From contig NZ_MEDO01000014.1 in NCBI RefSeq assembly GCF_001724815.1, positions 496,001 through 560,000 of the forward strand: 64,000 bases of DNA, given 5' to 3'. Position 1 is the first letter of the stretch. Each line of letters opens with the position of its first letter. This DNA comes from Arenimonas sp. SCN 70-307 (GTDB lineage: Bacteria; Pseudomonadota; Gammaproteobacteria; Xanthomonadales; Xanthomonadaceae). The position numbers and the translations under genes were made by a program. Positions 1-64,000 of the stretch are shown here, one piece after another. The notes beneath the pieces were generated by a model. That model made no database searches, had not been told where the DNA came from, and saw nothing but the letters and a program-made list of their open reading frames with translations.

Positions 1-1346
1 TCCATCACCAGCAGGCTGATCGGCCGCCCGCTCTCGGCCGCGCGGGTGGCCTCGCGCGCCAGCTGGTCGCCGAAGTGGCGGCGGTTGGACAGGCCGGTGA
101 GTGCATCGGTCATGGCCAGCACTTCGAGCTGGGCGTTGGCCTCGCTCAGCGCCTGGGTGCGCTCGCGCACGCGCTGCTCGAGCTGGGTGGTGAGTTCGGT
201 CAGCTCGCGCTCGTGCGTGGTCAGGTCATCGACCAGGCTGCGCATGGCGCCGGTGAGCTCGCGCGCCTCGCGATAGCCGCGCTCGGGCGGGAAGGCAGCA
301 CCGGGCTCGCGCGCCTGGATGCGGCGCGCGGCCACCGCCAGCGAATGCAGCGGCGTGCCGATCAGCCTCGCCATCAGCGTCGAGACCAGCAGGAAGGCCA
401 GCAGCAGCACCGCCGAGGCCAGCCAGATCTGGCGGCTCAGCTCGGTCACGGGCTCGAGCGCCTGCTGGGCCTGCTTGCGCACGAGCACGGACCAGCCAAG
501 CCGGCCGTAGCTGGCATGTCCGCTGGTCTGGACGTAACCCACCAGGAAATCGCCGTCGGGCCAGGTTTCGCGCACCGCGCCGCGCTGGTCCGCGCGCACC
601 GCGCGCACGCTGGGCAGGTCGGGCAGCGTGCCCAGCAGCGCCTCCGGGCCCAGGGTCACGCGGCCCTCGGCATTGACGAAGATGACGTCCACCGGGTCGT
701 TGGCGCGGCTCGGCCGCGTCTGCTCCTCGACCAGGCTGTCGGCCCAGCGCCAGGAAAGATGCGCGGCCAGCACGCCGGTGACCTCGCCGTGGTCGTCGTG
801 GATGGGCGAAGCCACGTCGATCAGGCGCAAGGGCTCGGCGCCCGGGCGGCTGATGAGTTTGGACAGCAGCTCGGCCTCGTGGATGTCGCCCACGTAGGGC
901 TCCTTGCGGGCGGCGGCGAACCAGGGCCGCGCCGAGACGTCGACGCCCTCGAGCAGGCCGCGGTTGGCCACCAGCACACGGCCCTGGGCGTCGGTGGCGC
1001 CGATCCAGACGAAGTCCGGGTAGTTGAGCTGCATCAGGTCGAACAGGTCGCGCAGCGTCGACTCGCTGGCCAGCGGATCGTCCATGCCCGGCAGCAGGGC
1101 CATGGCACGCATGTCGTTGAGCCGCTCGAACAGGCCGCGGTCGACGCGGCTGGCCAGCGCCTGCGCGCGTGCCTCCAGGCGCAGGCCGATGTCGTCCTCG
1201 AGGCTGCGGGTGGCCACCTGCTCGAGCCGCCAGGCCAGCAGCGCCACCAGCACGACGGCCAGCACGCCGTAGGTCAGGCCGAGCCACTGGCGCAGGCCGG
1301 CGCTGCGCGGGCGGAGTCTTTGCAGCAGCCGCCCCGTCGCACCCAT
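1..1346 (-). CDS. Membrane diguanylate cyclase (dCache-HAMP-GGDEF), C-terminus beyond left edge
   Basis: Reading down from an ATG at 1346, the protein starts MGATGRLLQRLRPR, has a first membrane segment at about residues 20-40, a long periplasmic region resembling a dCache sensor with the motif ARPWFAAA, a second membrane segment near residue 300, and a HAMP-like linker. A short coiled coil then leads to TDALTGLSNRRHF, the standard opening of a GGDEF domain. The frame runs off the window just after LLVMD, so the GG(D/E)EF signature itself cannot be seen. It would make cyclic di-GMP at the inner membrane in response to a periplasmic ligand. It starts 4 nt after trpE ends and may be cotranscribed with it. 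The architecture is clear; catalytic activity cannot be judged. Confidence 0.88.
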   Translation of the reverse strand, partial: MGATGRLLQRLRPRSAGLRQWLGLTYGVLAVVLVALLAWRLEQVATRSLEDDIGLRLEARAQALASRVDRGLFERLNDMRAMALLPGMDDPLASESTLRDLFDLMQLNYPDFVWIGATDAQGRVLVANRGLLEGVDVSARPWFAAARKEPYVGDIHEAELLSKLISRPGAEPLRLIDVASPIHDDHGEVTGVLAAHLSWRWADSLVEEQTRPSRANDPVDVIFVNAEGRVTLGPEALLGTLPDLPSVRAVRADQRGAVRETWPDGDFLVGYVQTSGHASYGRLGWSVLVRKQAQQALEPVTELSRQIWLASAVLLLAFLLVSTLMARLIGTPLHSLAVAARRIQAREPGAAFPPERGYREARELTGAMRSLVDDLTTHERELTELTTQLEQRVRERTQALSEANAQLEVLAMTDALTGLSNRRHFGDQLAREATRAAESGRPISLLVM

Positions 1347-1350
1347 GGAC

Positions 1351-2826
1351 TCAGAGCCCGCTGGCCGCCTGGGCGACGGCGCGGAACAGCGCGCGGCCCT
1401 TGTTCATCGTTTCCTCCCACTCTTTCACGGGGTCGGAGTCGTAGACGATGCCCGCGCCGGCCTGCACGTGCAGGCGGCCGTCCTGGATGACGGCGGTGCG
1501 GATGGCGATGGCGGTGTCGGCGTCGCCCCACCAGTTCACGTAGCCCACCGCGCCCGAATAGATGTTGCGCCTGACCGGCTCGAGCTCGCGGATGACCTCG
1601 AGCGCGCGGATCTTCGGCGCGCCGCTGACGGTGCCGGCCGGGAACGTGGCCTTGAGCACCTCGGAGAACCCCACGCCCCCGCGCACCTGGCCGCGCACCT
1701 CGCTGACGATGTGCATCACGTGCGAGTAACGCTCGATGATGAAGCGGTCGGGCACGGTGACGCTGCCCGGCTCGGCCACGCGGCCGACGTCGTTGCGGCC
1801 CAGGTCGATCAGCATCAGGTGCTCGGCGCGCTCCTTCGGATCGGCCAGCAGCTCGGCCTCGAGCGCGGCGTCGGCCTCGGGCGTGGCGCCGCGCGGGCGC
1901 GTGCCGGCGATGGGCCTCACCGTCACCTCGCCGCCCTGCAGGCGCACCAGGATCTCGGGCGAGCTGCCCACCACCTGGGTGCCGCCGAGGTCGAGGAAAT
2001 ACAGGTAGGGCGACGGGTTGAGCGCACGCAGCGCGCGGTACACGTCCACCGGCCGCGCCCGGAACGGCACGCTCAAACGCTGGCTGAGCACGACCTGGAA
2101 GATGTCGCCGGCGCGGATGTATTCCTTGCACTTCTCGACGGCGGCCAGGAAGCCTTCGCGGGTGAAGCCCGAGACGAAGTCCTGCTCGCCCAGCAGCGAC
2201 GGATCGAGCACGTCGGGATAGCTGCGGCCGGAATGGCGCAGCCGGTGCACCAGCTCGTCGAGCCGGCGCACGGCGCGCGCATACGCCTGCGGTTCGGCCG
2301 GGTCGGCGTGCACGACGAGGTAGAGCCGGCCCTTGAGGTTGTCGAACACCGCGACTTCCTCGCTGAGCATCAGCAGGGCATCGGGCGTGCCGAGCTGGTC
2401 GGGCTTGTCGCCGCCGGCCAGGCGCGGCTCGATCCAGCCGATGGTCTCGAAGCCGAAGTAGCCGACCAGGCCGCCGGTGAACTCCGGCAGGCCCTCGAGG
2501 CGCGGCACCCTGAACGAGGCGCGCAGGCGGTCGGTTTCGGCCAGGGGGTCGTCGAGCTCGCGGGTCTCGACGAGCTCGCCGTGCTCGCGGACCTCGAGCG
2601 TGTGGCCGCGGAAGGTGTAGGTGCGCCGCGCGGGCAGGCCGATGATCGAGTACCGGCCCCAGGTTTCGCCGCCCTCGACCGACTCGAACAGGTAGGTGTG
2701 CGGGCCGTCGGCCAGCTTGAGGTAGACCGAAAGCGGGGTATCGAGGTCCGACAGGACCTCGCGCACCACCGGGATTCGGTTGTGGCCGGCCCGGGCGAGG
2801 GCCTGGAACTCGTCAGCGGAAATCAC
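1351..2826 (-). CDS. trpE: Anthranilate synthase component I
   Basis: A 491-residue chorismate-utilising enzyme that, with a TrpG glutaminase subunit, makes anthranilate from chorismate in the first committed step of tryptophan synthesis. The N-terminal part contains YLFESVEGGE, which matches the LLES-type tryptophan-feedback motif. The C-terminal chorismate-binding half shows PYLYFLDLGG, GSSPEILVR, RPIAGTRPRG and VSGAPKIRALE. I chose the GTG at 2826 (MISADEFQALARAG), which fits family N-termini; an in-frame ATG at 2865 would add 13 residues. No trpG, trpD or trpC lies nearby. It sits instead between a sortase-system kinase (86 nt upstream) and a diguanylate cyclase (4 nt downstream). Confidence 0.95.
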   Translation of the reverse strand: MISADEFQALARAGHNRIPVVREVLSDLDTPLSVYLKLADGPHTYLFESVEGGETWGRYSIIGLPARRTYTFRGHTLEVREHGELVETRELDDPLAETDRLRASFRVPRLEGLPEFTGGLVGYFGFETIGWIEPRLAGGDKPDQLGTPDALLMLSEEVAVFDNLKGRLYLVVHADPAEPQAYARAVRRLDELVHRLRHSGRSYPDVLDPSLLGEQDFVSGFTREGFLAAVEKCKEYIRAGDIFQVVLSQRLSVPFRARPVDVYRALRALNPSPYLYFLDLGGTQVVGSSPEILVRLQGGEVTVRPIAGTRPRGATPEADAALEAELLADPKERAEHLMLIDLGRNDVGRVAEPGSVTVPDRFIIERYSHVMHIVSEVRGQVRGGVGFSEVLKATFPAGTVSGAPKIRALEVIRELEPVRRNIYSGAVGYVNWWGDADTAIAIRTAVIQDGRLHVQAGAGIVYDSDPVKEWEETMNKGRALFRAVAQAASGL

Positions 2827-2912
2827 GCACGGCGTCCATCGATGGCGAGCCCCGAGTATAGCCATCTCCGCGTGGAGCCCGCGTGGCCCGCGGGTCATGG
2901 CCTGCGGGGGCC

Positions 2913-4922
2913 TCAGGGCATGCCGCGCAGGTGCAGGGTGAACTCGACGCCCTCGCCGGAGGGCAGGTCGTGGGCCTCGGCGCGGCCGCGGTGGAGGTCG
3001 GCGACCAGGCGCACGACGTAGAGGCCGAAGCCGAGGTGGGCGGCGCCTTCGCCGCGCTGGTTCTTCTCGCGCAGGCTGACGAGCGAGTCGAACAGGCGGC
3101 CGCGCATCGCCGCCGGCAGGGTCGGGCCGCGGTTGGCGAGCGAGATGCGCACGCCGCCGTCTTCGGCGCGGGCCGAGAGGCACACCCAGCCCTCGGGCGG
3201 CGTGAAGCCGCGGGCGTTGTCGACCAGCTTGTCGAGCGCCTGCACCACCAGCTCCGGCGCCGCACGCAGCCGCAGCGGGCCCGGCGGCAGGTCGAGCCGC
3301 AGCTCGCGCGGGGCCAGCAGTGCGCGGTAGGCCTCGGCGCAGTCGGCCAGCAGCGCGCGCAGGTCGGTGTCCTCGGCCTCGGCGGCCTCGATGGCGTGTT
3401 CGATGCGGGTGACCTCGCTCATCGTGCGCACCAGCAGGCCCATGCGCTCCACGCCGTCGCGGGCGCGGGTGACGTAGGCGCGGGCCTCGTCGTCGAGCGC
3501 CGCGTGCTCGAGGTTGTCGAGCGACGTGCGCACGATCGCCAGCGGCGTGTTGAGCTCGTGCGAGAGCTTGCCCGCCAGCGTGCGCAGGTAGTCGGTGTAG
3601 GCCGCCACCTGGTCGAGCAGGCGGGCGAAGCTGCGCGAGAGGTCGCCCACCTCGTCGCGGGCGTTCGTGCGCGGGAAGGGCGTCACCCGGCCCTCGCGGT
3701 CGAGCGCGCGCTCGGCCGCGTCGCGCAGCCGGCGGATGCGCTGGCCCAGGCGCGTGGCGAACAGCAGGATCACGCCGCCCGAGGCGAGGAAGGCCACCGC
3801 GCTCACGCCCAGCAGGCCCGACAGCGCCTGGTCGGTGAGCACCAGCACCTCCGAGTTCGAGCGCTCGAGCAGCACCGCGCCGCGCACCTGCCCGTCCACC
3901 ACCAGCGGCACCGCGGCCGACAGCAGCAGGCGGGCGCCGGCCGGGTCGCGGCGCCAGGCCACGGCGGGCTCGCCGGCGACGGCGCGGGCCAGCTCGGCGC
4001 GCACCAGGCGACGCGCGCCCGGCGCCTCGGCGCTGGCGGCGCCGATGTCGCGGAACAGCAGCGTGCGGTAGAGGCCGCGGCGCCAGGGCAGGATGTCTTC
4101 CTCGGTAGGGTCGGCGCGCAGCGCGCCGGCGCGCGCGACGACCCAGCCCTCGCGGTCGGCCACGCGCACGCGCATGCCTTCCGGCGCCAGCGCCAGCAGC
4201 ACCGGCTCGAGCGCGCCGACGTAGCCATGCAGCGGCAGGCGCGCCGCGTCGCCGGCGTCCGCCGGCATGGCCGCCACGCGTCGCGTGCCGCTGGCATCGA
4301 GGTCGCGCGCCTGCAGGCCCAGGCCGCGCACCAGGTAGTCCTGCGGCAGCGCCAGCTCGACGTCGTAGCCGCCCTCGCGCTCGCGCCAGAAGCCTTCCAC
4401 GCGGATCGGCGGCGGCAGCCCGTCGATGCCGGCCACCTTCAGCGGGCCGGTGCCGCTGTTGGCCAGGCGCAGCGTGAGTTCGCCGCCGCGGCCGAGCAGC
4501 GACAGCTGCAGGCGGTCGAACTCCAGGTCGCCCGGCCAGTGCGCCTCGCCGCGCTCGGGGCTGGCGTCGTCCACCGAGATCCACAGGTGCAGGCGGTCGT
4601 TGGCGCGTCCGGCCACCGCACGCAGCCAGGGCCGTGGCGCACCGGCCTGCGCGGGCGCGTCGGCGGCGCCGCGCCAGTCGTCGGCCAGGCCGTCGAGGCG
4701 CGGCGCGTAGTCGAGCCGGTGCACGTACCAGCTCTCGCCCGCCGGCGGCAGCCCGCCCGGGCGCACCGCGATGCCGCGGGCCAGTGCTTCGGCCGAGGCC
4801 AGCAGCGCCTGCTCCTGTCCCTGGCGCAGCAGGGTTTCCATGCGCTGCACGAACTGCCAACCGGCCCAGGGCAGGGCCAGGATGGACAGGGCCACCAGCA
4901 GCAGCTTGGTGCGCAGTCGCAT
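2913..4922 (-). CDS. Dedicated sortase system histidine kinase (PdsS-like)
   Basis: A 669-residue sensor kinase. Residues 7-24 form the first membrane segment. A large periplasmic domain of about 340 residues follows, including a carbohydrate-binding-like part near 70-200, and the second membrane segment is at about 370-390. A HAMP region comes next. The phospho-acceptor box SHELNTPL has His455. The ATPase domain has LDKLVDNARGF (Asn569) and a glycine box LGFGLYVVR near 631. It lies 7 nt downstream of its response regulator and is divergent from a VIT/VWA target protein and a class GN sortase, the arrangement of proteobacterial dedicated sortase systems. The signal it senses is unknown. Confidence 0.88.
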   Translation of the reverse strand: MRLRTKLLLVALSILALPWAGWQFVQRMETLLRQGQEQALLASAEALARGIAVRPGGLPPAGESWYVHRLDYAPRLDGLADDWRGAADAPAQAGAPRPWLRAVAGRANDRLHLWISVDDASPERGEAHWPGDLEFDRLQLSLLGRGGELTLRLANSGTGPLKVAGIDGLPPPIRVEGFWREREGGYDVELALPQDYLVRGLGLQARDLDASGTRRVAAMPADAGDAARLPLHGYVGALEPVLLALAPEGMRVRVADREGWVVARAGALRADPTEEDILPWRRGLYRTLLFRDIGAASAEAPGARRLVRAELARAVAGEPAVAWRRDPAGARLLLSAAVPLVVDGQVRGAVLLERSNSEVLVLTDQALSGLLGVSAVAFLASGGVILLFATRLGQRIRRLRDAAERALDREGRVTPFPRTNARDEVGDLSRSFARLLDQVAAYTDYLRTLAGKLSHELNTPLAIVRTSLDNLEHAALDDEARAYVTRARDGVERMGLLVRTMSEVTRIEHAIEAAEAEDTDLRALLADCAEAYRALLAPRELRLDLPPGPLRLRAAPELVVQALDKLVDNARGFTPPEGWVCLSARAEDGGVRISLANRGPTLPAAMRGRLFDSLVSLREKNQRGEGAAHLGFGLYVVRLVADLHRGRAEAHDLPSGEGVEFTLHLRGMP

Positions 4923-4929
4923 GCCCGGC

Positions 4930-5619
4930 TCAGGCGCGCCAGCGGTAACCGGCGCCGTGCACGGTGTCGATTTCGTCGAAAGCCGGGTCGAGGGCCTCGA
5001 ACTTGCGGCGGATGCGCTTGACGTGGGAGGTGATGGTGGCGTCGTCCACCACCACCTGCGCCTCGCGCATCAGCTGCTCGCGCGACTTGACGTGGCCCGG
5101 GTAGCGCACCATCGCGTGCACCATCCAGAACTCGGTGACGGTCAGGCCGACCTCCTGGTCCTTCCAGGTCACGCGCATGCGCTCGAGTTCCAGCGTCAGC
5201 CCGCGCAGGCGGAACACCTGCTCCTTCGCGCGTGGCGCCGACAGCGACTCCATGCGCCGGAACAGCGCGTGGATGCGCGCGGTGAGCTGCGGCAGGCTGG
5301 TGTCCTTGCTCAGGTAGTCGTCGGCGCCCAGGCGCAGGCCGGAGATGACGTCGAAGTCGGAGTCGCGCGCCGTCAGGAAGATGATCGGCAGCGTCGCCGA
5401 GCGCGCGCGCAGCTCGCGGCACAGGTCGAAGCCGCCCTCGGGCTCGTCGCCGAGGCCCACGTCGATGATCACCAGGTCGGGCAGCCTGAGCGAAAACGCC
5501 GCCTGCGCCTCGGCGCGGCCGGCGTGCGGCTGCACCTCGTAGCCGTGGCGGCGCAGGGCCTCGGTGTAGTTGGCGCGGATGGCGGGTTCGTCTTCGACGA
5601 TGGCGACGGTGCGTGACAT
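4930..5619 (-). CDS. Dedicated sortase system response regulator (PdsR-like, OmpR type)
   Basis: A 229-residue OmpR/PhoB-type regulator starting MSRTVAIVEDEPAIRANY. The receiver has the acidic pair ED near residue 10, the phospho-acceptor Asp in LVIIDVGLGD, a Thr in IIFLTARDSD and a Lys in YLSKD. A winged-helix domain follows, with TVTEFWMV and TITSHVKRIRRKF and the ending DTVHGAGYRWRA. The open frame extends upstream to 5784, but this ATG begins precisely at the receiver fold. It is divergent from the sortase-target gene across 142 nt, which probably holds the promoters it controls. It is the partner of the kinase gene that follows after 7 nt. Confidence 0.92.
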   Translation of the reverse strand: MSRTVAIVEDEPAIRANYTEALRRHGYEVQPHAGRAEAQAAFSLRLPDLVIIDVGLGDEPEGGFDLCRELRARSATLPIIFLTARDSDFDVISGLRLGADDYLSKDTSLPQLTARIHALFRRMESLSAPRAKEQVFRLRGLTLELERMRVTWKDQEVGLTVTEFWMVHAMVRYPGHVKSREQLMREAQVVVDDATITSHVKRIRRKFEALDPAFDEIDTVHGAGYRWRA

Positions 5620-5761
5620 GGCGGCCAGCCTAGGCCAGGCGCCGCGGCCCGGCAATGCATTGCCCGGCAAATGCCACAACTCGCCCTCGCCCTGCCCCGG
5701 GCCGGCCCCGGCGCGGGCCGCGCCGGGCCTTGAGATGGCCCTGCCACCACGGAGAGCCGCC

Positions 5762-7768
5762 ATGAGCGACCGCATCACCCGCAAGCCCCGTTTCTACCGT
5801 TCCCTGCGCCGCCCGCGGCTCGTCGCCGCCTGGCTGGCGACGCTGGGCCTGCTGCTGGCCCTGGCCAGCGCGCATGCCTCCGACGACCCCGAGGGCCTGG
5901 TGTTCGAGCGCGACGGGCAATGGGTCGCCAGCCTGGCCATGGACACCAGCGTGCACATGCAGGTGCACGGCCTGCTGGCCGAGGTGACCGTGCGCCAGAC
6001 CTACCGCAACGACACCGCCGGCTGGCGCGAGGGCCGCTACCTGCTGCCGCTGCCGGAAAACGCCGCCGTCGGCGGGCTGACGCTGCGCATCGGCGAACGC
6101 CTGGTCGAGGGCGAGGTGCGCGAGAAGCAGGAGGCGAAGGCCATCTACGAAGCCGCGGCCGCGTCGGGCCAGCGCGCCAGCCTGGTGTCGCAGAACCGGC
6201 CCAACCTGTTCCAGACCGCGGTGGCGAACATCGGCCCGGGCGAAGAGGTCGAGATCGAGGTGCGCTACTGGCAGCCGGTGGACTACCGCGACGGCGAGTT
6301 TTCGCTGGGCCTGCCGCTGACGCTGACGCCGCGCTACAACCCCGCGCCCGACCCCGAGGCCTCGCTGGCGATGCAGGCGATGGCGGCGCAGCCCGAAGCG
6401 CTGCCGGTGGCGCTGGCCGCCGACGAGCGCGGCCTCGCGCTGCCGCCGACGGTGGTGCTGAGCGCCGAGATCGTGGCGGGCATCGAGCTCGAGCGCGTCG
6501 AGAGCCCGACGCATGCGGTGACGGTGTGGGCCGAAGGCGGCGTGCACCGCGTGCTGCTGGCCGAGCTGGTCGAGGCCAGCGACCGCGACTTCGAGCTGCG
6601 CTGGGCGCCGGTGCCGAGCAAGGCGCCGCGCAGCGCCCTGTTCACCGACCGCATCGGCGGCGAGGACTACGCGCTGCTGATGATCGTGCCGCCCACCCTG
6701 CCGGTGGCGCCGCTGCCGCGCGAGCTGATCCTGGTGATCGACAACTCCGGCTCGATGTCCGGCGCCTCGATGGCGCAGGCCATCGAAGCCGCCGACCGCG
6801 CGCTGGCGCGGCTCAAGCCGGGCGATCGCTTCAACGTGATCCGCTTCGACGACGACTTCGACCTGCTCTTCCCCGAGCCGGTGCCGGCGCAGCCGGGCAA
6901 CGTGGCCCGGGCCCGCGCCTTCGTGCGCTCGCTGCGCGCCGAGGGCGGCACCGAGATGCTGCCGCCGCTGCGCGCCGCGTTCGCCGGCCGTGCGCCCGAG
7001 GGCTACCTGCGCCAGGTGGTGCTGGCCACCGACGCGGCGATCGGCAACGAGGACGCGCTGCTGCAGCTGGTGGAAAACGCCCGCGGCGATGCGCGGCTGT
7101 TCCCGGTGGGCATCGGCAGCGCGCCCAACGGCCACTTCCTGCGCAAGGCCGCCGAGGCCGGGCGCGGCACCCACATCGTCGTGCGCGACGTCGAAGAGGT
7201 GGCCGAGAAGATGGATGCGCTGCTGGCGCGGCTCGACCGCCCGGCGATGCGCGACGTGGCGGTGGACTGGCCGGGCGTGGCCGAGGCCTACCCGGCGCGC
7301 ATCCCCGACCTCTACCACGGCGAGGCGCTGCAGGTGGTGGCGCGCCTGGACGCGCTGCGCGGCGTGGCCACGGTGCGCGGCCTGGCGCCGCAGCCCTGGG
7401 TGCGGCGCCTGCTGCTCGACGGCGAGAAGGCCACGCCGGCGCCGGGCATCGGCCGGCTCTGGGCGCGCGCGCGCATCGACTCGCTCGAGGACGACATCCG
7501 CCGCGGCGGCGACATCGAGCGCCTGCGCCCGGCCGTCGTCGACGTGGCGCTGCGCCACGGCCTGGTCAGCACCTACACCAGCCTGGTGGCGGTGGACCGC
7601 ACGCCGGCGCGGCCGCGCGAGGTCACGCTGGGCAGCGCGCAGGTGGCCAACGCCACGCCCGCCGGCAGCCTCGCCTTCGCCCAGGGCAGCACGGGCTGGA
7701 CGCGCGAACTGATGCTCGCCCTGGCGCTGGCGCTCGGCGGCCTGCTGCTCCTGCGCACGCGGAGCTGA
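5762..7768 (+). CDS. VIT/VWA-domain sortase target protein (marine proteobacterial type)
   Basis: A 668-residue exported protein. Residues 1-40 carry a basic N-terminus and signal segment ending near AHAS. A VIT (inter-alpha-trypsin) domain spans about 45-180, with the motif REKQEAKAIYE. A von Willebrand A domain spans about 320-490, with an intact MIDAS start DNSGSMS (Asp327, Ser329, Ser331). The tail has a hydrophobic segment, LALALALGGLLLL, followed by RTRS, as in a cell-wall-sorting signal. The expected LPxTG is missing; the nearest match is QGSTGW at 641-646. It is normally the single substrate of the sortase encoded just downstream. The ATG at 5762 is preceded by GAGAGCC, a plausible ribosome-binding site. 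Confidence 0.9.
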   Translation: MSDRITRKPRFYRSLRRPRLVAAWLATLGLLLALASAHASDDPEGLVFERDGQWVASLAMDTSVHMQVHGLLAEVTVRQTYRNDTAGWREGRYLLPLPENAAVGGLTLRIGERLVEGEVREKQEAKAIYEAAAASGQRASLVSQNRPNLFQTAVANIGPGEEVEIEVRYWQPVDYRDGEFSLGLPLTLTPRYNPAPDPEASLAMQAMAAQPEALPVALAADERGLALPPTVVLSAEIVAGIELERVESPTHAVTVWAEGGVHRVLLAELVEASDRDFELRWAPVPSKAPRSALFTDRIGGEDYALLMIVPPTLPVAPLPRELILVIDNSGSMSGASMAQAIEAADRALARLKPGDRFNVIRFDDDFDLLFPEPVPAQPGNVARARAFVRSLRAEGGTEMLPPLRAAFAGRAPEGYLRQVVLATDAAIGNEDALLQLVENARGDARLFPVGIGSAPNGHFLRKAAEAGRGTHIVVRDVEEVAEKMDALLARLDRPAMRDVAVDWPGVAEAYPARIPDLYHGEALQVVARLDALRGVATVRGLAPQPWVRRLLLDGEKATPAPGIGRLWARARIDSLEDDIRRGGDIERLRPAVVDVALRHGLVSTYTSLVAVDRTPARPREVTLGSAQVANATPAGSLAFAQGSTGWTRELMLALALALGGLLLLRTRS

Positions 7769-7771
7769 GCC

Positions 7772-7849
7772 ATGGCCACCCGACTGCTCGCCTTCCTCGC
7801 CTGCGCCGCGCTGCTTCTCGTGCTTCGCACCGAATCCCCGTCCCTGTAG
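7772..7849 (+). CDS. Possible 25-residue hydrophobic peptide
   Basis: An ATG 3 nt after the sortase-target stop opens a 25-codon frame of the form Met-Ala-Thr-Arg followed by a Leu/Ala-rich membrane-like stretch. The stop codon (TAG) is supplied by the REP element at 7845-7868. It might be a real small membrane peptide of the sortase operon, a remnant of a longer gene, or chance. No family is recognised. Confidence 0.2.
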   Translation: MATRLLAFLACAALLLVLRTESPSL

Positions 7850-7868
7850 GAGCGCCTTCAGGCGCGAC
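7845..7868 (+). repeat. REP-type palindrome (GTAGGAGC family), single copy
   Basis: A short imperfect palindrome reading GTAGGAGCGCCTTCAGG and then a complementary end, GCGCGA. It matches the paired copies at 30435-30529 and 51432-51495. REP elements of this form are common in Pseudomonas and Xanthomonas relatives and are mobilised by RAYT transposases. Here it lies between the sortase-target and sortase genes. Confidence 0.8.
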
Positions 7869-7880
7869 CGGAGCTCCCCC

Positions 7881-8063
7881 ATGGTCCTGATCATCGAAAA
7901 CCGCGACCGCTTCCCCCTCCCCACGCCCGAGCCGGCCTGCCGCTCCACGGCACGCGCGCTCGAGCACATGCACTGGCACTTCGTGCCCGCCGACGCCAGC
8001 CCGCTGCTGCTGCGCCGGCCGATGCCCCTGCTTCCTCCCCGGACGGCGCAGGAGGCGCCGTGA
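7881..8063 (+). CDS. Hypothetical 60-residue protein upstream of the sortase
   Basis: The ATG at 7881 opens a 60-codon frame starting MVLIIENRDRFPLP and ending TAQEAP. Its TGA overlaps the GTG start of the sortase (GTGA), a typical translational-coupling arrangement, which argues for real translation. There is no signal peptide or membrane segment, and no known family is recognised. It could be a conserved leader that couples sortase translation to the operon, or simply a chance frame in GC-rich DNA. Confidence 0.4.
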   Translation: MVLIIENRDRFPLPTPEPACRSTARALEHMHWHFVPADASPLLLRRPMPLLPPRTAQEAP

Positions 8064-8734
8064 ACTTCGCCGCCACCGCATCACGGATGCACCCTCGGGA
8101 CAGGGAAGTCCCACCACGGCGGCGGCCGCGGCCGCGCGGCCTGCGCGGCACGCTGGCGCCGGCGCGGCGCTGGCTGGGGCTGGCGCTGCTGCTGGCGGCG
8201 CTGGCGACGGGCGCACAGGCGGCCTGGCTGCCGGCCAAGGCGGCGCTGTCGCAGGTGCTGCTGCACGGCGCCTGGCAGCGCACGCTCGACGAGGGCGGCG
8301 CGCACCGGCCCTGGCCCTGGGCCGACACGCACGCGGTGGCGCGCATCGCGGCGCCGCGGCTGGGCGTTTCGCAGGTGGTGCTCGCCGGCGACAGCGGCCG
8401 CACGCTGGCCTTCGGGCCGGGCTGGGCGGAATCGAGCGCGGCGCCGGGCACGCGCGGCACGACGGTGCTCAGCGGCCACCGCGACACCCACTTCGAATGG
8501 CTGCGGCACCTGCGCCATGGCGACCGCGTGGTGCTCGAAACGGCGCAGGGCCCGCGCGACTACGTGGTCACCGCCACCGAGGTGGCCGACTCCCGCAGCC
8601 ACCGCCTCGCCACCGGCCCCGACCAGCTCGTGCTGGTCACCTGCTGGCCCTTCGACGCCACCGCTCCCCGCGGCCCCCTCCGCTACCTCGTCACCCTGCA
8701 AGAAACGGGGTCAGGTTCACTTACGCATAAGTGA
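8060..8734 (+). CDS. Class GN sortase
   Basis: A 224-residue membrane-anchored transpeptidase. A basic N-terminus (PRRRPRPRG) precedes one membrane segment at about residues 37-55. The sortase core shows GTTVLSGHRDTHF with catalytic His140, VTCWPFDA with the nucleophile Cys195, and arginines in RGPLRYLV (204 and 208). It should cleave and transfer the C-terminal signal of the VIT/VWA protein encoded upstream. The GTG start overlaps the preceding small frame; an ATG at 8087 is an alternative. The last residues, QETGSGSLTHK, are encoded by the palindromic repeat at 8699-8752, so the native C-terminus has probably been replaced or extended by it. Confidence 0.92.
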   Translation: MNFAATASRMHPRDREVPPRRRPRPRGLRGTLAPARRWLGLALLLAALATGAQAAWLPAKAALSQVLLHGAWQRTLDEGGAHRPWPWADTHAVARIAAPRLGVSQVVLAGDSGRTLAFGPGWAESSAAPGTRGTTVLSGHRDTHFEWLRHLRHGDRVVLETAQGPRDYVVTATEVADSRSHRLATGPDQLVLVTCWPFDATAPRGPLRYLVTLQETGSGSLTHK

Positions 8735-8752
8735 ACCTGACCCCGTTTCTTG
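8699..8752. repeat. GGGGTC-ended palindromic repeat, 25-bp perfect arms
   Basis: Two 25-nt arms (8699-8723 and 8728-8752) pair perfectly around a 4-nt loop. The outer part is identical to the repeat at 58999-59071. It lies between the convergent sortase and rpe genes, supplies the sortase stop codon and ends directly at the rpe stop. It can act as a two-way terminator. The inner sequence GGGGTCAGGTTCACTT belongs to the same family as the repeats at 40038 and 42594. Confidence 0.9.
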
Positions 8753-9421
8753 TCAGGCGGCGGCGACTTCGGCGCGCATGCGGGCGATGACGTCGGCGTA
8801 GTCGGGGGCGTTGAAGATGGCGCTGCCGGCGACGAAGGTGTCGGCGCCGGCCTGGGCGATCGCGCGGATGTTGTCGGCCTTCACGCCGCCGTCGATCTCC
8901 AGGCGGATCGGCTTGCCCAGCTTGTCGATGCGCTCGCGCACGCGCTTGAGCTTGTCGAGCGCCGACGGGATGAAGGCCTGGCCGCCGAAGCCCGGGTTGA
9001 CCGACATCAGAAGCACCAGGTCGAGCTCGGGCAGCACGTAGTCCAGCACTTCCACCGGCGTGGCCGGGTTGAGCACCAGGCCGGCCTGGCAGCCCAAGGA
9101 CTTGATCAGCTGCACCGTGCGGTGCACGTGCTCGCTGGCCTCCGGGTGGAAGCTGATGACGCTCGCGCCGGCGGCGGCGAAGTCCGGCACGATCCGGTCC
9201 ACCGGCTTGACCATCAGGTGCACGTCGATGGGCGCGGTGACGCCGTGCTTGCGCAGCGCCTCGCACACCAGCGGGCCGATGGTGAGGTTGGGCACGTAAT
9301 GGTTGTCCATCACGTCGAAGTGCACCCAGTCGGCGCCGGCGGCGAGCACGGCGTCGACCTCCTCGCCCAGCTTGGCGAAATTCGCCGACAGGATGGACGG
9401 GGCGATGATGCAGTTCGACAT
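8753..9421 (-). CDS. rpe: Ribulose-phosphate 3-epimerase
   Basis: A 222-residue TIM-barrel enzyme interconverting ribulose 5-phosphate and xylulose 5-phosphate in the pentose phosphate pathway. It starts [20 protein letters not shown]. Family motifs are [12 protein letters not shown] (metal-binding His and Asp), [26 protein letters not shown] and VAGSAIF. It is full length. The gene ends directly against the palindrome at 8699-8752 and lies 7 nt downstream of the J-domain gene, so the three minus-strand genes here are probably cotranscribed. Confidence 0.97.
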
Positions 9422-9428
9422 GGCGTCC

Positions 9429-9755
9429 TCAGTTGCGCGAGCGCAGTTTCTTGATCTGGTCGTAGGCCTGGTTGATCTCGCGCGCCTTTTCCTCGGCCTG
9501 CTTGCGCAGGTCCTCGGCGACGCCGCCCAGGCGGTCGGGATGGTACTGGGTGATCAGCCGTCGGTAGGCGCGGTCGATCTCGGCCTCGGTGGCCTCGGAG
9601 GTCAGTCCCAGCACCGCGTACGGGTCGTACTTCTTCGCCCGGAACCAGTCGGCGTCGAAGGCGTGGCCCAGCAGCAGGCCGAGCACGGCGCCGGCCGGGT
9701 GGCGCAGCAGCAGCCAACCGGCGACGAAACCCAGGACCTTGCCGTAGTACCTCAT
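9429..9755 (-). CDS. Membrane-anchored J-domain protein (DjlA-like, short)
   Basis: 108 residues. An N-terminal hydrophobic segment (residues 5-30, GFVAGWLLL and [10 protein letters not shown]) resembles the DjlA anchor. A C-terminal J domain (about 43-105) has DPYAVLGL and the diagnostic HPD at 72-74. The TerB-like middle domain of full-length DjlA is absent, so this is a minimal membrane J protein expected to stimulate a DnaK at the inner membrane. The ATG at 9755 overlaps the stop of the upstream cytochrome gene by 4 nt (ATGA), so the two are translationally coupled. Confidence 0.85.
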
Positions 9756-10114
9756 GGCACGCTCCCGGCGAAGCCCGGCTGGGCCGCGTACCAGGCCGCG
9801 AGCGCCTGGATGTCGGCCGGCTGCAGCGCGTTGGCGAGGCTGGTCATGGGCACGTGCTGGCGCTTGCCGCTGCGGTAGTCGGCCAGCGCGCGCTCGAGGT
9901 AGAGCTGGTCCTGGCCGCCCAGGTGCGGCGTGCCCGGCGTGCGGCTGGTGCCGTCGTCGCCGTGGCAGGCGGTGCACAGGCCCAGCTTGGCCGGGCGCTC
10001 GGGCGCGCCGGCCACGGCCGGGGCGACGGCGGCCGGGGCGGCCGGGGCCTGCCCGTCGGCGCAGGCCGCCAGCGGGAGCAGGACGAGGGCGAAGACGAAG
10101 GCATGGCGTGGCAT
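9752..10114 (-). CDS. Class I cytochrome c lipoprotein
   Basis: 120 residues. The signal peptide ends in a lipobox, PLAAC (Cys18), so the protein is probably anchored as a periplasm-facing lipoprotein. After an Ala/Pro-rich spacer come the haem-binding motif CTACHG and a possible axial Met in [11 protein letters not shown]. It is a small c4/c5-like electron carrier. The start at 10114 gives the shortest N-terminus with a good signal peptide. It is first in the minus-strand group with the J-domain gene and rpe, and is divergent from purC. Confidence 0.88.
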
Positions 10115-10198
10115 GGGCGCGATTCTAGCAGCGGCCCGCGCACAGGCGCCGTGAGCGCCGTACAATGGCCGGCCCGGTCCCGTTCCCCAGAGACGCCC

Positions 10199-11095
10199 GT
10201 GCCCACCACCCTGCATTCCGCCGAGCTTCCCGGCCTGCCCCTGCTCCACCGCGGCAAGGTCCGCGACGTGTTCGAACTGCCGGGCAAGCGGCTGCTGATG
10301 GTCGCCACCGACCGCCTCTCCGCCTTCGACGTGGTGCTGCCCGACCCGATCCCGGGCAAGGGCGAGATGCTCTGCCAGATCAGCAACTTCTGGTTCGACA
10401 AGACCGCCCACCTCGTGCCCAACCACCTCACCCACGAGGACGTGGCCGGCGTGCTGCCGCCCGGCGTCGACGCCGCGCTCTACGCGCGCCGCTCGGTCGT
10501 CACCAAGCGCCTGCGGCCGGTGCCGGTGGAAGCGATCGTGCGCGGCTACCTGATCGGCAGCGGCTGGAAGGACTACCAGCGCACCGGCGCGGTCTGCGAA
10601 ATCCGCCTGCCGCCGGGCCTGCGCCAGGCCGAGCAGCTGCCGCAGCCCATCTTCACCCCGTCGAGCAAGGCGGCCGTGGGCGACCACGACGAGAACATCA
10701 GCTTCGACACCATGGTGGCCAAGGTCGGCGCCGAGCTGGCCGAGCAGATCCGCGCCGCCACGCTGCAGATCTACCAGTACGCGGCCGCCTACGCGCTCGG
10801 GCGCGGCATCATCATCGCCGACACCAAGCTCGAGTTCGGCCTGGACGAAAACGGCGTGCTGCACGTGATGGACGAGCTGCTCACGCCCGACAGCTCGCGC
10901 TTCTGGCCGGCCGACCAGTACGAGGTGGGCACCAGCCCGCCCAGCTACGACAAGCAGTTCGTGCGCGACTACCTCGAGACCCTGGACTGGGACAAAACCG
11001 CGCCCGGCCCGCGCATCCCCGCCCCGGTCATCGAGGGCACGCGCGCCAAGTACGCCGAGGCCCTGGCCCGTCTGGCCGACATCCACCTCGATTGA
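10199..11095 (+). CDS. purC: Phosphoribosylaminoimidazole-succinocarboxamide synthase
   Basis: 298 residues. It joins CAIR and aspartate, using ATP, to give SAICAR in purine synthesis. It starts with GTG ([13 protein letters not shown]). Motifs include [45 protein letters not shown] and IADTKLEFG, and the aspartate-side signature [11 protein letters not shown]. The length fits the longer, yeast-like ADE1 form found in Xanthomonads. An ATG at 10165 lies in another frame and was rejected. It stands alone, divergent from the cytochrome c gene. Confidence 0.97.
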
Positions 11096-11156
11096 GGCAG
11101 CCGGCGCGGCGCGGGGCTATCATCAGCCGCAAGCCCGAAACCGCAGGAGCGCCACC

Positions 11157-11660
11157 ATGGCCAGCTCACCCGAACTGATGGACCAGCCGGATCCGCGCCG
11201 GCCGATCGACCGCTGGCTCGACAGCTACGCCGGCGACCACGTCAACGCCACCAACCAGGCCATCCACCTGGTTTGCGTGCCGGCCATCGTCTGGTCGGTG
11301 ACCGCGGCGTTCTGGCTCATCCCGGTGCCGCCGGCGCTGGCCAACCCCGGCGCCTGGATGGCGGTGGCCATGTTCATGGCCTGGCTCTGGTACTGGAAGC
11401 TCTCGCGACGCCTCGCGGTGGGTGCGCTGGTCACCTTCGTGGCCTTTGGCTTCCTCAACCGCTACCTGTGGCTGCGCTTCGGCGCCGAGGGCCTGGCCTG
11501 GATCGCGGCCGGCGTGTTCGTGGTGGCCTGGATCGGCCAGTTCATCGGCCACAAGATCGAGGGCCGGCGCCCGAGCTTCTTCACCGACCTCAAGTACCTG
11601 CTGGTCGGCCCGCTGTGGACGCTCGACAAGCTCTACCGCAAGCTCGGCTGGGGCCGCTGA
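11157..11660 (+). CDS. Mpo1-like (DUF962/YGL010w family) membrane protein
   Basis: 167 residues with four membrane segments (about 42-60, 64-80, 85-105 and 112-132). The characteristic N-terminal motif HVNATNQAIHLVCVP, with the conserved His residues, and the second motif WIGQFIGHKIEGRRPSFF place it in the Mpo1 family. Yeast Mpo1 is an Fe(II)-dependent dioxygenase that removes a carbon from 2-hydroxy fatty acids; the bacterial role is not established. The ATG follows a GCAGGAG ribosome-binding site, and a strong terminator follows the gene. Confidence 0.88.
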   Translation: MASSPELMDQPDPRRPIDRWLDSYAGDHVNATNQAIHLVCVPAIVWSVTAAFWLIPVPPALANPGAWMAVAMFMAWLWYWKLSRRLAVGALVTFVAFGFLNRYLWLRFGAEGLAWIAAGVFVVAWIGQFIGHKIEGRRPSFFTDLKYLLVGPLWTLDKLYRKLGWGR

Positions 11661-11678
11661 GCCAGAAGCAAACGAAAA

Positions 11679-11713
11679 GGCGCGGGAGCCGGGGCTCCCG
11701 CGCCTTCTTTTTT
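11679..11713. terminator. Bidirectional intrinsic terminator
   Basis: An 11-bp GC-rich stem (11679-11704) with a 4-nt loop is flanked by AAAA on the left and a T-rich tract on the right. It separates the convergent Mpo1-like gene and the small membrane protein gene. Confidence 0.9.
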
Positions 11714-11721
11714 CGCTGCGG

Positions 11722-12210
11722 TCAGAGCGCCAGTGCCGCGGCGCCGAAGCCCAGCATCGCCAGGCCGACGCCGACGATGATGCCGACCACGGTCAGGATG
11801 ATGGCGTAGACCAGCACCACCAGCAGCGAGCGGCCGAAGCCGATGGCGCTGCCGTCGGCACGCTTGATCAGCAGGTTCACCAGCAGGGCGGTGACCAGGA
11901 ACCCGACCAGCAGGCTCAGGCCCATCGCGCCCAGGATCGCCGCGCCCGCGCCGGCCATCGCCGCCGCGGCCGCCTCCGGATCGCCGCCCGCGCCAAAGTC
12001 GCCGATGCCGAACAGCATCGAGAAGGCGCCGTTGAGGAAGAAACCCACTACCGTCGCCAGCGCCACGACGCCCAGGCAACGCAGGAAGCCGGGCGAGAAC
12101 CCGGCCGCGATGCGCACCGAAAGCTTCAGGATCAACGCGGCGATGGGCAAACCCACCAGCATCATGACCAGGAGGCCGATCAACGCGCCCCCGATGGCTG
12201 CCATTCCCAT
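11722..12210 (-). CDS. Hypothetical polytopic membrane protein
   Basis: 162 residues with about four hydrophobic segments (8-28, 42-65, 88-110 and 128-155), rich in Gly/Ala/Val/Leu, separated by a loop GDFGAGGDPEAAAA. No known family is recognised. The start at 12210 (MGMAAIGGAL) follows a convincing ribosome-binding site, AAAGGGGAG. It is divergent from the EamA transporter gene over about 127 nt and ends at the shared terminator. Confidence 0.7.
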   Translation of the reverse strand: MGMAAIGGALIGLLVMMLVGLPIAALILKLSVRIAAGFSPGFLRCLGVVALATVVGFFLNGAFSMLFGIGDFGAGGDPEAAAAAMAGAGAAILGAMGLSLLVGFLVTALLVNLLIKRADGSAIGFGRSLLVVLVYAIILTVVGIIVGVGLAMLGFGAAALAL

Positions 12211-12337
12211 GACGAAACTCCCCTTTCGTTGGTTGTGCGCTCGTGGCGCCCCGCGACTTTGGCCCGGCCGGCGGGTCGGCGGCAAGGGGCGCAGGCATCG
12301 GGGCGATAATGGCCTGCCCTGACGCCCGGCCCGCCCG

Positions 12338-13225
12338 ATGCCCCTGCGCGACATCCTCATCGCCCTGCTGATCTGCCTGGCCTGGGCCGGCAACTTCCTG
12401 GGCTCGGCCCTGGCCCTGCGCGAGCTGCCCCCGCTGCTGTTCACCGCCCTGCGCCTGGCCCTGCTGCTGGTGCTGCTGGCGCCCTTCCTGCGCCGCCCTT
12501 CGCCCGGTCAGTGGCCGCGGCTGCTGGCGATCTGCACCTGCACGGGCGTGCTGCACTTCGGGCTGAGCTTCTGGGCGCTCAAGCTGGCCGGCGACCTGAG
12601 CTCGCCCGCCATCGTGATGCAGAGCTACGTGCCGATGTCGGTGCTGCTGGCCTGGGCGCTGCTGGGCGAGCGCTTCGCCTGGCGCACGGGCACGGCCATC
12701 GCGCTGAGCTTCGCCGGCGTGCTGGTGCTGGGCTTCGACCCGCTGGTGCTCGACCACCCGGCCTCGCTGGGCCTGATGCTGGCCTCGGCCTTCTTCCTGG
12801 CGGTGAGCACGGTGCTGATGCGCGGCCTGGGCGGCGTCACCCGCTACGGCATGCAGGCCTGGACGGCGGCGGTGGGCCTGGGCCCGCTGCTGGCGCTGAG
12901 CCTGTGGCTCGAGCCCGGCGCGCTGGCGACGCTGGGCGGCATCTCGGGCACGGCCTGGGCCGGCATCGGCTACGCGGCCATCGTGGCCTCGGTGATCGGC
13001 CACGGCCTGTACTACTCGCTGGTGCAGCGCCACGCCGTGGCGAAGGTGATGCCCTGGCTGCTGCTCACGCCGGTGTTCGCGATGGGGCTGGGCGTGGCCT
13101 TCTGGGGCGACCGCCCCGGCCCCAGGCTCTGGATCGGCGGCGCCATGACCCTGGCCGGCATCCTGCTTATCGCCCTGCGGACCCAGGCCAAGTCCCGCCC
13201 CGCCCCACTGCCCGAGGAACTCTGA
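12338..13225 (+). CDS. EamA/DMT-family transporter
   Basis: 295 residues with ten predicted membrane helices in two EamA repeats. The first repeat carries CLAWAGNFLGSALALRELPP and the second ends GAMTLAGILLIAL. DMT proteins of this type export amino acids or other small metabolites; the substrate cannot be read from sequence. It is monocistronic, followed within 10 nt by an intrinsic terminator. Confidence 0.9.
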   Translation: MPLRDILIALLICLAWAGNFLGSALALRELPPLLFTALRLALLLVLLAPFLRRPSPGQWPRLLAICTCTGVLHFGLSFWALKLAGDLSSPAIVMQSYVPMSVLLAWALLGERFAWRTGTAIALSFAGVLVLGFDPLVLDHPASLGLMLASAFFLAVSTVLMRGLGGVTRYGMQAWTAAVGLGPLLALSLWLEPGALATLGGISGTAWAGIGYAAIVASVIGHGLYYSLVQRHAVAKVMPWLLLTPVFAMGLGVAFWGDRPGPRLWIGGAMTLAGILLIALRTQAKSRPAPLPEEL

Positions 13226-13233
13226 AAAAGAAA

Positions 13234-13251
13234 GGCGGGCCGGAGCCCGCC
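13234..13251. terminator. Intrinsic terminator between convergent genes
   Basis: A GGCGGGC/GCCCGCC stem with a 4-nt loop is preceded by an A-rich stretch and followed by a T-containing tract. It serves the EamA gene and probably the MMPL operon from the other side. Confidence 0.8.
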
Positions 13252-13277
13252 TTCCTGTTCTTGCCCTGCGAAGCCGG

Positions 13278-15776
13278 TCAGAGGCGCGCGGTCCACTCGT
13301 CCTTTTCGCCCGGGCGCAGCAGCAGGCGGCACAGCGCGGGCAGGAAGATGATGGCGGCCACCATGTTCACCACGAACATGAAGGTGAGCATGATGCCCAT
13401 GTCGGCCTGGAACTTCAGGTCCGAGAAGATCCACATCGCCACGCCCACCGCCAGCGTCAGCGCGGTGTAGAAGATCGCGATGCCGGTGGTCTTGAGCGCG
13501 ATGAAGTAGCTCTCCGACAGCGTGCGGCCCGGCGTCTGCATCGCCTCGCGCATGCGCGCGAAGATGTAGATGCCGTAGTCCACGCCGATGCCCACGCCCA
13601 GGGCCACCACGCACAGCGTGTTGACCTTCATGCCGATGTCGAGCTCGACCATCAGCGAGTGGCCCAGTTCGGTCACCAGCACCAGCGGCAGCAGGATGCA
13701 CAGCGCCGAGAGCGGGCTGCGGAAGCTGATCAGGCACATCACGAACACCGCCGCGTACAGCAGGTACAGGATGGTGTGCTCGGAGGCGCGCACCGTGTCG
13801 TTGGTGGCGGCCATGACGCCCACGTTGCCGGTGGCAAGGCGCAGGTTCACCTGGTCGGTGGTGAAGTTCGGGTCCTCGGCGGCCTGCTCGGCCAGGCGCA
13901 CGCGCAGGTTGCCCTCGGCGTAGGCGTTGTTCTCCTCGCGGAACTGCTTCACCGCCGCGACCACGCGGTCGATGGTGGTGGCGCGGTGGTCGGAGGTGAA
14001 GATGGTGATCGGGATCGCGCTGCAGTCGACGTTGAGCAGGCCCGAGTCGGTCTCGAAGCTCTGCGTCGCCTGGCGCAGCGTGTCCGGGTCGCGCGGCAGC
14101 ACGCGCCAGGCCGCCAGGCCGTCGTTCCAGCCGGCGTTGACGATCTTCGACGCCGCCGGCAGCGTGATCACCTGCTCGACGCCCTCGACGTTCTCCATGT
14201 GCCAGGCGAACCGGTCGATCAGCTCCATCGCCGCGTAGGACGTGGTGCAGGCCGAGGGGCCGGCCTCGGCGATGACGTTGAGGATGTCCACGCCCAGGGC
14301 GAAGCGCTCGGAGATCAGCACCGCGTCCTGGTTGTAGCGCGCGTCGGCGTGCAGCTCGGCCACGCCCTGCTGGGCGTCGCCGATCATCACCTTGTTGCCG
14401 TGCTGCCAGGCGAAGAACCAGGACACCAGGCCGATGGCGACCACGGTGTAGGCGATCTTCGGGCGGCTCAGGCGCGACAGCGCGGCCCAGATGCGGTCGA
14501 AGCGGGTCAGCTGGCGCAGGCGGAACTCGCGCTTGCGGTCGATGTTGCGCAGGCGCGTGTAGCTCAGCAGCACCGGCAGCAGCACCAGGTCGGTGAGGAT
14601 GGTCAGCGCCACGCCGATGGTGGCGGTGATGGCGAGCTCGCGCACCATGTCAATCGGGATGATCATGATCGCGCCGAAGCCGATGCAGCCGGCCAGCAGC
14701 GCCACCGTGCCCGGGATGAGCAGCATGCGGAACGACAGGCGGGCGGCCTCGAGCGGCTCGACCGCGTCCTTGGAGCGCGCGCGCAGCTCCTCGACCGTGC
14801 CCTCCTCGAGCCCGCCGAAGAAGATCTCGCCGCGGAAGCGGTTGATCATCTGTTCGCCGTGGCTGACCGCGATCGCGAAGATCAGGAAGGGCGTGAGCAT
14901 GTTCATCGGGTCGATGCCGAAGCCCATCAGCTGCAGGGCGCCGAGCATCCACACCACCGAGACCATCGCCGCGGCGACGGTGAGCGTGGCCAGCTTGACC
15001 GAGGTCGAGTACAGGAACAGCAGCAGCCAGGTGAAGCCGATGGTCAGCGCGAAGAACTTGATCACCGAGCGCGCGCCGTCGCTGATGTCGCCCACCATCT
15101 TGGCGAAGCCGATGATGTGGACGCTGTGGTTCTCGTCCTCGTACTTCTGGCGGATGGCCTCGAACTGGTTGGCCACCTGCTGGTAGTCGACCTTGTTGAC
15201 GTCGGACTCGGGGATCAGGTCGGCCCAGATCATCGCGCCCGAGAAGTCCTTGGCCACCAGCCGGCCGACGATGTTGGCCTTGATGATGTTGCTGCGGATC
15301 TGCTCGTAGTCGCCCTCGGCGGCCTGGAAGCCCTCGACGTTCGGGGTGAACTCCTGCGGGATGACGTTGCCGCCCGACAGGCCGTCCTCGACCACCTCGA
15401 TGAAGCGCACGTTCGGGGTGAACAGCGAGCGGGCGCGGGCGTCGTCGGTGGCGTCGAGGTTGATCACCTCGTTGGTGATGTTCTCCAGCGTCGCCATGAA
15501 CTGCTGGTCGAACATGTCGCCGTCCTTCGCGATCACGGCGACGAGCACGCGGTTGGCACCGCCGAACTCCGCCTCGTAATCCTGGAAGGTCTGCATGTAC
15601 TCGTGCTGCAGCGGCACCTGCTTCTTGAAGCCGGCGTCCACCTTGAGCTGGCTGGCGAAATACAGCATCGCCACGGTGACGATCGCGAACAGCACCAGGA
15701 TCACCGGCCGGTTCGAGAAGACGATGTTCTCGGCGAAGCGGGCGAACGGGCCGGGCTGGGCGTTGGGCAGGCTCAT
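13278..15776 (-). CDS. MMPL-family RND permease
   Basis: 832 residues with two RND repeats. Each has one membrane segment, a large periplasmic domain and a five-helix block with sterol-sensing-domain character (SHGEQMINRFRGE; VALGVGIGVDYGIYIFARM). It starts MSLPNAQPGPFARF; upstream in-frame Met codons lack homology-like sequence. No cognate membrane-fusion or TolC-type partner is present. The three genes preceding it encode a YCF48 propeller, a DUF1329 protein and a DUF1302 barrel, a recurring set in gammaproteobacteria. It probably moves a lipid or other hydrophobic compound across the inner membrane. The substrate is unknown. Confidence 0.9.
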   Translation of the reverse strand: MSLPNAQPGPFARFAENIVFSNRPVILVLFAIVTVAMLYFASQLKVDAGFKKQVPLQHEYMQTFQDYEAEFGGANRVLVAVIAKDGDMFDQQFMATLENITNEVINLDATDDARARSLFTPNVRFIEVVEDGLSGGNVIPQEFTPNVEGFQAAEGDYEQIRSNIIKANIVGRLVAKDFSGAMIWADLIPESDVNKVDYQQVANQFEAIRQKYEDENHSVHIIGFAKMVGDISDGARSVIKFFALTIGFTWLLLFLYSTSVKLATLTVAAAMVSVVWMLGALQLMGFGIDPMNMLTPFLIFAIAVSHGEQMINRFRGEIFFGGLEEGTVEELRARSKDAVEPLEAARLSFRMLLIPGTVALLAGCIGFGAIMIIPIDMVRELAITATIGVALTILTDLVLLPVLLSYTRLRNIDRKREFRLRQLTRFDRIWAALSRLSRPKIAYTVVAIGLVSWFFAWQHGNKVMIGDAQQGVAELHADARYNQDAVLISERFALGVDILNVIAEAGPSACTTSYAAMELIDRFAWHMENVEGVEQVITLPAASKIVNAGWNDGLAAWRVLPRDPDTLRQATQSFETDSGLLNVDCSAIPITIFTSDHRATTIDRVVAAVKQFREENNAYAEGNLRVRLAEQAAEDPNFTTDQVNLRLATGNVGVMAATNDTVRASEHTILYLLYAAVFVMCLISFRSPLSALCILLPLVLVTELGHSLMVELDIGMKVNTLCVVALGVGIGVDYGIYIFARMREAMQTPGRTLSESYFIALKTTGIAIFYTALTLAVGVAMWIFSDLKFQADMGIMLTFMFVVNMVAAIIFLPALCRLLLRPGEKDEWTARL

Positions 15777-15786
15777 GGAAACTCCC

Positions 15787-16986
15787 TTACTGCGGGCGGA
15801 ACAGGCCGGCGCCCTTGTCGCCAACCACGATGAAGCCGGCATCGCCGGCCGGCATGACCCCGGTCAGGTTCGGCGTTTCGCCGCTGGCCATCTCGTACCG
15901 GGTCTCGGTGAACGGCGAATCGCCGTCCGGGCGCTGCAGGACCACGCCGTTGGCGCCCACCAGGATGGCGCCGCCGCCGGGCAGCGCGTGGCCGCCCATC
16001 AGCGAGGTGGTGATGCCGGTTTCCACGGCCGTCCAGCTGTTGCCCATGTCGCGCGACTCGAGCACGTTGCCGCGCAGGCCGTAGGCCAGCAGGTGGCCCT
16101 CGTCCCAGGACAGCACGCCGAACATCGAGCCCTCGTAGGGCAGGCGCTTGCGCACCCAGGTCTCGCCGCCGTCGGAGGAACGCAGGAAGGTGCCGCGCTC
16201 GCCGACGATCACCAGGGTGCCGTCGCCGGCCTGGCCCATGGCGTAGAAGTGCGGGTCGGCCTCGGCCTCGAGCTCGAGGTCGGCCGCGTCGAAGGTCCAC
16301 TCGTCGCCGCCTTCCGCGGCCGCGGGCTCGTCGGCCGCCGGGGCGTCGTCATGGTCGAGGATCTGGCGCGGTTCCCAGGTCACGCCGCCATCGGTGGACA
16401 CCAGCATCATCGCGTAGGCGCCGACGGCGTAGCCGTTCATGCCGTCGGTGAACAGGATGTCCATCACCGGCACGCCGTCGAGCGGGTCGGCGTAGTCGGG
16501 GGTCCAGGTCTGCACGCGGCGGCGCGTCCAGGTCTGGCCGCCGTCGGTGGAATGCACGATCACGCCGTCGTGGCCGCCGGCCCAGAGCACGCCGTTGGCG
16601 CTGGCGATGGTGGTGAGGGTGGAGCGGGTCGGCACCGGCGCCTGGCGCCAGTCGTTGCCGTCGTCGGACACCAGCACGTGGCCACGCTCGCCGACGGTGA
16701 AGTAACCGGCGCTGGTGGCCACCACGTCGAGCAGCAGCGAGCGCGAGGCGCGCGGCATCATCTCGGCGTCGAGGGTGGCGGGGTCGGCGGCGGGGGAGCC
16801 CGCGCCGGGTTCGGTGGCCGCGCCTTCGCCCTCGAGGGGCTCGGCGGCGTCCGCCGCTTCGAATTCTTCGGTTTGCGCGGCCTCGTCGGTCGTCGCCTCG
16901 TCCGGCGACTGCGCCGCCAGCGGCAACGCCAGCACCAGCGCCAGGGCGCCGGCCAGGCGCGTGCGGTTGATCAGCTTGCTCGGCAT
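15787..16986 (-). CDS. Periplasmic YCF48/BNR-repeat beta-propeller protein
   Basis: 399 residues. The signal peptide (1-25, ending PLAAQ) is followed by an acidic Ala/Glu-rich linker (27-75). A beta-propeller follows, with repeated BNR/YCF48 blades such as STDGGQTWTRR, STDGGVTWEPR, SSDGGETWVRK and SRDMGNSWTAV. The acidic insert near 215-245 interrupts a blade. It lies 10 nt upstream of the MMPL permease and is probably its periplasmic accessory. YCF48/Hcf136 relatives act in assembly of membrane complexes; here the role is inferred only from gene order. Confidence 0.88.
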   Translation of the reverse strand: MPSKLINRTRLAGALALVLALPLAAQSPDEATTDEAAQTEEFEAADAAEPLEGEGAATEPGAGSPAADPATLDAEMMPRASRSLLLDVVATSAGYFTVGERGHVLVSDDGNDWRQAPVPTRSTLTTIASANGVLWAGGHDGVIVHSTDGGQTWTRRRVQTWTPDYADPLDGVPVMDILFTDGMNGYAVGAYAMMLVSTDGGVTWEPRQILDHDDAPAADEPAAAEGGDEWTFDAADLELEAEADPHFYAMGQAGDGTLVIVGERGTFLRSSDGGETWVRKRLPYEGSMFGVLSWDEGHLLAYGLRGNVLESRDMGNSWTAVETGITTSLMGGHALPGGGAILVGANGVVLQRPDGDSPFTETRYEMASGETPNLTGVMPAGDAGFIVVGDKGAGLFRPQ

Positions 16987-17030
16987 CTCTCTCTCCTGCC
17001 CTGCCCCGGCACGCGCGGGGCCCTTAACGC

Positions 17031-17054
17031 AGCCGCGCCCTTTCGGGCGCGGCT
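17031..17054 (-). promoter_or_regulatory. Intercistronic hairpin in the DUF1329-YCF48 gap
   Basis: A perfect 10-bp GC-rich stem (AGCCGCGCCC and its complement) with a 4-nt loop lies between DUF1329 and the YCF48 gene. It has no following U-tract on the minus strand. It may be a processing or stability element that sets unequal expression of outer-membrane and inner-membrane parts. Confidence 0.5.
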
Positions 17055-17075
17055 GGTACTTCCTTCACGCGTGGA

Positions 17076-18440
17076 TCAGCGCACGCCCGCGGTGCGCAGG
17101 TTCTGCGGCGAGTAGTTCGCCGGGGTGCTCTGGTAGCCGAAGTCGCGCGGCTTGTCCTCGTTGTCGAGCAGCATGGTGATGTAGCGGCCCGACTTGAGGT
17201 CGTGGTGGGTCTCGAGGGTGGACCAGAAGGTCGGCACCTCGTAGTAGTTCACCGACGGCGCATCCGAATAACGCCACAGGTTGCCCTGGCCGTCGTAGTG
17301 GTCGATCAGCATGATCTGCCAGCTGTCTTCGTCCACGTAGAAGGTGCGGCGGCTGTTGATGTGGCGCTGGCCGGCCTTGAGCTTGGCCTCGACCACCCAC
17401 ACGCGGTGCAGCTCGTAGCGCATGTGGTCGGGGTTGAGGTGGCCCGGGCGGATCAGGTCGGCGACCTTGGTCTTGTCGCTGTGCGCCTTGTAGGCGTTGT
17501 ACGGGACCAGCATCTCCTTCTTGCCCACCAGGGTCCACTCGAAGCGGTCCATGGCGCCGTTGAACATGTCGGTCATGTCATTGGTGCGCAGGCCGTCCGA
17601 GGCGGTGCCCGGGTTGTCGTAGGCGACGTTCGGGGCGCGGCGCACGCGGCGCTGGCCCGGGTTGTACACCCACGCCTGGCGCGGCGCGGCGGCCGCGTTC
17701 AGGGTTTCGTGCACCAGCAGCACCTGGCCGGCCAGGCGGGCCGGACCGAGCACTTCCTGCTTGAAGTACAGCAGGATGTTGTTGATGTTCTCCGAGGTGT
17801 TGCCCGGCTTGTAGTACAGGCCCAGCAGCTCCTCGCGCACGCGGGTGAGGGTGAACGAACCGTTGGCGCTGGGCGCCGCCTGGTTCGAGTAGCTGATCAC
17901 CGACAGGCCCTTGTACTTGAGCTTGTGGTTCCAGATCACCTCGTAGCCGTTCTGCGGGATCGGGAACGGGATGCCCTCGGCGCAGTTCTGCACGCCCTCG
18001 CCATTGGCCACCAGCTGGCACTGGGTGGCGTTGCGCTTGGTGAACTCGTAGGTGCGCTGCGGGAACGAGGCGCTGCGGCGGGTCGGGTACACGTCCATGC
18101 GGAAGGTCGGGTACTTGGCGAACATCGCCTTCTGGCCCGGGGTCAGCACGTTGGCGTACTGCTGCACGTTGGCTCGGGTGACCGAGTACAGCGGCTTGTC
18201 GTTGGCGTACGGGTCGATGTGGAAGGTACCGACGCGGAAGCCGGCCGGCGGGGTGGTGATGCCACCCTCCCAGGCCGGGATGGTGCCGGCGGCGTTGCCG
18301 GCCTTCTCGGCGCCCACCGGGGTGAGCTCGCGGCCGAGCTTGGCCGCTTCCTGGGCGCTGACGGCCGCGTTGGCGGTGCCGACGGCGAACACCGCGGCGC
18401 CCGCTGCGAGGGCCAGTGCGTGTTTCCTGTAGTTCTTCAT
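17076..18440 (-). CDS. Periplasmic DUF1329 protein
   Basis: 454 residues with a clean Sec signal peptide (MKNYRKHALALAAGAAVFAV, cleaved near NAA). The body carries the family features: an N-terminal LGRELTPVGAEKAGN, FRMDVYPTRRSASFP, WVYNPGQRRVRRAPN, FEWTLVGKKEMLVPYN and HRVWVVEA. DUF1329 proteins are thought to share the LolA/LolB lipid-carrier fold, which would suit a hydrophobic-ligand chaperone between the RND permease and the outer-membrane barrel. That role is an inference. It follows the DUF1302 gene by 16 nt. Confidence 0.9.
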   Translation of the reverse strand: MKNYRKHALALAAGAAVFAVGTANAAVSAQEAAKLGRELTPVGAEKAGNAAGTIPAWEGGITTPPAGFRVGTFHIDPYANDKPLYSVTRANVQQYANVLTPGQKAMFAKYPTFRMDVYPTRRSASFPQRTYEFTKRNATQCQLVANGEGVQNCAEGIPFPIPQNGYEVIWNHKLKYKGLSVISYSNQAAPSANGSFTLTRVREELLGLYYKPGNTSENINNILLYFKQEVLGPARLAGQVLLVHETLNAAAAPRQAWVYNPGQRRVRRAPNVAYDNPGTASDGLRTNDMTDMFNGAMDRFEWTLVGKKEMLVPYNAYKAHSDKTKVADLIRPGHLNPDHMRYELHRVWVVEAKLKAGQRHINSRRTFYVDEDSWQIMLIDHYDGQGNLWRYSDAPSVNYYEVPTFWSTLETHHDLKSGRYITMLLDNEDKPRDFGYQSTPANYSPQNLRTAGVR

Positions 18441-18456
18441 CTACTGCCTCCTGGCC

Positions 18457-20484
18457 TTAGAACGAGTACTTGACGGTGAACGCCGCGAAGTCGCGGTCGT
18501 GGATCTGGTTGTAGCGCTCGGCGCCGCTGAACGCCGTGTAGCTCAGGTCGAACACCCACTTCTGCAGGTAGTTGGCCTCGACGCCGAGGGTCAGCGACTT
18601 GCGGTCCTCGAGGAAGTTGCCGCCCGGGCCCGGGGTGATGCCGCTGACGTCATGGTTGAACGCGACGCGCGGCGAAACCGTGAACGGGGTGCCGAACGCG
18701 CTGCTGTAGTCGGCGCGGGCGGCGAGGCGGTAGCCCCACGAGAAGGCGGTCGGGAAGCCGCCGGTGAGCGTCTGCGGGTTGCGCATGCAGCCGAACAGCA
18801 GGGCGCCGGCGCCCGGGAAGCCCGCGGCCAGCGAGTCGGAGACGTCGCAGCCACCGCCGGTGTCGGTGCCCTCGCCCTCGTAGCGCAGCTCGGACTGGGA
18901 CGGCAGGTCCCAGACCTCGGTGCCGCCGACCTCGGCCACGACGGCCAGCTGGTCGGCGCCCAGCACCTGGGCGAAGGCCTTGGTGAAGGTCATCTGGATC
19001 TGGCTGACCTCGTGCTCGCGCCAACCGCGGACTTCCTGGCCCAGCGCGAAGGTGCCGAGCTGGCTGTTGAACCGCAGCGACGGGGCCGGGATGAACGGGT
19101 TGAGCGGGGTGAGCGCGGCGAACAGCAGTTCGACGTCGTCCACCTGCAGCGGCATGTTCGGGCGGTGGCTCACCTCGCCTTGCCAGGCGATGCCGCCCGG
19201 CAGCGTGGTGTTCCAGCTCACGCCGAACATCTGGATGTCTTCCGGGTACTCGGCGAAGAAGCGGCCCGAGGCGGCGCCGACGACCGGGTTGTCGACCGCG
19301 CGGCCCGACAGCAGCGGCACGCGGCTGTGGTAGTTGAGGAAGTAGAAGCCGAACTCGGTTTCGTTCAGCGCCTCGGCGTACCAGCGCAGCGCCAGGCCGT
19401 ACTGGCCGCTGTCGCGGGCGTTGCGGTTGGGCAGGCGGCCGACCGCGTTGCCGCAGCCGATGGCGATGATCTGCGCGGCGGTGGCCGGGCCGTAGATGGC
19501 CGCGAGGTCGCCGAAGCGGTCGGAGGTGGCGAAACCGGCCGGGCCGTTGTAGCAGGTGGAGAAGAAGTTCTCCGGGTTGTACACCGGCTGCGGCGTGGTG
19601 CCGAAGCCCAGCATCAAGTAGGTGCCGCCCGGGGTGGCGAAGTCGTTGGCGCTGAAGTAGGTGCCGGCGGCGTCGACTTCGATTTCCTCGAACTCGAACA
19701 TGTACAGCGCCTCGAGGGCGACGTTGTCGGAAAGGTTGATCGAGCCCCAGACCATGTCGATCGGCAGGAACGCTTCCTTCAGCTCGGCGCCGGCGACGCG
19801 CAGCGCCGACAGGTCGACCGGGTTGATGACGTTGATGCCGTTCTGGATGAAGGTGCCCTCGCCCCAGCTGACGACCTGGCGGCCCAGGCGCACGGAGCCG
19901 CCCAGCTGGCCTTCGTCGCCGAGCTCGAAGTTCTTGTAGACGAACGCGTCGAGCATGCGGAAGCGCTCGCCGATGCGGTCCTTGGCTTCCTGGGTCAGGT
20001 CGTCGCGACCGGCGTTCTCGAAGTCGTAGAAGTAGGTGGCGCGCGCGAACGCACCCCAGTCACGCCAGTTCAGGCTCACCTCGGAGGTGATCTTGAGCGC
20101 GCTGGAGATCGCGTCGCCCTTGTCGTACTTGAGGTTGCCGTCGTCGCGGTTGGCCGAGAAGCGGCCCGGCGCGGCGATCTGCGCCGGCGAACCCGGCACG
20201 CCGCCGGTGCTGGTGCAGCGGCCCGGACCGACCGGGATCGCGCCCAGCGGCACGTTCTGCGCGCACAGCAGCGGGTCGAACCAGGACTTGCCGATCAGGT
20301 CTTCGTCCTGGTCGTCGACGCGCCAGGAGTAGCCGTAGGAGACGGTGGTGTCCCAGCTGCCGGTCAGTTCGCCCTTGCTGAATTCAACGGCGTGCGCGGC
20401 CGGGGCCATCAGCAGGCCGAAGGCGACGGCGGAGGCCAGGCGGGCACGAGCGATCCGCCCGCGGTTTGCATTCTGTTTCTTCAT
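18457..20484 (-). CDS. DUF1302 outer-membrane beta-barrel protein
   Basis: 675 residues. The signal peptide (about 1-32, ending AAHA) is followed by VEFSKGELTGSWDTTVSYG, the usual opening of DUF1302 proteins. Many alternating amphipathic strands follow, and the final residues KYSF end in the Phe recognised by the BAM machinery. A pair of extended loops is rich in Cys and Gly (around FSTCYNGPAG and GGGCDVSDS). It is a probable outer-membrane channel or receptor and the first gene of the four-gene envelope operon. The Met at 20484 is chosen because it opens a good signal peptide; the frame is open further upstream. Confidence 0.9.
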   Translation of the reverse strand: MKKQNANRGRIARARLASAVAFGLLMAPAAHAVEFSKGELTGSWDTTVSYGYSWRVDDQDEDLIGKSWFDPLLCAQNVPLGAIPVGPGRCTSTGGVPGSPAQIAAPGRFSANRDDGNLKYDKGDAISSALKITSEVSLNWRDWGAFARATYFYDFENAGRDDLTQEAKDRIGERFRMLDAFVYKNFELGDEGQLGGSVRLGRQVVSWGEGTFIQNGINVINPVDLSALRVAGAELKEAFLPIDMVWGSINLSDNVALEALYMFEFEEIEVDAAGTYFSANDFATPGGTYLMLGFGTTPQPVYNPENFFSTCYNGPAGFATSDRFGDLAAIYGPATAAQIIAIGCGNAVGRLPNRNARDSGQYGLALRWYAEALNETEFGFYFLNYHSRVPLLSGRAVDNPVVGAASGRFFAEYPEDIQMFGVSWNTTLPGGIAWQGEVSHRPNMPLQVDDVELLFAALTPLNPFIPAPSLRFNSQLGTFALGQEVRGWREHEVSQIQMTFTKAFAQVLGADQLAVVAEVGGTEVWDLPSQSELRYEGEGTDTGGGCDVSDSLAAGFPGAGALLFGCMRNPQTLTGGFPTAFSWGYRLAARADYSSAFGTPFTVSPRVAFNHDVSGITPGPGGNFLEDRKSLTLGVEANYLQKWVFDLSYTAFSGAERYNQIHDRDFAAFTVKYSF

Positions 20485-20611
20485 GGGTGCTTCCTCGGGT
20501 TCAGATCGTCGGCGTTGGATTCGGGGCCCCACCAAGATTGGCGGGCAAAGATTGCGGCGATGCCGCCGCGGCGAAAATGTTCTTCATGGACTGCTGGATT
20601 CCCCCCGGACT

Positions 20612-20629
20612 CTAGAGCATTTCCTCTAG
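20612..20629. promoter_or_regulatory. Candidate operator palindrome upstream of the DUF1302 operon
   Basis: A perfect 6-6-6 inverted repeat, CTAGAG - 6 nt - CTCTAG, lies 128 nt upstream of the DUF1302 start in a notably AT-rich stretch for this genome (20600-20660). It has the size of a dimeric regulator site; LuxR-type regulators often neighbour DUF1329/DUF1302 genes in other genomes. No cognate regulator is adjacent here. Confidence 0.35.
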
Positions 20630-20704
20630 GCATATTAATTGTTCGTTAGGAAATGGCAATGCTGCTGCGTATGGTGATCCTGGTCACGGCTTTGCTGCAG
20701 CGCA

Positions 20705-21568
20705 TCATGCGGCGTGGAAATCGCCGGGCGCCGGCCTGAACGGGCCGGGCCGCCAGTCCAGCGCGGCCTGCACGGGCGCCGGGTCGTAGGCCAGGTCCTG
20801 GTCCAGCCGCGCCAGCACGCCGGCGCCGGGACCGCGGCGGCCCAGCAGGGCCAGGCCGGCCCGGAACACCGGCCCGGGCAACCGGAGCAGCCGCGCCCCG
20901 GGCGCGCCGGCGCGCAGGCAGCGGGCCGCCATCTCGTCGTAGGGCAAGGTCTCGCCGCCCGGCAGGTCGAAGACCCCGGGCACCGGCCGGGGCGCGCGCA
21001 GCGCGGCCAGCACCGCCGCGGCCACTTCGTCGGCATGGATGGGCTGGCGCAGGCCGCGGGCCGTGCGCGGCAGCGGCAGCAGGCGCCAGCGCCGGGCCAG
21101 CGCCACCAGGCGGGTGAGGTTGCGGTCGCGCCCGCGGCCCCATACCAGGGTCGGCCGCAGCAGGGTGAGCGCGCTGCCGCGGGCGGCGCAGACCGCCGCG
21201 AGCCGCTGCTCGGCCCCGCGCAGGCGTTCGACCAGTGCGCGCTCGGCCGGATCGGGCGAACCGGCCTTGCCATGCACCGAGGTCGAGCCCAGCGCGACCA
21301 CGCGCGCGGGTGCCTGCGCCGAGCCTTCGAACCACGCGGCGAAGGCGTCGAGCGGGCCGAGGCTGGCGATCGCACCGCAGGCCGGAAGTTCCAGCGGCCC
21401 GGGCAGTGCGCCGGCGCGCCAGTGCACCGGGCCCGCGGACGCAGGAGGCCTGCGCGACACGCCGAGCAAGGCCGCGTCGCCGGGCCGCCACTGCGCGAGC
21501 AGGGCCTCCCCGACCATGCCGGTGAGCCCGAAAACGAGCCAGCATTCTTGTTTACATGCGCGCTCCAT
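20705..21568 (-). CDS. NAD(P)-binding epimerase/SDR-like protein
   Basis: 287 residues. The Rossmann signature is FGLTGMVGE near residue 13. A Ser/Tyr-type catalytic region is weak: VALGSTSVHGK replaces the usual YxxxK. RPTLVWGRGRDRN and HADEVAAAVLAAL match extended-SDR nucleoside-diphosphate-sugar epimerase families. The substrate is unknown, and the missing YxxxK may mean it binds rather than converts its ligand. It is separated from mrpA by a divergent 142-nt region and from the DUF1302 promoter by about 75 nt. Confidence 0.75.
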   Translation of the reverse strand: MERACKQECWLVFGLTGMVGEALLAQWRPGDAALLGVSRRPPASAGPVHWRAGALPGPLELPACGAIASLGPLDAFAAWFEGSAQAPARVVALGSTSVHGKAGSPDPAERALVERLRGAEQRLAAVCAARGSALTLLRPTLVWGRGRDRNLTRLVALARRWRLLPLPRTARGLRQPIHADEVAAAVLAALRAPRPVPGVFDLPGGETLPYDEMAARCLRAGAPGARLLRLPGPVFRAGLALLGRRGPGAGVLARLDQDLAYDPAPVQAALDWRPGPFRPAPGDFHAA

Positions 21569-21710
21569 CGGCGCAGCTTACCTGCGCGGGCCGCGTGCAC
21601 GGCGCGCGAACAATCGCGTGGGTTAGACTCGGGGGCGAACTCGTCGTGCGACGACTCCCCCACCGGCGCCCGGCCCCAGGCCGCAGGACGCGGAAAAGCT
21701 AAGGAACGCG

Positions 21711-24545
21711 ATGCTCGAACTACTTCTCGCCACCCCGTTCGTCCTGGCGCTGCTGGTCGGTGCGCTGCCGCGCGCCCGTCGCCGCACCGCGGCGTGGCTG
21801 GCCGGGCTGGCGCCCGTCGCTGGCCTGGTGCTGCTGGCGCTGCTCACCAGCACGGTGGTCGAGGAAGGCGCCGCGCGCAGCCTGCGCGAGTGGATCCCCG
21901 GGCTGGGCCTGGCCTTCAGCCTGCGCCTCGACGGCCTGGCGTGGATGTTCGCCGGCCTGGTGCTCGGCATCGGCGGGCTGATCGTCCTCTACGCCCGCTA
22001 CTACCTCAGCGAAGACGACAGCATGCCGCGCTTCCTGGCGCTGCTGCTGCTGTTCATGGGCGCGATGCTGGGCATGGTGCTGGCCGGCAACCTGCTGCTG
22101 CTGGCCGTGTTCTGGGAAATGACGAGCATCAGCTCCTTCCTGCTGATCGGCTTCTGGCACCACCGCCGCGACGCCCGCGACGGCGCGCGCATGGCGCTGG
22201 TGATCACCGGCGCCGGCGGCCTGGCGCTGCTGGCGGGCGTGGTGATGATCGGCAACATCGTCGGCAGCTACGAGCTGGACGTGGTGCTGGCCTCGGGCGA
22301 AATGCTGCTGGCGCACCCGCTGTACCCGTGGGTGCTGGTGCTGGTGCTGGCGGCGGTGTTCACCAAGAGCGCCCAGTTCCCCTTCCACTTCTGGCTGCCG
22401 CAGGCGATGGCGGCGCCCACGCCGGTGTCGGCCTACCTGCACTCGGCGACGATGGTGAAGGCCGGCGTGTTCCTGCTGGCGCGCCTGCACCCGGCGCTGG
22501 CCGGCAGCGACCTGTTCATGTACCTGGTCAGCACCGTCGGCGCGGTCACGCTGCTGGTGGGCAGCTGGTACGCCATCTTCCAGCACGACCTCAAGGGCCT
22601 GCTCGCCTACTCCACCATCTCGCACCTGGGCCTGATCACCCTGCTGCTGGGCCTGAGCACCGACATGGCGGTGGTGGCGGCGCTGTTCCACATCATCAAC
22701 CACGCCACCTTCAAGGCGTCGCTGTTCATGGCGGCCGGCATCATCGACCACGAGGCCGGCACGCGCGACATGCGCCGCCTGGGCGGCCTGCTGAAGTTCC
22801 TGCCGGTGACCGGCGCGCTGGCCATCCTGGCCAGCCTGGCCATGGCCGGCATCCCGCTGCTCAACGGCTTCCTCTCGAAGGAAATGTTCTTCGCCGAGGC
22901 GCTGGCCATCGAGGGCCACGAGCTGCTGCGCTTCGGCGTGCCGGCGGCGGCGCTGCTGTTCGGCGCGTTCGGCATGGCCTACAGCCTGCGCTTCGTGCAC
23001 GACACCTTCTTCGGCAAGGGCCCGCGCGCGGTCGAGGCCGAGGTGCACGAGCCGGTTCGCTTCATGCGCGCGCCGGTGGCGCTGCTGGTGGTCGCCTGCC
23101 TGGTGGTGGGCATCGCGCCCGGCCCGACCGTGGGCGCCGCGCTCGAGATCGCCGCGCGCGGCGTTCTCGGCCCGGACCTGCCCTATTACAGCCTCTCGAT
23201 CTGGCACGGCTTCAACCTGCCGCTGGCGATGAGCGCGGCCGGCGTGCTGGCCGGCATCGCGCTCTACTTCGGCCTGCGCCGGCTGTTCGACCTGCACGCC
23301 GTGGTGGTGCGCGCCACCGGCCACCGCCTTTTCCGCCTGAACATCGACACGCTCTTCCGCGCCGCCCAGCGCGCCACCAAGGCGATCGCCAACGGCAGCC
23401 TGCAGCGCAGCCTGACGTGGCTGGTCGTGGCGGCGGTGGTGGCGGGCGCCGCGCCCTACGTCGTTTCCTGGCCCGGCGGCGGCCTGGCGGTGCCCGACCT
23501 CGCCTTCGGGCAGGCCATGGGCCGCCTGGAGTGGGTGATCTGGGTGCTGCTCGTCGGCTCGACGCTGATGACGCTGGTGCACTACCGCCAGCGCCTGCTG
23601 GCCGTGATCGTCATCGGCGGCGTGGGCCTGGCGGTGAGCCTGACCTTCGTGGCGCTGTCGGCGCCCGACCTGGCCCTGACGCAACTGCTGGTGGAGATGG
23701 TCACGCTCTCGCTGCTGCTGCTGGGCATGCACTACCTGCCCGCCAGCTCCTCGCCCGAGCGCAGCTGGCCGCGCCGCCTGCGCGACGGCGCCATCGCCGC
23801 GGTGGCCGGCCTGGGCACCGGTGCACTGGCCTACGCGATGATGACGCGCCCGCCGGTCGGCATCGCCGACGAGCTGCTGGCGCGCTCGCTGCCCGAGGCC
23901 TGGGGCACGAACGTGGTGAACGTGATCCTGGTGGACTTCCGCGGCTTCGACACCTTCGGCGAGATCACCGTGTTCGGCATCGCCGCGCTGGTGGTGCACG
24001 CCATGCTGCGGCGCGCGCGCATGGCGCCCGAGGCGGTGATGCCCGGGCCGCCGGCCAAGCTGCCGGTGCCGGCTGATCTCGCGCAGATCATGTTCCCGCT
24101 CACGCTCACGGTGTCGATCTTCCTGTTCCTGCGCGGCCACAACCAACCGGGCGGCGGCTTCATCGCCGGCCTGACCCTGGCGGTGCCGCTGCTGATCCAG
24201 TACGTGATCCAGGGCGCCGCCTCGGTGGAGTCGCGCTTCGGCTTCGACTACATCCGACTGGTGGCCGTCGGCCTGGCCATCGCCGCCATCACCGGCCTGG
24301 TGGCGATGGCGCTGGGCCTGCCCTTCCTCACCAGCGGCTACACCTACCTGGACCTGCCGCTGCTGGGCAAGATCCCGCTCTCGAGCGCCGCCGCCTTCGA
24401 CCTGGGCGTCTACCTGGTGGTGTTCGGCGGCACGATGCTGATCCTTTCGATGATGGGAACCCTCAAGCCCTCGCGCCGGCTCGAGGCCCGCACCGGCGTG
24501 CTCGATCCCGCGCGCCGATCCCCCCTGACCGCGGAGGTGGACTGA
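21711..24545 (+). CDS. mrpA: Na+/H+ antiporter, fused MrpA-MrpB subunits
   Basis: 944 residues and very hydrophobic. Residues 1-760 are MrpA, a NuoL-like proton-translocating subunit with AAVFTKSAQFPFHFWLP, TPVSAYLHSATMVKAG and the MrpA-specific C-terminal helices (LSAPDLALTQLLVEMVT). Residues about 800-930 are MrpB-like (FPLTLTVSIFLFLRGHNQPGGG). The fusion and the gene order A/B-C-D-E-F-G identify a group 2 Mrp (Pha-type) antiporter, which exports Na+ in exchange for protons at the inner membrane. The ATG follows AAGGAA, and the gene opens a seven-gene operon. Confidence 0.96.
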   Translation: MLELLLATPFVLALLVGALPRARRRTAAWLAGLAPVAGLVLLALLTSTVVEEGAARSLREWIPGLGLAFSLRLDGLAWMFAGLVLGIGGLIVLYARYYLSEDDSMPRFLALLLLFMGAMLGMVLAGNLLLLAVFWEMTSISSFLLIGFWHHRRDARDGARMALVITGAGGLALLAGVVMIGNIVGSYELDVVLASGEMLLAHPLYPWVLVLVLAAVFTKSAQFPFHFWLPQAMAAPTPVSAYLHSATMVKAGVFLLARLHPALAGSDLFMYLVSTVGAVTLLVGSWYAIFQHDLKGLLAYSTISHLGLITLLLGLSTDMAVVAALFHIINHATFKASLFMAAGIIDHEAGTRDMRRLGGLLKFLPVTGALAILASLAMAGIPLLNGFLSKEMFFAEALAIEGHELLRFGVPAAALLFGAFGMAYSLRFVHDTFFGKGPRAVEAEVHEPVRFMRAPVALLVVACLVVGIAPGPTVGAALEIAARGVLGPDLPYYSLSIWHGFNLPLAMSAAGVLAGIALYFGLRRLFDLHAVVVRATGHRLFRLNIDTLFRAAQRATKAIANGSLQRSLTWLVVAAVVAGAAPYVVSWPGGGLAVPDLAFGQAMGRLEWVIWVLLVGSTLMTLVHYRQRLLAVIVIGGVGLAVSLTFVALSAPDLALTQLLVEMVTLSLLLLGMHYLPASSSPERSWPRRLRDGAIAAVAGLGTGALAYAMMTRPPVGIADELLARSLPEAWGTNVVNVILVDFRGFDTFGEITVFGIAALVVHAMLRRARMAPEAVMPGPPAKLPVPADLAQIMFPLTLTVSIFLFLRGHNQPGGGFIAGLTLAVPLLIQYVIQGAASVESRFGFDYIRLVAVGLAIAAITGLVAMALGLPFLTSGYTYLDLPLLGKIPLSSAAAFDLGVYLVVFGGTMLILSMMGTLKPSRRLEARTGVLDPARRSPLTAEVD

Positions 24546-24892
24546 TGGAACTGGCGATGTCGAGCGCGATCGCCCTGCTGGTCTTCGCCGGCGTTTACAT
24601 GATGCTGCGCGCGCGCAGCTTCGACGTGATCCTCGGGCTCACCCTGCTGTCGTATGCCACCAACCTCCTGATCTTCTCCAGCGGCCGCCTGGTGGCCGGC
24701 AAGCCGCCGGTGCTGCGCGACGGCATCGCGGCCACCTCGGCCAGCTACACGGATCCGCTGCCCCAGGCGCTGGTGCTCACCGCCATCGTCATCGCCTTCG
24801 CGATGACGGCCGTGACGATCGTGCTGGCCATGCGCAGCCGGGCCGACAACCACTGCGACCACGTTGATGGCCGCGAGGAGGCTCAGCGATGA
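24545..24892 (+). CDS. mrpC: Na+/H+ antiporter subunit MrpC
   Basis: 115 residues with three membrane helices, a NuoK homologue. Motifs are VYMMLRARSFDVILGLTLLS and DPLPQALVLTAIVIAFA. It forms part of the membrane arm next to MrpD. The ATG overlaps the mrpA stop (TGATG) and its own stop overlaps mrpD (ATGA), so the operon is tightly coupled. Confidence 0.95.
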   Translation: MELAMSSAIALLVFAGVYMMLRARSFDVILGLTLLSYATNLLIFSSGRLVAGKPPVLRDGIAATSASYTDPLPQALVLTAIVIAFAMTAVTIVLAMRSRADNHCDHVDGREEAQR

Positions 24893-26427
24893 GCCAGCTG
24901 CCGGTCCTTCCGATCCTGCTGCCGCTGCTGGGCGGCGCCCTGTGCCTGTTCGCCGAGCACCGCCGCTTCGGCGCCACGGCGCAGCGGCTGGTGGCCTGGT
25001 CATCCATGCTGGCCACGCTCGTGGCCGCCATCGCCCTGCTGGGCCTGGCCCGCGGCGGCGAGGTCACCGCCTACCTGCTCGGCGACTGGCCCAACCACCT
25101 GGGCATCGTGCTGATGGTCGACCGCCTCTCGGCGCTGATGGTGCTCACCACCAGCGTGCTGGCCGCCGCCTGCCTGCTGCATGCCTGCTCGGGCTGGGAC
25201 CGCCGGGCGCCGCACTTCCACGCCCTGTTCCAGTTCCAGCTGGTGGGCCTCAACGGCGCCTTCCTCACCGGCGACGTGTTCAACCTGTTCGTGTTCTTCG
25301 AAGTGATGCTGATCGCCTCCTACGGCCTGCTGCTCAGCGGCGGCCGCGGCGTGCGCATGCGCGCGGGCCTGCATTACGTGGCCTTCAACATCGCCGCCTC
25401 CACCCTGTTCCTGGTCGGCCTGGGCATGACCTACGGCATCTTCGGCACCCTGAACATGGCCGAGCTCTCGGCCCGGGTGGCCGCCCTGCCCGCCAGCGAC
25501 CTGGCCATCGCCAAGGCCACGCTGGGCCTGCTGCTGGTGGTGTTCTGCGCCAAGGCGGCGCTGCTGCCGCTCTACCTGTGGCTGCCCGATGCTTATGCGC
25601 GCGCGCCGGCGGCGGTGGCGGCGCTGTTCGTGATCATGACCAAGGTGGGCATCTACTCCGCGCTGCGCATCAGCCAGCTGCTGCTGGGCGAGCCGGCCGG
25701 CCCGCTCGCCGGCTACGGCCAGGACTGGCTGGCCTGGGGCGCGGTGGGCACGCTGGCGCTCGGTGCGCTGGGCGTGCTGGCGGCGGCGCGCCTGCGCGTG
25801 CTTTCGGCCTACCTGGTGCTGGTGTCGGCGGCGACCCTGTTCATCGCCTTCTCGCTGCGCGCCGAGGCGGCGCTGGGCGCGGGGCTCTATTACCTGCTGC
25901 ACAGCACCTTCGTGGTGGCGGCGCTGTTCATGATCGCCGACCTGGTGCGCCGCGGCCGCGGCGACGAGATGCGCGACCTCACGCATCCGGTGGCCTCGCC
26001 GGCGGTGCGCAAGGTGGCCGGCGTGATGTTCCTGGTGGCCGCCGTGTCGGTGGCCGGCCTGCCGCCGCTGTCGGGCTTCGTGGGCAAGCTGGCGCTGCTG
26101 CAGGCGGTACCCGAGGCCGACGTGGCCTGGGTCTGGACGGCCATCCTGGCCAGCAGCCTGATGGTCATCGTCGGCCTGGTGCGCGCGGGCAGCAACCTGT
26201 TCTGGCGCGTGCCGCCGGCCGGGCCCGAGATGGCCGGCCTGCGCCCCAGCACCACGCGGCCGGTCGAGACCGCCGCCACGGTGCTGCTGCTGGCGCTGGG
26301 CGTGGCGCTGTCGCTGGGCGCGGCGCCGGTGGTCGAGTACACCCGCGCCACCGCGGCGCAGTTGATGTCGCCGCAGGACTACGTGCGCCAGGTGCGCGAC
26401 ACCGCCCCGGCCTGGAGGAACCCGTGA
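24889..26427 (+). CDS. mrpD: Na+/H+ antiporter subunit MrpD
   Basis: 512 residues and about 14 membrane helices, homologous to NuoM/NuoN. It contains the conserved membrane Glu in FVFFEVMLIASY, the Lys in KATLGLLLVVFCAKAALLP and the helix-break motif YLWLPDAYARAPAAVAALF. It is the second proton-channel-like subunit of the Mrp complex. It is joined by 1- to 4-nt overlaps to mrpC and mrpE. Confidence 0.96.
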   Translation: MSQLPVLPILLPLLGGALCLFAEHRRFGATAQRLVAWSSMLATLVAAIALLGLARGGEVTAYLLGDWPNHLGIVLMVDRLSALMVLTTSVLAAACLLHACSGWDRRAPHFHALFQFQLVGLNGAFLTGDVFNLFVFFEVMLIASYGLLLSGGRGVRMRAGLHYVAFNIAASTLFLVGLGMTYGIFGTLNMAELSARVAALPASDLAIAKATLGLLLVVFCAKAALLPLYLWLPDAYARAPAAVAALFVIMTKVGIYSALRISQLLLGEPAGPLAGYGQDWLAWGAVGTLALGALGVLAAARLRVLSAYLVLVSAATLFIAFSLRAEAALGAGLYYLLHSTFVVAALFMIADLVRRGRGDEMRDLTHPVASPAVRKVAGVMFLVAAVSVAGLPPLSGFVGKLALLQAVPEADVAWVWTAILASSLMVIVGLVRAGSNLFWRVPPAGPEMAGLRPSTTRPVETAATVLLLALGVALSLGAAPVVEYTRATAAQLMSPQDYVRQVRDTAPAWRNP

Positions 26428-26915
26428 TGCTGCGCCGCTGGTTCCCCTCCCTCCCGCTCACGCTCACCATCGTGGCCTTCTGGCTGGTGATGAACGATGC
26501 CTTCAATCCGGCGCACATCGCCTTCGGCCTGTTCCTCGGGCTGGTGATCCCGCTGTTCGCCACGCGCCTGGACCGCGAGTTCGCCCGCATCGGCAAGCTG
26601 CGCGGCGTGCCGATGCTGGTGGTGCACCTGCTTTGGGACATCCTGGTCTCGAACCTGGTGGTGGCCCGGCAGGTGCTCGGCAGCGAGAAGCGCATCCACC
26701 CGGGCTTCGTCTGGTACCCGCTGGAGCTGGACAACATCCACGGCATCGCCGCGCTCACCAGCATCATCACGCTCACCCCGGGCACGGTGACCGCGGAGCT
26801 CTCGGGCGACCGCAAGTACCTGCTCATCCACGTGTTCAACCTCGATGACCGCGATGCCCTGGTGGCCGGCATCAAGGAACGCTACGAACGACCGCTGATG
26901 GAGATCTTCCCATGA
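26427..26915 (+). CDS. mrpE: Na+/H+ antiporter subunit MrpE
   Basis: 162 residues. Two or three membrane helices lie at the N-terminus (LTLTIVAFWLVMND, IAFGLFLGLVIPLF). A cytoplasmic domain follows with LLWDILVSNLVVARQVL, ALTSIITLTPGTVTAEL and LLIHVFNL, the MrpE signature. It is a Mrp-specific subunit needed for assembly of the full complex. The start overlaps the mrpD stop by one nucleotide (TGATG). Confidence 0.95.
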   Translation: MLRRWFPSLPLTLTIVAFWLVMNDAFNPAHIAFGLFLGLVIPLFATRLDREFARIGKLRGVPMLVVHLLWDILVSNLVVARQVLGSEKRIHPGFVWYPLELDNIHGIAALTSIITLTPGTVTAELSGDRKYLLIHVFNLDDRDALVAGIKERYERPLMEIFP

Positions 26916-27211
26916 CGCCTGGCACCGCCCCGACCCTGGGCCTGCTCGAGCCCGCGATCGTCGCCTCGATGTTCGTGGTGAGCATCGCGATGCTGCTCTC
27001 GCTCTACCGCCTGCTGCGCGGCCCGACCGTCCCCGACCGCATCCTCGCGCTCGACACGCTCAGCGTCACGGCCATCGCCGAGCTGATGCTGCTGGGCATG
27101 TACATCAAGTCCTCGATCTACTTCGAGGCGGCGCTGATCATCGCCATGCTGGGCTTTGGCTCGACGGTGGTGCTGAGCAAGTACGTCATCCGCAGGGACA
27201 TCGTCGAATGA
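26912..27211 (+). CDS. mrpF: Na+/H+ antiporter subunit MrpF
   Basis: 99 residues and three membrane helices. The family core is YRLLRGPTVPDRILALDTLS, with an Asp pair inside the membrane region, followed by EAALIIAMLGFGSTV. Relatives include BrtF-type bile-salt exporters, but position in the mrp operon fixes the assignment. The start (ATGA) overlaps the mrpE stop. Confidence 0.95.
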   Translation: MTPGTAPTLGLLEPAIVASMFVVSIAMLLSLYRLLRGPTVPDRILALDTLSVTAIAELMLLGMYIKSSIYFEAALIIAMLGFGSTVVLSKYVIRRDIVE

Positions 27212-27582
27212 GCGCCTTCGTCGAGATCCTCCTCGTGTTCCTGCTGGCCGCCGGCAGCGCCTTCGTACTGGTGGGCGCCTACGGCCTGGTGAAGCTGTCG
27301 GAGTTCTTCAAGCGCCTGCACGGCCCCACCAAGGCCAGCACGCTCGGCGTGGGCTGCCTGCTGGTGGCGTCGGTGGGCTACCACGCCTACATCGGCAGCG
27401 ACCCGCAGCCGCGCGAGCTGCTGATCACCGCCTTCCTGTTCATCACCGCGCCGATCAGCGCGCACCTGATGGCCAAGGCGGCGCTGTCGCTGCGCATGGA
27501 CGAGATGCCGCAACTGCCGGGCGGCAGCGAGGACACCCACGTGCCCGAGCGCCCCGACCACGCGCCGAACGAGCGCGCGTGA
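27208..27582 (+). CDS. mrpG: Na+/H+ antiporter subunit MrpG
   Basis: 124 residues with three membrane helices and the MrpG motif GLVKLSEFFKRLHGPTKAST. The C-terminal 25 residues are hydrophilic. It completes the group 2 Mrp antiporter. Its TGA overlaps the GTG start of the following anion symporter gene (GTGA), so that gene is translationally tied to the antiporter. Confidence 0.95.
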   Translation: MSAFVEILLVFLLAAGSAFVLVGAYGLVKLSEFFKRLHGPTKASTLGVGCLLVASVGYHAYIGSDPQPRELLITAFLFITAPISAHLMAKAALSLRMDEMPQLPGGSEDTHVPERPDHAPNERA

Positions 27583-28964
27583 GCGTGGCCGGCCGCCTCG
27601 CGCCCCTGGCGCTGCCGGCCGGTCCGCTGCTCGCGCTCGCGCTTTACTTCATCGCCGACGCCCAGGGCCAGTCGCACGCGCTGGCCGCCACCCTGGGCCT
27701 GACCGGCTGGTGCGCGCTGTGGTGGGTGCTTGAACCCGTGCGCGCGCCAGTGACGGCGTTGCTGCCGCTGGCCGCCTTCCCGATGCTCGGCGTGCTCGAC
27801 GCCAGGCAGGTGGCGCAGAGCTACGGCCACGAGCTGATCCTGCTGCTGGGCGGTGGCTTCATGCTCTCTCGCGCGCTCGAGCGCAGCGGCGCGCACCGGC
27901 GGCTGGCGCTGGCGATGGTGCGCGCCTTCGGCGGCCACAGCGGCCGCGCGCTGCTGTTCGGCTTCCTGGCCGCGGTGGGCATGATCAGCATGTGGATCTC
28001 CAACACCGCCACCACCCTGCTGATGCTGCCGGTGGCGATGGCCATCCTGCAGCATTACCCGGATCCGCGGCTGGCCGCGCCCCTGGTGCTGGCCATCGCC
28101 TACGGCGCCAGCGTAGGCGGCCTGGGCACACCGATCGGCTCGCCGCCCAACCTCGTATTCATGCAGGTGTATGCCGAGGCCACGGGCACGCGCTACGGCT
28201 TCCTCGACTGGATGATGGTGGGCGTGCCGGTCGTGCTGCTGCTCCTGCCGCTGATGGGCTGGTGGCTGGGCCGCAACCTCGCCGGCGCGCCGGCGGCCGC
28301 GCTGCCCGAGAGCGGCGCCTGGACGCCGGGCGAGCGGCGGGTGCTGTGGGTGTTCGCGCTTACCGCCGCCGCGTGGATCTTCCGCAGCGAGCCTTTCGGC
28401 GGCTGGAGCGCCTGGCTGGGCCTGGAAGGCGCCAACGACGCCAGCGTGGCCCTGCTGGCGGTGGTGGCGCTGTGCGTGATCCCGGACGGCAAGGGCTCGC
28501 GCCTGCTCGACTGGGAAACCGCAGAGCGCGTGCCCTGGGGCGCGCTGGTGCTGTTCGGCGGCGGCATCGCGCTGGCCTCGGCCTTCCAGAGCTCGGGCCT
28601 GAGCGATTCGGTCGCGGCCTCGCTGTCGGGCCTGAGCGCGCTGCCGCTGCCGGTGCTGCTGCTGGGCATCGTGGGCGGGGTGGTGCTGCTGTCGGAAATC
28701 GCCAGCAACACCGCCACGGCCGTGCTGCTGATGCCCATCCTCGCCGCCACCGGCATGGCGGTGGGCGTGGACCCGGCGCTGTTCATGTTCCCGGCCGTGC
28801 TGGCCGCCAGCGTCGGCTTCATGCTGCCGGTGGCCACCGCGCCCAATGCCATCGCCTACGGCAGCGGCGCGGTGGACGCCCGCACCATGCTGCGCGAAGG
28901 CGCAGTGCTCGACGTCATCGGCGTCGTGGTGCTCTGCGCCGTCTGCTACGTCGCCTTCGGCTGA
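27579..28964 (+). CDS. DASS/SLC13-family sodium:anion symporter
   Basis: 461 residues with 11-13 membrane helices. Both hairpin SNT signatures that bind substrate and Na+ are present: MISMWISNTATTLLML and LSEIASNTATAVLLM, plus GLGTPIGSPPNLVFM. Members import C4-dicarboxylates, citrate or sulfate using the Na+ gradient. The GTG start overlaps mrpG, placing a Na+-driven importer in the same transcript as a Na+ exporter. The exact substrate cannot be told. Confidence 0.92.
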   Translation: MSVAGRLAPLALPAGPLLALALYFIADAQGQSHALAATLGLTGWCALWWVLEPVRAPVTALLPLAAFPMLGVLDARQVAQSYGHELILLLGGGFMLSRALERSGAHRRLALAMVRAFGGHSGRALLFGFLAAVGMISMWISNTATTLLMLPVAMAILQHYPDPRLAAPLVLAIAYGASVGGLGTPIGSPPNLVFMQVYAEATGTRYGFLDWMMVGVPVVLLLLPLMGWWLGRNLAGAPAAALPESGAWTPGERRVLWVFALTAAAWIFRSEPFGGWSAWLGLEGANDASVALLAVVALCVIPDGKGSRLLDWETAERVPWGALVLFGGGIALASAFQSSGLSDSVAASLSGLSALPLPVLLLGIVGGVVLLSEIASNTATAVLLMPILAATGMAVGVDPALFMFPAVLAASVGFMLPVATAPNAIAYGSGAVDARTMLREGAVLDVIGVVVLCAVCYVAFG

Positions 28965-28972
28965 ACAAGACA

Positions 28973-29000
28973 AACCAGGTTGGTGTTATCCAACCTGGTT
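28973..29000. terminator. Hairpin between convergent genes
   Basis: An 11-bp perfect stem (AACCAGGTTGG and its complement) around a 6-nt loop lies between the anion symporter stop and the lpdA stop. The stem is unusually AT-containing for this genome and has no U-tract. It probably ends or stabilises both transcripts. Confidence 0.65.
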
Positions 29001-29008
29001 CACGCGGT

Positions 29009-30790
<1,782 letters not shown>

Positions 30791-30832
30791 GGTTTTCTCC
30801 TGCAGGTGCCGGCGCGGGCGCCGGGCGGGGTT

Positions 30833-31744
30833 TCAGGTGGCCTGGCGCCAGCGGGCGTAGAGCTCCGGCCGGCGGTCGGCGAGGTTCTTGACGGTGCCGT
30901 TGCGGCGCGCCTCGAGCAGCGCGGCCAGGTCGAGGTCGGCGAACACGATCTGCTCGGCCTGGGCGCTGGCCTCGGCGGCGATGCCTTCGGGCGGGAACGG
31001 GAAATCGCAGGGCGTGTAGACGGCCGACTGCGCGTACTGGATGTCGAAGTTGGCCACGTTCGGGCAGTGCCCGACGTTGCCGGCCGCGACCACGTACACC
31101 TGGTTCTCGACCGCGCGCGCCTGGCAGCTGTAGCGCACGCGCAGGTGGCCGGCGCGCACGTCGGTGCAGTACGGCACGAACAGCACCAGCGCGCCCTGTT
31201 CGGTGAGGTGGCGGCCGAGCTCGGGGAACTCGCTGTCGTAGCAGACCATGATGCCCACCGGGCCGGCATCGGTGACCAGCACGTCGGCCGCGTCGCCGCC
31301 GCCCACCGCCCAGCTGCCCTGCTCGCTGGGCGTGATGTGCAGCTTGTCGCGCCGGTGCAGCGCGCCGTCGCGGGTGGCGATGAAACACGGGTTGCGCAGC
31401 GTGCCCTCGTCGGTGCGCGTGGGATGCGTGCCGCCGATGACGTGGATGCGGTACTGGCTGGCAAGCCGCTGCAGCAGCGCGGTGAAGGCCGGCGTGTGCC
31501 GGCTGAGGCGTTCGACCGCTTCGGCCGGCGTCAGCAGGCGCGGCTCGGCGCTCAGCAGCTGCAGGGTGAAGAGCTCGGGGAAGAGCACGAAGTCGCTGCC
31601 GTAGTCGGCGGCGACGCGGACGAACTCCTCGACCTGGGCCGCGAACTCGTCGAAACCCGAGACCCGGCGCTGGCCGTACTGCACCGCCGCCACGCGAACG
31701 CGCGCCGGCGGCTGGCCGGGAACGGCGGGCAGCGGCTGCGCCAT
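30833..31744 (-). CDS. Carbon-nitrogen hydrolase (nitrilase superfamily)
   Basis: 303 residues. The catalytic triad is visible: Glu57 in VLFPELFT, Lys134 in RRDKLHITPS and Cys168 in IMVCYDSEFPE. It resembles Nit-type omega-amidases and N-carbamoyl amidases; substrate specificity cannot be read. The start ATG at 31744 overlaps the aceF stop (TGATG), so it is coupled to E2. lpdA follows 42 nt downstream. Its position inside a pyruvate dehydrogenase operon is unusual and may point to repair of a damaged amide or metabolite. Confidence 0.88.
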   Translation of the reverse strand: MAQPLPAVPGQPPARVRVAAVQYGQRRVSGFDEFAAQVEEFVRVAADYGSDFVLFPELFTLQLLSAEPRLLTPAEAVERLSRHTPAFTALLQRLASQYRIHVIGGTHPTRTDEGTLRNPCFIATRDGALHRRDKLHITPSEQGSWAVGGGDAADVLVTDAGPVGIMVCYDSEFPELGRHLTEQGALVLFVPYCTDVRAGHLRVRYSCQARAVENQVYVVAAGNVGHCPNVANFDIQYAQSAVYTPCDFPFPPEGIAAEASAQAEQIVFADLDLAALLEARRNGTVKNLADRRPELYARWRQAT

Positions 31745-33072
31745 CAGAGCAGCAGCCGGCGCAGGTCGCCCAGCACCTGGGCCAGGTAGCTGGTGAAGCG
31801 CGCGGCGGCGGCGCCGTCGATCACGCGGTGGTCGTAGCTCAGGCTCAGCGGCAGCATCAGGCGCGGCGCGAATTCGCCGCCGTTCCACACCGGCTTCATC
31901 GCGCTGCGCGAGACGCCGAGGATGGCCACCTCGGGCGCGTTGATGATGGGCGTGAACGCGGTGCCGCCGATGCCGCCCAGCGAGCTGATCGAGAAGCAGC
32001 CGCCCTGCATGTCGGACGAACTGAGCTTCTTGTCGCGGGCACGGGCGCTGATCTCGCCGAGCTCGCGGGCCAGCTCCAGCAGGCCCTTGCGGTCCGCGTC
32101 GCGGATCACCGGCACCACCAGGCCATCGGGCGTGTCCACCGCGATGCCGATGTTGAAGTACTTCTTGAGCACCAGCTCGTCGCCGTCGAGCGAGGCGTTG
32201 AAGGCCGGGTACTTCTTCAGCGCCGCCACCGCCGCCTTGATGAGGAAGACCAGGGGCGTGACCTTCACGTCCTTGTTCTCCTCGCCCAGCTTCTTGCGGA
32301 AGGCCTCCATCTCGGTGATGTCGGCGTCGTCGAACTGGGTGACGTGCGGGATCATCGCCCAGTTGCGCGCCAGGTTGGCGCCGCTGAGCTTCTGGATGCG
32401 CGAGAGCGGCTGGCGCTCGGTGTCGCCGAACTTCGAGAAGTCCACCTTCGGCCAGGGGATGAGGTCCAGGCCGCCACCGCCACCGGCGCGCGGCGCGGCG
32501 CCACCCGCCATCACCTGCTTGACGAAGGCCTGCACGTCCTCGCGGGTGATGCGGCCGGCGCGGGCGCTGCCGGCCACCTGGGCCAGGTCCACGCCCAGCT
32601 CGCGGGCGAATACGCGCACCGCGGGGCTGGCGTGCGGCACCTTGCCGGGCATCAGCGCGTCGGCTTCGAAACGCACCGGCGGCGTGCTGGGGTTACCGGC
32701 GTTCATGGCCGGGGCGGCCGGGCCCGGCGCCGGGGCGGCCTTCGGTGCGGGCGCGGGGGCAGGTTTGGACTCGACGGCGGGGGCCGGCGCGGCCTCGGCC
32801 TTCGGCGCGGGCGCGGCGGCGGCCTCGCCGGCAGCCGGCTCGATCAACGCCACCACCGAACCCTCCGACAGCTCGTCGCCGACCTTGACCTTCAGCTCGC
32901 GCACGATGCCGTCGAAAGGCGCCGGCACTTCCATCGTCGCCTTGTCGGATTCGAGGGTGACCAGGCCCTGGTCCTTCTTCACTGCGTCGCCGGGCTGCAC
33001 CAGCAGCTCGATGACGGGTACGTCCTTGTCGTCGCCGATATCCGGCACCCGCGCTTCCTTGAGCTCGGCCAT
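31744..33072 (-). CDS. aceF: Pyruvate dehydrogenase E2, dihydrolipoamide acetyltransferase
   Basis: 442 residues. One lipoyl domain (1-80, Lys44 in ESDKATM) is followed by an Ala/Pro linker (85-130), a peripheral-subunit-binding domain ([15 protein letters not shown] near 148) and the catalytic domain ending [15 protein letters not shown]. It transfers acetyl groups to CoA. E. coli E2 has three lipoyl domains; one here plus one on LpdA is the Xanthomonad-like arrangement. aceE is not in the window. The ATG at 33072 is 55 nt downstream of a C6G6/U8 hairpin. Confidence 0.96.
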
Positions 33073-33125
33073 GGTCCACCTGGGGTTTGAGACGTTGGGC
33101 CGGCTATTGTCCCCCCCTCGCGGCC

Positions 33126-33157
33126 AAAAAAAACCCCCCGGGGGGTGCCGGGGGGCC
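33126..33157 (-). terminator. Possible attenuator/terminator in the aceF leader
   Basis: Read on the minus strand, runs of C and G able to form a GC-only stem are followed by eight T residues, the layout of an intrinsic terminator. It lies 54 nt upstream of the aceF start. It could stop upstream antisense transcription or act as an attenuator on aceF-nit-lpdA. The rest of the 33073-33442 gap holds no other coding frame that I can support. Confidence 0.5.
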
Positions 33158-33442
33158 TGGGGAGCGCAAACACCGGCGGCCACGCGTGCTGGTCGCGGCC
33201 GGGAGGGGCCCCGCGGGGGCCCAAGCGCCATGAAACTTCCGGGACGGTGCCAGTCCCTTCGATGCCAAGGCTGGCGCCAGCGTTGCGGCGCCGCCTGTGC
33301 CATTTGGGACAGCCCGGGCCCCACTTGGTTCCCTGGCGTTTTCACCCGGCCTTTGCGCCGGCCTCACCACTGCTTGATGTCGGCCGCAGCACCCTGCACG
33401 GCAACCGGCGAGTGGCCGGCCCCCCGACCAGGAGAATTCGAT

Positions 33443-34054
33443 ATGAAGCGCCTCGTGCTCACCAGCCTCGCCCTCGCCGCCGCGTTCGCCGCTTCCAGCG
33501 CCAGCGCCCAGGGCTTCAGCGCCACCCTCGGCTACACCAACGTCAACCCGAAGTCGAACAACGGCACCCTCGCCGGCGCCAGCGCTTCGGTGAACGATGA
33601 CTGGAGCGCCACCGGCAGCGTCGCCTATGCCTTCAACGACAACTTCTCGCTCGAGCTCTGGACCGGCCTGGCCAACTTCGAGCACGAAGTCAGCCTCGCG
33701 GGCCTGGGCACCATCGCCAGCGTCAAGCACCGCCCGACCACCCTGAGCGTGAACTACCACTTCGCCCCCGACAGCAAGGTCCGTCCGTTCATCGGCGCCG
33801 GCTACGGCTGGGTGAATGTCTCGGGCGAGCAGACCCTTGGCGCCCTGGCGGGCCTCGGCATCGACGGCACCAACTCGAACGGCCTGAGCTACGGCGGCGG
33901 CGTGGATATCTTCTTCACCGACCGCGTCTTCCTGCGCGCCGACGTGCGCAAGCTCGACTTCGACACCGACGTGACCGTCGAGACCCTGGGCAACGTGGGC
34001 ACCGCCACCGTCGACCCGCTCGTCTACGGCCTGAGCGTCGGCCTGACGTTCTGA
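33443..34054 (+). CDS. OmpW-like small outer-membrane beta-barrel
   Basis: 203 residues. The signal peptide (MKRLVLTSLALAAAF, cleaved near ASA-Q) leads into GFSATLGYTNVNPKSNNGTL. The central RPFIGAGYGWVNVS and the closing YGLSVGLTF match eight-stranded OmpW/OmpX-type barrels, with a terminal Phe. A good ribosome-binding site, AGGAG, precedes the ATG. The frame is open far upstream, but that part looks like shadow sequence. OmpW proteins admit small hydrophobic molecules; specificity is unknown. Confidence 0.9.
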   Translation: MKRLVLTSLALAAAFAASSASAQGFSATLGYTNVNPKSNNGTLAGASASVNDDWSATGSVAYAFNDNFSLELWTGLANFEHEVSLAGLGTIASVKHRPTTLSVNYHFAPDSKVRPFIGAGYGWVNVSGEQTLGALAGLGIDGTNSNGLSYGGGVDIFFTDRVFLRADVRKLDFDTDVTVETLGNVGTATVDPLVYGLSVGLTF

Positions 34055-34060
34055 TCCAAT

Positions 34061-34090
34061 CCGGGCGGGGCGCGCTGGCGCCCCGCCCGG
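34061..34090. terminator. Intrinsic terminator between convergent genes
   Basis: A 13-bp perfect GC-rich stem with a 4-nt loop lies 6 nt after the OmpW stop and just before the EF-hand protein stop. It is positioned to end both transcripts. Confidence 0.85.
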
Positions 34091-34098
34091 TGCAGGCT

Positions 34099-34614
34099 TT
34101 ACGGCTTGTCCTGGGCGCGCCTCTCGGCGCGCTTTTGCTTGTGGAAGGCGCGGAACTCTTCCTTGCTCAGTTCACCGTTGCCATCGGTGTCGATGGCGGC
34201 GAAGTTCTCGGCGATCCGCGGCGCCTTGTCGCCGAGTTCGGCGCGGCTGATGGCGCCGTTGCGGTCGTCGTCCATGCCGACGAACAGGCCGGCCATGTAA
34301 CCCTGCATGCGGCCCATGCGCATGCCGCGCTGGCCATGGCGCATCTTGCCGCGCATCGCGGCCATTTCCTCGCGGGTGATTTCGCCGTCGGCGTTGGCGT
34401 CGATGCGCTCGAAGCGCTCGGCCAGGCGCGGCATCGCCTGCGCCTCGGCGCGGTCGAGGCTGCCGTTGCCGTTCTTGTCGGCTTCGGCCCAGCGGGCCTC
34501 GGCCTTGGCGCGCCACTCGGCGCGGGCGGCCTCGCGGTCGCCCGCAGTGCCCTGCTGGGCGAAGGCCAGGCCGCTGGCCAGGGCCAGCGCGGTGAAGATC
34601 AGGGTCTTGCGCAT
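34099..34614 (-). CDS. Secreted EF-hand calcium-binding protein
   Basis: 171 residues. The signal peptide (MRKTLIFTALALASGLAFAQ) precedes four EF-hand loops in two pairs: DKNGNGSLDRAE, DANADGEITREE, DDDRNGAISRAE and DTDGNGELSKEE. Each has Asp/Asn at the chelating positions and Glu at position 12. A Met/Arg-rich segment (RGKMRHGQRGMRMGRMQ) separates the pairs. It is probably a periplasmic Ca2+ buffer or sensor. The target is unknown. Confidence 0.88.
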   Translation of the reverse strand: MRKTLIFTALALASGLAFAQQGTAGDREAARAEWRAKAEARWAEADKNGNGSLDRAEAQAMPRLAERFERIDANADGEITREEMAAMRGKMRHGQRGMRMGRMQGYMAGLFVGMDDDRNGAISRAELGDKAPRIAENFAAIDTDGNGELSKEEFRAFHKQKRAERRAQDKP

Positions 34615-34772
34615 TCGCGTTCTCCGGTTGATGGCGGTCGAATCCGCCCACGCAGACAAGAACGCGTCGCGCCGGGCCGGGTTGACCGCGACGGCATGCA
34701 GCGACGGAGGCGTTCAGCTTGCCCGGCCCGGCGGGCTGGGGCATCGTTGTCGGCACGCACCGGAGGCCCGCC

Positions 34773-35651
34773 ATGAACCGCAACGCGCTCGCGATTCCCC
34801 TGCTGCTCGCCCTCGCCGCCTGCTCGCGCGACCCGGAACCGGTCGCCACGCCCGACCCGGCGCCCGAACCCGCGCCCGCCCCGGAGGCGGCCGCCCCCGA
34901 TGCCGCGGCTGCACCCGCCGGCCAGGTGCCGCGCGCCTTCCTTTGCCGCGGCAACGAGCCGTTCTGGGCGCTGGACGCGGTGGTGGACGGCGCCGTGCTC
35001 AAGACGCCCGACGGCGAAACCGCGCTGGCCGGCGAACTTCGCGCCACCGAGGGCGGCGCCTTCACTTTCCGCGGCGCGCCCGCCGACCAGCCCGAGGCGA
35101 TCACCGGCGCGGTGATTTCGCCCGGGCAGTGCTTCGACACCATGGCCGACGGCCCCGCCATGCCCTACAGCGCCGTGCTGGGCTTCGCCGATGGTCGCCA
35201 GGGCACGGGCTGCTGCACGGTGGAGTTCGGCCTCGACCTGGGCGCGGCGCCGGCCTTCGATGCCGCGGGCAAGCCCGCCGAGGACTGGTCGCGCCTGCTG
35301 CCCGACCTGGGCGCCTCCGTGCTGCGCTGCGCCTACGACGGCGGCGTCGCCACCGACGCCGTCACCAAGGCCTGGCCGATGAACCAGGGCCTGGCCGGCG
35401 TGCGCCTGCGCGACAGCAGCGGCGCGCGCTTCGACTGCGTGATCGACCTGGGCCAGGGCGACATCGAGTCGGTGCAGGCCGTGGCGGCCGACGACCAGCT
35501 GCCCGGCGAAGGCTCGCCGCTGTGGCTGCCGGCCGGCGGCACGCCGCCGGTGCTGCACTGCGGCCGGGTCGAGCGCGTGCTCAACGCGGACGGGCTGGTG
35601 ACGGGCTGGCTGCACTATCCGGAAGGCTGTCCGGCCCCGGCCGGCGGCTGA
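34773..35651 (+). CDS. Lipoprotein with COG3650-like domain
   Basis: 292 residues. A lipobox LALAAC (Cys17) is followed by a Pro/Ala/Glu spacer (20-50). The first domain opens FLCRGNEPFWALD, the COG3650/HslJ-associated motif, and includes GQCFDTMADGPAMPYSA. The second half begins ASVLRCAYDGGVATDAV. Several Cys residues (RGTGCC-like region, LHCGR) may form disulfides. It is probably an envelope lipoprotein of unknown role and appears monocistronic. Confidence 0.75.
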   Translation: MNRNALAIPLLLALAACSRDPEPVATPDPAPEPAPAPEAAAPDAAAAPAGQVPRAFLCRGNEPFWALDAVVDGAVLKTPDGETALAGELRATEGGAFTFRGAPADQPEAITGAVISPGQCFDTMADGPAMPYSAVLGFADGRQGTGCCTVEFGLDLGAAPAFDAAGKPAEDWSRLLPDLGASVLRCAYDGGVATDAVTKAWPMNQGLAGVRLRDSSGARFDCVIDLGQGDIESVQAVAADDQLPGEGSPLWLPAGGTPPVLHCGRVERVLNADGLVTGWLHYPEGCPAPAGG

Positions 35652-35760
35652 TTGGCCGATTTCGCCCTGAAGGTGTCGTTTTAGCCACTGACGGGCCGAA
35701 TCCGCCGGCGCGAACCTGTGCCTGGCCCGGGCGTTCCCGGGCCGCCACGAGGAGAACGCC

Positions 35761-36189
35761 ATGAAACGCCTTCTGATGATCGCCCTGTCCGCCCTCGCCT
35801 TCTTCCCCGGACTCGCGCCGGCGACCGGCCCGGCCGCCGATGACGCCGTGTTCGTCGAGGGAGCCCGTTACGACGCCGTCCTGCACCGCCGCGAGCACCG
35901 CTGGCGGCTGCTGCCGGCCGAGGGCGCGGACCTGCGCCTGCGGGTGTCGGAAACCTGCCGGGCCGGCGAATTGCCGCCCCGCGGCCTGTGGCTGCTGACC
36001 CTGGACGCGGCGGGCCACCCGACCCTGGTGGCGCCGTCGGCCACGCCGCTGCCGTCGGGTCATCCCGGCATGGTGCGCCTGGTCGGCTGCGACCAGCCGC
36101 TGCCGGCCGGCCTGCCCGCGCTGACGGTGCCGGCCGCGCTGAGCGAGTGGCTGGCCGAAAACTCCGGAGCGATTTATGTCACCGACTGA
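35761..36189 (+). CDS. Hypothetical secreted protein
   Basis: 142 residues with a signal peptide (MKRLLMIALSALAFFPGLAP). A small compact domain follows, with two Cys (ETCRAGE, LVGCDQP) that could pair. No family is recognised. Its 3' end overlaps the GlxA-type regulator gene by 14 nt, so the two are probably cotranscribed and translationally coupled. The promoter should lie in 35652-35760. Confidence 0.65.
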   Translation: MKRLLMIALSALAFFPGLAPATGPAADDAVFVEGARYDAVLHRREHRWRLLPAEGADLRLRVSETCRAGELPPRGLWLLTLDAAGHPTLVAPSATPLPSGHPGMVRLVGCDQPLPAGLPALTVPAALSEWLAENSGAIYVTD

Positions 36190-37183
36190 GCGGCCCTTCA
36201 CCCTCGGCCTGCTCGCGCTCGACGGCGCGCTGGCCTCCGGCCTGACCGCACCGATGGACATGCTGCGCATCGCCAACAAGCTCGGCGAACTGCGCAACCC
36301 AGCGGCACCGCCGCGTTTCGCCACCGTGCTGGTCGGCGCGCGCGGCGAGCCCACCATGACCGACGCCGGCGGCATGCAGCTCGGACCGGTGCGTTCGCCC
36401 GACCAGGCGCTCGACCTGTTGCTCGTGCCCGGCTACATGCACGCCAGCGCCAACGACGCGGTGGCCCGGCTGGCCCGCTACGGCCCCGAGCTCGAGCTGC
36501 TGCGGGCGCTGTCGCTGCGCGGCGTGCCGCTGGCGGCGAACTGCTGCGGCGCGCTGCTGCTCGCCGAGGCCGGCCTGCTCGACGGCCACCGGGCCACCAC
36601 CAGCTGGTGGCTCGATGGCGTGTTCCGCGCGCGCTACCCGCGGGTGTCGCTGGACGTGCAGCGCCTGGTGGTGGAGGACGGCGGCATCGCCACCACCGGC
36701 GCCAGCACGGCGGTGATGGGCTACCTGCTGCAGCTGCTGGCCCGGGTGGCCGACCCCGCGCTGGCCCAGCACACCGCGCGCATGATGCTGATCGACCCCG
36801 ACCGCCAGAGCCAGGCGCCCTACATCAGCCACGCCCTGGCCGAGCGGCCCCGGCACTCGCTGCTCGAGAAGGCCGAGGGTTTCCTGCAGCGCGAACTGCA
36901 CCGCGAGCTGAGCATCGCCGAGCTGGCCGGGCACTGCGGCACCAGCGAGCGCAGCCTGCTGCGGCACTTCCGCCAGCACTACGGCGCCAGCCCGCTGTCG
37001 CACCTGCAGCACCTGCGGGTGGAACGCGCCAAGGCGCTGCTGGAGACGACGCTGCTGAGCTTCGAGGAGATCGTCGAGCGCTGCGGCTACAGCGACACCT
37101 CGAGCTTCCGCAAGCTGTTCAAGCGTGCGACCTCACTGACGCCCGCCGACTACCGGCAGCGCTTCAGCCTGCGCGCGCCCTGA
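36176..37183 (+). CDS. GlxA-family transcriptional regulator (DJ-1/PfpI + AraC)
   Basis: 335 residues. The N-terminal DJ-1/PfpI-like domain (8-185) has the nucleophile-elbow sequence AANCCGALLLAEAGLL and the GlxA hallmark GHRATTSWW. The C-terminal AraC domain has two helix-turn-helix units: LSIAELAGHCGTSERSLLRHF and FEEIVERCGYSDTSSFRKLF. Such regulators usually sense quaternary amines or related metabolites; the ligand is unknown here. The gene's last 51 nt overlap the 3' end of the convergent acyltransferase gene. Confidence 0.92.
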   Translation: MSPTERPFTLGLLALDGALASGLTAPMDMLRIANKLGELRNPAAPPRFATVLVGARGEPTMTDAGGMQLGPVRSPDQALDLLLVPGYMHASANDAVARLARYGPELELLRALSLRGVPLAANCCGALLLAEAGLLDGHRATTSWWLDGVFRARYPRVSLDVQRLVVEDGGIATTGASTAVMGYLLQLLARVADPALAQHTARMMLIDPDRQSQAPYISHALAERPRHSLLEKAEGFLQRELHRELSIAELAGHCGTSERSLLRHFRQHYGASPLSHLQHLRVERAKALLETTLLSFEEIVERCGYSDTSSFRKLFKRATSLTPADYRQRFSLRAP

Positions 37184-38323
37184 GCCGCGGCGGCGCTTGA
37201 GCCCGAACAGCGGCCGCAGGAAAGCCACGCGCCGCACCAGCTCGTGGCCGAGCGCGCAGGCGGCCAGGGTTCCCAGCACCACCAGCGGGGCCTCGACCCA
37301 CACCGGCAGCCCGCGCGGCACCAGCCAGTAGGCCAGCAGCACGGTGGCGCTCTGGTGCAGCACGTACCAGGGGTACACCGCCTCGCTGGCGTAGGGCAGC
37401 CAGCGGAAGGGCCGGTTGAGCAGGTGGTGGCCCCAGGCCAGGATCGCCAGCAGCGCGGTCCAGGCGTAGAGCGCGCGCAGGCAGCGCATCGCCGCCAGCG
37501 CGATGGGGTCGAAGCTCAGGTCCGACATCAGCAGCGGCACGTACGCCAGGCCCAGGCCCAGCGCCGCCAGCGCCAGCGGCGCGCGCAGGCGCAGCAATTC
37601 GCTCCAGAAAGCCTCGCTGCGCGCCAGCAGGTAGCCGAGCAGGAACACGGTGAAGTACTCGGCGTGGCGGTACCAGTCGCTGAGCAGGTCGCGTTCCGCA
37701 TTGCCGAAGGGCTCGAGCAGGGTGTTCATGTACAGGGCCAGCAGGGCCGCCGGCACCAGCACCAGCCAGGGACCGCGCAGCGCGCCCAGCCAGTCCGCGA
37801 GCCCGCGGCCGGCGCGGCTGCGCAGCAGGGGCAGCAGCAGCGCCAGCACCATGGTGTAAGTCCACAGGTAGGCCAGGTACCACAGGTGGTTCCAGGTGAC
37901 GCCGTATTCGGCGCCGTCGAAGCCGCCCTCGGGCCAGGGCTGGAGCTGCAGGTAGCGGGCCATGAAGGCGCCGAAGCCGGGCTCGATCACGCCGTTGGCC
38001 ACGGCCTGGCAATAGGCCTGCACCGGCACGATGGCCAGCATGCCGAACACCAGCGGCAGCAGCAGCCGCCAGGTGCGCAGCAGGGCGAAGCGGCCGGGCT
38101 GGCGCTCGGGCTGGAACAGGCCGATGGCCAGGCCCGAGAGCAGGAAGATCAGGTCCATGCGCCAGCGGTTCATGGCCACCATGGGCCACTGCAGCCACTC
38201 GTAGGTGTGCGTGGACTTGAGGTGCCAGCCCCAGTCGTGCACGTAGAGCATGCCGCAGTGGTAGGCGATGAGCAGGGCGAAGGCGATCACGCGCAGGGCG
38301 TCGAGGTCGTGGCGGCGGGTCAT
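37133..38323 (-). CDS. Membrane acyltransferase (acyltransferase 3 family)
   Basis: 396 residues and about ten membrane helices. It starts MTRRHDLDALRVIAFALLIAYHCG, which holds the catalytic-type Arg and His of the family. WRMDLIFLLSGLAIGLF and the C-terminal YPWYVLHQSATVLLAYWL also fit acyltransferase 3/OpgC-like proteins. It probably O-acylates a glycan or lipid at the inner membrane. It is divergent from a membrane LytTR regulator across 153 nt, which suggests regulation by that protein. Its stop lies inside the convergent regulator gene. Confidence 0.9.
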   Translation of the reverse strand: MTRRHDLDALRVIAFALLIAYHCGMLYVHDWGWHLKSTHTYEWLQWPMVAMNRWRMDLIFLLSGLAIGLFQPERQPGRFALLRTWRLLLPLVFGMLAIVPVQAYCQAVANGVIEPGFGAFMARYLQLQPWPEGGFDGAEYGVTWNHLWYLAYLWTYTMVLALLLPLLRSRAGRGLADWLGALRGPWLVLVPAALLALYMNTLLEPFGNAERDLLSDWYRHAEYFTVFLLGYLLARSEAFWSELLRLRAPLALAALGLGLAYVPLLMSDLSFDPIALAAMRCLRALYAWTALLAILAWGHHLLNRPFRWLPYASEAVYPWYVLHQSATVLLAYWLVPRGLPVWVEAPLVVLGTLAACALGHELVRRVAFLRPLFGLKRRRGSGRAQAEALPVVGGRQ

Positions 38324-38476
38324 GCGGGCTCCGTGGGACGTTGGCCGGGCCAGCGTGGGCGGCATCGCCTCGCCGCGCCCAGCGCCGGGGGACGGCGCGC
38401 GGGCCGGCGGGGACGAACGGCGGAGCCGCGGGACGAAACGGGACCGCCGCAGGGCGCCGGCGCCTACAATGCGGGC

Positions 38477-39349
38477 ATGTCCGAACCTGCACCCGCCAGC
38501 GCCTACCAGCGATACCAACCCTGGCGCCGTTGGGTGGAATGGGGCAGCTGGATCACGCTGATCGGCCTGGGCGCCATCGCCGAGACCCTGGTGGTCGGGA
38601 TGGAGATGCGCCGGGCCGGCCTGCCCCACCACCCGATGGAGCCGGCCGTCTGGGAAGTCAGCAGCCACCTGGTGGTGCTGGCCCTGGTGCCGGCGATCGC
38701 GGCCTGGACCCGCGCCTTCCCGCTGCACCTCGACACCCTGGCGCGCACCCTGCCGGCCTGGCTGCTGGGCAGCGTGCTCTATTCGCTGCTGCACGTGCTG
38801 GGCATGGTGGGCCTGCGCGAGGCGGTCTACGCGCTGGCCGGCGCCGATTACGATTTTGGCCCCTGGGGCCGGCAGCTGCTGTACGAGTACCTCAAGGACG
38901 GCCGCACCTTCCTGCAGTTCGCGCTGATCATCGAGGGCTACCGCTTCATCCTGCGCCGCCTGCAGGGCGAGGCGCGGCTGCTCGACGCGCCCGACGACGC
39001 CCCGCCGGAGGCGCCGGTCGAGCGGCCCGAGCGCTTCCTGGTGCGCAAGCTGGGGCGTGAATTCCTGGTGGCGGCCAACGACATCGAGTCGCTGCAGGCT
39101 TCGGCCAACTACGTGAACCTGCGGGTGCGCGGGCGCGAATACCCGCTGCGCTCGACCCTGGCGGCGGTGGAGCAGCGGCTGGACCCGGCGCGCTTCCTGC
39201 GCGTGCACCGCAGCTACATGGTCAACCTCGACCACGTGGCCAGCATCGAGCCGCTGGACACCGGCGACGCCCGCATCCACCTGCGCGACGGCAGCACCCT
39301 GCCCTGCAGCCGGCGCTACCGCGCGGCGCTCAGGGAGCGGACCGAGTAG
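38477..39349 (+). CDS. Membrane-bound LytTR transcriptional regulator
   Basis: 290 residues. Four hydrophobic segments lie in residues 20-165 (SWITLIGLGAIAETLVV, HLVVLALVPAIAAW, LPAWLLGSVLYSLLHVLGM and the region near LLYEYLKD). A C-terminal LytTR DNA-binding domain (about 190-285) has FLVRKLGREFLVAANDIES, ASANYVNLRV and FLRVHRSYMVNLDHV. There is no receiver domain, so the signal is probably read directly by the membrane part. It is divergent from the acyltransferase gene. Its 3' end overlaps the desaturase gene by 20 nt tail to tail. Confidence 0.9.
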   Translation: MSEPAPASAYQRYQPWRRWVEWGSWITLIGLGAIAETLVVGMEMRRAGLPHHPMEPAVWEVSSHLVVLALVPAIAAWTRAFPLHLDTLARTLPAWLLGSVLYSLLHVLGMVGLREAVYALAGADYDFGPWGRQLLYEYLKDGRTFLQFALIIEGYRFILRRLQGEARLLDAPDDAPPEAPVERPERFLVRKLGREFLVAANDIESLQASANYVNLRVRGREYPLRSTLAAVEQRLDPARFLRVHRSYMVNLDHVASIEPLDTGDARIHLRDGSTLPCSRRYRAALRERTE

Positions 39350-40052
39350 CCCCGTCGCGCGGGCGGTGCAGGGTGCCCAGCAGCCAGTCGCCCAGCGGGT
39401 AGGTGATGTTGAAGTTGCGGCTGGCCATCAGCCGCGGGTCGTGGTGCGCCTGGTGCAGCCAGCGCAGGCGCCGCACCAGCCCGATGCGCGCCAGCCAGTG
39501 GCTGTCGGGCAGGTGGTAGGCGGTGTGCAGCACCTCGTAGTTGAGGTAGTAGGCGATGCCGGTGGCCACGAACAGCCAGGCCACGTTGGCCGAGACGAAG
39601 GCCTCGAGCAGGAACCACACCGGCGCCGCGAAGCCGCCGAAGAAAAACACCACCAGCACGGGCGGGAACAGCAGCACGCGGAAATCGCGGCGCGACTCGA
39701 CCAGCATCGCTTCGTGGGTGAAAAACCGGTGGTGCTGGCCGGCGTGGCGCTTGTAGATCAGGCCCAGCCCGGGGAAGGGCCGGTGCATGGGCCAGCGGTG
39801 GCCGACGTATTCGACCAGGTTGGCGTACACCAGCGAGGCCGGCACGACCAGCCACTCCCGCCACGACACCGCCTCGAGCTGCAGCAGGCAGGCCGCCAGG
39901 ATCAGCGGCACCACCCCGAACGTGAACAGCGCATGCGCCGTCCCGCTGTAGTGCGCCGGGATCTCCGTCGCCCGGTACTCCGCCCGATACCTCTCCACCG
40001 CCGCCGGCAACCCGTCCACCCGCCCTTCTCCACGATTGGGGTCCGGGAACAT
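39330..40052 (-). CDS. Fatty acid hydroxylase / sterol desaturase family protein
   Basis: 240 residues, an integral-membrane di-iron enzyme. The His boxes are visible: HRWPMH, HAGQHH, HTAYH and HQAHHD. Four membrane helices surround them. It should hydroxylate or desaturate a lipid. The first codons (MFPDPN) lie inside the palindrome at 40038-40097. A GTG at 40019 (giving MDGLPAAVERY) is an alternative start outside the repeat. It is divergent from dinB over only 62 nt. Confidence 0.88.
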   Translation of the reverse strand: MFPDPNRGEGRVDGLPAAVERYRAEYRATEIPAHYSGTAHALFTFGVVPLILAACLLQLEAVSWREWLVVPASLVYANLVEYVGHRWPMHRPFPGLGLIYKRHAGQHHRFFTHEAMLVESRRDFRVLLFPPVLVVFFFGGFAAPVWFLLEAFVSANVAWLFVATGIAYYLNYEVLHTAYHLPDSHWLARIGLVRRLRWLHQAHHDPRLMASRNFNITYPLGDWLLGTLHRPRDGATRSAP

Positions 40053-40097
40053 TAACGCTTTAATCCCGCGATTGAAGCGTTAATGTTCCCCGACCCC
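40038..40097. repeat. GGGGTC-ended palindromic repeat
   Basis: 23-nt arms (40038-40060 and 40075-40097) pair at 22 positions around a 14-nt centre that can itself fold. The ends GGGGTC...GACCCC match the repeats at 8699, 42594 and 58999. It occupies almost the whole spacer between the divergent desaturase and dinB genes and supplies the desaturase ATG. Confidence 0.85.
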
Positions 40098-40114
40098 ATT
40101 TCAAGGCGGGCGGG

Positions 40115-41191
40115 ATGAGCAGGAAGATCGTGCATGTGGACATGGACGCGTTCTATGCGTCCGTGGAGCAGCGCGACGACCCGTCGCTGCGCGGGCGGCC
40201 GGTGGTGGTGGCCTGGCGGGGGGCGCGGTCGGTGGTGTGCGCGGCCAGCTACGAGGCGCGCAAGTTCGGCGTGCGCTCGGCCATGCCGGCGCTGCGGGCC
40301 GAGAAGCTGTGCCCACAGGCGGTGTTCGTGCCGCCGGATTTCGCACGCTACAAAGCCGTCTCGCGCCAGGTGCGGGCGATCTTCGCCCGGCATACCGACC
40401 TGATCGAGCCGCTCTCGCTCGACGAGGCCTACCTCGACGTCACCCACGACAAGCTGGGCCTGGGCAGCGCCACCGCCGTGGCCGAGGCCATCCGCGCCGC
40501 CATCCGCGAGGAAACCGCGCTCACCGCCTCGGCCGGCGTGGCGCCCAATAAGTTCCTGGCCAAGATCGCCAGCGACTGGAACAAGCCCGACGGCCTGTTC
40601 GTGCTCAAGCCGGCGCGGGTGATGGCCTTCCTGGCGCCGCTGCCGGTGGGCCGCCTGCCCGGCGTGGGCCGGGTGATGGAGGCCAACCTGGCGGCCCTCG
40701 GCATCCGCACCGTCGGCCAGCTGCGCGAACACGGCCCGGCCGCGCTCGAGCGCCGCTTCGGCCGCTGGGGCCGGCGCCTGCATGAATTGTCGCTGGGCAT
40801 CGACGAGCACCCGGTGCAGTCCGAGCGCCCGACCACCCAGGTCTCGGCCGAGGACACTTTCGAAACCGACCTGCCGCTCGAACACACCGGCGAGGCCATC
40901 ACCCGGCTGGCGGAAAAAGCCTGGCTGGCCGCCCGCCGCGAAACCGACCGCAGTCCGCGCACGGTGGTGCTCAAGCTCAAGACGTCGGACTTTCGCATCC
41001 TCACCCGCAGCCTCACGCCGCCGGTGCCGCCGGGCACGCTCGAGGAGTTCACCGCCATCGCGCTCGAACTGCGCCAGCGCGTGGAGCTGCCGGCACGCAC
41101 GCGCTACCGGCTGGTGGGCGTGGGCCTGGCCAACTTCCGCCACCACGACGAGATGCCGCCCCAGGCCGGGCTGTTCGACCCGCCCAAATGA
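40115..41191 (+). CDS. dinB: DNA polymerase IV (Y-family)
   Basis: 358 residues. Catalytic acids are in VHVDMDAFYASVE and LSLDEAYLDVT. The palm and fingers show SYEARKFGVRSAMP, the thumb shows LPGVGRVMEANL, and a little-finger domain follows. The C-terminal QAGLFDPPK holds a QxxLF beta-clamp-binding motif. It performs error-prone translesion synthesis. No clear LexA box is visible in the short upstream region, which is dominated by the palindrome. Confidence 0.96.
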   Translation: MSRKIVHVDMDAFYASVEQRDDPSLRGRPVVVAWRGARSVVCAASYEARKFGVRSAMPALRAEKLCPQAVFVPPDFARYKAVSRQVRAIFARHTDLIEPLSLDEAYLDVTHDKLGLGSATAVAEAIRAAIREETALTASAGVAPNKFLAKIASDWNKPDGLFVLKPARVMAFLAPLPVGRLPGVGRVMEANLAALGIRTVGQLREHGPAALERRFGRWGRRLHELSLGIDEHPVQSERPTTQVSAEDTFETDLPLEHTGEAITRLAEKAWLAARRETDRSPRTVVLKLKTSDFRILTRSLTPPVPPGTLEEFTAIALELRQRVELPARTRYRLVGVGLANFRHHDEMPPQAGLFDPPK

Positions 41192-41218
41192 AAGGGGCCG
41201 GCGTGGCCGGCCCCTTTC
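41190..41218. terminator. Intrinsic terminator between convergent genes
   Basis: A 13-bp perfect stem (GAAAGGGGCCGGC and complement) with a 3-nt loop begins inside the dinB stop codon and has an A-run/T-run at its base. It ends dinB and the RcnB-like gene. Confidence 0.88.
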
Positions 41219-41238
41219 GATTCACAACGCGACCCGGC

Positions 41239-41910
41239 TCAGTAGTACAGGTCGTAGAGCACGTCCAGCACCAGGCCCGTGGTGATGGCGACCAGCACCA
41301 CGTCGCGGTCCACGCGCACCCAGCGGTGGCCGTAGGGCGGCGGCGGCAGGCGGTAGTGGCGATAGTCCACGTAGTACGGGCGGCCGTAGTAGGCCGGCGG
41401 CAGGCGGTGGCCCACCTGCCAGCGGTAGGCGCGGTAGCCCGGCGGATAGACGTAGCGCACGGTCGGGCGGTAGCGGTACTCCGGACGCCAGTAGTTGCCG
41501 CGCCAGCGACGGTCGTCGTGGCGGGCGTAGCGATGGTCGTAACGACGGTCATGGCGCCAGTCGCGGCGGTCGTCACGGCGGTCGTCGCGCCAGTCGCGGC
41601 GGTCATCGCGGCGGTCGGCGCGCCAGTCGCGGCGGTCATCACGGCGGTCGCCGCGGTGGTCGCGACGGTCATCGCGGCGGTCGGCGCGCCAGTCACGGCG
41701 GTCGTCGCGGCGGTCGCCGCGGTTTTCGCGACGGTCCTCGCGGCGCTCGCCACGGTGCTCGCGGCGATCCTCGCGCCAGTCGCGGTTTTCGTCGTTGCTG
41801 GCGGCGATCGCCGCGGCCACGCCCCTCAGGCGCGGGTCGTCGGCCTGCGCCGGCAGCGCGGCGGCGCCGGCGACCAGGGCAGCCAGGGACAACACCATAA
41901 TCTTCTTCAT
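41239..41910 (-). CDS. RcnB-like periplasmic protein with Asp-Arg-Arg repeat
   Basis: 223 residues. The signal peptide (MKKIMVLSLAALVAGAAALP) is followed by about 95 residues of a degenerate repeat built on DRRDDRRDWRADRRD-type units (about 45-140). A C-terminal RcnB-like domain follows, with YRWQVGHRLPPAYYG, LPPPPYGHRWVRVDRDVVLVA and a final hydrophobic helix. E. coli RcnB is a periplasmic protein of Ni/Co homeostasis; family members with long charged repeats occur in Xanthomonads. The repeat is strongly charged but near neutral overall. Confidence 0.82.
   Translation of the reverse strand: MKKIMVLSLAALVAGAAALPAQADDPRLRGVAAAIAASNDENRDWREDRREHRGERREDRRENRGDRRDDRRDWRADRRDDRRDHRGDRRDDRRDWRADRRDDRRDWRDDRRDDRRDWRHDRRYDHRYARHDDRRWRGNYWRPEYRYRPTVRYVYPPGYRAYRWQVGHRLPPAYYGRPYYVDYRHYRLPPPPYGHRWVRVDRDVVLVAITTGLVLDVLYDLYY
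41510..41790. repeat. Degenerate tandem repeat coding the Asp-Arg-Arg region
   Basis: Imperfect tandem units built on GCGGTCGTC/GCGCCAGTCGC-like sequence fill this stretch of the RcnB-like gene. Unit lengths are multiples of 3, so expansion or contraction would keep frame. It is not a CRISPR array: there are no constant-length unique spacers. Confidence 0.8.
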
Positions 41911-42099
41911 CGTCGTAACCCTCGGGGAGCGGCCGTGGGCGGCGGATGCCGTCCACGGGGCGCATGGTTGTCTCCGCGGCACTGAATTGCCCTTGAATCC
42001 TCCGTTGCCCCGGCGTGAAGCCTCGCCACGCATTCAGCCTGCTGAACGCCTGCGCCGGCTCGGCTAGAATCCGGGCCCTACCCCAACGGATCGAGCGCC

Positions 42100-42582
42100 A
42101 TGCCTTCCTTCGACGTCGTCTCCGAAGTCGACAAGCACGAACTGACCAACGCCGTGGACACCGCCAACCGCGAACTCGGCAACCGCTTCGACTTCAAGGG
42201 CCAGGACGCCAGCTTCGAGCTCGATGGCTTCGTGGTCACGCAGAAGGCGCCCAGCGATTTCCAGCTCAAGCAGATGCTCGACATCCTGCGCGGCCGCCTG
42301 GTGGCCCGCGGCATCGACATCCGCTGCCTGGACGTGGCCGAGCCGGAGGTGAACCTGGCCCAGGCCCGGCAGAAGATCACCATCAAGCAGGGCATCGAGC
42401 AGAAGCTGGCCAAGAAGATCGTCGCCACCCTCAAGGAAGCCAAGCTCAAGGTCGAAGCCCAGATCAACGGCGACAAGCTGCGCGTCACCGGCAAGAAGCG
42501 CGACGACCTGCAGGACGCCATCGCCCTGCTCAAGAAGACCGACCTCGAGATCCCGCTGCAGTTCGAGAATTTCCGCGACTGA
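42100..42582 (+). CDS. yajQ: YajQ-family nucleotide-binding protein
   Basis: 160 residues and full length. It starts MPSFDVVSEVDKHELTNAVD and has NRFDFKG, APSDFQLKQMLDILRGRL and IKQGIEQKLAKKIV, and ends LQFENFRD. In Xanthomonas campestris a YajQ protein binds cyclic di-GMP and acts with a transcription factor in virulence control, so a c-di-GMP effector role is plausible in this genome, which has at least two cyclases and an HD-GYP protein in the window. It is followed by a GGGGTC palindrome. Confidence 0.95.
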   Translation: MPSFDVVSEVDKHELTNAVDTANRELGNRFDFKGQDASFELDGFVVTQKAPSDFQLKQMLDILRGRLVARGIDIRCLDVAEPEVNLAQARQKITIKQGIEQKLAKKIVATLKEAKLKVEAQINGDKLRVTGKKRDDLQDAIALLKKTDLEIPLQFENFRD

Positions 42583-42593
42583 TCCGAAGGCCC

Positions 42594-42667
42594 GGGGTCG
42601 GAGTCAATTTTGCGGGCAGTGGTCGCGAACCGGGCCGGATCCGGCCCGCAAAATTGACTCCGACCCC
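42594..42667. repeat. GGGGTC-ended palindromic repeat with nested palindrome
   Basis: Perfect 23-nt arms (42594-42616 and 42645-42667), beginning GGGGTCGGAGTCAATTTT, enclose a 28-nt centre containing a second perfect palindrome (42632-42647). It lies between the convergent yajQ and rsuA genes and ends 5 nt before the rsuA stop. Confidence 0.9.
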
Positions 42668-42671
42668 TGCC

Positions 42672-43370
42672 TCAATGCCACAGCTTGGCCAGGTCTTCTT
42701 CGGTGGCGATGCGCCATTGGCCGGGGTGCAGGCCCTCGAGCCCCAGCCCGCCGATGTGCGTGCGGTGCAGCGCCTCGACGTGGTTGCCCACCGCCGCGAA
42801 CATGCGCCGCACCTGGTGGTAGCGGCCCTCGTGCAGCACCAGGCGCGCGTGGCGCGGGCCCAGGGCGTCGAAGCCGGCGGGCGCCAGCGGCGTGGTTTCC
42901 GACTCGAGCATCAGCGTGCCGGCGCCGAACACCGCGCCCTCGTCGCCGCGCAGGTCCTGGGCCAGCGTCGCTTCGTACACCTTGGGCAGCTTCGACCTGG
43001 GCGAGATGATCCGGTGCAGCAGCGCGCCGTCGTCGGTCATCAGCAGCAGGCCCGAGGTGTCGCGATCGAGCCGGCCGACGGTGGACAGCACCGGGTTGCG
43101 CAGGCGGAAGCGCGGCGGCAGCAGGTCGTACACCACGCGGCCCGGGTCCTTGGTGGAGCAGGTGTAGCCCACCGGCTTGTGCAGCAGCAGCAACAGGCCC
43201 GGCGCCGGATCGAGCGGCTCGTCGTCGACGCGGATGGTTTCGTGCGCCACCACGTCGTCGGCGTAGAGCACTTCGCCGTGCGCATCGGTGACGCGGCCCT
43301 CGCGGAACATCAGCGCCACCTGCTTGCGGCTGCCGTAGCCCAGGTTGGCCAGCAGTTTCACCAGCTTCAT
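42672..43370 (-). CDS. rsuA: 16S rRNA pseudouridine(516) synthase-like protein
   Basis: 232 residues. An S4 domain (1-60, KLLANLGYGSRKQVALMF) is followed by a pseudouridine synthase domain with the catalytic Asp in TVGRLDRDTSGLLLMT and the RNA-binding VLHEGRYHQVRRMF. The size and the ending WRIATEEDLAKLW fit RsuA better than RluB/E/F. The ATG overlaps the rsmC stop (ATGA), so two 16S rRNA modification genes are coupled. Confidence 0.9.
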   Translation of the reverse strand: MKLVKLLANLGYGSRKQVALMFREGRVTDAHGEVLYADDVVAHETIRVDDEPLDPAPGLLLLLHKPVGYTCSTKDPGRVVYDLLPPRFRLRNPVLSTVGRLDRDTSGLLLMTDDGALLHRIISPRSKLPKVYEATLAQDLRGDEGAVFGAGTLMLESETTPLAPAGFDALGPRHARLVLHEGRYHQVRRMFAAVGNHVEALHRTHIGGLGLEGLHPGQWRIATEEDLAKLWH

Positions 43371-44404
43371 GCGGCCACCTTGCGGGCTTCGACCACCTTG
43401 AACCCCGCTTCGTCGGCGAGCTTGCGCACCTGCCCGAAGCCGCGCGCCAGCGCCTGCTCGTAGGGCAGGTGCCGGTTGGCCACCAGCAGCAGCCGCCCGC
43501 CCGGGCGCAGCGCCGCGGCCGCGGTGGCGATGAAGGCCTGGCCCAGCTCGGGCAGGTCGGCCCGGCCCTGGTGGAAGGGCGGGTTGGTGACGATGAAATC
43601 GAAGGTGCCCGGCACGCCGGCGACGACGTCGTGCCAGTGGAAGGCCACCGGCACGTGCGCGCCCGCGAGATTGCGCCGCGCCAGTTCCAGCGCGCGCGCC
43701 TCGGCTTCGAACAGGTCGAGCCCGGCCACGCCCGGGCAGCGCGCCAGCACCTCGCTGGCCAGGTAGCCCCAGCCGGCGCCGAGGTCGGCGCCCCGGCCGG
43801 CCAGGTCGGTCGGCAGGTGTGCAGCCAGCAGCGCCGACGCCGCGTCGATGCGGTCCCAGGCGAACAGGCCCGGCCGGCTTTCGAAGCGGCCATCGAGGAT
43901 GGGGCGCGGCGCATCCAGCGCCAGCCACTGCGCCAGCAGCTCGCGATCGACCGCCTCGCCCAGCGGCGCCGTCCACGCGGCGCGGCAGTGGTTCTTGGTC
44001 AGCACCTGCACCGGGCCGGCCAGCTTCGCCAGGTCGTCCTGCATGGTGCGCGCGCCTTCCTTGTTGGCCGCGCAGGCCAGCACCACGCCACCGGCTTCGC
44101 ACTGCGCCACGGCACGGGCCAGCAGCGCGCGCGCTTCCTCGCGCTGGCGCGGGGCCAGCAGCATCACCAGCGGGAACCGCCCCAGGTTTTCGCCCGACAC
44201 CTCGAAGCCGTCGCGCGCCAGCGCGTCGGCGAAGGGCTTGAAGCCCTGCTCGCACACCGGCCGGTGCACGCGCGCGGCGTTGAGCGCCGGACCGGTGCGC
44301 GCGCGCAGGAACAGCGCTCCGCCCGGCGGCGGCCAGGCGACGGCGCCGGAATCCGGCACCATCAGCAGGGTGTCGAGCGCGGGGTCGGCGTGGGCTGGCG
44401 ACAA
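43367..44404 (-). CDS. rsmC: 16S rRNA G1207-type methyltransferase
   Basis: 345 residues with the two-domain RsmC architecture. A degenerate N-terminal methyltransferase-like half (residues 15-165, QGFKPFADALARDGFEV and ANKEGARTMQDD) is followed by an active half. The active half has the SAM-binding motif GADLGAGWGYLA and the catalytic TNPPFHQGRADLPELG. It methylates G in 16S rRNA. It is translationally coupled to rsuA. Confidence 0.9.
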   Translation of the reverse strand: MSPAHADPALDTLLMVPDSGAVAWPPPGGALFLRARTGPALNAARVHRPVCEQGFKPFADALARDGFEVSGENLGRFPLVMLLAPRQREEARALLARAVAQCEAGGVVLACAANKEGARTMQDDLAKLAGPVQVLTKNHCRAAWTAPLGEAVDRELLAQWLALDAPRPILDGRFESRPGLFAWDRIDAASALLAAHLPTDLAGRGADLGAGWGYLASEVLARCPGVAGLDLFEAEARALELARRNLAGAHVPVAFHWHDVVAGVPGTFDFIVTNPPFHQGRADLPELGQAFIATAAAALRPGGRLLLVANRHLPYEQALARGFGQVRKLADEAGFKVVEARKVAA

Positions 44405-44448
44405 GTCGGGTCTCGCGGGCGGCGTGGGGCCGCAAGTCTAGCGCGGGC

Positions 44449-45579
44449 TCAGGCGTCGACCGCCACGCGGTCGCGTCCGGCCGACTTGGCCGCGTACAGC
44501 GCGCGGTCGACGGCCCGGTACAGGCCCTCGCCGTCGCCGTGCCGCAGCGGGTCGAAGCGGCCCACGCCGATGCTCACGGTCAGCGGCACGCGCGCGCCGG
44601 CGCAGTCGAGCGCTTCGTGGGCGAGCTGCCGGCGCAGGGCCTGCGCCGCCTCGGCCGCGACGCCGCCCTCGCCCTCCACCAGCACGCCGAATTCCTCGCC
44701 GCCCAGCCGCGCCATCAGCGCGCGATGCGGCGCGAACGCGCGCTGCAGCCGGTCGGCCAGCGCGACCAGGCAGGCATCACCGGCCACGTGGCCGTGGCGG
44801 TCGTTGACCTGTTTGAAGTGGTCGATGTCGAGCACGACCAGGCTGAAGCCCGGGCCACCGTGGGCGGCCTGCAGCGCCAGCTGGTCGAGCCGCGCGGTGA
44901 ACTCCCGGCGGTTGGCCAGGCCGGTCAGCGGGTCGGTGCGGCTGAGCCCCTCGTAGAGGTCGCGCTGCTCGCGCAGGGCCATGTCCAGCTCCAGCCGGCG
45001 CCGGTACTCGGCATGGGTGCGCACCAGCGCGCCCGCCAGGTAGAGCGCGTAGAAGGTGAGCGCCACCGCCAGCGCACGCTGCGAGGGGTCGGCCCAGAGC
45101 AGCACCAGCGGCGGCAGGAACAGCGCGGTGGCGCCGACGGCACCGAACATCCGCACGGTGGTGTAGACGTTCACGAAGACGGTGGCGTAACCGATGGTCG
45201 CCACCAGCGAGACCATCCTCACCTGCGGGTCGACCCGCGGATCGAGCAGCAGCCAGGCCTGCACCGCCGACCAGGCCAGCGGCGCCAGCGGCAGCACCCA
45301 GGCATAGCGGCGCAGCCAGCGCCGGTTGGCGGCCTCGTCCTCGCGCGGCGGCGGGCGCATGGCCAGGCGCAGCACGCCCAGGGCCAGGAAGGCCGCCACC
45401 ATCGCGAATGCCGGCACGGGCGCCATCTCGTGGGCGTCGGCCAGCCAGCCCACCACCACCCAGCCGAACAGGTACAGGAAACCGGCGAACTTCGAGCGGT
45501 CGTAGGTATCGGCGACGATCTGCGAAATGCGCCAGGCGCGCAGGCTCGACGACCCGACGGCGGGGCCGTTCGTGCTCAT
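44449..45579 (-). CDS. Membrane GGDEF diguanylate cyclase
   Basis: 376 residues. Six hydrophobic segments (about 30-205) are followed by a GGDEF domain (210-370) starting SRTDPLTGLANRREF. The intact active site is RLGGEEF. The inhibitory I-site position reads RALM in place of RxxD, so product feedback is probably lost. It would make cyclic di-GMP at the inner membrane in response to an unknown membrane or ligand cue. The ATG at 45579 is chosen because upstream codons look non-coding. Confidence 0.9.
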   Translation of the reverse strand: MSTNGPAVGSSSLRAWRISQIVADTYDRSKFAGFLYLFGWVVVGWLADAHEMAPVPAFAMVAAFLALGVLRLAMRPPPREDEAANRRWLRRYAWVLPLAPLAWSAVQAWLLLDPRVDPQVRMVSLVATIGYATVFVNVYTTVRMFGAVGATALFLPPLVLLWADPSQRALAVALTFYALYLAGALVRTHAEYRRRLELDMALREQRDLYEGLSRTDPLTGLANRREFTARLDQLALQAAHGGPGFSLVVLDIDHFKQVNDRHGHVAGDACLVALADRLQRAFAPHRALMARLGGEEFGVLVEGEGGVAAEAAQALRRQLAHEALDCAGARVPLTVSIGVGRFDPLRHGDGEGLYRAVDRALYAAKSAGRDRVAVDA

Positions 45580-45737
45580 GCCTGGCGATCGCCGGGGCTC
45601 ATGGCCGCCCACGTTCCGGCAGGGCACCGCGCCAGTCAAGCGGGCCGGGGCCCTGCCCGCAAATCGCCCCCCGGGGGCCACACAATGGCCGCATCCGGCG
45701 CGCAGCCTGCGCCCCACCCTTCCACCGGAGCCACCCG

Positions 45738-46619
45738 ATGTCTGCCAGCCTCCTGCTTACCCTCGGCCTCGCGCTTGCCAATGCCGACACCACCCCCATC
45801 GACTGCAGCGCCTGCGCCGGCTGGAACGAAGCCCAGGCGCCGTTCCGGCTGCACGGCGACAGCTGGTACGTGGGCACCCGCGGCCTGTCGTCGGTCCTGG
45901 TCGCGACCCCGGAGGGGCTGGTGCTGATCGACGGGGGGCTGCCGCAGTCGGCGCCGCTGATCGCCGCCAACGTCGAGTCGCTGGGCTTTCGCATGGACCA
46001 GGTGCGCTACCTGCTCAATTCGCACGAACATTTCGACCATGCCGGCGGCCTGGCGGCCCTGCAGCGCCTGAGCGGCGCGCCGGTGCTGGCCACCGCCGAG
46101 GGCGCCCGCGCGCTGCGGCGCGGCTCGACCGCGCACGACGACCCGCAGGCGGGCTTCGGCGACGAGGCCAACGGCTACCCGCCGGTGCGCGACGTGCAGG
46201 AACTGGCCGACGGCAACGCCTTCACGCTCGGCGGCACCACCTTCACCCTTCAGGCCAGCCCCGGCCACGCGCCCGGCGGCAGCACCTGGACCTGGCGCAG
46301 CTGCGAGGACGGCGACTGCCGCGACCTGGTTTTCGCCGACAGCCTGACCGCCGTTTCCGCGCCGGGCTACCGCTTCACCGACGAGCCGGCGCGCGTCGAG
46401 GCCCTGCGCGCCAGCATCGCCCGCGTCGCCGCCCTGCCCTGCGACCTGCTGGTGTCGGCGCACCCCGGTTTTTCCGGGCTGTTCGACAAGCTCGCCGCGC
46501 GCGAGGCCGATCCGGCGCGCAATGCCCTGCTCGACCCCGGCGCCTGCGCGGCCTACGCCGCCGGCGGCGAGGACTGGCTGCGGCGCAGGCTCGAATCGGA
46601 GGCCGGCGCGGCGGACTGA
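45738..46619 (+). CDS. Subclass B3 metallo-beta-lactamase-like protein
   Basis: 293 residues. A signal peptide of about 16 residues (LLLTLGLALANA) is followed by CAGWNEAQAPFRLHGDSWYV and GTRGLSSVLVATPEGLVLID, both very like B3 enzymes. Zinc ligands appear in order: His96, His98, Asp100 and His101 in NSHEHFDHAGG; His177 in SPGHAPGGSTWTW; and His242 in VSAHPGFSG. That is the complete B3 set (HxHxDH, H, H). B3 enzymes of Xanthomonads (L1 and others) hydrolyse penicillins and carbapenems; activity here is inferred. Its last 67 nt overlap the convergent hydrolase gene. Confidence 0.88.
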   Translation: MSASLLLTLGLALANADTTPIDCSACAGWNEAQAPFRLHGDSWYVGTRGLSSVLVATPEGLVLIDGGLPQSAPLIAANVESLGFRMDQVRYLLNSHEHFDHAGGLAALQRLSGAPVLATAEGARALRRGSTAHDDPQAGFGDEANGYPPVRDVQELADGNAFTLGGTTFTLQASPGHAPGGSTWTWRSCEDGDCRDLVFADSLTAVSAPGYRFTDEPARVEALRASIARVAALPCDLLVSAHPGFSGLFDKLAAREADPARNALLDPGACAAYAAGGEDWLRRRLESEAGAAD

Positions 46620-47383
46620 TCCACGGGGCGGTGCCATTCCAGGGCCTGGTGGTCGAATCCCCGGGCCAGGCGCGGCTTGACCACCGCGAAAAAGGGCGAG
46701 ACGTCGAAATCCCGCGGCGCATACAGGCTGTGGTGGCGGATGTGCAGGATTTCCCGGCGCGCGCGCCGCCCTTGGGCACTGCCATCGTCGACGACCTCGA
46801 TCTCCGGCAGGATCGGGTAGCGGATCGACGCGAAGGCCTGGGCCAGCAGGCTCGAGCAGATCGCCTTGGTCGGCTCGCCGCTGCCCAGCGCCAGCATGCG
46901 GCGCTTGAGCGAGCCCGGCACCGGCGGGGTGCGCACCAGGAAGCGGGCCAGGTCGAGGATATTCTTGAGGTCGTAGCTGATGCGGCCACGGCGCTCGAGC
47001 ATGAAACGCACCAGCGCATCGCGGTCCTCGTCGGTCAGGCCGACCGGCCGGCAGATGCGCACGTGCAGGCCCGAAAACGTCGACAGCGGCACGGTGCGCA
47101 CGCCCTCGACCACGTCCACGTCCACCAGCACGTGCGGCTCCTCGGCCGAGGCCGCCGCGCCCAGCGGGTCGCCGATGCACAGCGCGGCGTGCGACCAGGT
47201 CGATTGCGTGAGGTATTTGACCGCGGTGGCGAAGCGGCTGCTGCCTTCCACCAGCAAGACATCGCCCCGGCGCAGCGTCGCCGCCAGCAGCCAGGGCGGG
47301 CTGGTGGGCAGGTGGCTGCTGCGCTCGCGCGGCTCGGCCAGGAAACGGGCCAGCCGCCGGCCGATGGCTTGCAGGGGCGACAT
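46553..47383 (-). CDS. YiiX/YebB-like (permuted NlpC/P60) hydrolase
   Basis: 276 residues. RRGDVLLVEGSSRFATAVKY is followed by TQSTWSHAALCIGD with the catalytic-type His. A later KAICSSLLAQAF supplies the catalytic Cys, the order seen in circularly permuted papain-fold enzymes (DUF830). No signal peptide is evident. Such proteins cleave amide bonds in peptides or lipids; the substrate is unknown. The stop lies inside the convergent metallo-beta-lactamase gene. Confidence 0.82.
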   Translation of the reverse strand: MSPLQAIGRRLARFLAEPRERSSHLPTSPPWLLAATLRRGDVLLVEGSSRFATAVKYLTQSTWSHAALCIGDPLGAAASAEEPHVLVDVDVVEGVRTVPLSTFSGLHVRICRPVGLTDEDRDALVRFMLERRGRISYDLKNILDLARFLVRTPPVPGSLKRRMLALGSGEPTKAICSSLLAQAFASIRYPILPEIEVVDDGSAQGRRARREILHIRHHSLYAPRDFDVSPFFAVVKPRLARGFDHQALEWHRPVDQSAAPASDSSLRRSQSSPPAA

Positions 47384-47416
47384 GCCGCCAGCCTAGCGCG
47401 GCCGGCGGCGCCGCGC

Positions 47417-48229
47417 TCAGGCGGCCGGGCGCTGGCCGGCCAGCAGTTCGCGCAGCTGGCGCAGCTTGGCCTTCACCCGCGTGGCGTGGTCGGGGCCCAT
47501 GCGCCAGAGCGCCTTGTGGCCGATCGAGGCCTGCTCCATCCGCGGGTCGGCGAACTCCCAGCGCGGCTTGCCCTCGGCCGGCACCAGGGCGATCGGGCCC
47601 TGCGGCTCGGGCGCGGCCAGCAGGTGGTCGAGCACCGCCACCAGGCGGTCGTTGAACTGGCTGCCGGGCGGGCCCACCTCGCGCCAGGCCTGCTGGAACA
47701 GCGGGTAGAAGCGCACGTAGGCCGAAACCAGCGCGCGCGAATCCACGCGCTCGAAGGTGGCCACGGCGGCGTCGTAGCGGGCGAAGTTGGCGGCATCGAG
47801 GTAGCGCATACCGGCGGCCTCGGTGGTGGCCAGGCCGCCCTCGACCGGCCGGGCGGCATAGGCCTGGCGGTTGATGTCGCGGCGCGGCAGCGCGTCGATG
47901 GTGGTCACCAGCCGCTGCACGAGGTGGGTGGGCAGCAGCCACTGGGCCAGGTCGCCGCCCTCGAGCAGGGCCGAGAGCGCGGCCCAGGCGGCGCCGTCGC
48001 TGTCCTCGAGCGCCGGCAGCGGCTCGGCGGGCGCCTCGGGCAGCACGGGCACGGCCTCGATGGGGTACTCCACCGCGGGCGCGGCGTCGGGCGTGGCCAC
48101 GGCGGCGGGCGCGGCCTGCACCGGGGCGGGCGCGGGCTCCCCGCGCGGGTAGAACTTCCAGGCCAGCACGCCGGCCACGCCAAGGAAAGCCACCGCCAGC
48201 AGCGGTCCGGGATTGATTCGCCTGGCCAT
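47417..48229 (-). CDS. DUF3014 membrane-anchored protein
   Basis: 270 residues. One N-terminal membrane anchor (about 8-25, PLLAVAFLGVAGVLAW) is followed by a Pro/Ala/Glu-rich spacer (30-75). A periplasmic helical domain has LPTHLVQRLVTTIDALPRR, YPLFQQAWREVG and FNDRLVAVLDHLLA, typical of DUF3014. The function is unknown. I prefer the ATG at 48229, which is 5 nt from GGAGG, over the GTG at 48232. It is divergent from the tldD operon. Confidence 0.82.
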   Translation of the reverse strand: MARRINPGPLLAVAFLGVAGVLAWKFYPRGEPAPAPVQAAPAAVATPDAAPAVEYPIEAVPVLPEAPAEPLPALEDSDGAAWAALSALLEGGDLAQWLLPTHLVQRLVTTIDALPRRDINRQAYAARPVEGGLATTEAAGMRYLDAANFARYDAAVATFERVDSRALVSAYVRFYPLFQQAWREVGPPGSQFNDRLVAVLDHLLAAPEPQGPIALVPAEGKPRWEFADPRMEQASIGHKALWRMGPDHATRVKAKLRQLRELLAGQRPAA

Positions 48230-48386
48230 CACATCCTCCTACGGGGCACTTTTCCCAGACTGCCCGCACCAAGCTGAAGTTCCGCGATACGCAAGCTTCG
48301 GCGCGGCTAGGCCATTCGTCACTTGACCGTTCCCCGGCCCGGCCACCAGAGTCGGGCGGACCCACCGACCGCACTGGAGCACCCTG

Positions 48387-50015
48387 ATGGACAGACGCCA
48401 CTTCCTGACGATGTCAGGCCTGGGAATCGCCGGGCTCATGCTGCCCTACGGGCGCGTGATCGCCGCCGACGAGCTGGTGGGCACGCTCGACATCGCCATC
48501 AAGAAGGCCATCGCCGACACCGCCCTGCAGGCCGCCCGCGACGCCGGCGCCAGCTACTGCGACGTGCGCGTGGGCCGCTACCTGCAGCAGTTCGTGGTCA
48601 CCCGCGAGGACAAGGTCCAGAACGTGGTGAACACCGAATCGATCGGCGTGGGCGTGCGCGTCATCGCCAACGGCGCCTGGGGCTTCGCCGCCACCTCCGA
48701 CCTCGGCACCGCGGCCGTCGCCGCCGCCGCGCGCCAGGCCACCGCCATCGCCAAGGCCAACTCGCGCCTGCAGACCACGCCGGTGCAGCTGGCGCCGGTG
48801 AAGGGCGTCGGCGAGGTCAGCTGGGCCACCCCGATCAAGAAGAACGCGATGCAGGTGCCGATCAGCGAGAAGGTCGAGCTGCTGCTGGGCGTGAACGCCG
48901 CGGCCATGAAGGCCGGCGCCGACTTCGTCAATTCCACCCTGTTCCTGGTCAACGAGCAGAAGTACTTCGCCTCCACCGACGGCAGCTACATCGACCAGGA
49001 CGTGCACCGCATCTGGGCCCCGTTCACCGTCACCGCGGTGGACAAGGCCACGGGCAAGTTCCGCACCCGCGACGGCCTGGGTTCGCCGATGGGCATGGGC
49101 TACGAATACCTCGAGGGCAAGCCCGAACACCGCTTCGTCTCGCCCAACGGCGTGGTCAACTACGGCCTGAGCTACGACATCGTCGAGGACGCGCGCCTGG
49201 CCGCCGAGCAGGCCCGCGAGAAGCTCGCCGCGCCCTCGGTCAAGCCCGGCAAGTACGACCTGGTGCTCGACCCGACCAACCTGTGGCTCACCATCCACGA
49301 GAACGTGGGCCACCCGCTCGAGCTCGACCGCGTGCTGGGCTACGAGGCCAACTACGCCGGCACCAGCTTCGCCACGCTCGACAAGCGCGAGGACCGGTTC
49401 CAGTACGGCAACGACATCGTCAACCTGTTCGCCGACAAGGTGCAGGAAGGCAGCCTGGGCGCGGTCGGCTACGACGACGAGGGCGTCAAGACCAAGCGCT
49501 GGGACCTGGTGAAGGACGGCATCCTGGTGAACTACCAGGCCATCCGCGACCAGGCCCACATCCTGGGCGAGGCCGAGTCGCACGGCTGCTGCTACGCCGA
49601 CTCCTGGTCGAGCGTGCAGTTCCAGCGCATGGCCAACGTCTCGCTGGCGCCGGGTAAGCAAAAGCTCAGCGTCGCCGACATGATCAAGGACGTGGAAAAG
49701 GGCATCTACATCATCGGCGACGGCTCGTTCTCGATCGACCAGCAGCGCTACAACGCCCAGTTCGGCGGCCAGCTGTTCTATGAAATCGAGAACGGCCAGA
49801 TCAAGGGCATGCTCGAGGACGTGGCCTACCAGATCCGCACGCCGGAATTCTGGAACGCCTGCTCGGCCATCTGCGACGAATCCGACTACCGCCTCGGCGG
49901 CAGCTTCTTCGACGGCAAGGGCCAGCCCGGCCAGGTCTCGGCCGTGTCGCACGGCGCCTCGACCACCCGCTTCGACGGCATGAACGTCATCAACACCGCC
50001 CGCAACCTCGGCTGA
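48387..50015 (+). CDS. TldD-family metalloprotease with twin-arginine signal
   Basis: 542 residues. A Tat-type signal, MDRRHFLTMSGLGIAGL, with the RRHFL core opens the protein. The TldD/PmbA fold follows, with the zinc-protease motif HENVGHPLELD (His304, Glu305, His309). ESHGCCYADSWSS and EFWNACSAICDES lie further on and may include the third, Cys, ligand. Cytoplasmic TldD works with TldE to digest unfolded peptides and mature microcins; this one should act outside the inner membrane. It heads the eight-gene operon with moxR. A GGAG site precedes the ATG. Confidence 0.92.
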   Translation: MDRRHFLTMSGLGIAGLMLPYGRVIAADELVGTLDIAIKKAIADTALQAARDAGASYCDVRVGRYLQQFVVTREDKVQNVVNTESIGVGVRVIANGAWGFAATSDLGTAAVAAAARQATAIAKANSRLQTTPVQLAPVKGVGEVSWATPIKKNAMQVPISEKVELLLGVNAAAMKAGADFVNSTLFLVNEQKYFASTDGSYIDQDVHRIWAPFTVTAVDKATGKFRTRDGLGSPMGMGYEYLEGKPEHRFVSPNGVVNYGLSYDIVEDARLAAEQAREKLAAPSVKPGKYDLVLDPTNLWLTIHENVGHPLELDRVLGYEANYAGTSFATLDKREDRFQYGNDIVNLFADKVQEGSLGAVGYDDEGVKTKRWDLVKDGILVNYQAIRDQAHILGEAESHGCCYADSWSSVQFQRMANVSLAPGKQKLSVADMIKDVEKGIYIIGDGSFSIDQQRYNAQFGGQLFYEIENGQIKGMLEDVAYQIRTPEFWNACSAICDESDYRLGGSFFDGKGQPGQVSAVSHGASTTRFDGMNVINTARNLG

Positions 50016-50036
50016 CCGGCGCAGGAGCCTTAGACA

Positions 50037-51371
50037 ATGAGCATCTACACGGAAGAACAGGCCAAGGCGATCCTCGACAAGGTCATGAAGCTGTCGCAGG
50101 CCGACGAATGCACGGCCACGCTGACCGGTTCGATCGAGGGCAACATCCGCTTCGCCCTCAACGACGTCTCCACCAGCGGCATCGTCTCGAACGCGATGCT
50201 GATCGTGCAGTCGGCCTTCGGCAGGCGCGAGGGCGTGACCACCATCAACAGCTTCGACGACGCCTCGCTCGAGCGCGTCGTGCGCCGCTCGGAGGAGCTG
50301 GCCCGCCTGGCGCCGGAGAACCCGGAATACATGCCGGCCATCGACAAGCAGCAGTACACGCCCTCGCCCACCTTCGTGCAGGCCACGGCCGAGGTGACAC
50401 CCGAGCAGCGCGCCCAGATCGCCGCGGCGTCGATCGCGCCCTGCAAGGACGCCAAGCTCATCGCGGCCGGTTTCCTGCAGGACGGCCAGAGCTTCTTCGC
50501 CTTCGCCAACTCCAAGGGCAACTTCGGCTACCAGCGCGCCACCAACGTGGACTACACCTGCACGGTGCGCACCGAGGACGGTCGCGGCTCGGGCTGGGTG
50601 ACGCGCAACACCGGCGACATCCGCCGGTTCGACGCCGACGACGCCATCGCCGTGGCCATCCAGAAGGCGCGCGACTCCGCCGAGGCCAAGGCGCTCGAGC
50701 CGGGCAAGTACACCGTCATCCTCGAGCCGGCCGCGGCCGCGGGCCTGATCAGCTTCATGATGTTCTTCTTCGACGCGCGCCAGGCCGACGAAGGCCGCAG
50801 CTTCCTGTCGAAGAAGGGCGGCGGCACGCGCCTGGGCGAGCAGGTCTACGACCCGCGCGTGAACATCATCGCCGACCCCTGGCACCCGGAAGCCGCCGTG
50901 ATGCCCTGGGACCAGCAGGGCCTTCCGCGCGAGAAGCACCACGTCATCCGCGACGGCAAGGTCGAGTTCCTGAACTACTCGCGCTTCTGGGCCAAGGAAA
51001 AGGGCGTGCGCGCCATCGGCCAGCCGGGCAACCTGCTGATGGCCGGCGGCGACAAGTCCACCGCCGACCTGGTCAAGTCCACCCAGCGCGGCATCCTGGT
51101 CAGCCGCACCTGGTACATCCGCCTGGTCGACCCGCAGACCGTGCTGCTCACCGGCCTCACCCGCGACGGCACCTTCTACATCGAAAACGGCGAGATCAAG
51201 CACCCGGTGAAGAACTTCCGCTTCAACGAGTCGCCGGTGATCATGCTCAACAACATCGAGGAGCTCGGCAAGCCGGTGCGCATCAGCGGCGACGAATCGC
51301 CGTTCACCATGATGATCCCGCCGATGAAGCTGCGCGATTTCACCTTCACCTCGCTCTCCGACGCGGTGTGA
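50037..51371 (+). CDS. TldE/PmbA-family partner of TldD
   Basis: 444 residues of the TldD/PmbA family. The HExxxH motif is absent, as in TldE subunits: LEPAAAAGLISFMMFFF stands at that place. It starts MSIYTEEQAKAILDKVMK and has no signal peptide, unlike the TldD encoded 21 nt upstream. If the two form the usual heterodimer, TldE may be carried across the membrane by TldD's Tat signal, or each may act in a different compartment. A nearby GCAGGAG serves as ribosome-binding site. Confidence 0.9.
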   Translation: MSIYTEEQAKAILDKVMKLSQADECTATLTGSIEGNIRFALNDVSTSGIVSNAMLIVQSAFGRREGVTTINSFDDASLERVVRRSEELARLAPENPEYMPAIDKQQYTPSPTFVQATAEVTPEQRAQIAAASIAPCKDAKLIAAGFLQDGQSFFAFANSKGNFGYQRATNVDYTCTVRTEDGRGSGWVTRNTGDIRRFDADDAIAVAIQKARDSAEAKALEPGKYTVILEPAAAAGLISFMMFFFDARQADEGRSFLSKKGGGTRLGEQVYDPRVNIIADPWHPEAAVMPWDQQGLPREKHHVIRDGKVEFLNYSRFWAKEKGVRAIGQPGNLLMAGGDKSTADLVKSTQRGILVSRTWYIRLVDPQTVLLTGLTRDGTFYIENGEIKHPVKNFRFNESPVIMLNNIEELGKPVRISGDESPFTMMIPPMKLRDFTFTSLSDAV

Positions 51372-51393
51372 CCCGGGCCGGGAGGGGAAACGC

Positions 51394-52122
51394 ATGCAAC
51401 GCCGCGCCTTCCTCTCCCTGCTTTCCGCTTTTGTAGGAGGGGCTTCAGCCCCGAAGCTGTTCGCGCAAAGCTTCGCGCCTGAAGGCGCTCCTGCAAGGGC
51501 AACCGCGGACTACGACTTCTGGTTCACCCGCCTGGCCTACGACTCGGGCAACTGGGACGTGGACCAGCGCATGCCGGCCAACCTGGTCACCTCGCTGATC
51601 GACTACACCGGCCTGCGCGTGGACCCGAATGAACACGTGCTGGCCCTGGCCGACCCGCGCATGCTGCAGGCGCCGTTCTGCTACCTCTCGGGCCACAAGC
51701 TGGTCGAGTTCAACGCCGACGAGCGCCGCAACTTCGAGCGCTACGTGCGCAACGGCGGCTTCGTGTTCGTCGACGACTGCAACCACGACATCGACGGCCT
51801 GTTCGCCAAGAGCTTCGAGGCCGAGATGGCGCGCCTCTTCGGCCCGCGGGCGCTGGGCAAGCTGCCCAACGACCACCCCCTCTACTCGAGTTTCTTCAAG
51901 TTCGACGGCCCGCCCACCACCAGCTTCGAGCTCAATGGCTGGGGCGACGACCTGGTGCACGACTACCTCAAGGGCATCGAGATCGACGGCCGCCTGGGCG
52001 TGCTCTACAGCAACAAGGACTACGGCTGCGAATGGGACTACGACTGGCGCAACAAGCGCTGGCTCGCCGAGGACAACACCCGGTTCGCCGTCAACATCGT
52101 GATGTACGCCCTCACCGCCTGA
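51394..52122 (+). CDS. DUF4159 protein with REP-altered export signal
   Basis: 242 residues. The N-terminus MQRRAFLSLLSAF resembles a Tat signal. Residues 13-34 are then encoded by an inverted REP pair (51432-51495), so the signal's hydrophobic end and cleavage region are repeat-derived. The DUF4159 domain follows: DYDFWFTRLAYDSGNWDVDQ, a glutamine-amidotransferase-like core with FVFVDDCNHDIDGLF, and DDLVHDYLKGIEIDG. The function is unknown; it regularly neighbours MoxR/DUF58 genes. It lies 22 nt after tldE and 13 nt before moxR. Confidence 0.88.
   Translation: MQRRAFLSLLSAFVGGASAPKLFAQSFAPEGAPARATADYDFWFTRLAYDSGNWDVDQRMPANLVTSLIDYTGLRVDPNEHVLALADPRMLQAPFCYLSGHKLVEFNADERRNFERYVRNGGFVFVDDCNHDIDGLFAKSFEAEMARLFGPRALGKLPNDHPLYSSFFKFDGPPTTSFELNGWGDDLVHDYLKGIEIDGRLGVLYSNKDYGCEWDYDWRNKRWLAEDNTRFAVNIVMYALTA
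51432..51495. repeat. Inverted REP pair (REPIN) inside the DUF4159 gene
   Basis: A first copy (51432-51455, GTAGGAGGGGCTTCAGCC type) and an inverted second copy (51472-51495, matching the GCGCCTTCAGGCGC type at 7845 and 30435) are separated by 16 nt. The two arms are different subtypes of the same REP family. The unit is read through in frame at residues 13-34 of the DUF4159 protein. Confidence 0.85.
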
Positions 52123-52135
52123 CCCGGAGTTTCGC

Positions 52136-53125
<990 letters not shown>

Positions 53126-53132
53126 AACGCCG

Positions 53133-54023
53133 ATGGCCGGCCCCTCGCTGATTCCCGCCGACGTGCGCGCGCGCCTGCGCGGCCTGCGCCTGGGCGGGCG
53201 GCGGGCGGCCGGCGGCGACGGCTTCGGCCAGCACCGCAGCCGCAGCCGCGGCGCCGGGCTGGAATTCGCGCAGTACCGCGCCTACGAACCCGGCGACGAA
53301 CTGCGCCAGGTGGACTGGAAGCTCTACGCCCGCTCCGACCGCTTCTTCGTGCGCGAGGCCGAACGCGACAGCCCGCTTACCGCCTGGGTGCTGGTCGATG
53401 CGACGGCGTCGATGGGCCAGGCCGGCGCCGGCCACGGCACGCGCCTGGACGCGGCGCGCGCGCTGGCCGCCTGCACCATCGAACTGGCCCTGCGCCAGGG
53501 CGACCGTTTCGGCCTGGCCATCGTCGGCGGCGAGGGCCTGCAGCTGGTGCCCGCCGGCGCCGGCCCGCGCCAGCGAGACCGCTGCCTGCTGGCGCTGTCG
53601 GCCGTGGGCCCCGGCGGCCGCTGGCCCGACGAGGCGCGCCTGCGCCCGCTGTGGGAGCGCGTCGGCGCCGGCCACCTGGTACTGGCGCTGTCGGATGATT
53701 TCGACGAGGCCGCGGTGGCGCTGATGGAGAAGCTCTCGGCGGCGCGCCGCGAGGTGCTCAACATCCAGCTGCTCACCGACGAGGAGCGCGACTTCCCCTT
53801 CCGCGGCGGCCATCGCTTCATCGAGCCGGAAACCGGCGCCGAGCGCACCAGCGACGGCGCCGCGGCGCGCGCCGAATTCCTGCGCCGTTTCGCCGAGGCC
53901 CGCCAAGGCCTGCACGCCCGCCTGGCCGCGGCCGGCGTCCGGCGCGTCGAATACGTGCCCGACCAGCCGCTGGACGCGCCGCTGCGCGCGCTGTTCGCGG
54001 CCACGCCGGCGGAGCGCGCGTGA
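53133..54023 (+). CDS. DUF58 protein (VWA-like MoxR partner)
   Basis: 296 residues. It has the DUF58 core YRAYEPGDELRQVDWKLYAR and a degenerate VWA motif LVDATASMGQAG, with VLALSDDFDEA further on. It has no membrane segment, unlike many DUF58 proteins. It is expected to be a MoxR client or effector. The start is 7 nt after moxR and the stop overlaps the next start (GTGA). Confidence 0.93.
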   Translation: MAGPSLIPADVRARLRGLRLGGRRAAGGDGFGQHRSRSRGAGLEFAQYRAYEPGDELRQVDWKLYARSDRFFVREAERDSPLTAWVLVDATASMGQAGAGHGTRLDAARALAACTIELALRQGDRFGLAIVGGEGLQLVPAGAGPRQRDRCLLALSAVGPGGRWPDEARLRPLWERVGAGHLVLALSDDFDEAAVALMEKLSAARREVLNIQLLTDEERDFPFRGGHRFIEPETGAERTSDGAAARAEFLRRFAEARQGLHARLAAAGVRRVEYVPDQPLDAPLRALFAATPAERA

Positions 54024-55150
54024 GCCTGTCCTTCGCCCTGCCCGGCCTGCTCTGGGCGCTGGCCGCGATCGCGCTGCCGGTGCTGCTGCACCTGGTGCGG
54101 CGCGAGCGCCAGCACAAGACCGTGTTCGCCGCCCTTGAATGGCTCGATCCGCGCCAGCGCCCGCGCCGCCGCCTGCGCCTGCGCGACTGGCTGCTGCTGG
54201 CGCTGCGGGTGGCGCTGCTGGTCGCGCTGGCGCTGCTGCTGGCCGGGCTGCAGCGCGACGAGGCGCCGGGACCCGCGCGCGTCGTGCTGGTGCACCCGGC
54301 GCTGCCGGCGCCGGCGGGCCTGGCAGCGGAAGGCGAGCGCTGGCAGTGGCTGGCGGCCGGCTTCCCCGACACGGTGGCAGCGGCGCCATCGACGACGGAC
54401 GCGATGGCCAGCCTGCTGCGCGATTTCGACGCCACGCTCCCGGCCTCAACCACGCTGCAGGTGCGCCTGCCCGCCACGCTCGACGGCCTCGACGCGGCGC
54501 CACTGCAGTTGTCGCGCCCCGTGGACTGGCAGGTCGAAGACGTGTCGCCCGGTTCCGACGCGCCCCCGCCGCGCGCGCCGCTGGCCCTGGCCGTGCGCGG
54601 CGCCGCCGATGCACCGTCGCGGCGCTGGCTGCGCGCCCTGCACGCGGCCTGGCAGGCGGGTGCGGACGCGCCCATCGAGTTTGATGCCGACGGCGAGGCG
54701 CTGCCGCCCGCCACCGTCGTGATGGCCTGGACCGACGCGAACCCGCCCGACGAAGGCACGCTCGACTGGGCCGCGCAGGGCGGCACCCTGCTGCTCGACG
54801 CCACCACGCCCTGGCCGCTGGAACGCACGCCGGTGGCGCTCGACGGTGAAGGCTGGCTGCAGGGCGCCGGCCACGGCGCCGGGCGCGTGCTGCAGTGGCG
54901 CCAGCCGCTGTCGCCCGAGGCACTGCCGGCGATGCTCGAGCCCACGTTCCCCGGGCGGCTGCGCGCCGCGCTGCAACCCTCGCCACTGCCTGCGCGCGCC
55001 GACGCCCGTGCGGTCGAGCCCGGCGTCGGTGCCGCCGCGCCGCGGCCGCCGCCGCAGCCACTCGATGCGCCGCTGGCGTGGCTGGTGCTGGCGCTGTTCG
55101 CGCTCGAACGCCTGCTGTCGCTGTGGCCGTCGCGCCGGGTGCCCGCGTGA
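54020..55150 (+). CDS. BatA-like N-terminal double-membrane-domain protein
   Basis: 376 residues. The N-terminus MSLSFALPGLLWALAAIALP and the second helix DWLLLALRVALLVALALLL form the BatA/DUF double-membrane unit with the cytoplasmic LLHLVRRERQHK between them. The middle region (80-340) is variable and periplasmic, with no VWA MIDAS. A third helix, LAWLVLALFALERLL, is near the end. It probably anchors the MoxR/DUF58 machinery to the inner membrane. GTG start. Confidence 0.85.
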   Translation: MSLSFALPGLLWALAAIALPVLLHLVRRERQHKTVFAALEWLDPRQRPRRRLRLRDWLLLALRVALLVALALLLAGLQRDEAPGPARVVLVHPALPAPAGLAAEGERWQWLAAGFPDTVAAAPSTTDAMASLLRDFDATLPASTTLQVRLPATLDGLDAAPLQLSRPVDWQVEDVSPGSDAPPPRAPLALAVRGAADAPSRRWLRALHAAWQAGADAPIEFDADGEALPPATVVMAWTDANPPDEGTLDWAAQGGTLLLDATTPWPLERTPVALDGEGWLQGAGHGAGRVLQWRQPLSPEALPAMLEPTFPGRLRAALQPSPLPARADARAVEPGVGAAAPRPPPQPLDAPLAWLVLALFALERLLSLWPSRRVPA

Positions 55151-57261
55151 TGCCCGCCGCGCTGCGCGTTCCGCTGCGGGCCGCGCGCCGGCGCGAGGCG
55201 CTGCGCGTTCTGCTGCTGGCCGCGCCGTGGCTGGTGGCGGTGGCAGTGCTCGTGTTGCGCCACCAAGGCACGGCCATCGCCGTGGTCGCATTGGCCACCG
55301 CCCTGCTGGCCACGGGCCTCGTCCTGGTGCTGCGCCTGCGCCCGCTGGACGCGGCCTGGGCCGTGCGCCGCCTCGACGAACGCCGCGACCTCGAGGACAG
55401 CAGCGACCTGCTGCTGGCCGATGCCACGCGCCTGGGCCCGCTGCAGCGCCTGCAGCGCGAGCGCGTCGAAGCGCGCCTGCGCGAACGGCCCGCCGACCTG
55501 CGCCGCCCGCTGCCGCTGCGCGCGCTGACGGCCTCGCTGCTGGGCGCCGCCGCCGTGGTCGCCGCGGCCCTGGCCTGGCCCACGCAGCTGCCCACCACCG
55601 CGCCGGCGCCGCGCGCCGGCATCGCCGCGGCCGGCGAAGCCACCGCCGTGCGCCTGCTTTCCGCCAGCGTCGAAACCACGCCGCCGGCCTACACCGGCCT
55701 GCCGGCAAGCCGCTCGCCCGAGCTGTCGCTGCGCGCGCCCGAAGGCTCGCGCCTGCGCTGGTCGCTGCGCTTCGAGGGCGAACCCGAGGCCGTGGCGCTG
55801 GCCCTGCACGACGGCACGACGCTGCCGCTCACGCGCGAGGGCGAGGTCTGGACGGGCGAGCTCACGCTCGCGCAGTCGCGCCTGTATCGCGTGCAGGTGC
55901 AGGCCGCCCGGCCCGGCGAGCCGCAGCCGCTGCATCGCCTGGAAGCGACACCCGACCTGCCGCCGGAAATCCGCGCGATCGAGCCCGACCGCAACCTCAG
56001 CCTGCGCAGCGAAGGCCAGCGCAGCTGGCCGCTGCGCTTCGAGGCCCGCGACGACCACGGCCTGGGCGCCGCGCGCCTGGTGCTCACGCTGGCCCAGGGC
56101 ACGGGCGAGCAGGTGACGGTGAGCGAGCGCACGCTGCCGCTGCGCGGCGAGGGCGACGACAAGGCGCGCAGCTACGTGCACGCGCTCGACCTGGCCGCCA
56201 TCGGCCTGGCCGAAGGCGACGACCTGATCGTGCGCCTCGAGGTGGCCGACAACCGCGCGCCGGCGCCGCAGTGGTCGCGCAGCGCCAGCTTCATCCTGCG
56301 CTGGCCGGCGCCGCTGGCCACCGAAACGACCGGCATGGAGGGCCTGGTGCAGCGGGCGCTGCCGGCCTACTTCCGCAGCCAGCGGCAGATCATCCTCGAC
56401 ATCGAGGCGCTGGTGCCGCAGCGGCCGGCGCTGGCGCCGGACGACTTCACCACGCGCTCGGACGCCATCGGCGTGGACCAGCGCATCCTGCGCCTGCGCT
56501 ACGGCCAGTTCCTGGGCGAGGAGGACGAGCCCGGCCCGGCCGCGCCGCCCACCGGCGACCACGACGACGGGCACCACGAGGGCGATGGCCACGACCACGG
56601 CGGGGAGCCGCCGGCGCAGGCCACCGCGCCGATGGGCAGCGGCGTGAACGTGCTCGAGGACTTCGGCCACACCCACGACGACGCCGAGGCCGCCACCCTG
56701 CTCGATCCGCAGACCCGCGCCCTGCTCAAGCAGGCGCTGGACGCGATGTGGCAGTCCGAGGGCGAGCTGCGCCAGGGCCAGCCCGAGCGCGCGCTGCCGC
56801 ACGCCTACCGCGCGCTCGAGTTCGTGAAACTCGCGCAGCAGGCCACCCGCATCTACCTCGCACGCACGGGGCTGGAATTGCCACCGGTGGACGAAACGCG
56901 CCGGCTGACCGGCAAGCGCGAGGGCATCGCCAGCCGCCGCGACGGCCTGGTGCCGGCCGAGGATCCGTCCGCCACGGTGCGGACGCTGTGGCAGGCCCTG
57001 GGCGAGCCCGGCGCCGAGATCGACCTCGCGCCCTTCGAACAGTGGCTGCGCGGCCGCGAGCAGGCCACCGACCTCGAGCTGGCGCAGGCGCTCGAGGCCG
57101 TGCGCAGCGATCCGGCCTGCGCAGCCTGCCGCGAGCAGCTGCGCGCGCGGCTATGGCCGCTGCTGCCGCCCGCGCGCCCGCGGCCCGAGGCGCGCGAGGC
57201 CGCCGATGCCGAGGGCGAGGCCTGGCTGCGCGCGCTCGACGAACAGGATGCTTCGCCATGA
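55150..57261 (+). CDS. DUF4175-family membrane protein
   Basis: 703 residues. Two helices near the N-terminus (AAPWLVAVAVLVL and AVVALATALLATGLVLVL) and a third near 125-145 precede a long extracytoplasmic region. Family features are WAVRRLDERRDLEDSSDLLL and ETTPPAYTGLPA. A His/Asp/Gly-rich segment, GDHDDGHHEGDGHDHGG (near residue 475), may bind metal. The C-terminal half is helical. The function is unknown. The ATG overlaps the BatA-like stop by one nucleotide. Confidence 0.85.
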   Translation: MPAALRVPLRAARRREALRVLLLAAPWLVAVAVLVLRHQGTAIAVVALATALLATGLVLVLRLRPLDAAWAVRRLDERRDLEDSSDLLLADATRLGPLQRLQRERVEARLRERPADLRRPLPLRALTASLLGAAAVVAAALAWPTQLPTTAPAPRAGIAAAGEATAVRLLSASVETTPPAYTGLPASRSPELSLRAPEGSRLRWSLRFEGEPEAVALALHDGTTLPLTREGEVWTGELTLAQSRLYRVQVQAARPGEPQPLHRLEATPDLPPEIRAIEPDRNLSLRSEGQRSWPLRFEARDDHGLGAARLVLTLAQGTGEQVTVSERTLPLRGEGDDKARSYVHALDLAAIGLAEGDDLIVRLEVADNRAPAPQWSRSASFILRWPAPLATETTGMEGLVQRALPAYFRSQRQIILDIEALVPQRPALAPDDFTTRSDAIGVDQRILRLRYGQFLGEEDEPGPAAPPTGDHDDGHHEGDGHDHGGEPPAQATAPMGSGVNVLEDFGHTHDDAEAATLLDPQTRALLKQALDAMWQSEGELRQGQPERALPHAYRALEFVKLAQQATRIYLARTGLELPPVDETRRLTGKREGIASRRDGLVPAEDPSATVRTLWQALGEPGAEIDLAPFEQWLRGREQATDLELAQALEAVRSDPACAACREQLRARLWPLLPPARPRPEAREAADAEGEAWLRALDEQDASP

Positions 57262-59054
57262 CGCTGGCGCTTGCCCTGCCCTGGCTGCTCGCGGCACTCG
57301 CCGCACTGGCGATGTGGCGCGCCTTCGTGCGCGCCCGCGCCGAAGCCTGGCCGCGCTGGCGCACGCTGGGGGTGCTGGCGCTGCAGCCGCTGCTGGCCTT
57401 GCTGCTCGGCCTCGCGCTGCTGCCGCCGCTGCGACCGGCGGCGCCGGAATCGCTGGTGCTGCTGACGGCCGGCGCGATCGCGCCGCAAACCCTGGCGCCC
57501 GGCGAGCGCCTGCTGGCGCTGCCGGAAGCCGGCGACACGGAAGGCGCCACGCGCGTGCCCGACCTGGCGACGGCGCTACGCCGTCATCCGGGCGCCCGCC
57601 AGCTGCGCGTGCTCGGCGAGGGCCTGCCTGCGCGCGATGAAGTGGCCGCGCGCACGCTGCCGATGGACTTCGAACCGGGCGCGCCGCCGACCGGGCTGGT
57701 GGCGCTTGACTGGCCCGCGCGGCTGCCGGCCGGCGCGCGTTTCGAGGTGCGCGGTCGCCTGGCTGAAGGCGAAGGCCTGCGGCTTGAGCTGCGCGACGCC
57801 GCCGGCCGTTCGCTCGCGACCACCGCGCCCGACGCGCAGGGCCGCTTCTCGCTGGCCGCCAGCGCCGGCGACCCGGGCACGATGGCCTTCGAGCTGCGCC
57901 TGCTCGGCGCCGACGAGGAGCCGCGGCAAAGACAGGCGCTGCCCTTCGAGGCCCTGCCCGGCGCGCCGCACCGGCTGTGGCTGATGTCGGGCGCGCCCAA
58001 TCCCGAGCTGCGCGCGCTGCGCCGCTGGGCACTGGACGCCGGTCTGGACCTGCACACGCAGATGGCGCTGGGCGGGGGCGTTTCGATCGGCGACGGCGCG
58101 CGCCCAGTCAACGCCGCGACGCTGGCCGAGACCGACCTGCTGCTGCTCGACGAACGCGCCTGGCGCGCGCTGGGGCCGGGCGGGCGCGCCGCGGTGGACG
58201 CGGCGGTGGCCGAGGGAATGGGCCTGCTGCTGCGCCTCACCGGTCCGCTGTCGGCGGCCGAGCGCGAGGCCCTGCGGGCGCAGGGCTTCGTGCTCGAACC
58301 CGGCGAAGGCCCGCGCGCGGTGGCGCTGCCGCCGGCGCTGTCGCCCGAAGCCAGCGTGCAGGACCCGCTGGTGCCCGTGCTCTCGCGCTGGCCCGATCGC
58401 CTCACGGCCCCCGGCGGCGGCGTGCTGCTGGCCGACGCCGCCGGCGAGCCGCTGGCCGCCTGGCAGGCGCAGGGCGCCGGACGCCGCGGCGTGTGGCTGC
58501 TGTCGGACAGCTTCCGCTGGGCGCAGGCGGGTTATCCGCAGGCGCATGCCCGGCTGTGGGCCGACGCCATCGCCACGCTGGCGCGGCCGCGGGAAACGAC
58601 GACGCTGTCGCTGCCGCCGCGCGCCTTCGCCGGCGAGCGCGCGGCGCTGTGCGGCCTGGCCCACGACGCGCGGCTGCTGTCGCCCGACGGCACCGAAACG
58701 CGGCTGCGCATCGACCCGGCCACCGGCGCCGCCCGCTGCGCCGCCGCCTGGCCGACGCAACCGGGCTGGCATCGCGTGCGCAGCGCGGGCACCGACCAGG
58801 CCTGGCCGGTGCTGGCCGCCGAGGCGATGCCCGGCGTGCGCGCGCAGGAACGCCGCGAGGCGACGCAGGAACTCGCGGCGTTTGCACCGACGCCACGCGA
58901 AGGCGACACGCCGCCGCCCGAACGCGGCCCGCGCTGGCCCTGGTGGCTGGCGTGGCTGGCCGCCGCGGCGCTGGCCTGGGCCCTCGAGCGCCGCATTCAA
59001 GAAACGGGGTCAGGTTCACTTATTTCCGGGCCCCAGGGGCCCGGGAATAAGTGA
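57258..59054 (+). CDS. Membrane protein with GATase1-like region, repeat-encoded tail
   Basis: 598 residues. Two N-terminal helices (residues 5-20 and 37-55), a long extracytoplasmic part with HRLWLMSGAPNPELRALRRW and LLLLDERAWRAL resembling glutamine-amidotransferase-like domains of BatA/VWA clusters, and a last helix (about 558-577). The final 20 residues, from RIQETGSGSL on, are encoded by the palindrome at 58999-59071, which also supplies the stop. It is the last gene of the tldD-moxR operon; ATGA overlap with the previous gene. Confidence 0.8.
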   Translation: MTLALALPWLLAALAALAMWRAFVRARAEAWPRWRTLGVLALQPLLALLLGLALLPPLRPAAPESLVLLTAGAIAPQTLAPGERLLALPEAGDTEGATRVPDLATALRRHPGARQLRVLGEGLPARDEVAARTLPMDFEPGAPPTGLVALDWPARLPAGARFEVRGRLAEGEGLRLELRDAAGRSLATTAPDAQGRFSLAASAGDPGTMAFELRLLGADEEPRQRQALPFEALPGAPHRLWLMSGAPNPELRALRRWALDAGLDLHTQMALGGGVSIGDGARPVNAATLAETDLLLLDERAWRALGPGGRAAVDAAVAEGMGLLLRLTGPLSAAEREALRAQGFVLEPGEGPRAVALPPALSPEASVQDPLVPVLSRWPDRLTAPGGGVLLADAAGEPLAAWQAQGAGRRGVWLLSDSFRWAQAGYPQAHARLWADAIATLARPRETTTLSLPPRAFAGERAALCGLAHDARLLSPDGTETRLRIDPATGAARCAAAWPTQPGWHRVRSAGTDQAWPVLAAEAMPGVRAQERREATQELAAFAPTPREGDTPPPERGPRWPWWLAWLAAAALAWALERRIQETGSGSLISGPQGPGNK

Positions 59055-59071
59055 ACCTGACCCCGTTTCTT
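58999..59071. repeat. GGGGTC-ended palindromic repeat, 36-bp arms
   Basis: Arms 58999-59034 and 59036-59071 pair almost perfectly (one G-T wobble) around a single A. The outer 25 nt equal the repeat at 8699-8752; the inner part has an added GC-rich segment. It lies between convergent operons and its end touches the HD-GYP stop codon. It is a probable two-way terminator. Confidence 0.9.
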
Positions 59072-60675
59072 TAGCGCGACAGTTCGGCGGCGAGTTCGGG
59101 CGAGACGCCGGGGATCTTCGACCAGTCGACCTCGTCGATCTGCTCGGGCGGCAGGAAGCGCCGCGCGTACTCGAGGTAGACGCGCTCGCGCAGGAACACG
59201 TCGAACAGGTCCGGGTCGACGTGGTGGTCGAGCTTCATGCGGCCGAGGATGGTGAGCGATTCGCTGAGCGTCTTGCCCGGCTTGTAGGGCCGGTCGGCGG
59301 CGGTCAGCGCCTCGAAGATGTCGGCGATGCCCATCACCCGCGCCTGCACGCTCATCTGCTCGCGCGTCAGGCCGCGCGGGTAGCCCTTGCCGTCCATGCG
59401 CTCGTGGTGGCCGCCGGCGTACTCGGGCACGTTGCGCAGGTGCTTGGGCCAGGGCAGCGCCTCGAGCATGCGGATGGTCATCACGATGTGGTGGTTGATG
59501 ATGCCGCGCTCGGCCTCGTTGAGCGTGCCGCGGCGGATGCACAGGTTCCCGAGCTCGTCGGCATCGAGGAAATCGCGCTCGGTGCCGTCCGGGCCGCGCC
59601 AGCGGTACGCGGCGATGCGCTTGAGTTCGGCGATGCGGTCGTCGCCCAGGAATTCGCCGCCGGTGTTGGCCGTGCGCACGGTTTCGCGGTCGGCCCGGAG
59701 CTGCGCGACGCGCGCTTGGTACGCCGCGGCGTCGAGCTCGCCGCGCAGGTGCGCGATCTCGGCATCGCGCAGCAGCACCTCGAAACGCGTGTCCACCAGG
59801 CCGATGCGGTCGTAGAGCGTCTGCAGCTTGGTGGCCTTGTCCACCACGTGCACCGGCGTGGTGATCTTGCCGCAGTCGTGCAGCAGGCCGGCGATCTTGA
59901 GCTCGTAGCGGTCGGCCTCGTCCATCGTGAACTCGGCCAGCGGCCCCACCGTGGTCCGGGCCACCGCGTCGGCCAGCAGGGTCGTCAGCGCCGGCACGCG
60001 CTCGCAGTGGCCGCCGGTGTAGGGCGATTTTTCGTCGATGGCGGTGTTGATCAGGTTGATCAGCGCTTCGAACAGCGTCTCGAGCTGGTCCACCAGCCGG
60101 CGGTTGTTGAGCGCGATCGCCGCCTGCGAGGCCAGCGATTCCACCAGCTGCTCGATGGCCGCGTCGAAGGGGCGGATGGCCCCGCCGCGGCCCTTGGCGT
60201 TGATCAGCTGAAGCACGCCGATGACGTGGCCGTCGTGGTCCTTCATCGGCACCGTCAGGAAGGACTGCGAGCGGTAGCCGGTGCGCGCGTCGAAGGCGCG
60301 CGTGCCGCTGAAGTCGAAACCCTCGGCGTCGTAGGCGTCGGCGATGTTCACCGTGCGGCCGGTCAGGGCTGCGTGCACCACCACCATCGAATCGTTGGCG
60401 CTGCCGTCCTCGCGGTGCATCGGGATGGCCGGGAAGGTGATGGGCTGGCCGTGGCGGCCGCCCATGAAAAAGCCCAGCGAATCGTTGCGCAGCACCTCGA
60501 AGCGCAGCGCGTCGCCCTCGACCAGGTAGAGCGTGCCGCCGTCGGCGTCGGCGAAGTCGCGCGCCGCCTCGAGGATGCGCTCGAGCAGGGTGGCCAGGTC
60601 GCGTTCGCTCGACAACGCCACGCCGATGGCGTTGAGGGTCTCGAGGCGGGCGAGGATTTCGGATTCGCTGGACAT
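59071..60675 (-). CDS. GAF/HD-GYP cyclic di-GMP phosphodiesterase
   Basis: 534 residues. The N-terminal GAF domain (20-195) has DGGTLYLVEGDALRFEVLRN and SFLTVPMKDHDGHVIGVLQL. The HD-GYP domain has the HD pair in AGLLHDCGKITTP (His266, Asp267), a long insert (275-395), INHHIVMT and HHERMDGKGYPRGL. Metal ligands and the GYP are intact, so it should hydrolyse cyclic di-GMP. It is soluble, with a GAF ligand as input. It is separate from the sigma-factor operon, whose last gene ends 80 nt upstream. Confidence 0.94.
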   Translation of the reverse strand: MSSESEILARLETLNAIGVALSSERDLATLLERILEAARDFADADGGTLYLVEGDALRFEVLRNDSLGFFMGGRHGQPITFPAIPMHREDGSANDSMVVVHAALTGRTVNIADAYDAEGFDFSGTRAFDARTGYRSQSFLTVPMKDHDGHVIGVLQLINAKGRGGAIRPFDAAIEQLVESLASQAAIALNNRRLVDQLETLFEALINLINTAIDEKSPYTGGHCERVPALTTLLADAVARTTVGPLAEFTMDEADRYELKIAGLLHDCGKITTPVHVVDKATKLQTLYDRIGLVDTRFEVLLRDAEIAHLRGELDAAAYQARVAQLRADRETVRTANTGGEFLGDDRIAELKRIAAYRWRGPDGTERDFLDADELGNLCIRRGTLNEAERGIINHHIVMTIRMLEALPWPKHLRNVPEYAGGHHERMDGKGYPRGLTREQMSVQARVMGIADIFEALTAADRPYKPGKTLSESLTILGRMKLDHHVDPDLFDVFLRERVYLEYARRFLPPEQIDEVDWSKIPGVSPELAAELSR

Positions 60676-60755
60676 GGCGGCGCACCGTGCAGGCCTGCCG
60701 CCTAAGGTGAGGCCTTGCCGGCCGCGACGCAAACCCCGGGGCCGGGCCGCTCGTC

Positions 60756-61484
60756 TCAGCGCCAGCCGTCGTCGCGCGCGGCGCGTTCGGCTTCGGCGTC
60801 GAGCGGCTCGCCCTGCAGGCGCGCGTCCACCTCGGCCAGCACCGACGGCGGCAGGTCGGCCGCGGCCTGGCGCAGGTCGCCGCCGGACACGCTGGCCTCG
60901 CCGAGCGCGGGCAGCTGCCAGTCGCCGCTGGCACTGCGGCAGGCCAGCCCGGCCAACGGCGCCTCGCCACCGCGCACGAAGCTGCGGCACCAGCGACCCT
61001 GGTCGTCGCGGAAGCTCAGGCCGATGGCCACGTCGCCCACGGGCTGCGAGGCGAGGCCCTGCTCGAGCGCACGGGCGAACTCGCCGCGCGCCACCATCTG
61101 CCCGCCCGGGCCCAGGCCCAGGGCCGGATCCTCGCGGCCCAGCAGCACGCCCAGGCCGAGGCCCAGGGCCAGCGCGGCGGCCACGCCGATCCACGCCGGC
61201 AGGCCGAAGCGCGGCGGCGCGGCGCGGCGCGCGCGCGCGTCGGCCAGCGAGGCCACGTTCGCCGCCGCCTCGGGTTCGCGCAGCAGCGCCTGCAGGGCGG
61301 CGGGCACCGGCTCGTCGAGCACCGGCGCGTACGCGTCCCGGAGCGCGCCGGCCAGCGCGCGGTGCCCGGCCAGGGCCGCCGCGAGCGCCGGATCGGCGGC
61401 AACGGCGGCTTCGACCCGCGCGGCCTCCGCGGCGTCGAGCTGGCCGTCGGCGTAGGCCATCAGGGTTCGGTCATCGATGCTCAC
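60756..61484 (-). CDS. Transmembrane anti-sigma factor
   Basis: 242 residues. It starts with GTG (MSIDDRTLMAYADGQLD), preceded by a strong GGAGG, and its start overlaps the sigma stop (GTGA). The N-terminal anti-sigma domain (1-90) has the usual DGQLDAAEAARVEAAV but no zinc HxxxCxxC set. One membrane helix lies at about 97-116, followed by a periplasmic domain with two Cys (GRWCRSFV, GLACRSAS). It should hold the ECF factor at the membrane until a periplasmic signal, perhaps through the divergent subtilase, releases it. Confidence 0.88.
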   Translation of the reverse strand: MSIDDRTLMAYADGQLDAAEAARVEAAVAADPALAAALAGHRALAGALRDAYAPVLDEPVPAALQALLREPEAAANVASLADARARRAAPPRFGLPAWIGVAAALALGLGLGVLLGREDPALGLGPGGQMVARGEFARALEQGLASQPVGDVAIGLSFRDDQGRWCRSFVRGGEAPLAGLACRSASGDWQLPALGEASVSGGDLRQAAADLPPSVLAEVDARLQGEPLDAEAERAARDDGWR

Positions 61485-61987
61485 GGGTAACCTCCTTCGG
61501 CCAGCAGGGCCTGCAGTGCCGCGCGTCCGCGCGAGAGCCGGCTGGTGAGCGTGCCCTCGGGCACGCCGAGCGCCTCGGCGGCCTCGCGGTAGGACAGGCC
61601 TTCGACCAGCACCAGGGCCACGGCGCTGCGCTGCTCCTCGGGCAGGCGGGCCATGGCCGAGCGCACGGCCAGCTGGACGTCGCGCGCCTCGGCGCTCGAT
61701 TCGCCGACGCGCTCGCCCAGTTCCTCGGGCGCGAACAGCTCGTCGCTGCGGCGCGCCGCGCGGTAGTCGTCGAGGAAGGCATTGCGCAGGATGCCGAACA
61801 CCCAGCCCTCGAGGGCGCGCGTCCGGTCCCACTGGTCGGCGCGGGCCAGCGCGCGCTCGAGCGCCTTCTGCACCAGGTCGTCGGCGTCGTCCGGGCGCGG
61901 CGCCAGCGTGCGCGCAAAGCGCCGCAAGCGCGGCAGCAGCGCGGCCAGGCCTTCTCGCAGTTCGGGCGGGGCAGACGTTCCATTCAT
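61481..61987 (-). CDS. ECF-family RNA polymerase sigma factor
   Basis: 168 residues. Region 2 has DDLVQKALERALARADQWD and WVFGILRNAFLDDYR. Region 4 has RLPEEQRSAVALVLVEGLSY, REAAEALGVPEGTLTSRLSR. It starts MNGTSAPPELREG. The ATG lies only 5 nt from the putative -10 element of the promoter at 61991-62021, so the transcript may be leaderless. It is in operon with its anti-sigma factor and divergent from a secreted subtilase that has the same promoter-like sequence. Confidence 0.93.
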   Translation of the reverse strand: MNGTSAPPELREGLAALLPRLRRFARTLAPRPDDADDLVQKALERALARADQWDRTRALEGWVFGILRNAFLDDYRAARRSDELFAPEELGERVGESSAEARDVQLAVRSAMARLPEEQRSAVALVLVEGLSYREAAEALGVPEGTLTSRLSRGRAALQALLAEGGYP

Positions 61988-61990
61988 GTC

Positions 61991-62021
61991 GGTATACGCT
62001 CGGGCGGGCCGGATCCATCCC
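61991..62021 (-). promoter_or_regulatory. ECF-type promoter, copy 1 (sigma/anti-sigma operon)
   Basis: On the minus strand this 31-nt sequence reads GGGATGGATCCG, 11 nt, then CGTATACC. It aligns without gaps to 62057-62087 and 63345-63375. CGTATA is the proposed -10; the conserved GGGATG lies 17 nt upstream as the proposed -35. It implies autoregulation of the sigma factor. Confidence 0.75.
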
Positions 62022-62056
62022 GGGGCGGCCGCCCGGCGATGCTAGCACCGCGTCGC

Positions 62057-62087
62057 GGGACGAATCCGCGCCGCCGGAACGTAGAAC
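62057..62087 (+). promoter_or_regulatory. ECF-type promoter, copy 3 (subtilase gene)
   Basis: Reads GGGACGAATCCG, 11 nt, then CGTAGAAC, with spacing identical to the other two copies. The -10-like CGTAGA ends 7 nt before the subtilase ATG, so transcription should start at or near that ATG. It faces away from copy 1, with 35 nt between their outer ends. Confidence 0.65.
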
Positions 62088-62092
62088 TCCCC

Positions 62093-63301
62093 ATGGCAAA
62101 CATGACCCACCGATTCGCCTTGCTGCTGATTGCCGTCCTCGCCAGCCCGCCGGCGGCGGCGCTGGGCCTGCCGCTGCCCGGCCTGCCGCGACCGGTGGAC
62201 GACGTGGTGCAGCCGGTGCTGGGCGACGCCACGCGACTGGCCGACGAGCGCGTGGCGCGCGTTCGCTCGCTGCTGCGCGCGCATCCGCGCGCGCTGGCGC
62301 GCGACCCGCGCGGCGAACTGGTCGTGCGCGGCGAACTGCTGGCGATCGAGCCGGGACCCGAGGCCCTGGCGGCCGCCGGGTCGCTGGGCCTGCGCGTGCG
62401 CGAACAGCGCGAACTGGCGCCGCTGGGCCTGCGCGTCGTGGTGTTCGAGGCGCCGCCGCGGCGTTCGCTGCGGCGACTGCTGCGCGGGCTTCGCGAAGCC
62501 GATCCCACGGGCCACTTCGACTACAACCACGTGTACCTCGGCGCCGGCGCGATCGATGCAGCGCCCGACGAAACCTTGCCCGCCACCGGCGGGGAAGCTG
62601 CGCGCATCGTGGGCCTGGTCGATGGCGGCGTGGATGCCGGCGTCGCCGCCGCGGACGCGCGGCGACTGCAGCGGCACGGTTGCCCGGAGGCGCCGGCCGA
62701 TCCGCACGGCAGCGCCGTGGCGCGGCTGCTGCTCGAGGAACCGCGCGTGCAGCTGCGCGCAGCCGACATCTATTGCGGGCAATCGACCGGCGGCTCGGTG
62801 CTCAGGCTGGCCGAGGCGATGGCCTGGCTGGCCAGCGAGCGCGCCACGGTGGTGAACCTGAGCCTGGTCGGGCCGGAGAACGCGCTGCTGGGGCGGCTCG
62901 TGGAATCGATGCAGGCGCGCGGGCACGTGCTGGTGGCGGCCGTCGGCAACGACGGCCCGGCGGCGGCGCCGCTTTACCCGGCGGCCTACCCGGGCGTGAT
63001 CGGCGTGGCCGCCGTGGATGCGCGCGGACGCGCACTGCCCGAGTCCGGGCGCGGTGCGCATGTCGATTTCGCGGCGCTGGGCCTGTTCGAGGCGGCCGAC
63101 GCGGCCGGCAAGCCGCGGCGCTGGCGCGGCACCTCGTTCGCCGCGCCGCGGGTGGCCCGGCGCGCCGCGCTCGCGGTGGATGCGCCGGGGCCCGATGCCT
63201 TGGCCACGGCCATGCGCACGCTCGCGGCCGAGGCCGCCGACGCCGCGCCTGCCGGCCGCGACCCGGCCACCGGCGAGGGCGTGGTCGGCCCCACGCGCTG
63301 A
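62093..63301 (+). CDS. Secreted S8 (subtilisin-like) serine protease
   Basis: 402 residues with a signal peptide ending near PPAAA. The N-terminal region (30-165) may be a propeptide. The catalytic triad is Asp177 (GLVDGGVDAG), His205 (DPHGSAVA) and Ser348 (RGTSFAAP), with the oxyanion Asn286 (AAVGNDGP). The domain is short for subtilases. ATG 62093 is used; a second ATG at 62102 would still give a signal peptide. It is divergent from the ECF sigma gene and shares its promoter motif, so it is probably regulated by that sigma factor and may cleave its anti-sigma factor. Confidence 0.9.
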   Translation: MANMTHRFALLLIAVLASPPAAALGLPLPGLPRPVDDVVQPVLGDATRLADERVARVRSLLRAHPRALARDPRGELVVRGELLAIEPGPEALAAAGSLGLRVREQRELAPLGLRVVVFEAPPRRSLRRLLRGLREADPTGHFDYNHVYLGAGAIDAAPDETLPATGGEAARIVGLVDGGVDAGVAAADARRLQRHGCPEAPADPHGSAVARLLLEEPRVQLRAADIYCGQSTGGSVLRLAEAMAWLASERATVVNLSLVGPENALLGRLVESMQARGHVLVAAVGNDGPAAAPLYPAAYPGVIGVAAVDARGRALPESGRGAHVDFAALGLFEAADAAGKPRRWRGTSFAAPRVARRAALAVDAPGPDALATAMRTLAAEAADAAPAGRDPATGEGVVGPTR

Positions 63302-63344
63302 AGCTAAGCGCTGGCTGAATGTTTCCCCGGCGCCGCGGATGCCC

Positions 63345-63375
63345 GGGATGGATCCGGCCCACCCGTTCGTAGACC
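63345..63375 (+). promoter_or_regulatory. ECF-type promoter, copy 2 (secreted low-complexity protein)
   Basis: Reads GGGATGGATCCG, 11 nt, then CGTAGACC. It agrees with copy 1 in 27 of 31 positions. Transcription from it would start near 63380, giving a leader of about 40 nt that contains the hairpin at 63376-63412. Confidence 0.75.
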
Positions 63376-63412
63376 CCTTCGAAGCCGCGGATCGTCCGCG
63401 GTGCCTCGAAGG
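63376..63412 (+). promoter_or_regulatory. Leader hairpin covering the ribosome-binding site
   Basis: CCTTCGA (63376-63382) and TCGAAGG (63406-63412) can pair, and inside them CCGCGG (63385-63390) pairs with CCGCGG (63396-63401). The purine-rich ribosome-binding sequence GAAGGAG partly lies in the outer arm. If the transcript starts near 63380, only the inner stem and part of the outer one would remain. Confidence 0.4.
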
Positions 63413-63420
63413 AGTCGACC

Positions 63421-64000
63421 ATGAATCGCAAGCTGCTCGCTTCGGCCGTTTTCGCGGCCCTGATCCTTTCCACCAACGCCTCGGCCCAGTCCCTGGTCGG
63501 CGGCGTTTCCGGCTCGGTCAACGGCGCCGTCAACGGCACCCTCAACGGCCCCGCGGGTGGCCCGGGCCTGGGCGTGCGCGACACGCTGGGCGGCAGCCGC
63601 GAGATGGTGCAGGGCTCGTTGCTCGAGCGCCGCGCCGCGGTGCGCGCCGAGCGCGAGCGCCTGCGTGCCCAGCGCGAAGCCGCCGCGGCCGGCGCCACCA
63701 GCACGCTCGGTGGCGTGACCGGCCAGGCCGGTTCGCTGGCCTCGACGGGCGGCGATGTCGCCGCCAGCGCCGCCGCGACCGTCACCGCCCAGGCCGAGGG
63801 CAGCGCCAGCGGCGGTGGCCAGGCCGGCAACCCGGCCGAGGGCCTCGCCCTGCCGTCGCTGCCGTCGGCGCCCGCCGCGCCGGGCGTGCCGCAGGCGCCT
63901 GGCGTCCCGGAACTGCCGGCCGCGCCGTCGGCTCCGTCCGCGCCGACCGCCCCGGCCCTGCCCACCGCGCCCGGCCTGCCGGCGCTGCCGACCCTGGGCG
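63421..64000 (+). CDS. Secreted low-complexity protein, C-terminus beyond right edge
   Basis: At least 193 residues; no stop before the window ends. The signal peptide (MNRKLLASAVFAALILSTNA, cleaved near ASA-Q) is followed by a Gly/Asn/Val-rich part (SVNGAVNGTLNG). A charged Arg/Glu helix (LLERRAAVRAERERLRAQ), an Ala/Gly/Ser/Thr-rich part and a Pro/Ala/Leu-rich tail (SAPSAPTAPALP) follow. No family is recognised. A promoter like that of the ECF operon precedes it, so it is probably an envelope or extracellular structural protein of that regulon. A GGAG site lies 6 nt from the ATG. Confidence 0.78.
   Translation, partial: MNRKLLASAVFAALILSTNASAQSLVGGVSGSVNGAVNGTLNGPAGGPGLGVRDTLGGSREMVQGSLLERRAAVRAERERLRAQREAAAAGATSTLGGVTGQAGSLASTGGDVAASAAATVTAQAEGSASGGGQAGNPAEGLALPSLPSAPAAPGVPQAPGVPELPAAPSAPSAPTAPALPTAPGLPALPTLG

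Follow-up and report, generated by a model that had tools for sequence, protein, structure and literature searches.

The 64,000-nucleotide stretch of Arenimonas sp. SCN 70-307 DNA analyzed here (the window) carries near its end genes for an ECF sigma factor, a probable anti-sigma factor, a divergently encoded protease and a secreted low-complexity protein. The first-pass annotation had read three matching promoter-like sequences at this locus as signs of autoregulation and a local regulon. This raises the question of which of these genes the sigma factor would transcribe, and whether the sites are promoters at all.

The sigma factor, its neighbors and three promoter-like sites

The following features were considered.

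60756..61484, minus strand: probable membrane anti-sigma factor gene, 242 aa, GTG start; named from place, weak matches and modelled layout
61481..61987, minus strand: ECF sigma factor gene, 168 aa, sigma2 and sigma4 domains (Pfam Sigma70_r2 6e-14, Sigma70_r4_2 4e-16; NCBIfam sigma70-ECF 5e-24, over its cut-off)
61993..62021, minus strand: presumed autoregulatory promoter, GGGATGGATCCG-N11-CGTATA
62040..62047, no strand assigned: TGCTAGCA element between the divergent genes; its minus strand, TGCTAGCAT, resembles an extended -10
62057..62085, plus strand: presumed protease promoter, clade-specific, GGGACGAATCCG-N11-CGTAGA
62093..63301, plus strand: S8 (subtilisin-like) serine protease gene, 402 aa (Peptidase_S8 1.8e-16; D177/H205/N286/S348)
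63345..63373, plus strand: presumed promoter of the secreted-protein gene, GGGATGGATCCG-N11-CGTAGA
63379..63420, plus strand: presumed 5' leader, 42 nt, counted from an inferred start at the 8th nt past CGTA; Shine-Dalgarno AAGGAG
63384-63402, plus strand: leader hairpin GCCGCGGA-UCG-UCCGCGGU, covarying in relatives
63421..64000, plus strand: low-complexity protein gene with a signal-peptide-like start; the full ORF of 270 aa extends past the window (L004:14421-15233)

A published account (PMC8103513) lists as general ECF traits the presence of sigma2 and sigma4 only, an adjacent anti-sigma gene, a GGA-type -35, a CGT -10 and an autoregulatory promoter. Only sigma2 and sigma4 were found in the window's sigma factor, as in ECF (Group IV) proteins (residues 16-80 and 106-158 of the 168 aa match in Pfam). 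The anti-sigma ORF overlaps the sigma stop codon by 4 nt, and its homologue adjoins the sigma gene in 15 of 19 loci compared, being missing from L014-L017 as cut there. Since all profile matches of this protein (zf-HC2 and NepR; NCBIfam anti-sigma, 3e-10) fell under the curated cut-offs, its name rests on place, weak matches and modelled layout. The modelled helix 95-114 is likely its membrane helix, and two Cys of the periplasmic domain are invariant in an alignment of seven sequences (A2). The N-terminal domain lacks the ZAS His/Cys zinc motif, with no Cys in the first 100 residues and a zf-HC2 score of 22.0 bits against a cut-off of 22.2. For the periplasmic domain (model with mean pLDDT 77.7), 0 of 503 PDB matches reached E 0.001. 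Downstream of the anti-sigma gene lies an ORF for a GAF and HD domain protein (59071-60690, minus strand; HD_5 5e-43), perhaps a cyclic-di-GMP phosphodiesterase. Near 59000-59050 a KKRGQVHLFPG-type peptide is read in ORFs of both strands, which suggests a short intergenic inverted repeat.

A direct check of the letters bore out the positions and the gapless alignment of the three promoter-like sequences, which are ungapped copies of GGGAYGRATCCG-N11-CGTAKA (61993-62021 minus, 62057-62085 and 63345-63373 plus). The first-pass annotation had proposed a genome-wide scan and had itself raised the objection that the motif could be a dispersed repeat. The exact pattern with a relaxed spacer, GGGAYGRATCCG-N10-12-CGTAKA, occurs only three times in the whole genome (2,928,465 bases, 2.93 Mb), always at this locus, and reversed-pattern controls gave 0 matches. 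When up to 3 mismatches were allowed, the looser pattern GGGAYGRAWCCG-N11-CGTAKA returned 17 matches: the 3 at this locus had no mismatch, the other 14 had 3, and no match had 1 or 2. Its reversed control gave 16 at up to 3 mismatches. These scans against reversed controls place the three-site set far beyond chance and answer the objection: the motif is confined to this locus.

Conservation of the sites in related loci

The sites were followed through 62 related sigma/protease loci (42 plus 20 from a sister family), which are relatives and not independent events. The 42 are distinct loci left after removal of duplicates (L067 and L068, the same loci as L136 and L172) and of divergent rows (L164-L166 and L079-L082, with an S8 protein at 29-35% identity); two are Burkholderiales metagenome assemblies. 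L155, which reads out of frame, and L080 were left out of protein-column counts. A protease homologue at E <= 1e-25 was present in 42 of 395 family genomes sampled, a set distinct from the 42 loci. Among 398 genomes of the order, 35 yielded sigma homologues at E <= 1e-36, and 21 of the 35 belong to another family; all but one of these 21 loci were fetched to make up the sister-family set of 20, and none was used in training.

In the first 14 loci a conserved block precedes the sigma gene, with a spacing of 23 in 14/14 though 22-24 was allowed. A weight matrix was trained on these loci at fixed spacing; identity at its columns is partly a matter of selection. Applied to 34 loci, two of which (L136 and L172) repeat training loci, it gave scores of at least 13 before sigma in 31 and scores below 0 in the divergent L164-L166. 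Downstream of the protease gene the matrix located a site with an ORF behind it in 40/42 loci, and a covariance model found site and leader in the other two, L075 (not matrix-scanned there) and L173 (where the matrix failed). Loci near to Xanthomonas sp. (L067) had low or negative scores with the matrix, and the hairpin, which is unknown to the matrix, was still at the expected place.

The exact window pattern was not found in the 40 relatives first searched; the form common to relatives is the looser GGANN-N17-CGTN. It stands before the sigma gene in 42/42 divergent sigma/protease loci and 20/20 sister-family loci, and before the gene after the protease in the same 42/42 and 20/20. Within the sister family the protease is divergent in 20/20, GGAAGG or GGATGG precedes sigma in 20/20 and GGAAGG follows the protease in 20/20, while the promoter-plus-leader model matches the leader in 18/20 (exceptions L209 and L213). 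Because these loci were found by their sigma genes, the protease beside sigma in 20/20 is not a search effect; with sigma found by its own search, the protease lay beside it or elsewhere in the genome in 8/8 and 20/20 checked.

Copies 1 and 3 in the window, the sites of the sigma and the secreted-protein genes, are identical at 25/29 bases, as might be expected if the three copies were a recent duplication of functionless DNA. The corresponding sites, however, occupy the same places with different sequences in the 62 related loci, and the genome holds no further copies at 1-2 mismatches; we strongly disfavor a duplication and consider it scarcely credible. Operators of another DNA-binding regulator, rather than sigma-specific promoters, would be a way to account for the palindrome GGATCC within two of the three window sites, but this palindrome is missing from the relatives' sigma sites, which read GGAAGAAAA-like. 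The bipartite -35/-10 layout with constant spacing and a CGT -10 also speaks against operators, as does the narrow distance to the sigma start codons: the first in-frame start codon lies 4-11 nt past CGTN in 31/42 loci, most commonly 7 or 8. We therefore rate the operator reading as very improbable and treat the sites as presumed promoters. Another sigma factor of like specificity could use them, against which stands that no second sigma homologue was found in the window's own genome at E <= 1e-15.

The remaining 11/42 sigma start codons lie farther on, one of the 11 overlapping CGTN. In the window the sigma ATG begins 7 nt after CGTA and the protease ATG 9 nt after it. With start codons only a few nucleotides past CGTA, the sigma and protease mRNAs of the window are probably leaderless. 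The TGCTAGCA element between the sigma and protease genes recurs in 19/42 loci and in 20/20 sister-family loci, and its minus strand TGCTAGCAT could serve sigma as a basal promoter of the extended -10 type. Genome copies of TGCTAGCAT number 7 against 1 in the control, with two pairs among them being overlapping palindromes; as evidence for a housekeeping promoter this is suggestive only.

The regulon first proposed is supported overall. Footprinting of the 62 loci supports autoregulation of the sigma gene and inclusion of the secreted-protein gene; inclusion of the protease is supported for the window's clade only. On the protease strand GGA(A/T/C)(G/T)-N17-CGTA was found in 5/42 loci and in 0/20 sister-family loci; its rate in base-shuffled intergenic sequences is 0.5%. 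L066, from Arenimonas donghaensis DSM 18148, covers the sigma gene, most of the anti-sigma gene, the protease gene and the first part of the output gene. The five carriers (L004, L066, L073, L074 and L167), whose protease genes begin 9 or 10 nt past CGTA, form one group in a sigma tree whose bootstrap had not settled (moderate support, 93/89). A single gain in the window's lineage is the simplest reading of this distribution.

The protease carries the S8 Asp/His/Ser triad and oxyanion Asn (D177, H205, N286 and S348, invariant in 7/7 aligned) and appears to be exported, its signal peptide, like that of the secreted protein, being judged by reading the N-terminus only. It is encoded beside sigma in every locus examined, mostly without a promoter of this type. 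Since it is always beside sigma yet mostly lacks the site, the protease more likely acts on the switch, by cleaving the anti-sigma factor, or on the secreted product than serves as mere output.

We also scanned relatives' genomes with GGAAGAAA-N14-CGTA, the majority consensus of the first loci, which gave 45 matches in 38 of 247 family genomes. Twenty-five of them have a protease homologue no more than 1.5 kb away: 17 sit upstream of it and on the other strand, 8 sit downstream of it and on its own strand, and no further arrangement occurs. These 25 represent 19 of the 28 genomes in the scanned set that carry the protease. The scan is partly circular, 11/25 of these matches coming from training genomes and 14/25 not. 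The other 20 matches are close to the reversed-pattern control total of 22.

The sigma factor might in addition drive genes with degenerate sites elsewhere, in which case the regulon would not be self-contained. The shared consensus GGANN-N17-CGTN is loose, weak model matches occur in relatives, and one relative (G069) has a further secreted paralogue preceded by a site and a hairpin leader of its own (L078:4678-4755, minus strand), by which the regulon appears to be expanded there. In the window genome, on the other hand, there are no sites at 1-2 mismatches, and at E <= 0.05 the promoter-plus-leader model picks up nothing beyond the secreted gene and a weak match at the sigma site. A wider regulon is thus a reading to which we give limited credence, and the self-contained one is preferred.

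The -35 element and the recognition helix

The first-pass annotation had set the motif apart from the usual GGAAC-type -35, which proved overstated. The conserved core in most loci is GGA-(A/T/C)-G, with GGAAG in most relatives and GGAYG in the window, followed by 17 bases and CGTA. This is an ordinary ECF layout, close to GGAAC, in which the ATCCG part is a lineage variant. An early ECF promoter definition, as given in PMC8103513, asks for AAC in the -35 and CGT in the -10. All three window sites have CGTA; AAC is absent from their -35, which reads GGATG or GGACG, and from the GGAAG of most relatives.

According to PMC6411747, M. tuberculosis SigH recognizes GGAAYA (-34 to -29) via R186, S182 and M181. 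In an alignment read by eye these residues correspond to R153, S149 and T148 of the window's sigma factor. Among 41 sigma rows, Glu144 of the -35 recognition helix occurs in exactly the 4 rows with G at the seventh base of the 29-mer of the sigma promoter (-29 on SigH numbering) and in 0/37 others. Residue 144 is the only protein column exclusive to those 4 rows, for which the tree needs two origins; the link is looser at the third promoter (4/4 vs 2/35). As a general rule a single-residue code by Glu144 was rejected: at position 144 the sister-family proteins carry Val (19) or Ala (1), although G is found in 20/20 of their sigma promoters. Residue 134 (Lys/Arg) may contribute to the drift of the -35, an effect confounded with ancestry.

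A related ECF group of the same family (L044-L050, L062 and L208) has sigma factors about 46-51% identical to that of the window and differs in reading GTVM, where visible, in place of GTLT in the -35 helix and in having a CGTC -10. An upstream GGAATAAT...CGTC site was seen in 8/9 of these loci; in the seven fetched at greater length (L083-L089) no protease match was obtained at E <= 1e-4. The group offers a ready comparison for the choice of base at -30 (Thr vs Met in the recognition helix), and the 62 natural promoter/sigma pairs are a resource for the study of ECF -35 specificity drift.

The leader of the secreted-protein gene and the proposed circuit

Between the 29-base site and the ATG of the secreted-protein gene lie 42-55 nt in the 41 sequences of alignment A1 (40 loci and one second paralogue). 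Over its 8 pairs the helix GCCGCGGA/UCCGCGGC is 85.8% paired, compared with 77.9% in shuffles and at most 53.8% in slid registers, the better control given that kinship among the sequences inflates covariation counts. An unbroken stem of at least 6 pairs is present in 30/41 sequences and a shorter or interrupted one in the other 11; the pair adjoining the loop is unpaired in 24/41. RNAalifold alone predicts 5 of the 8 pairs, 3 of them with a double change. A palindrome just downstream of a promoter could equally be a repressor site, so that the inverted repeat would act as DNA operator and not as RNA hairpin, and one of five covariation measures is not above shuffles, namely how many pairs show a double change (4 against 2.9; 126/500 shuffles as high). 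The compensatory changes, which amount to 24 doubly changed cells where shuffles give 6.4, and the G-U states also seen favor RNA, and a DNA operator is in our judgment unlikely. We retain the RNA hairpin, which is a further resource as a covarying leader structure: an Rfam search of window positions 61900-64000 gave two matches at E up to 5, neither within the leader. Sequestering of the Shine-Dalgarno sequence by the leader was considered but is not established by the predictions (median predicted unpaired probability 0.38, below 0.5 in 27/40, without a shuffle control). In some leaders a longer outer helix would need bases upstream of the inferred start.

No Pfam family matched the secreted low-complexity protein. 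Behind the conserved site and leader the protein of the third gene differs in sequence between lineages, and 39 complete products fell into 17 groups (blastp, low-complexity filter, 1e-6), a grouping that the filter makes weak evidence. An ORF reading like an outer-membrane protein comes after the third gene in L069 and L077.

From the genes and sites, their conservation, orientation and spacing, and the hairpin covariation, we infer a compact autoregulated ECF sigma regulon, and we consider the circuit highly probable as proposed. The anti-sigma factor would hold the sigma factor at the inner membrane until an envelope signal releases it, whereupon sigma-RNA polymerase would read GGAYG-N17-CGTA promoters from the start points given above. 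The sigma factor would transcribe its own operon, with positive feedback via the probably leaderless mRNA, as well as the secreted-protein gene, whose presumed short leader has a conserved hairpin close to the ribosome-binding site; in the window clade the divergent protease gene would have gained such a promoter as well. The regulon is well supported and a new member of a kind already known; its protease part is confined to a single clade. The system was found in two families of one order and in the two Burkholderiales metagenome assemblies.

Like classical ECF (Group IV) operons such as E. coli RpoE-RseA and M. tuberculosis SigH, the system has a sigma factor of sigma2 and sigma4 only, an adjacent anti-sigma gene, a GGA-type -35, a CGT -10 and a presumed autoregulatory promoter. 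It differs from such operons in the -35 core (GGAYG/GGAAG, not GGAAC), the divergent subtilisin-like protease, the one constant output gene and the probably leaderless sigma mRNA. DegS is the site-1 protease on RseA (PMC8103513), and the two cases share the linkage of a serine protease to an anti-sigma factor with a periplasmic domain. Here, unlike DegS, the protease is an S8 enzyme encoded beside sigma, and cleavage of the anti-sigma factor is hypothetical. A more far-reaching and speculative proposal, which we hold only tentatively, is an undescribed closed-loop switch. In it the neighboring protease would be site-1 protease of the anti-sigma factor or signal sensor, and the hairpin would tune translation or stability of the output mRNA; switch, promoter and leader would be fixed, the output replaced between lineages, and positive feedback through the protease confined to the window clade. 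A literature search covering titles and the starts of abstracts turned up no description that we recognised of this sigma/protease pair, which is not proof of absence. The locus offers a compact, testable ECF circuit of sigma, brake, promoter code and one constant output, with a protease apparently rewired once; given the familiar layout, its interest is modest outside sigma-factor and envelope-stress research.

Just past the window, an enzyme of the tetrapyrrole-methylase family is encoded at L004:15357-16163 (C14 560357-561163; PF00590, 3e-24), followed by a gene for a 99-aa acidic peptide at L004:16192-16491 (C14 561192-561491). We take this pair to resemble a split borosin methyltransferase and the precursor that goes with it. 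L073 also has a methylase ORF of similar kind downstream.
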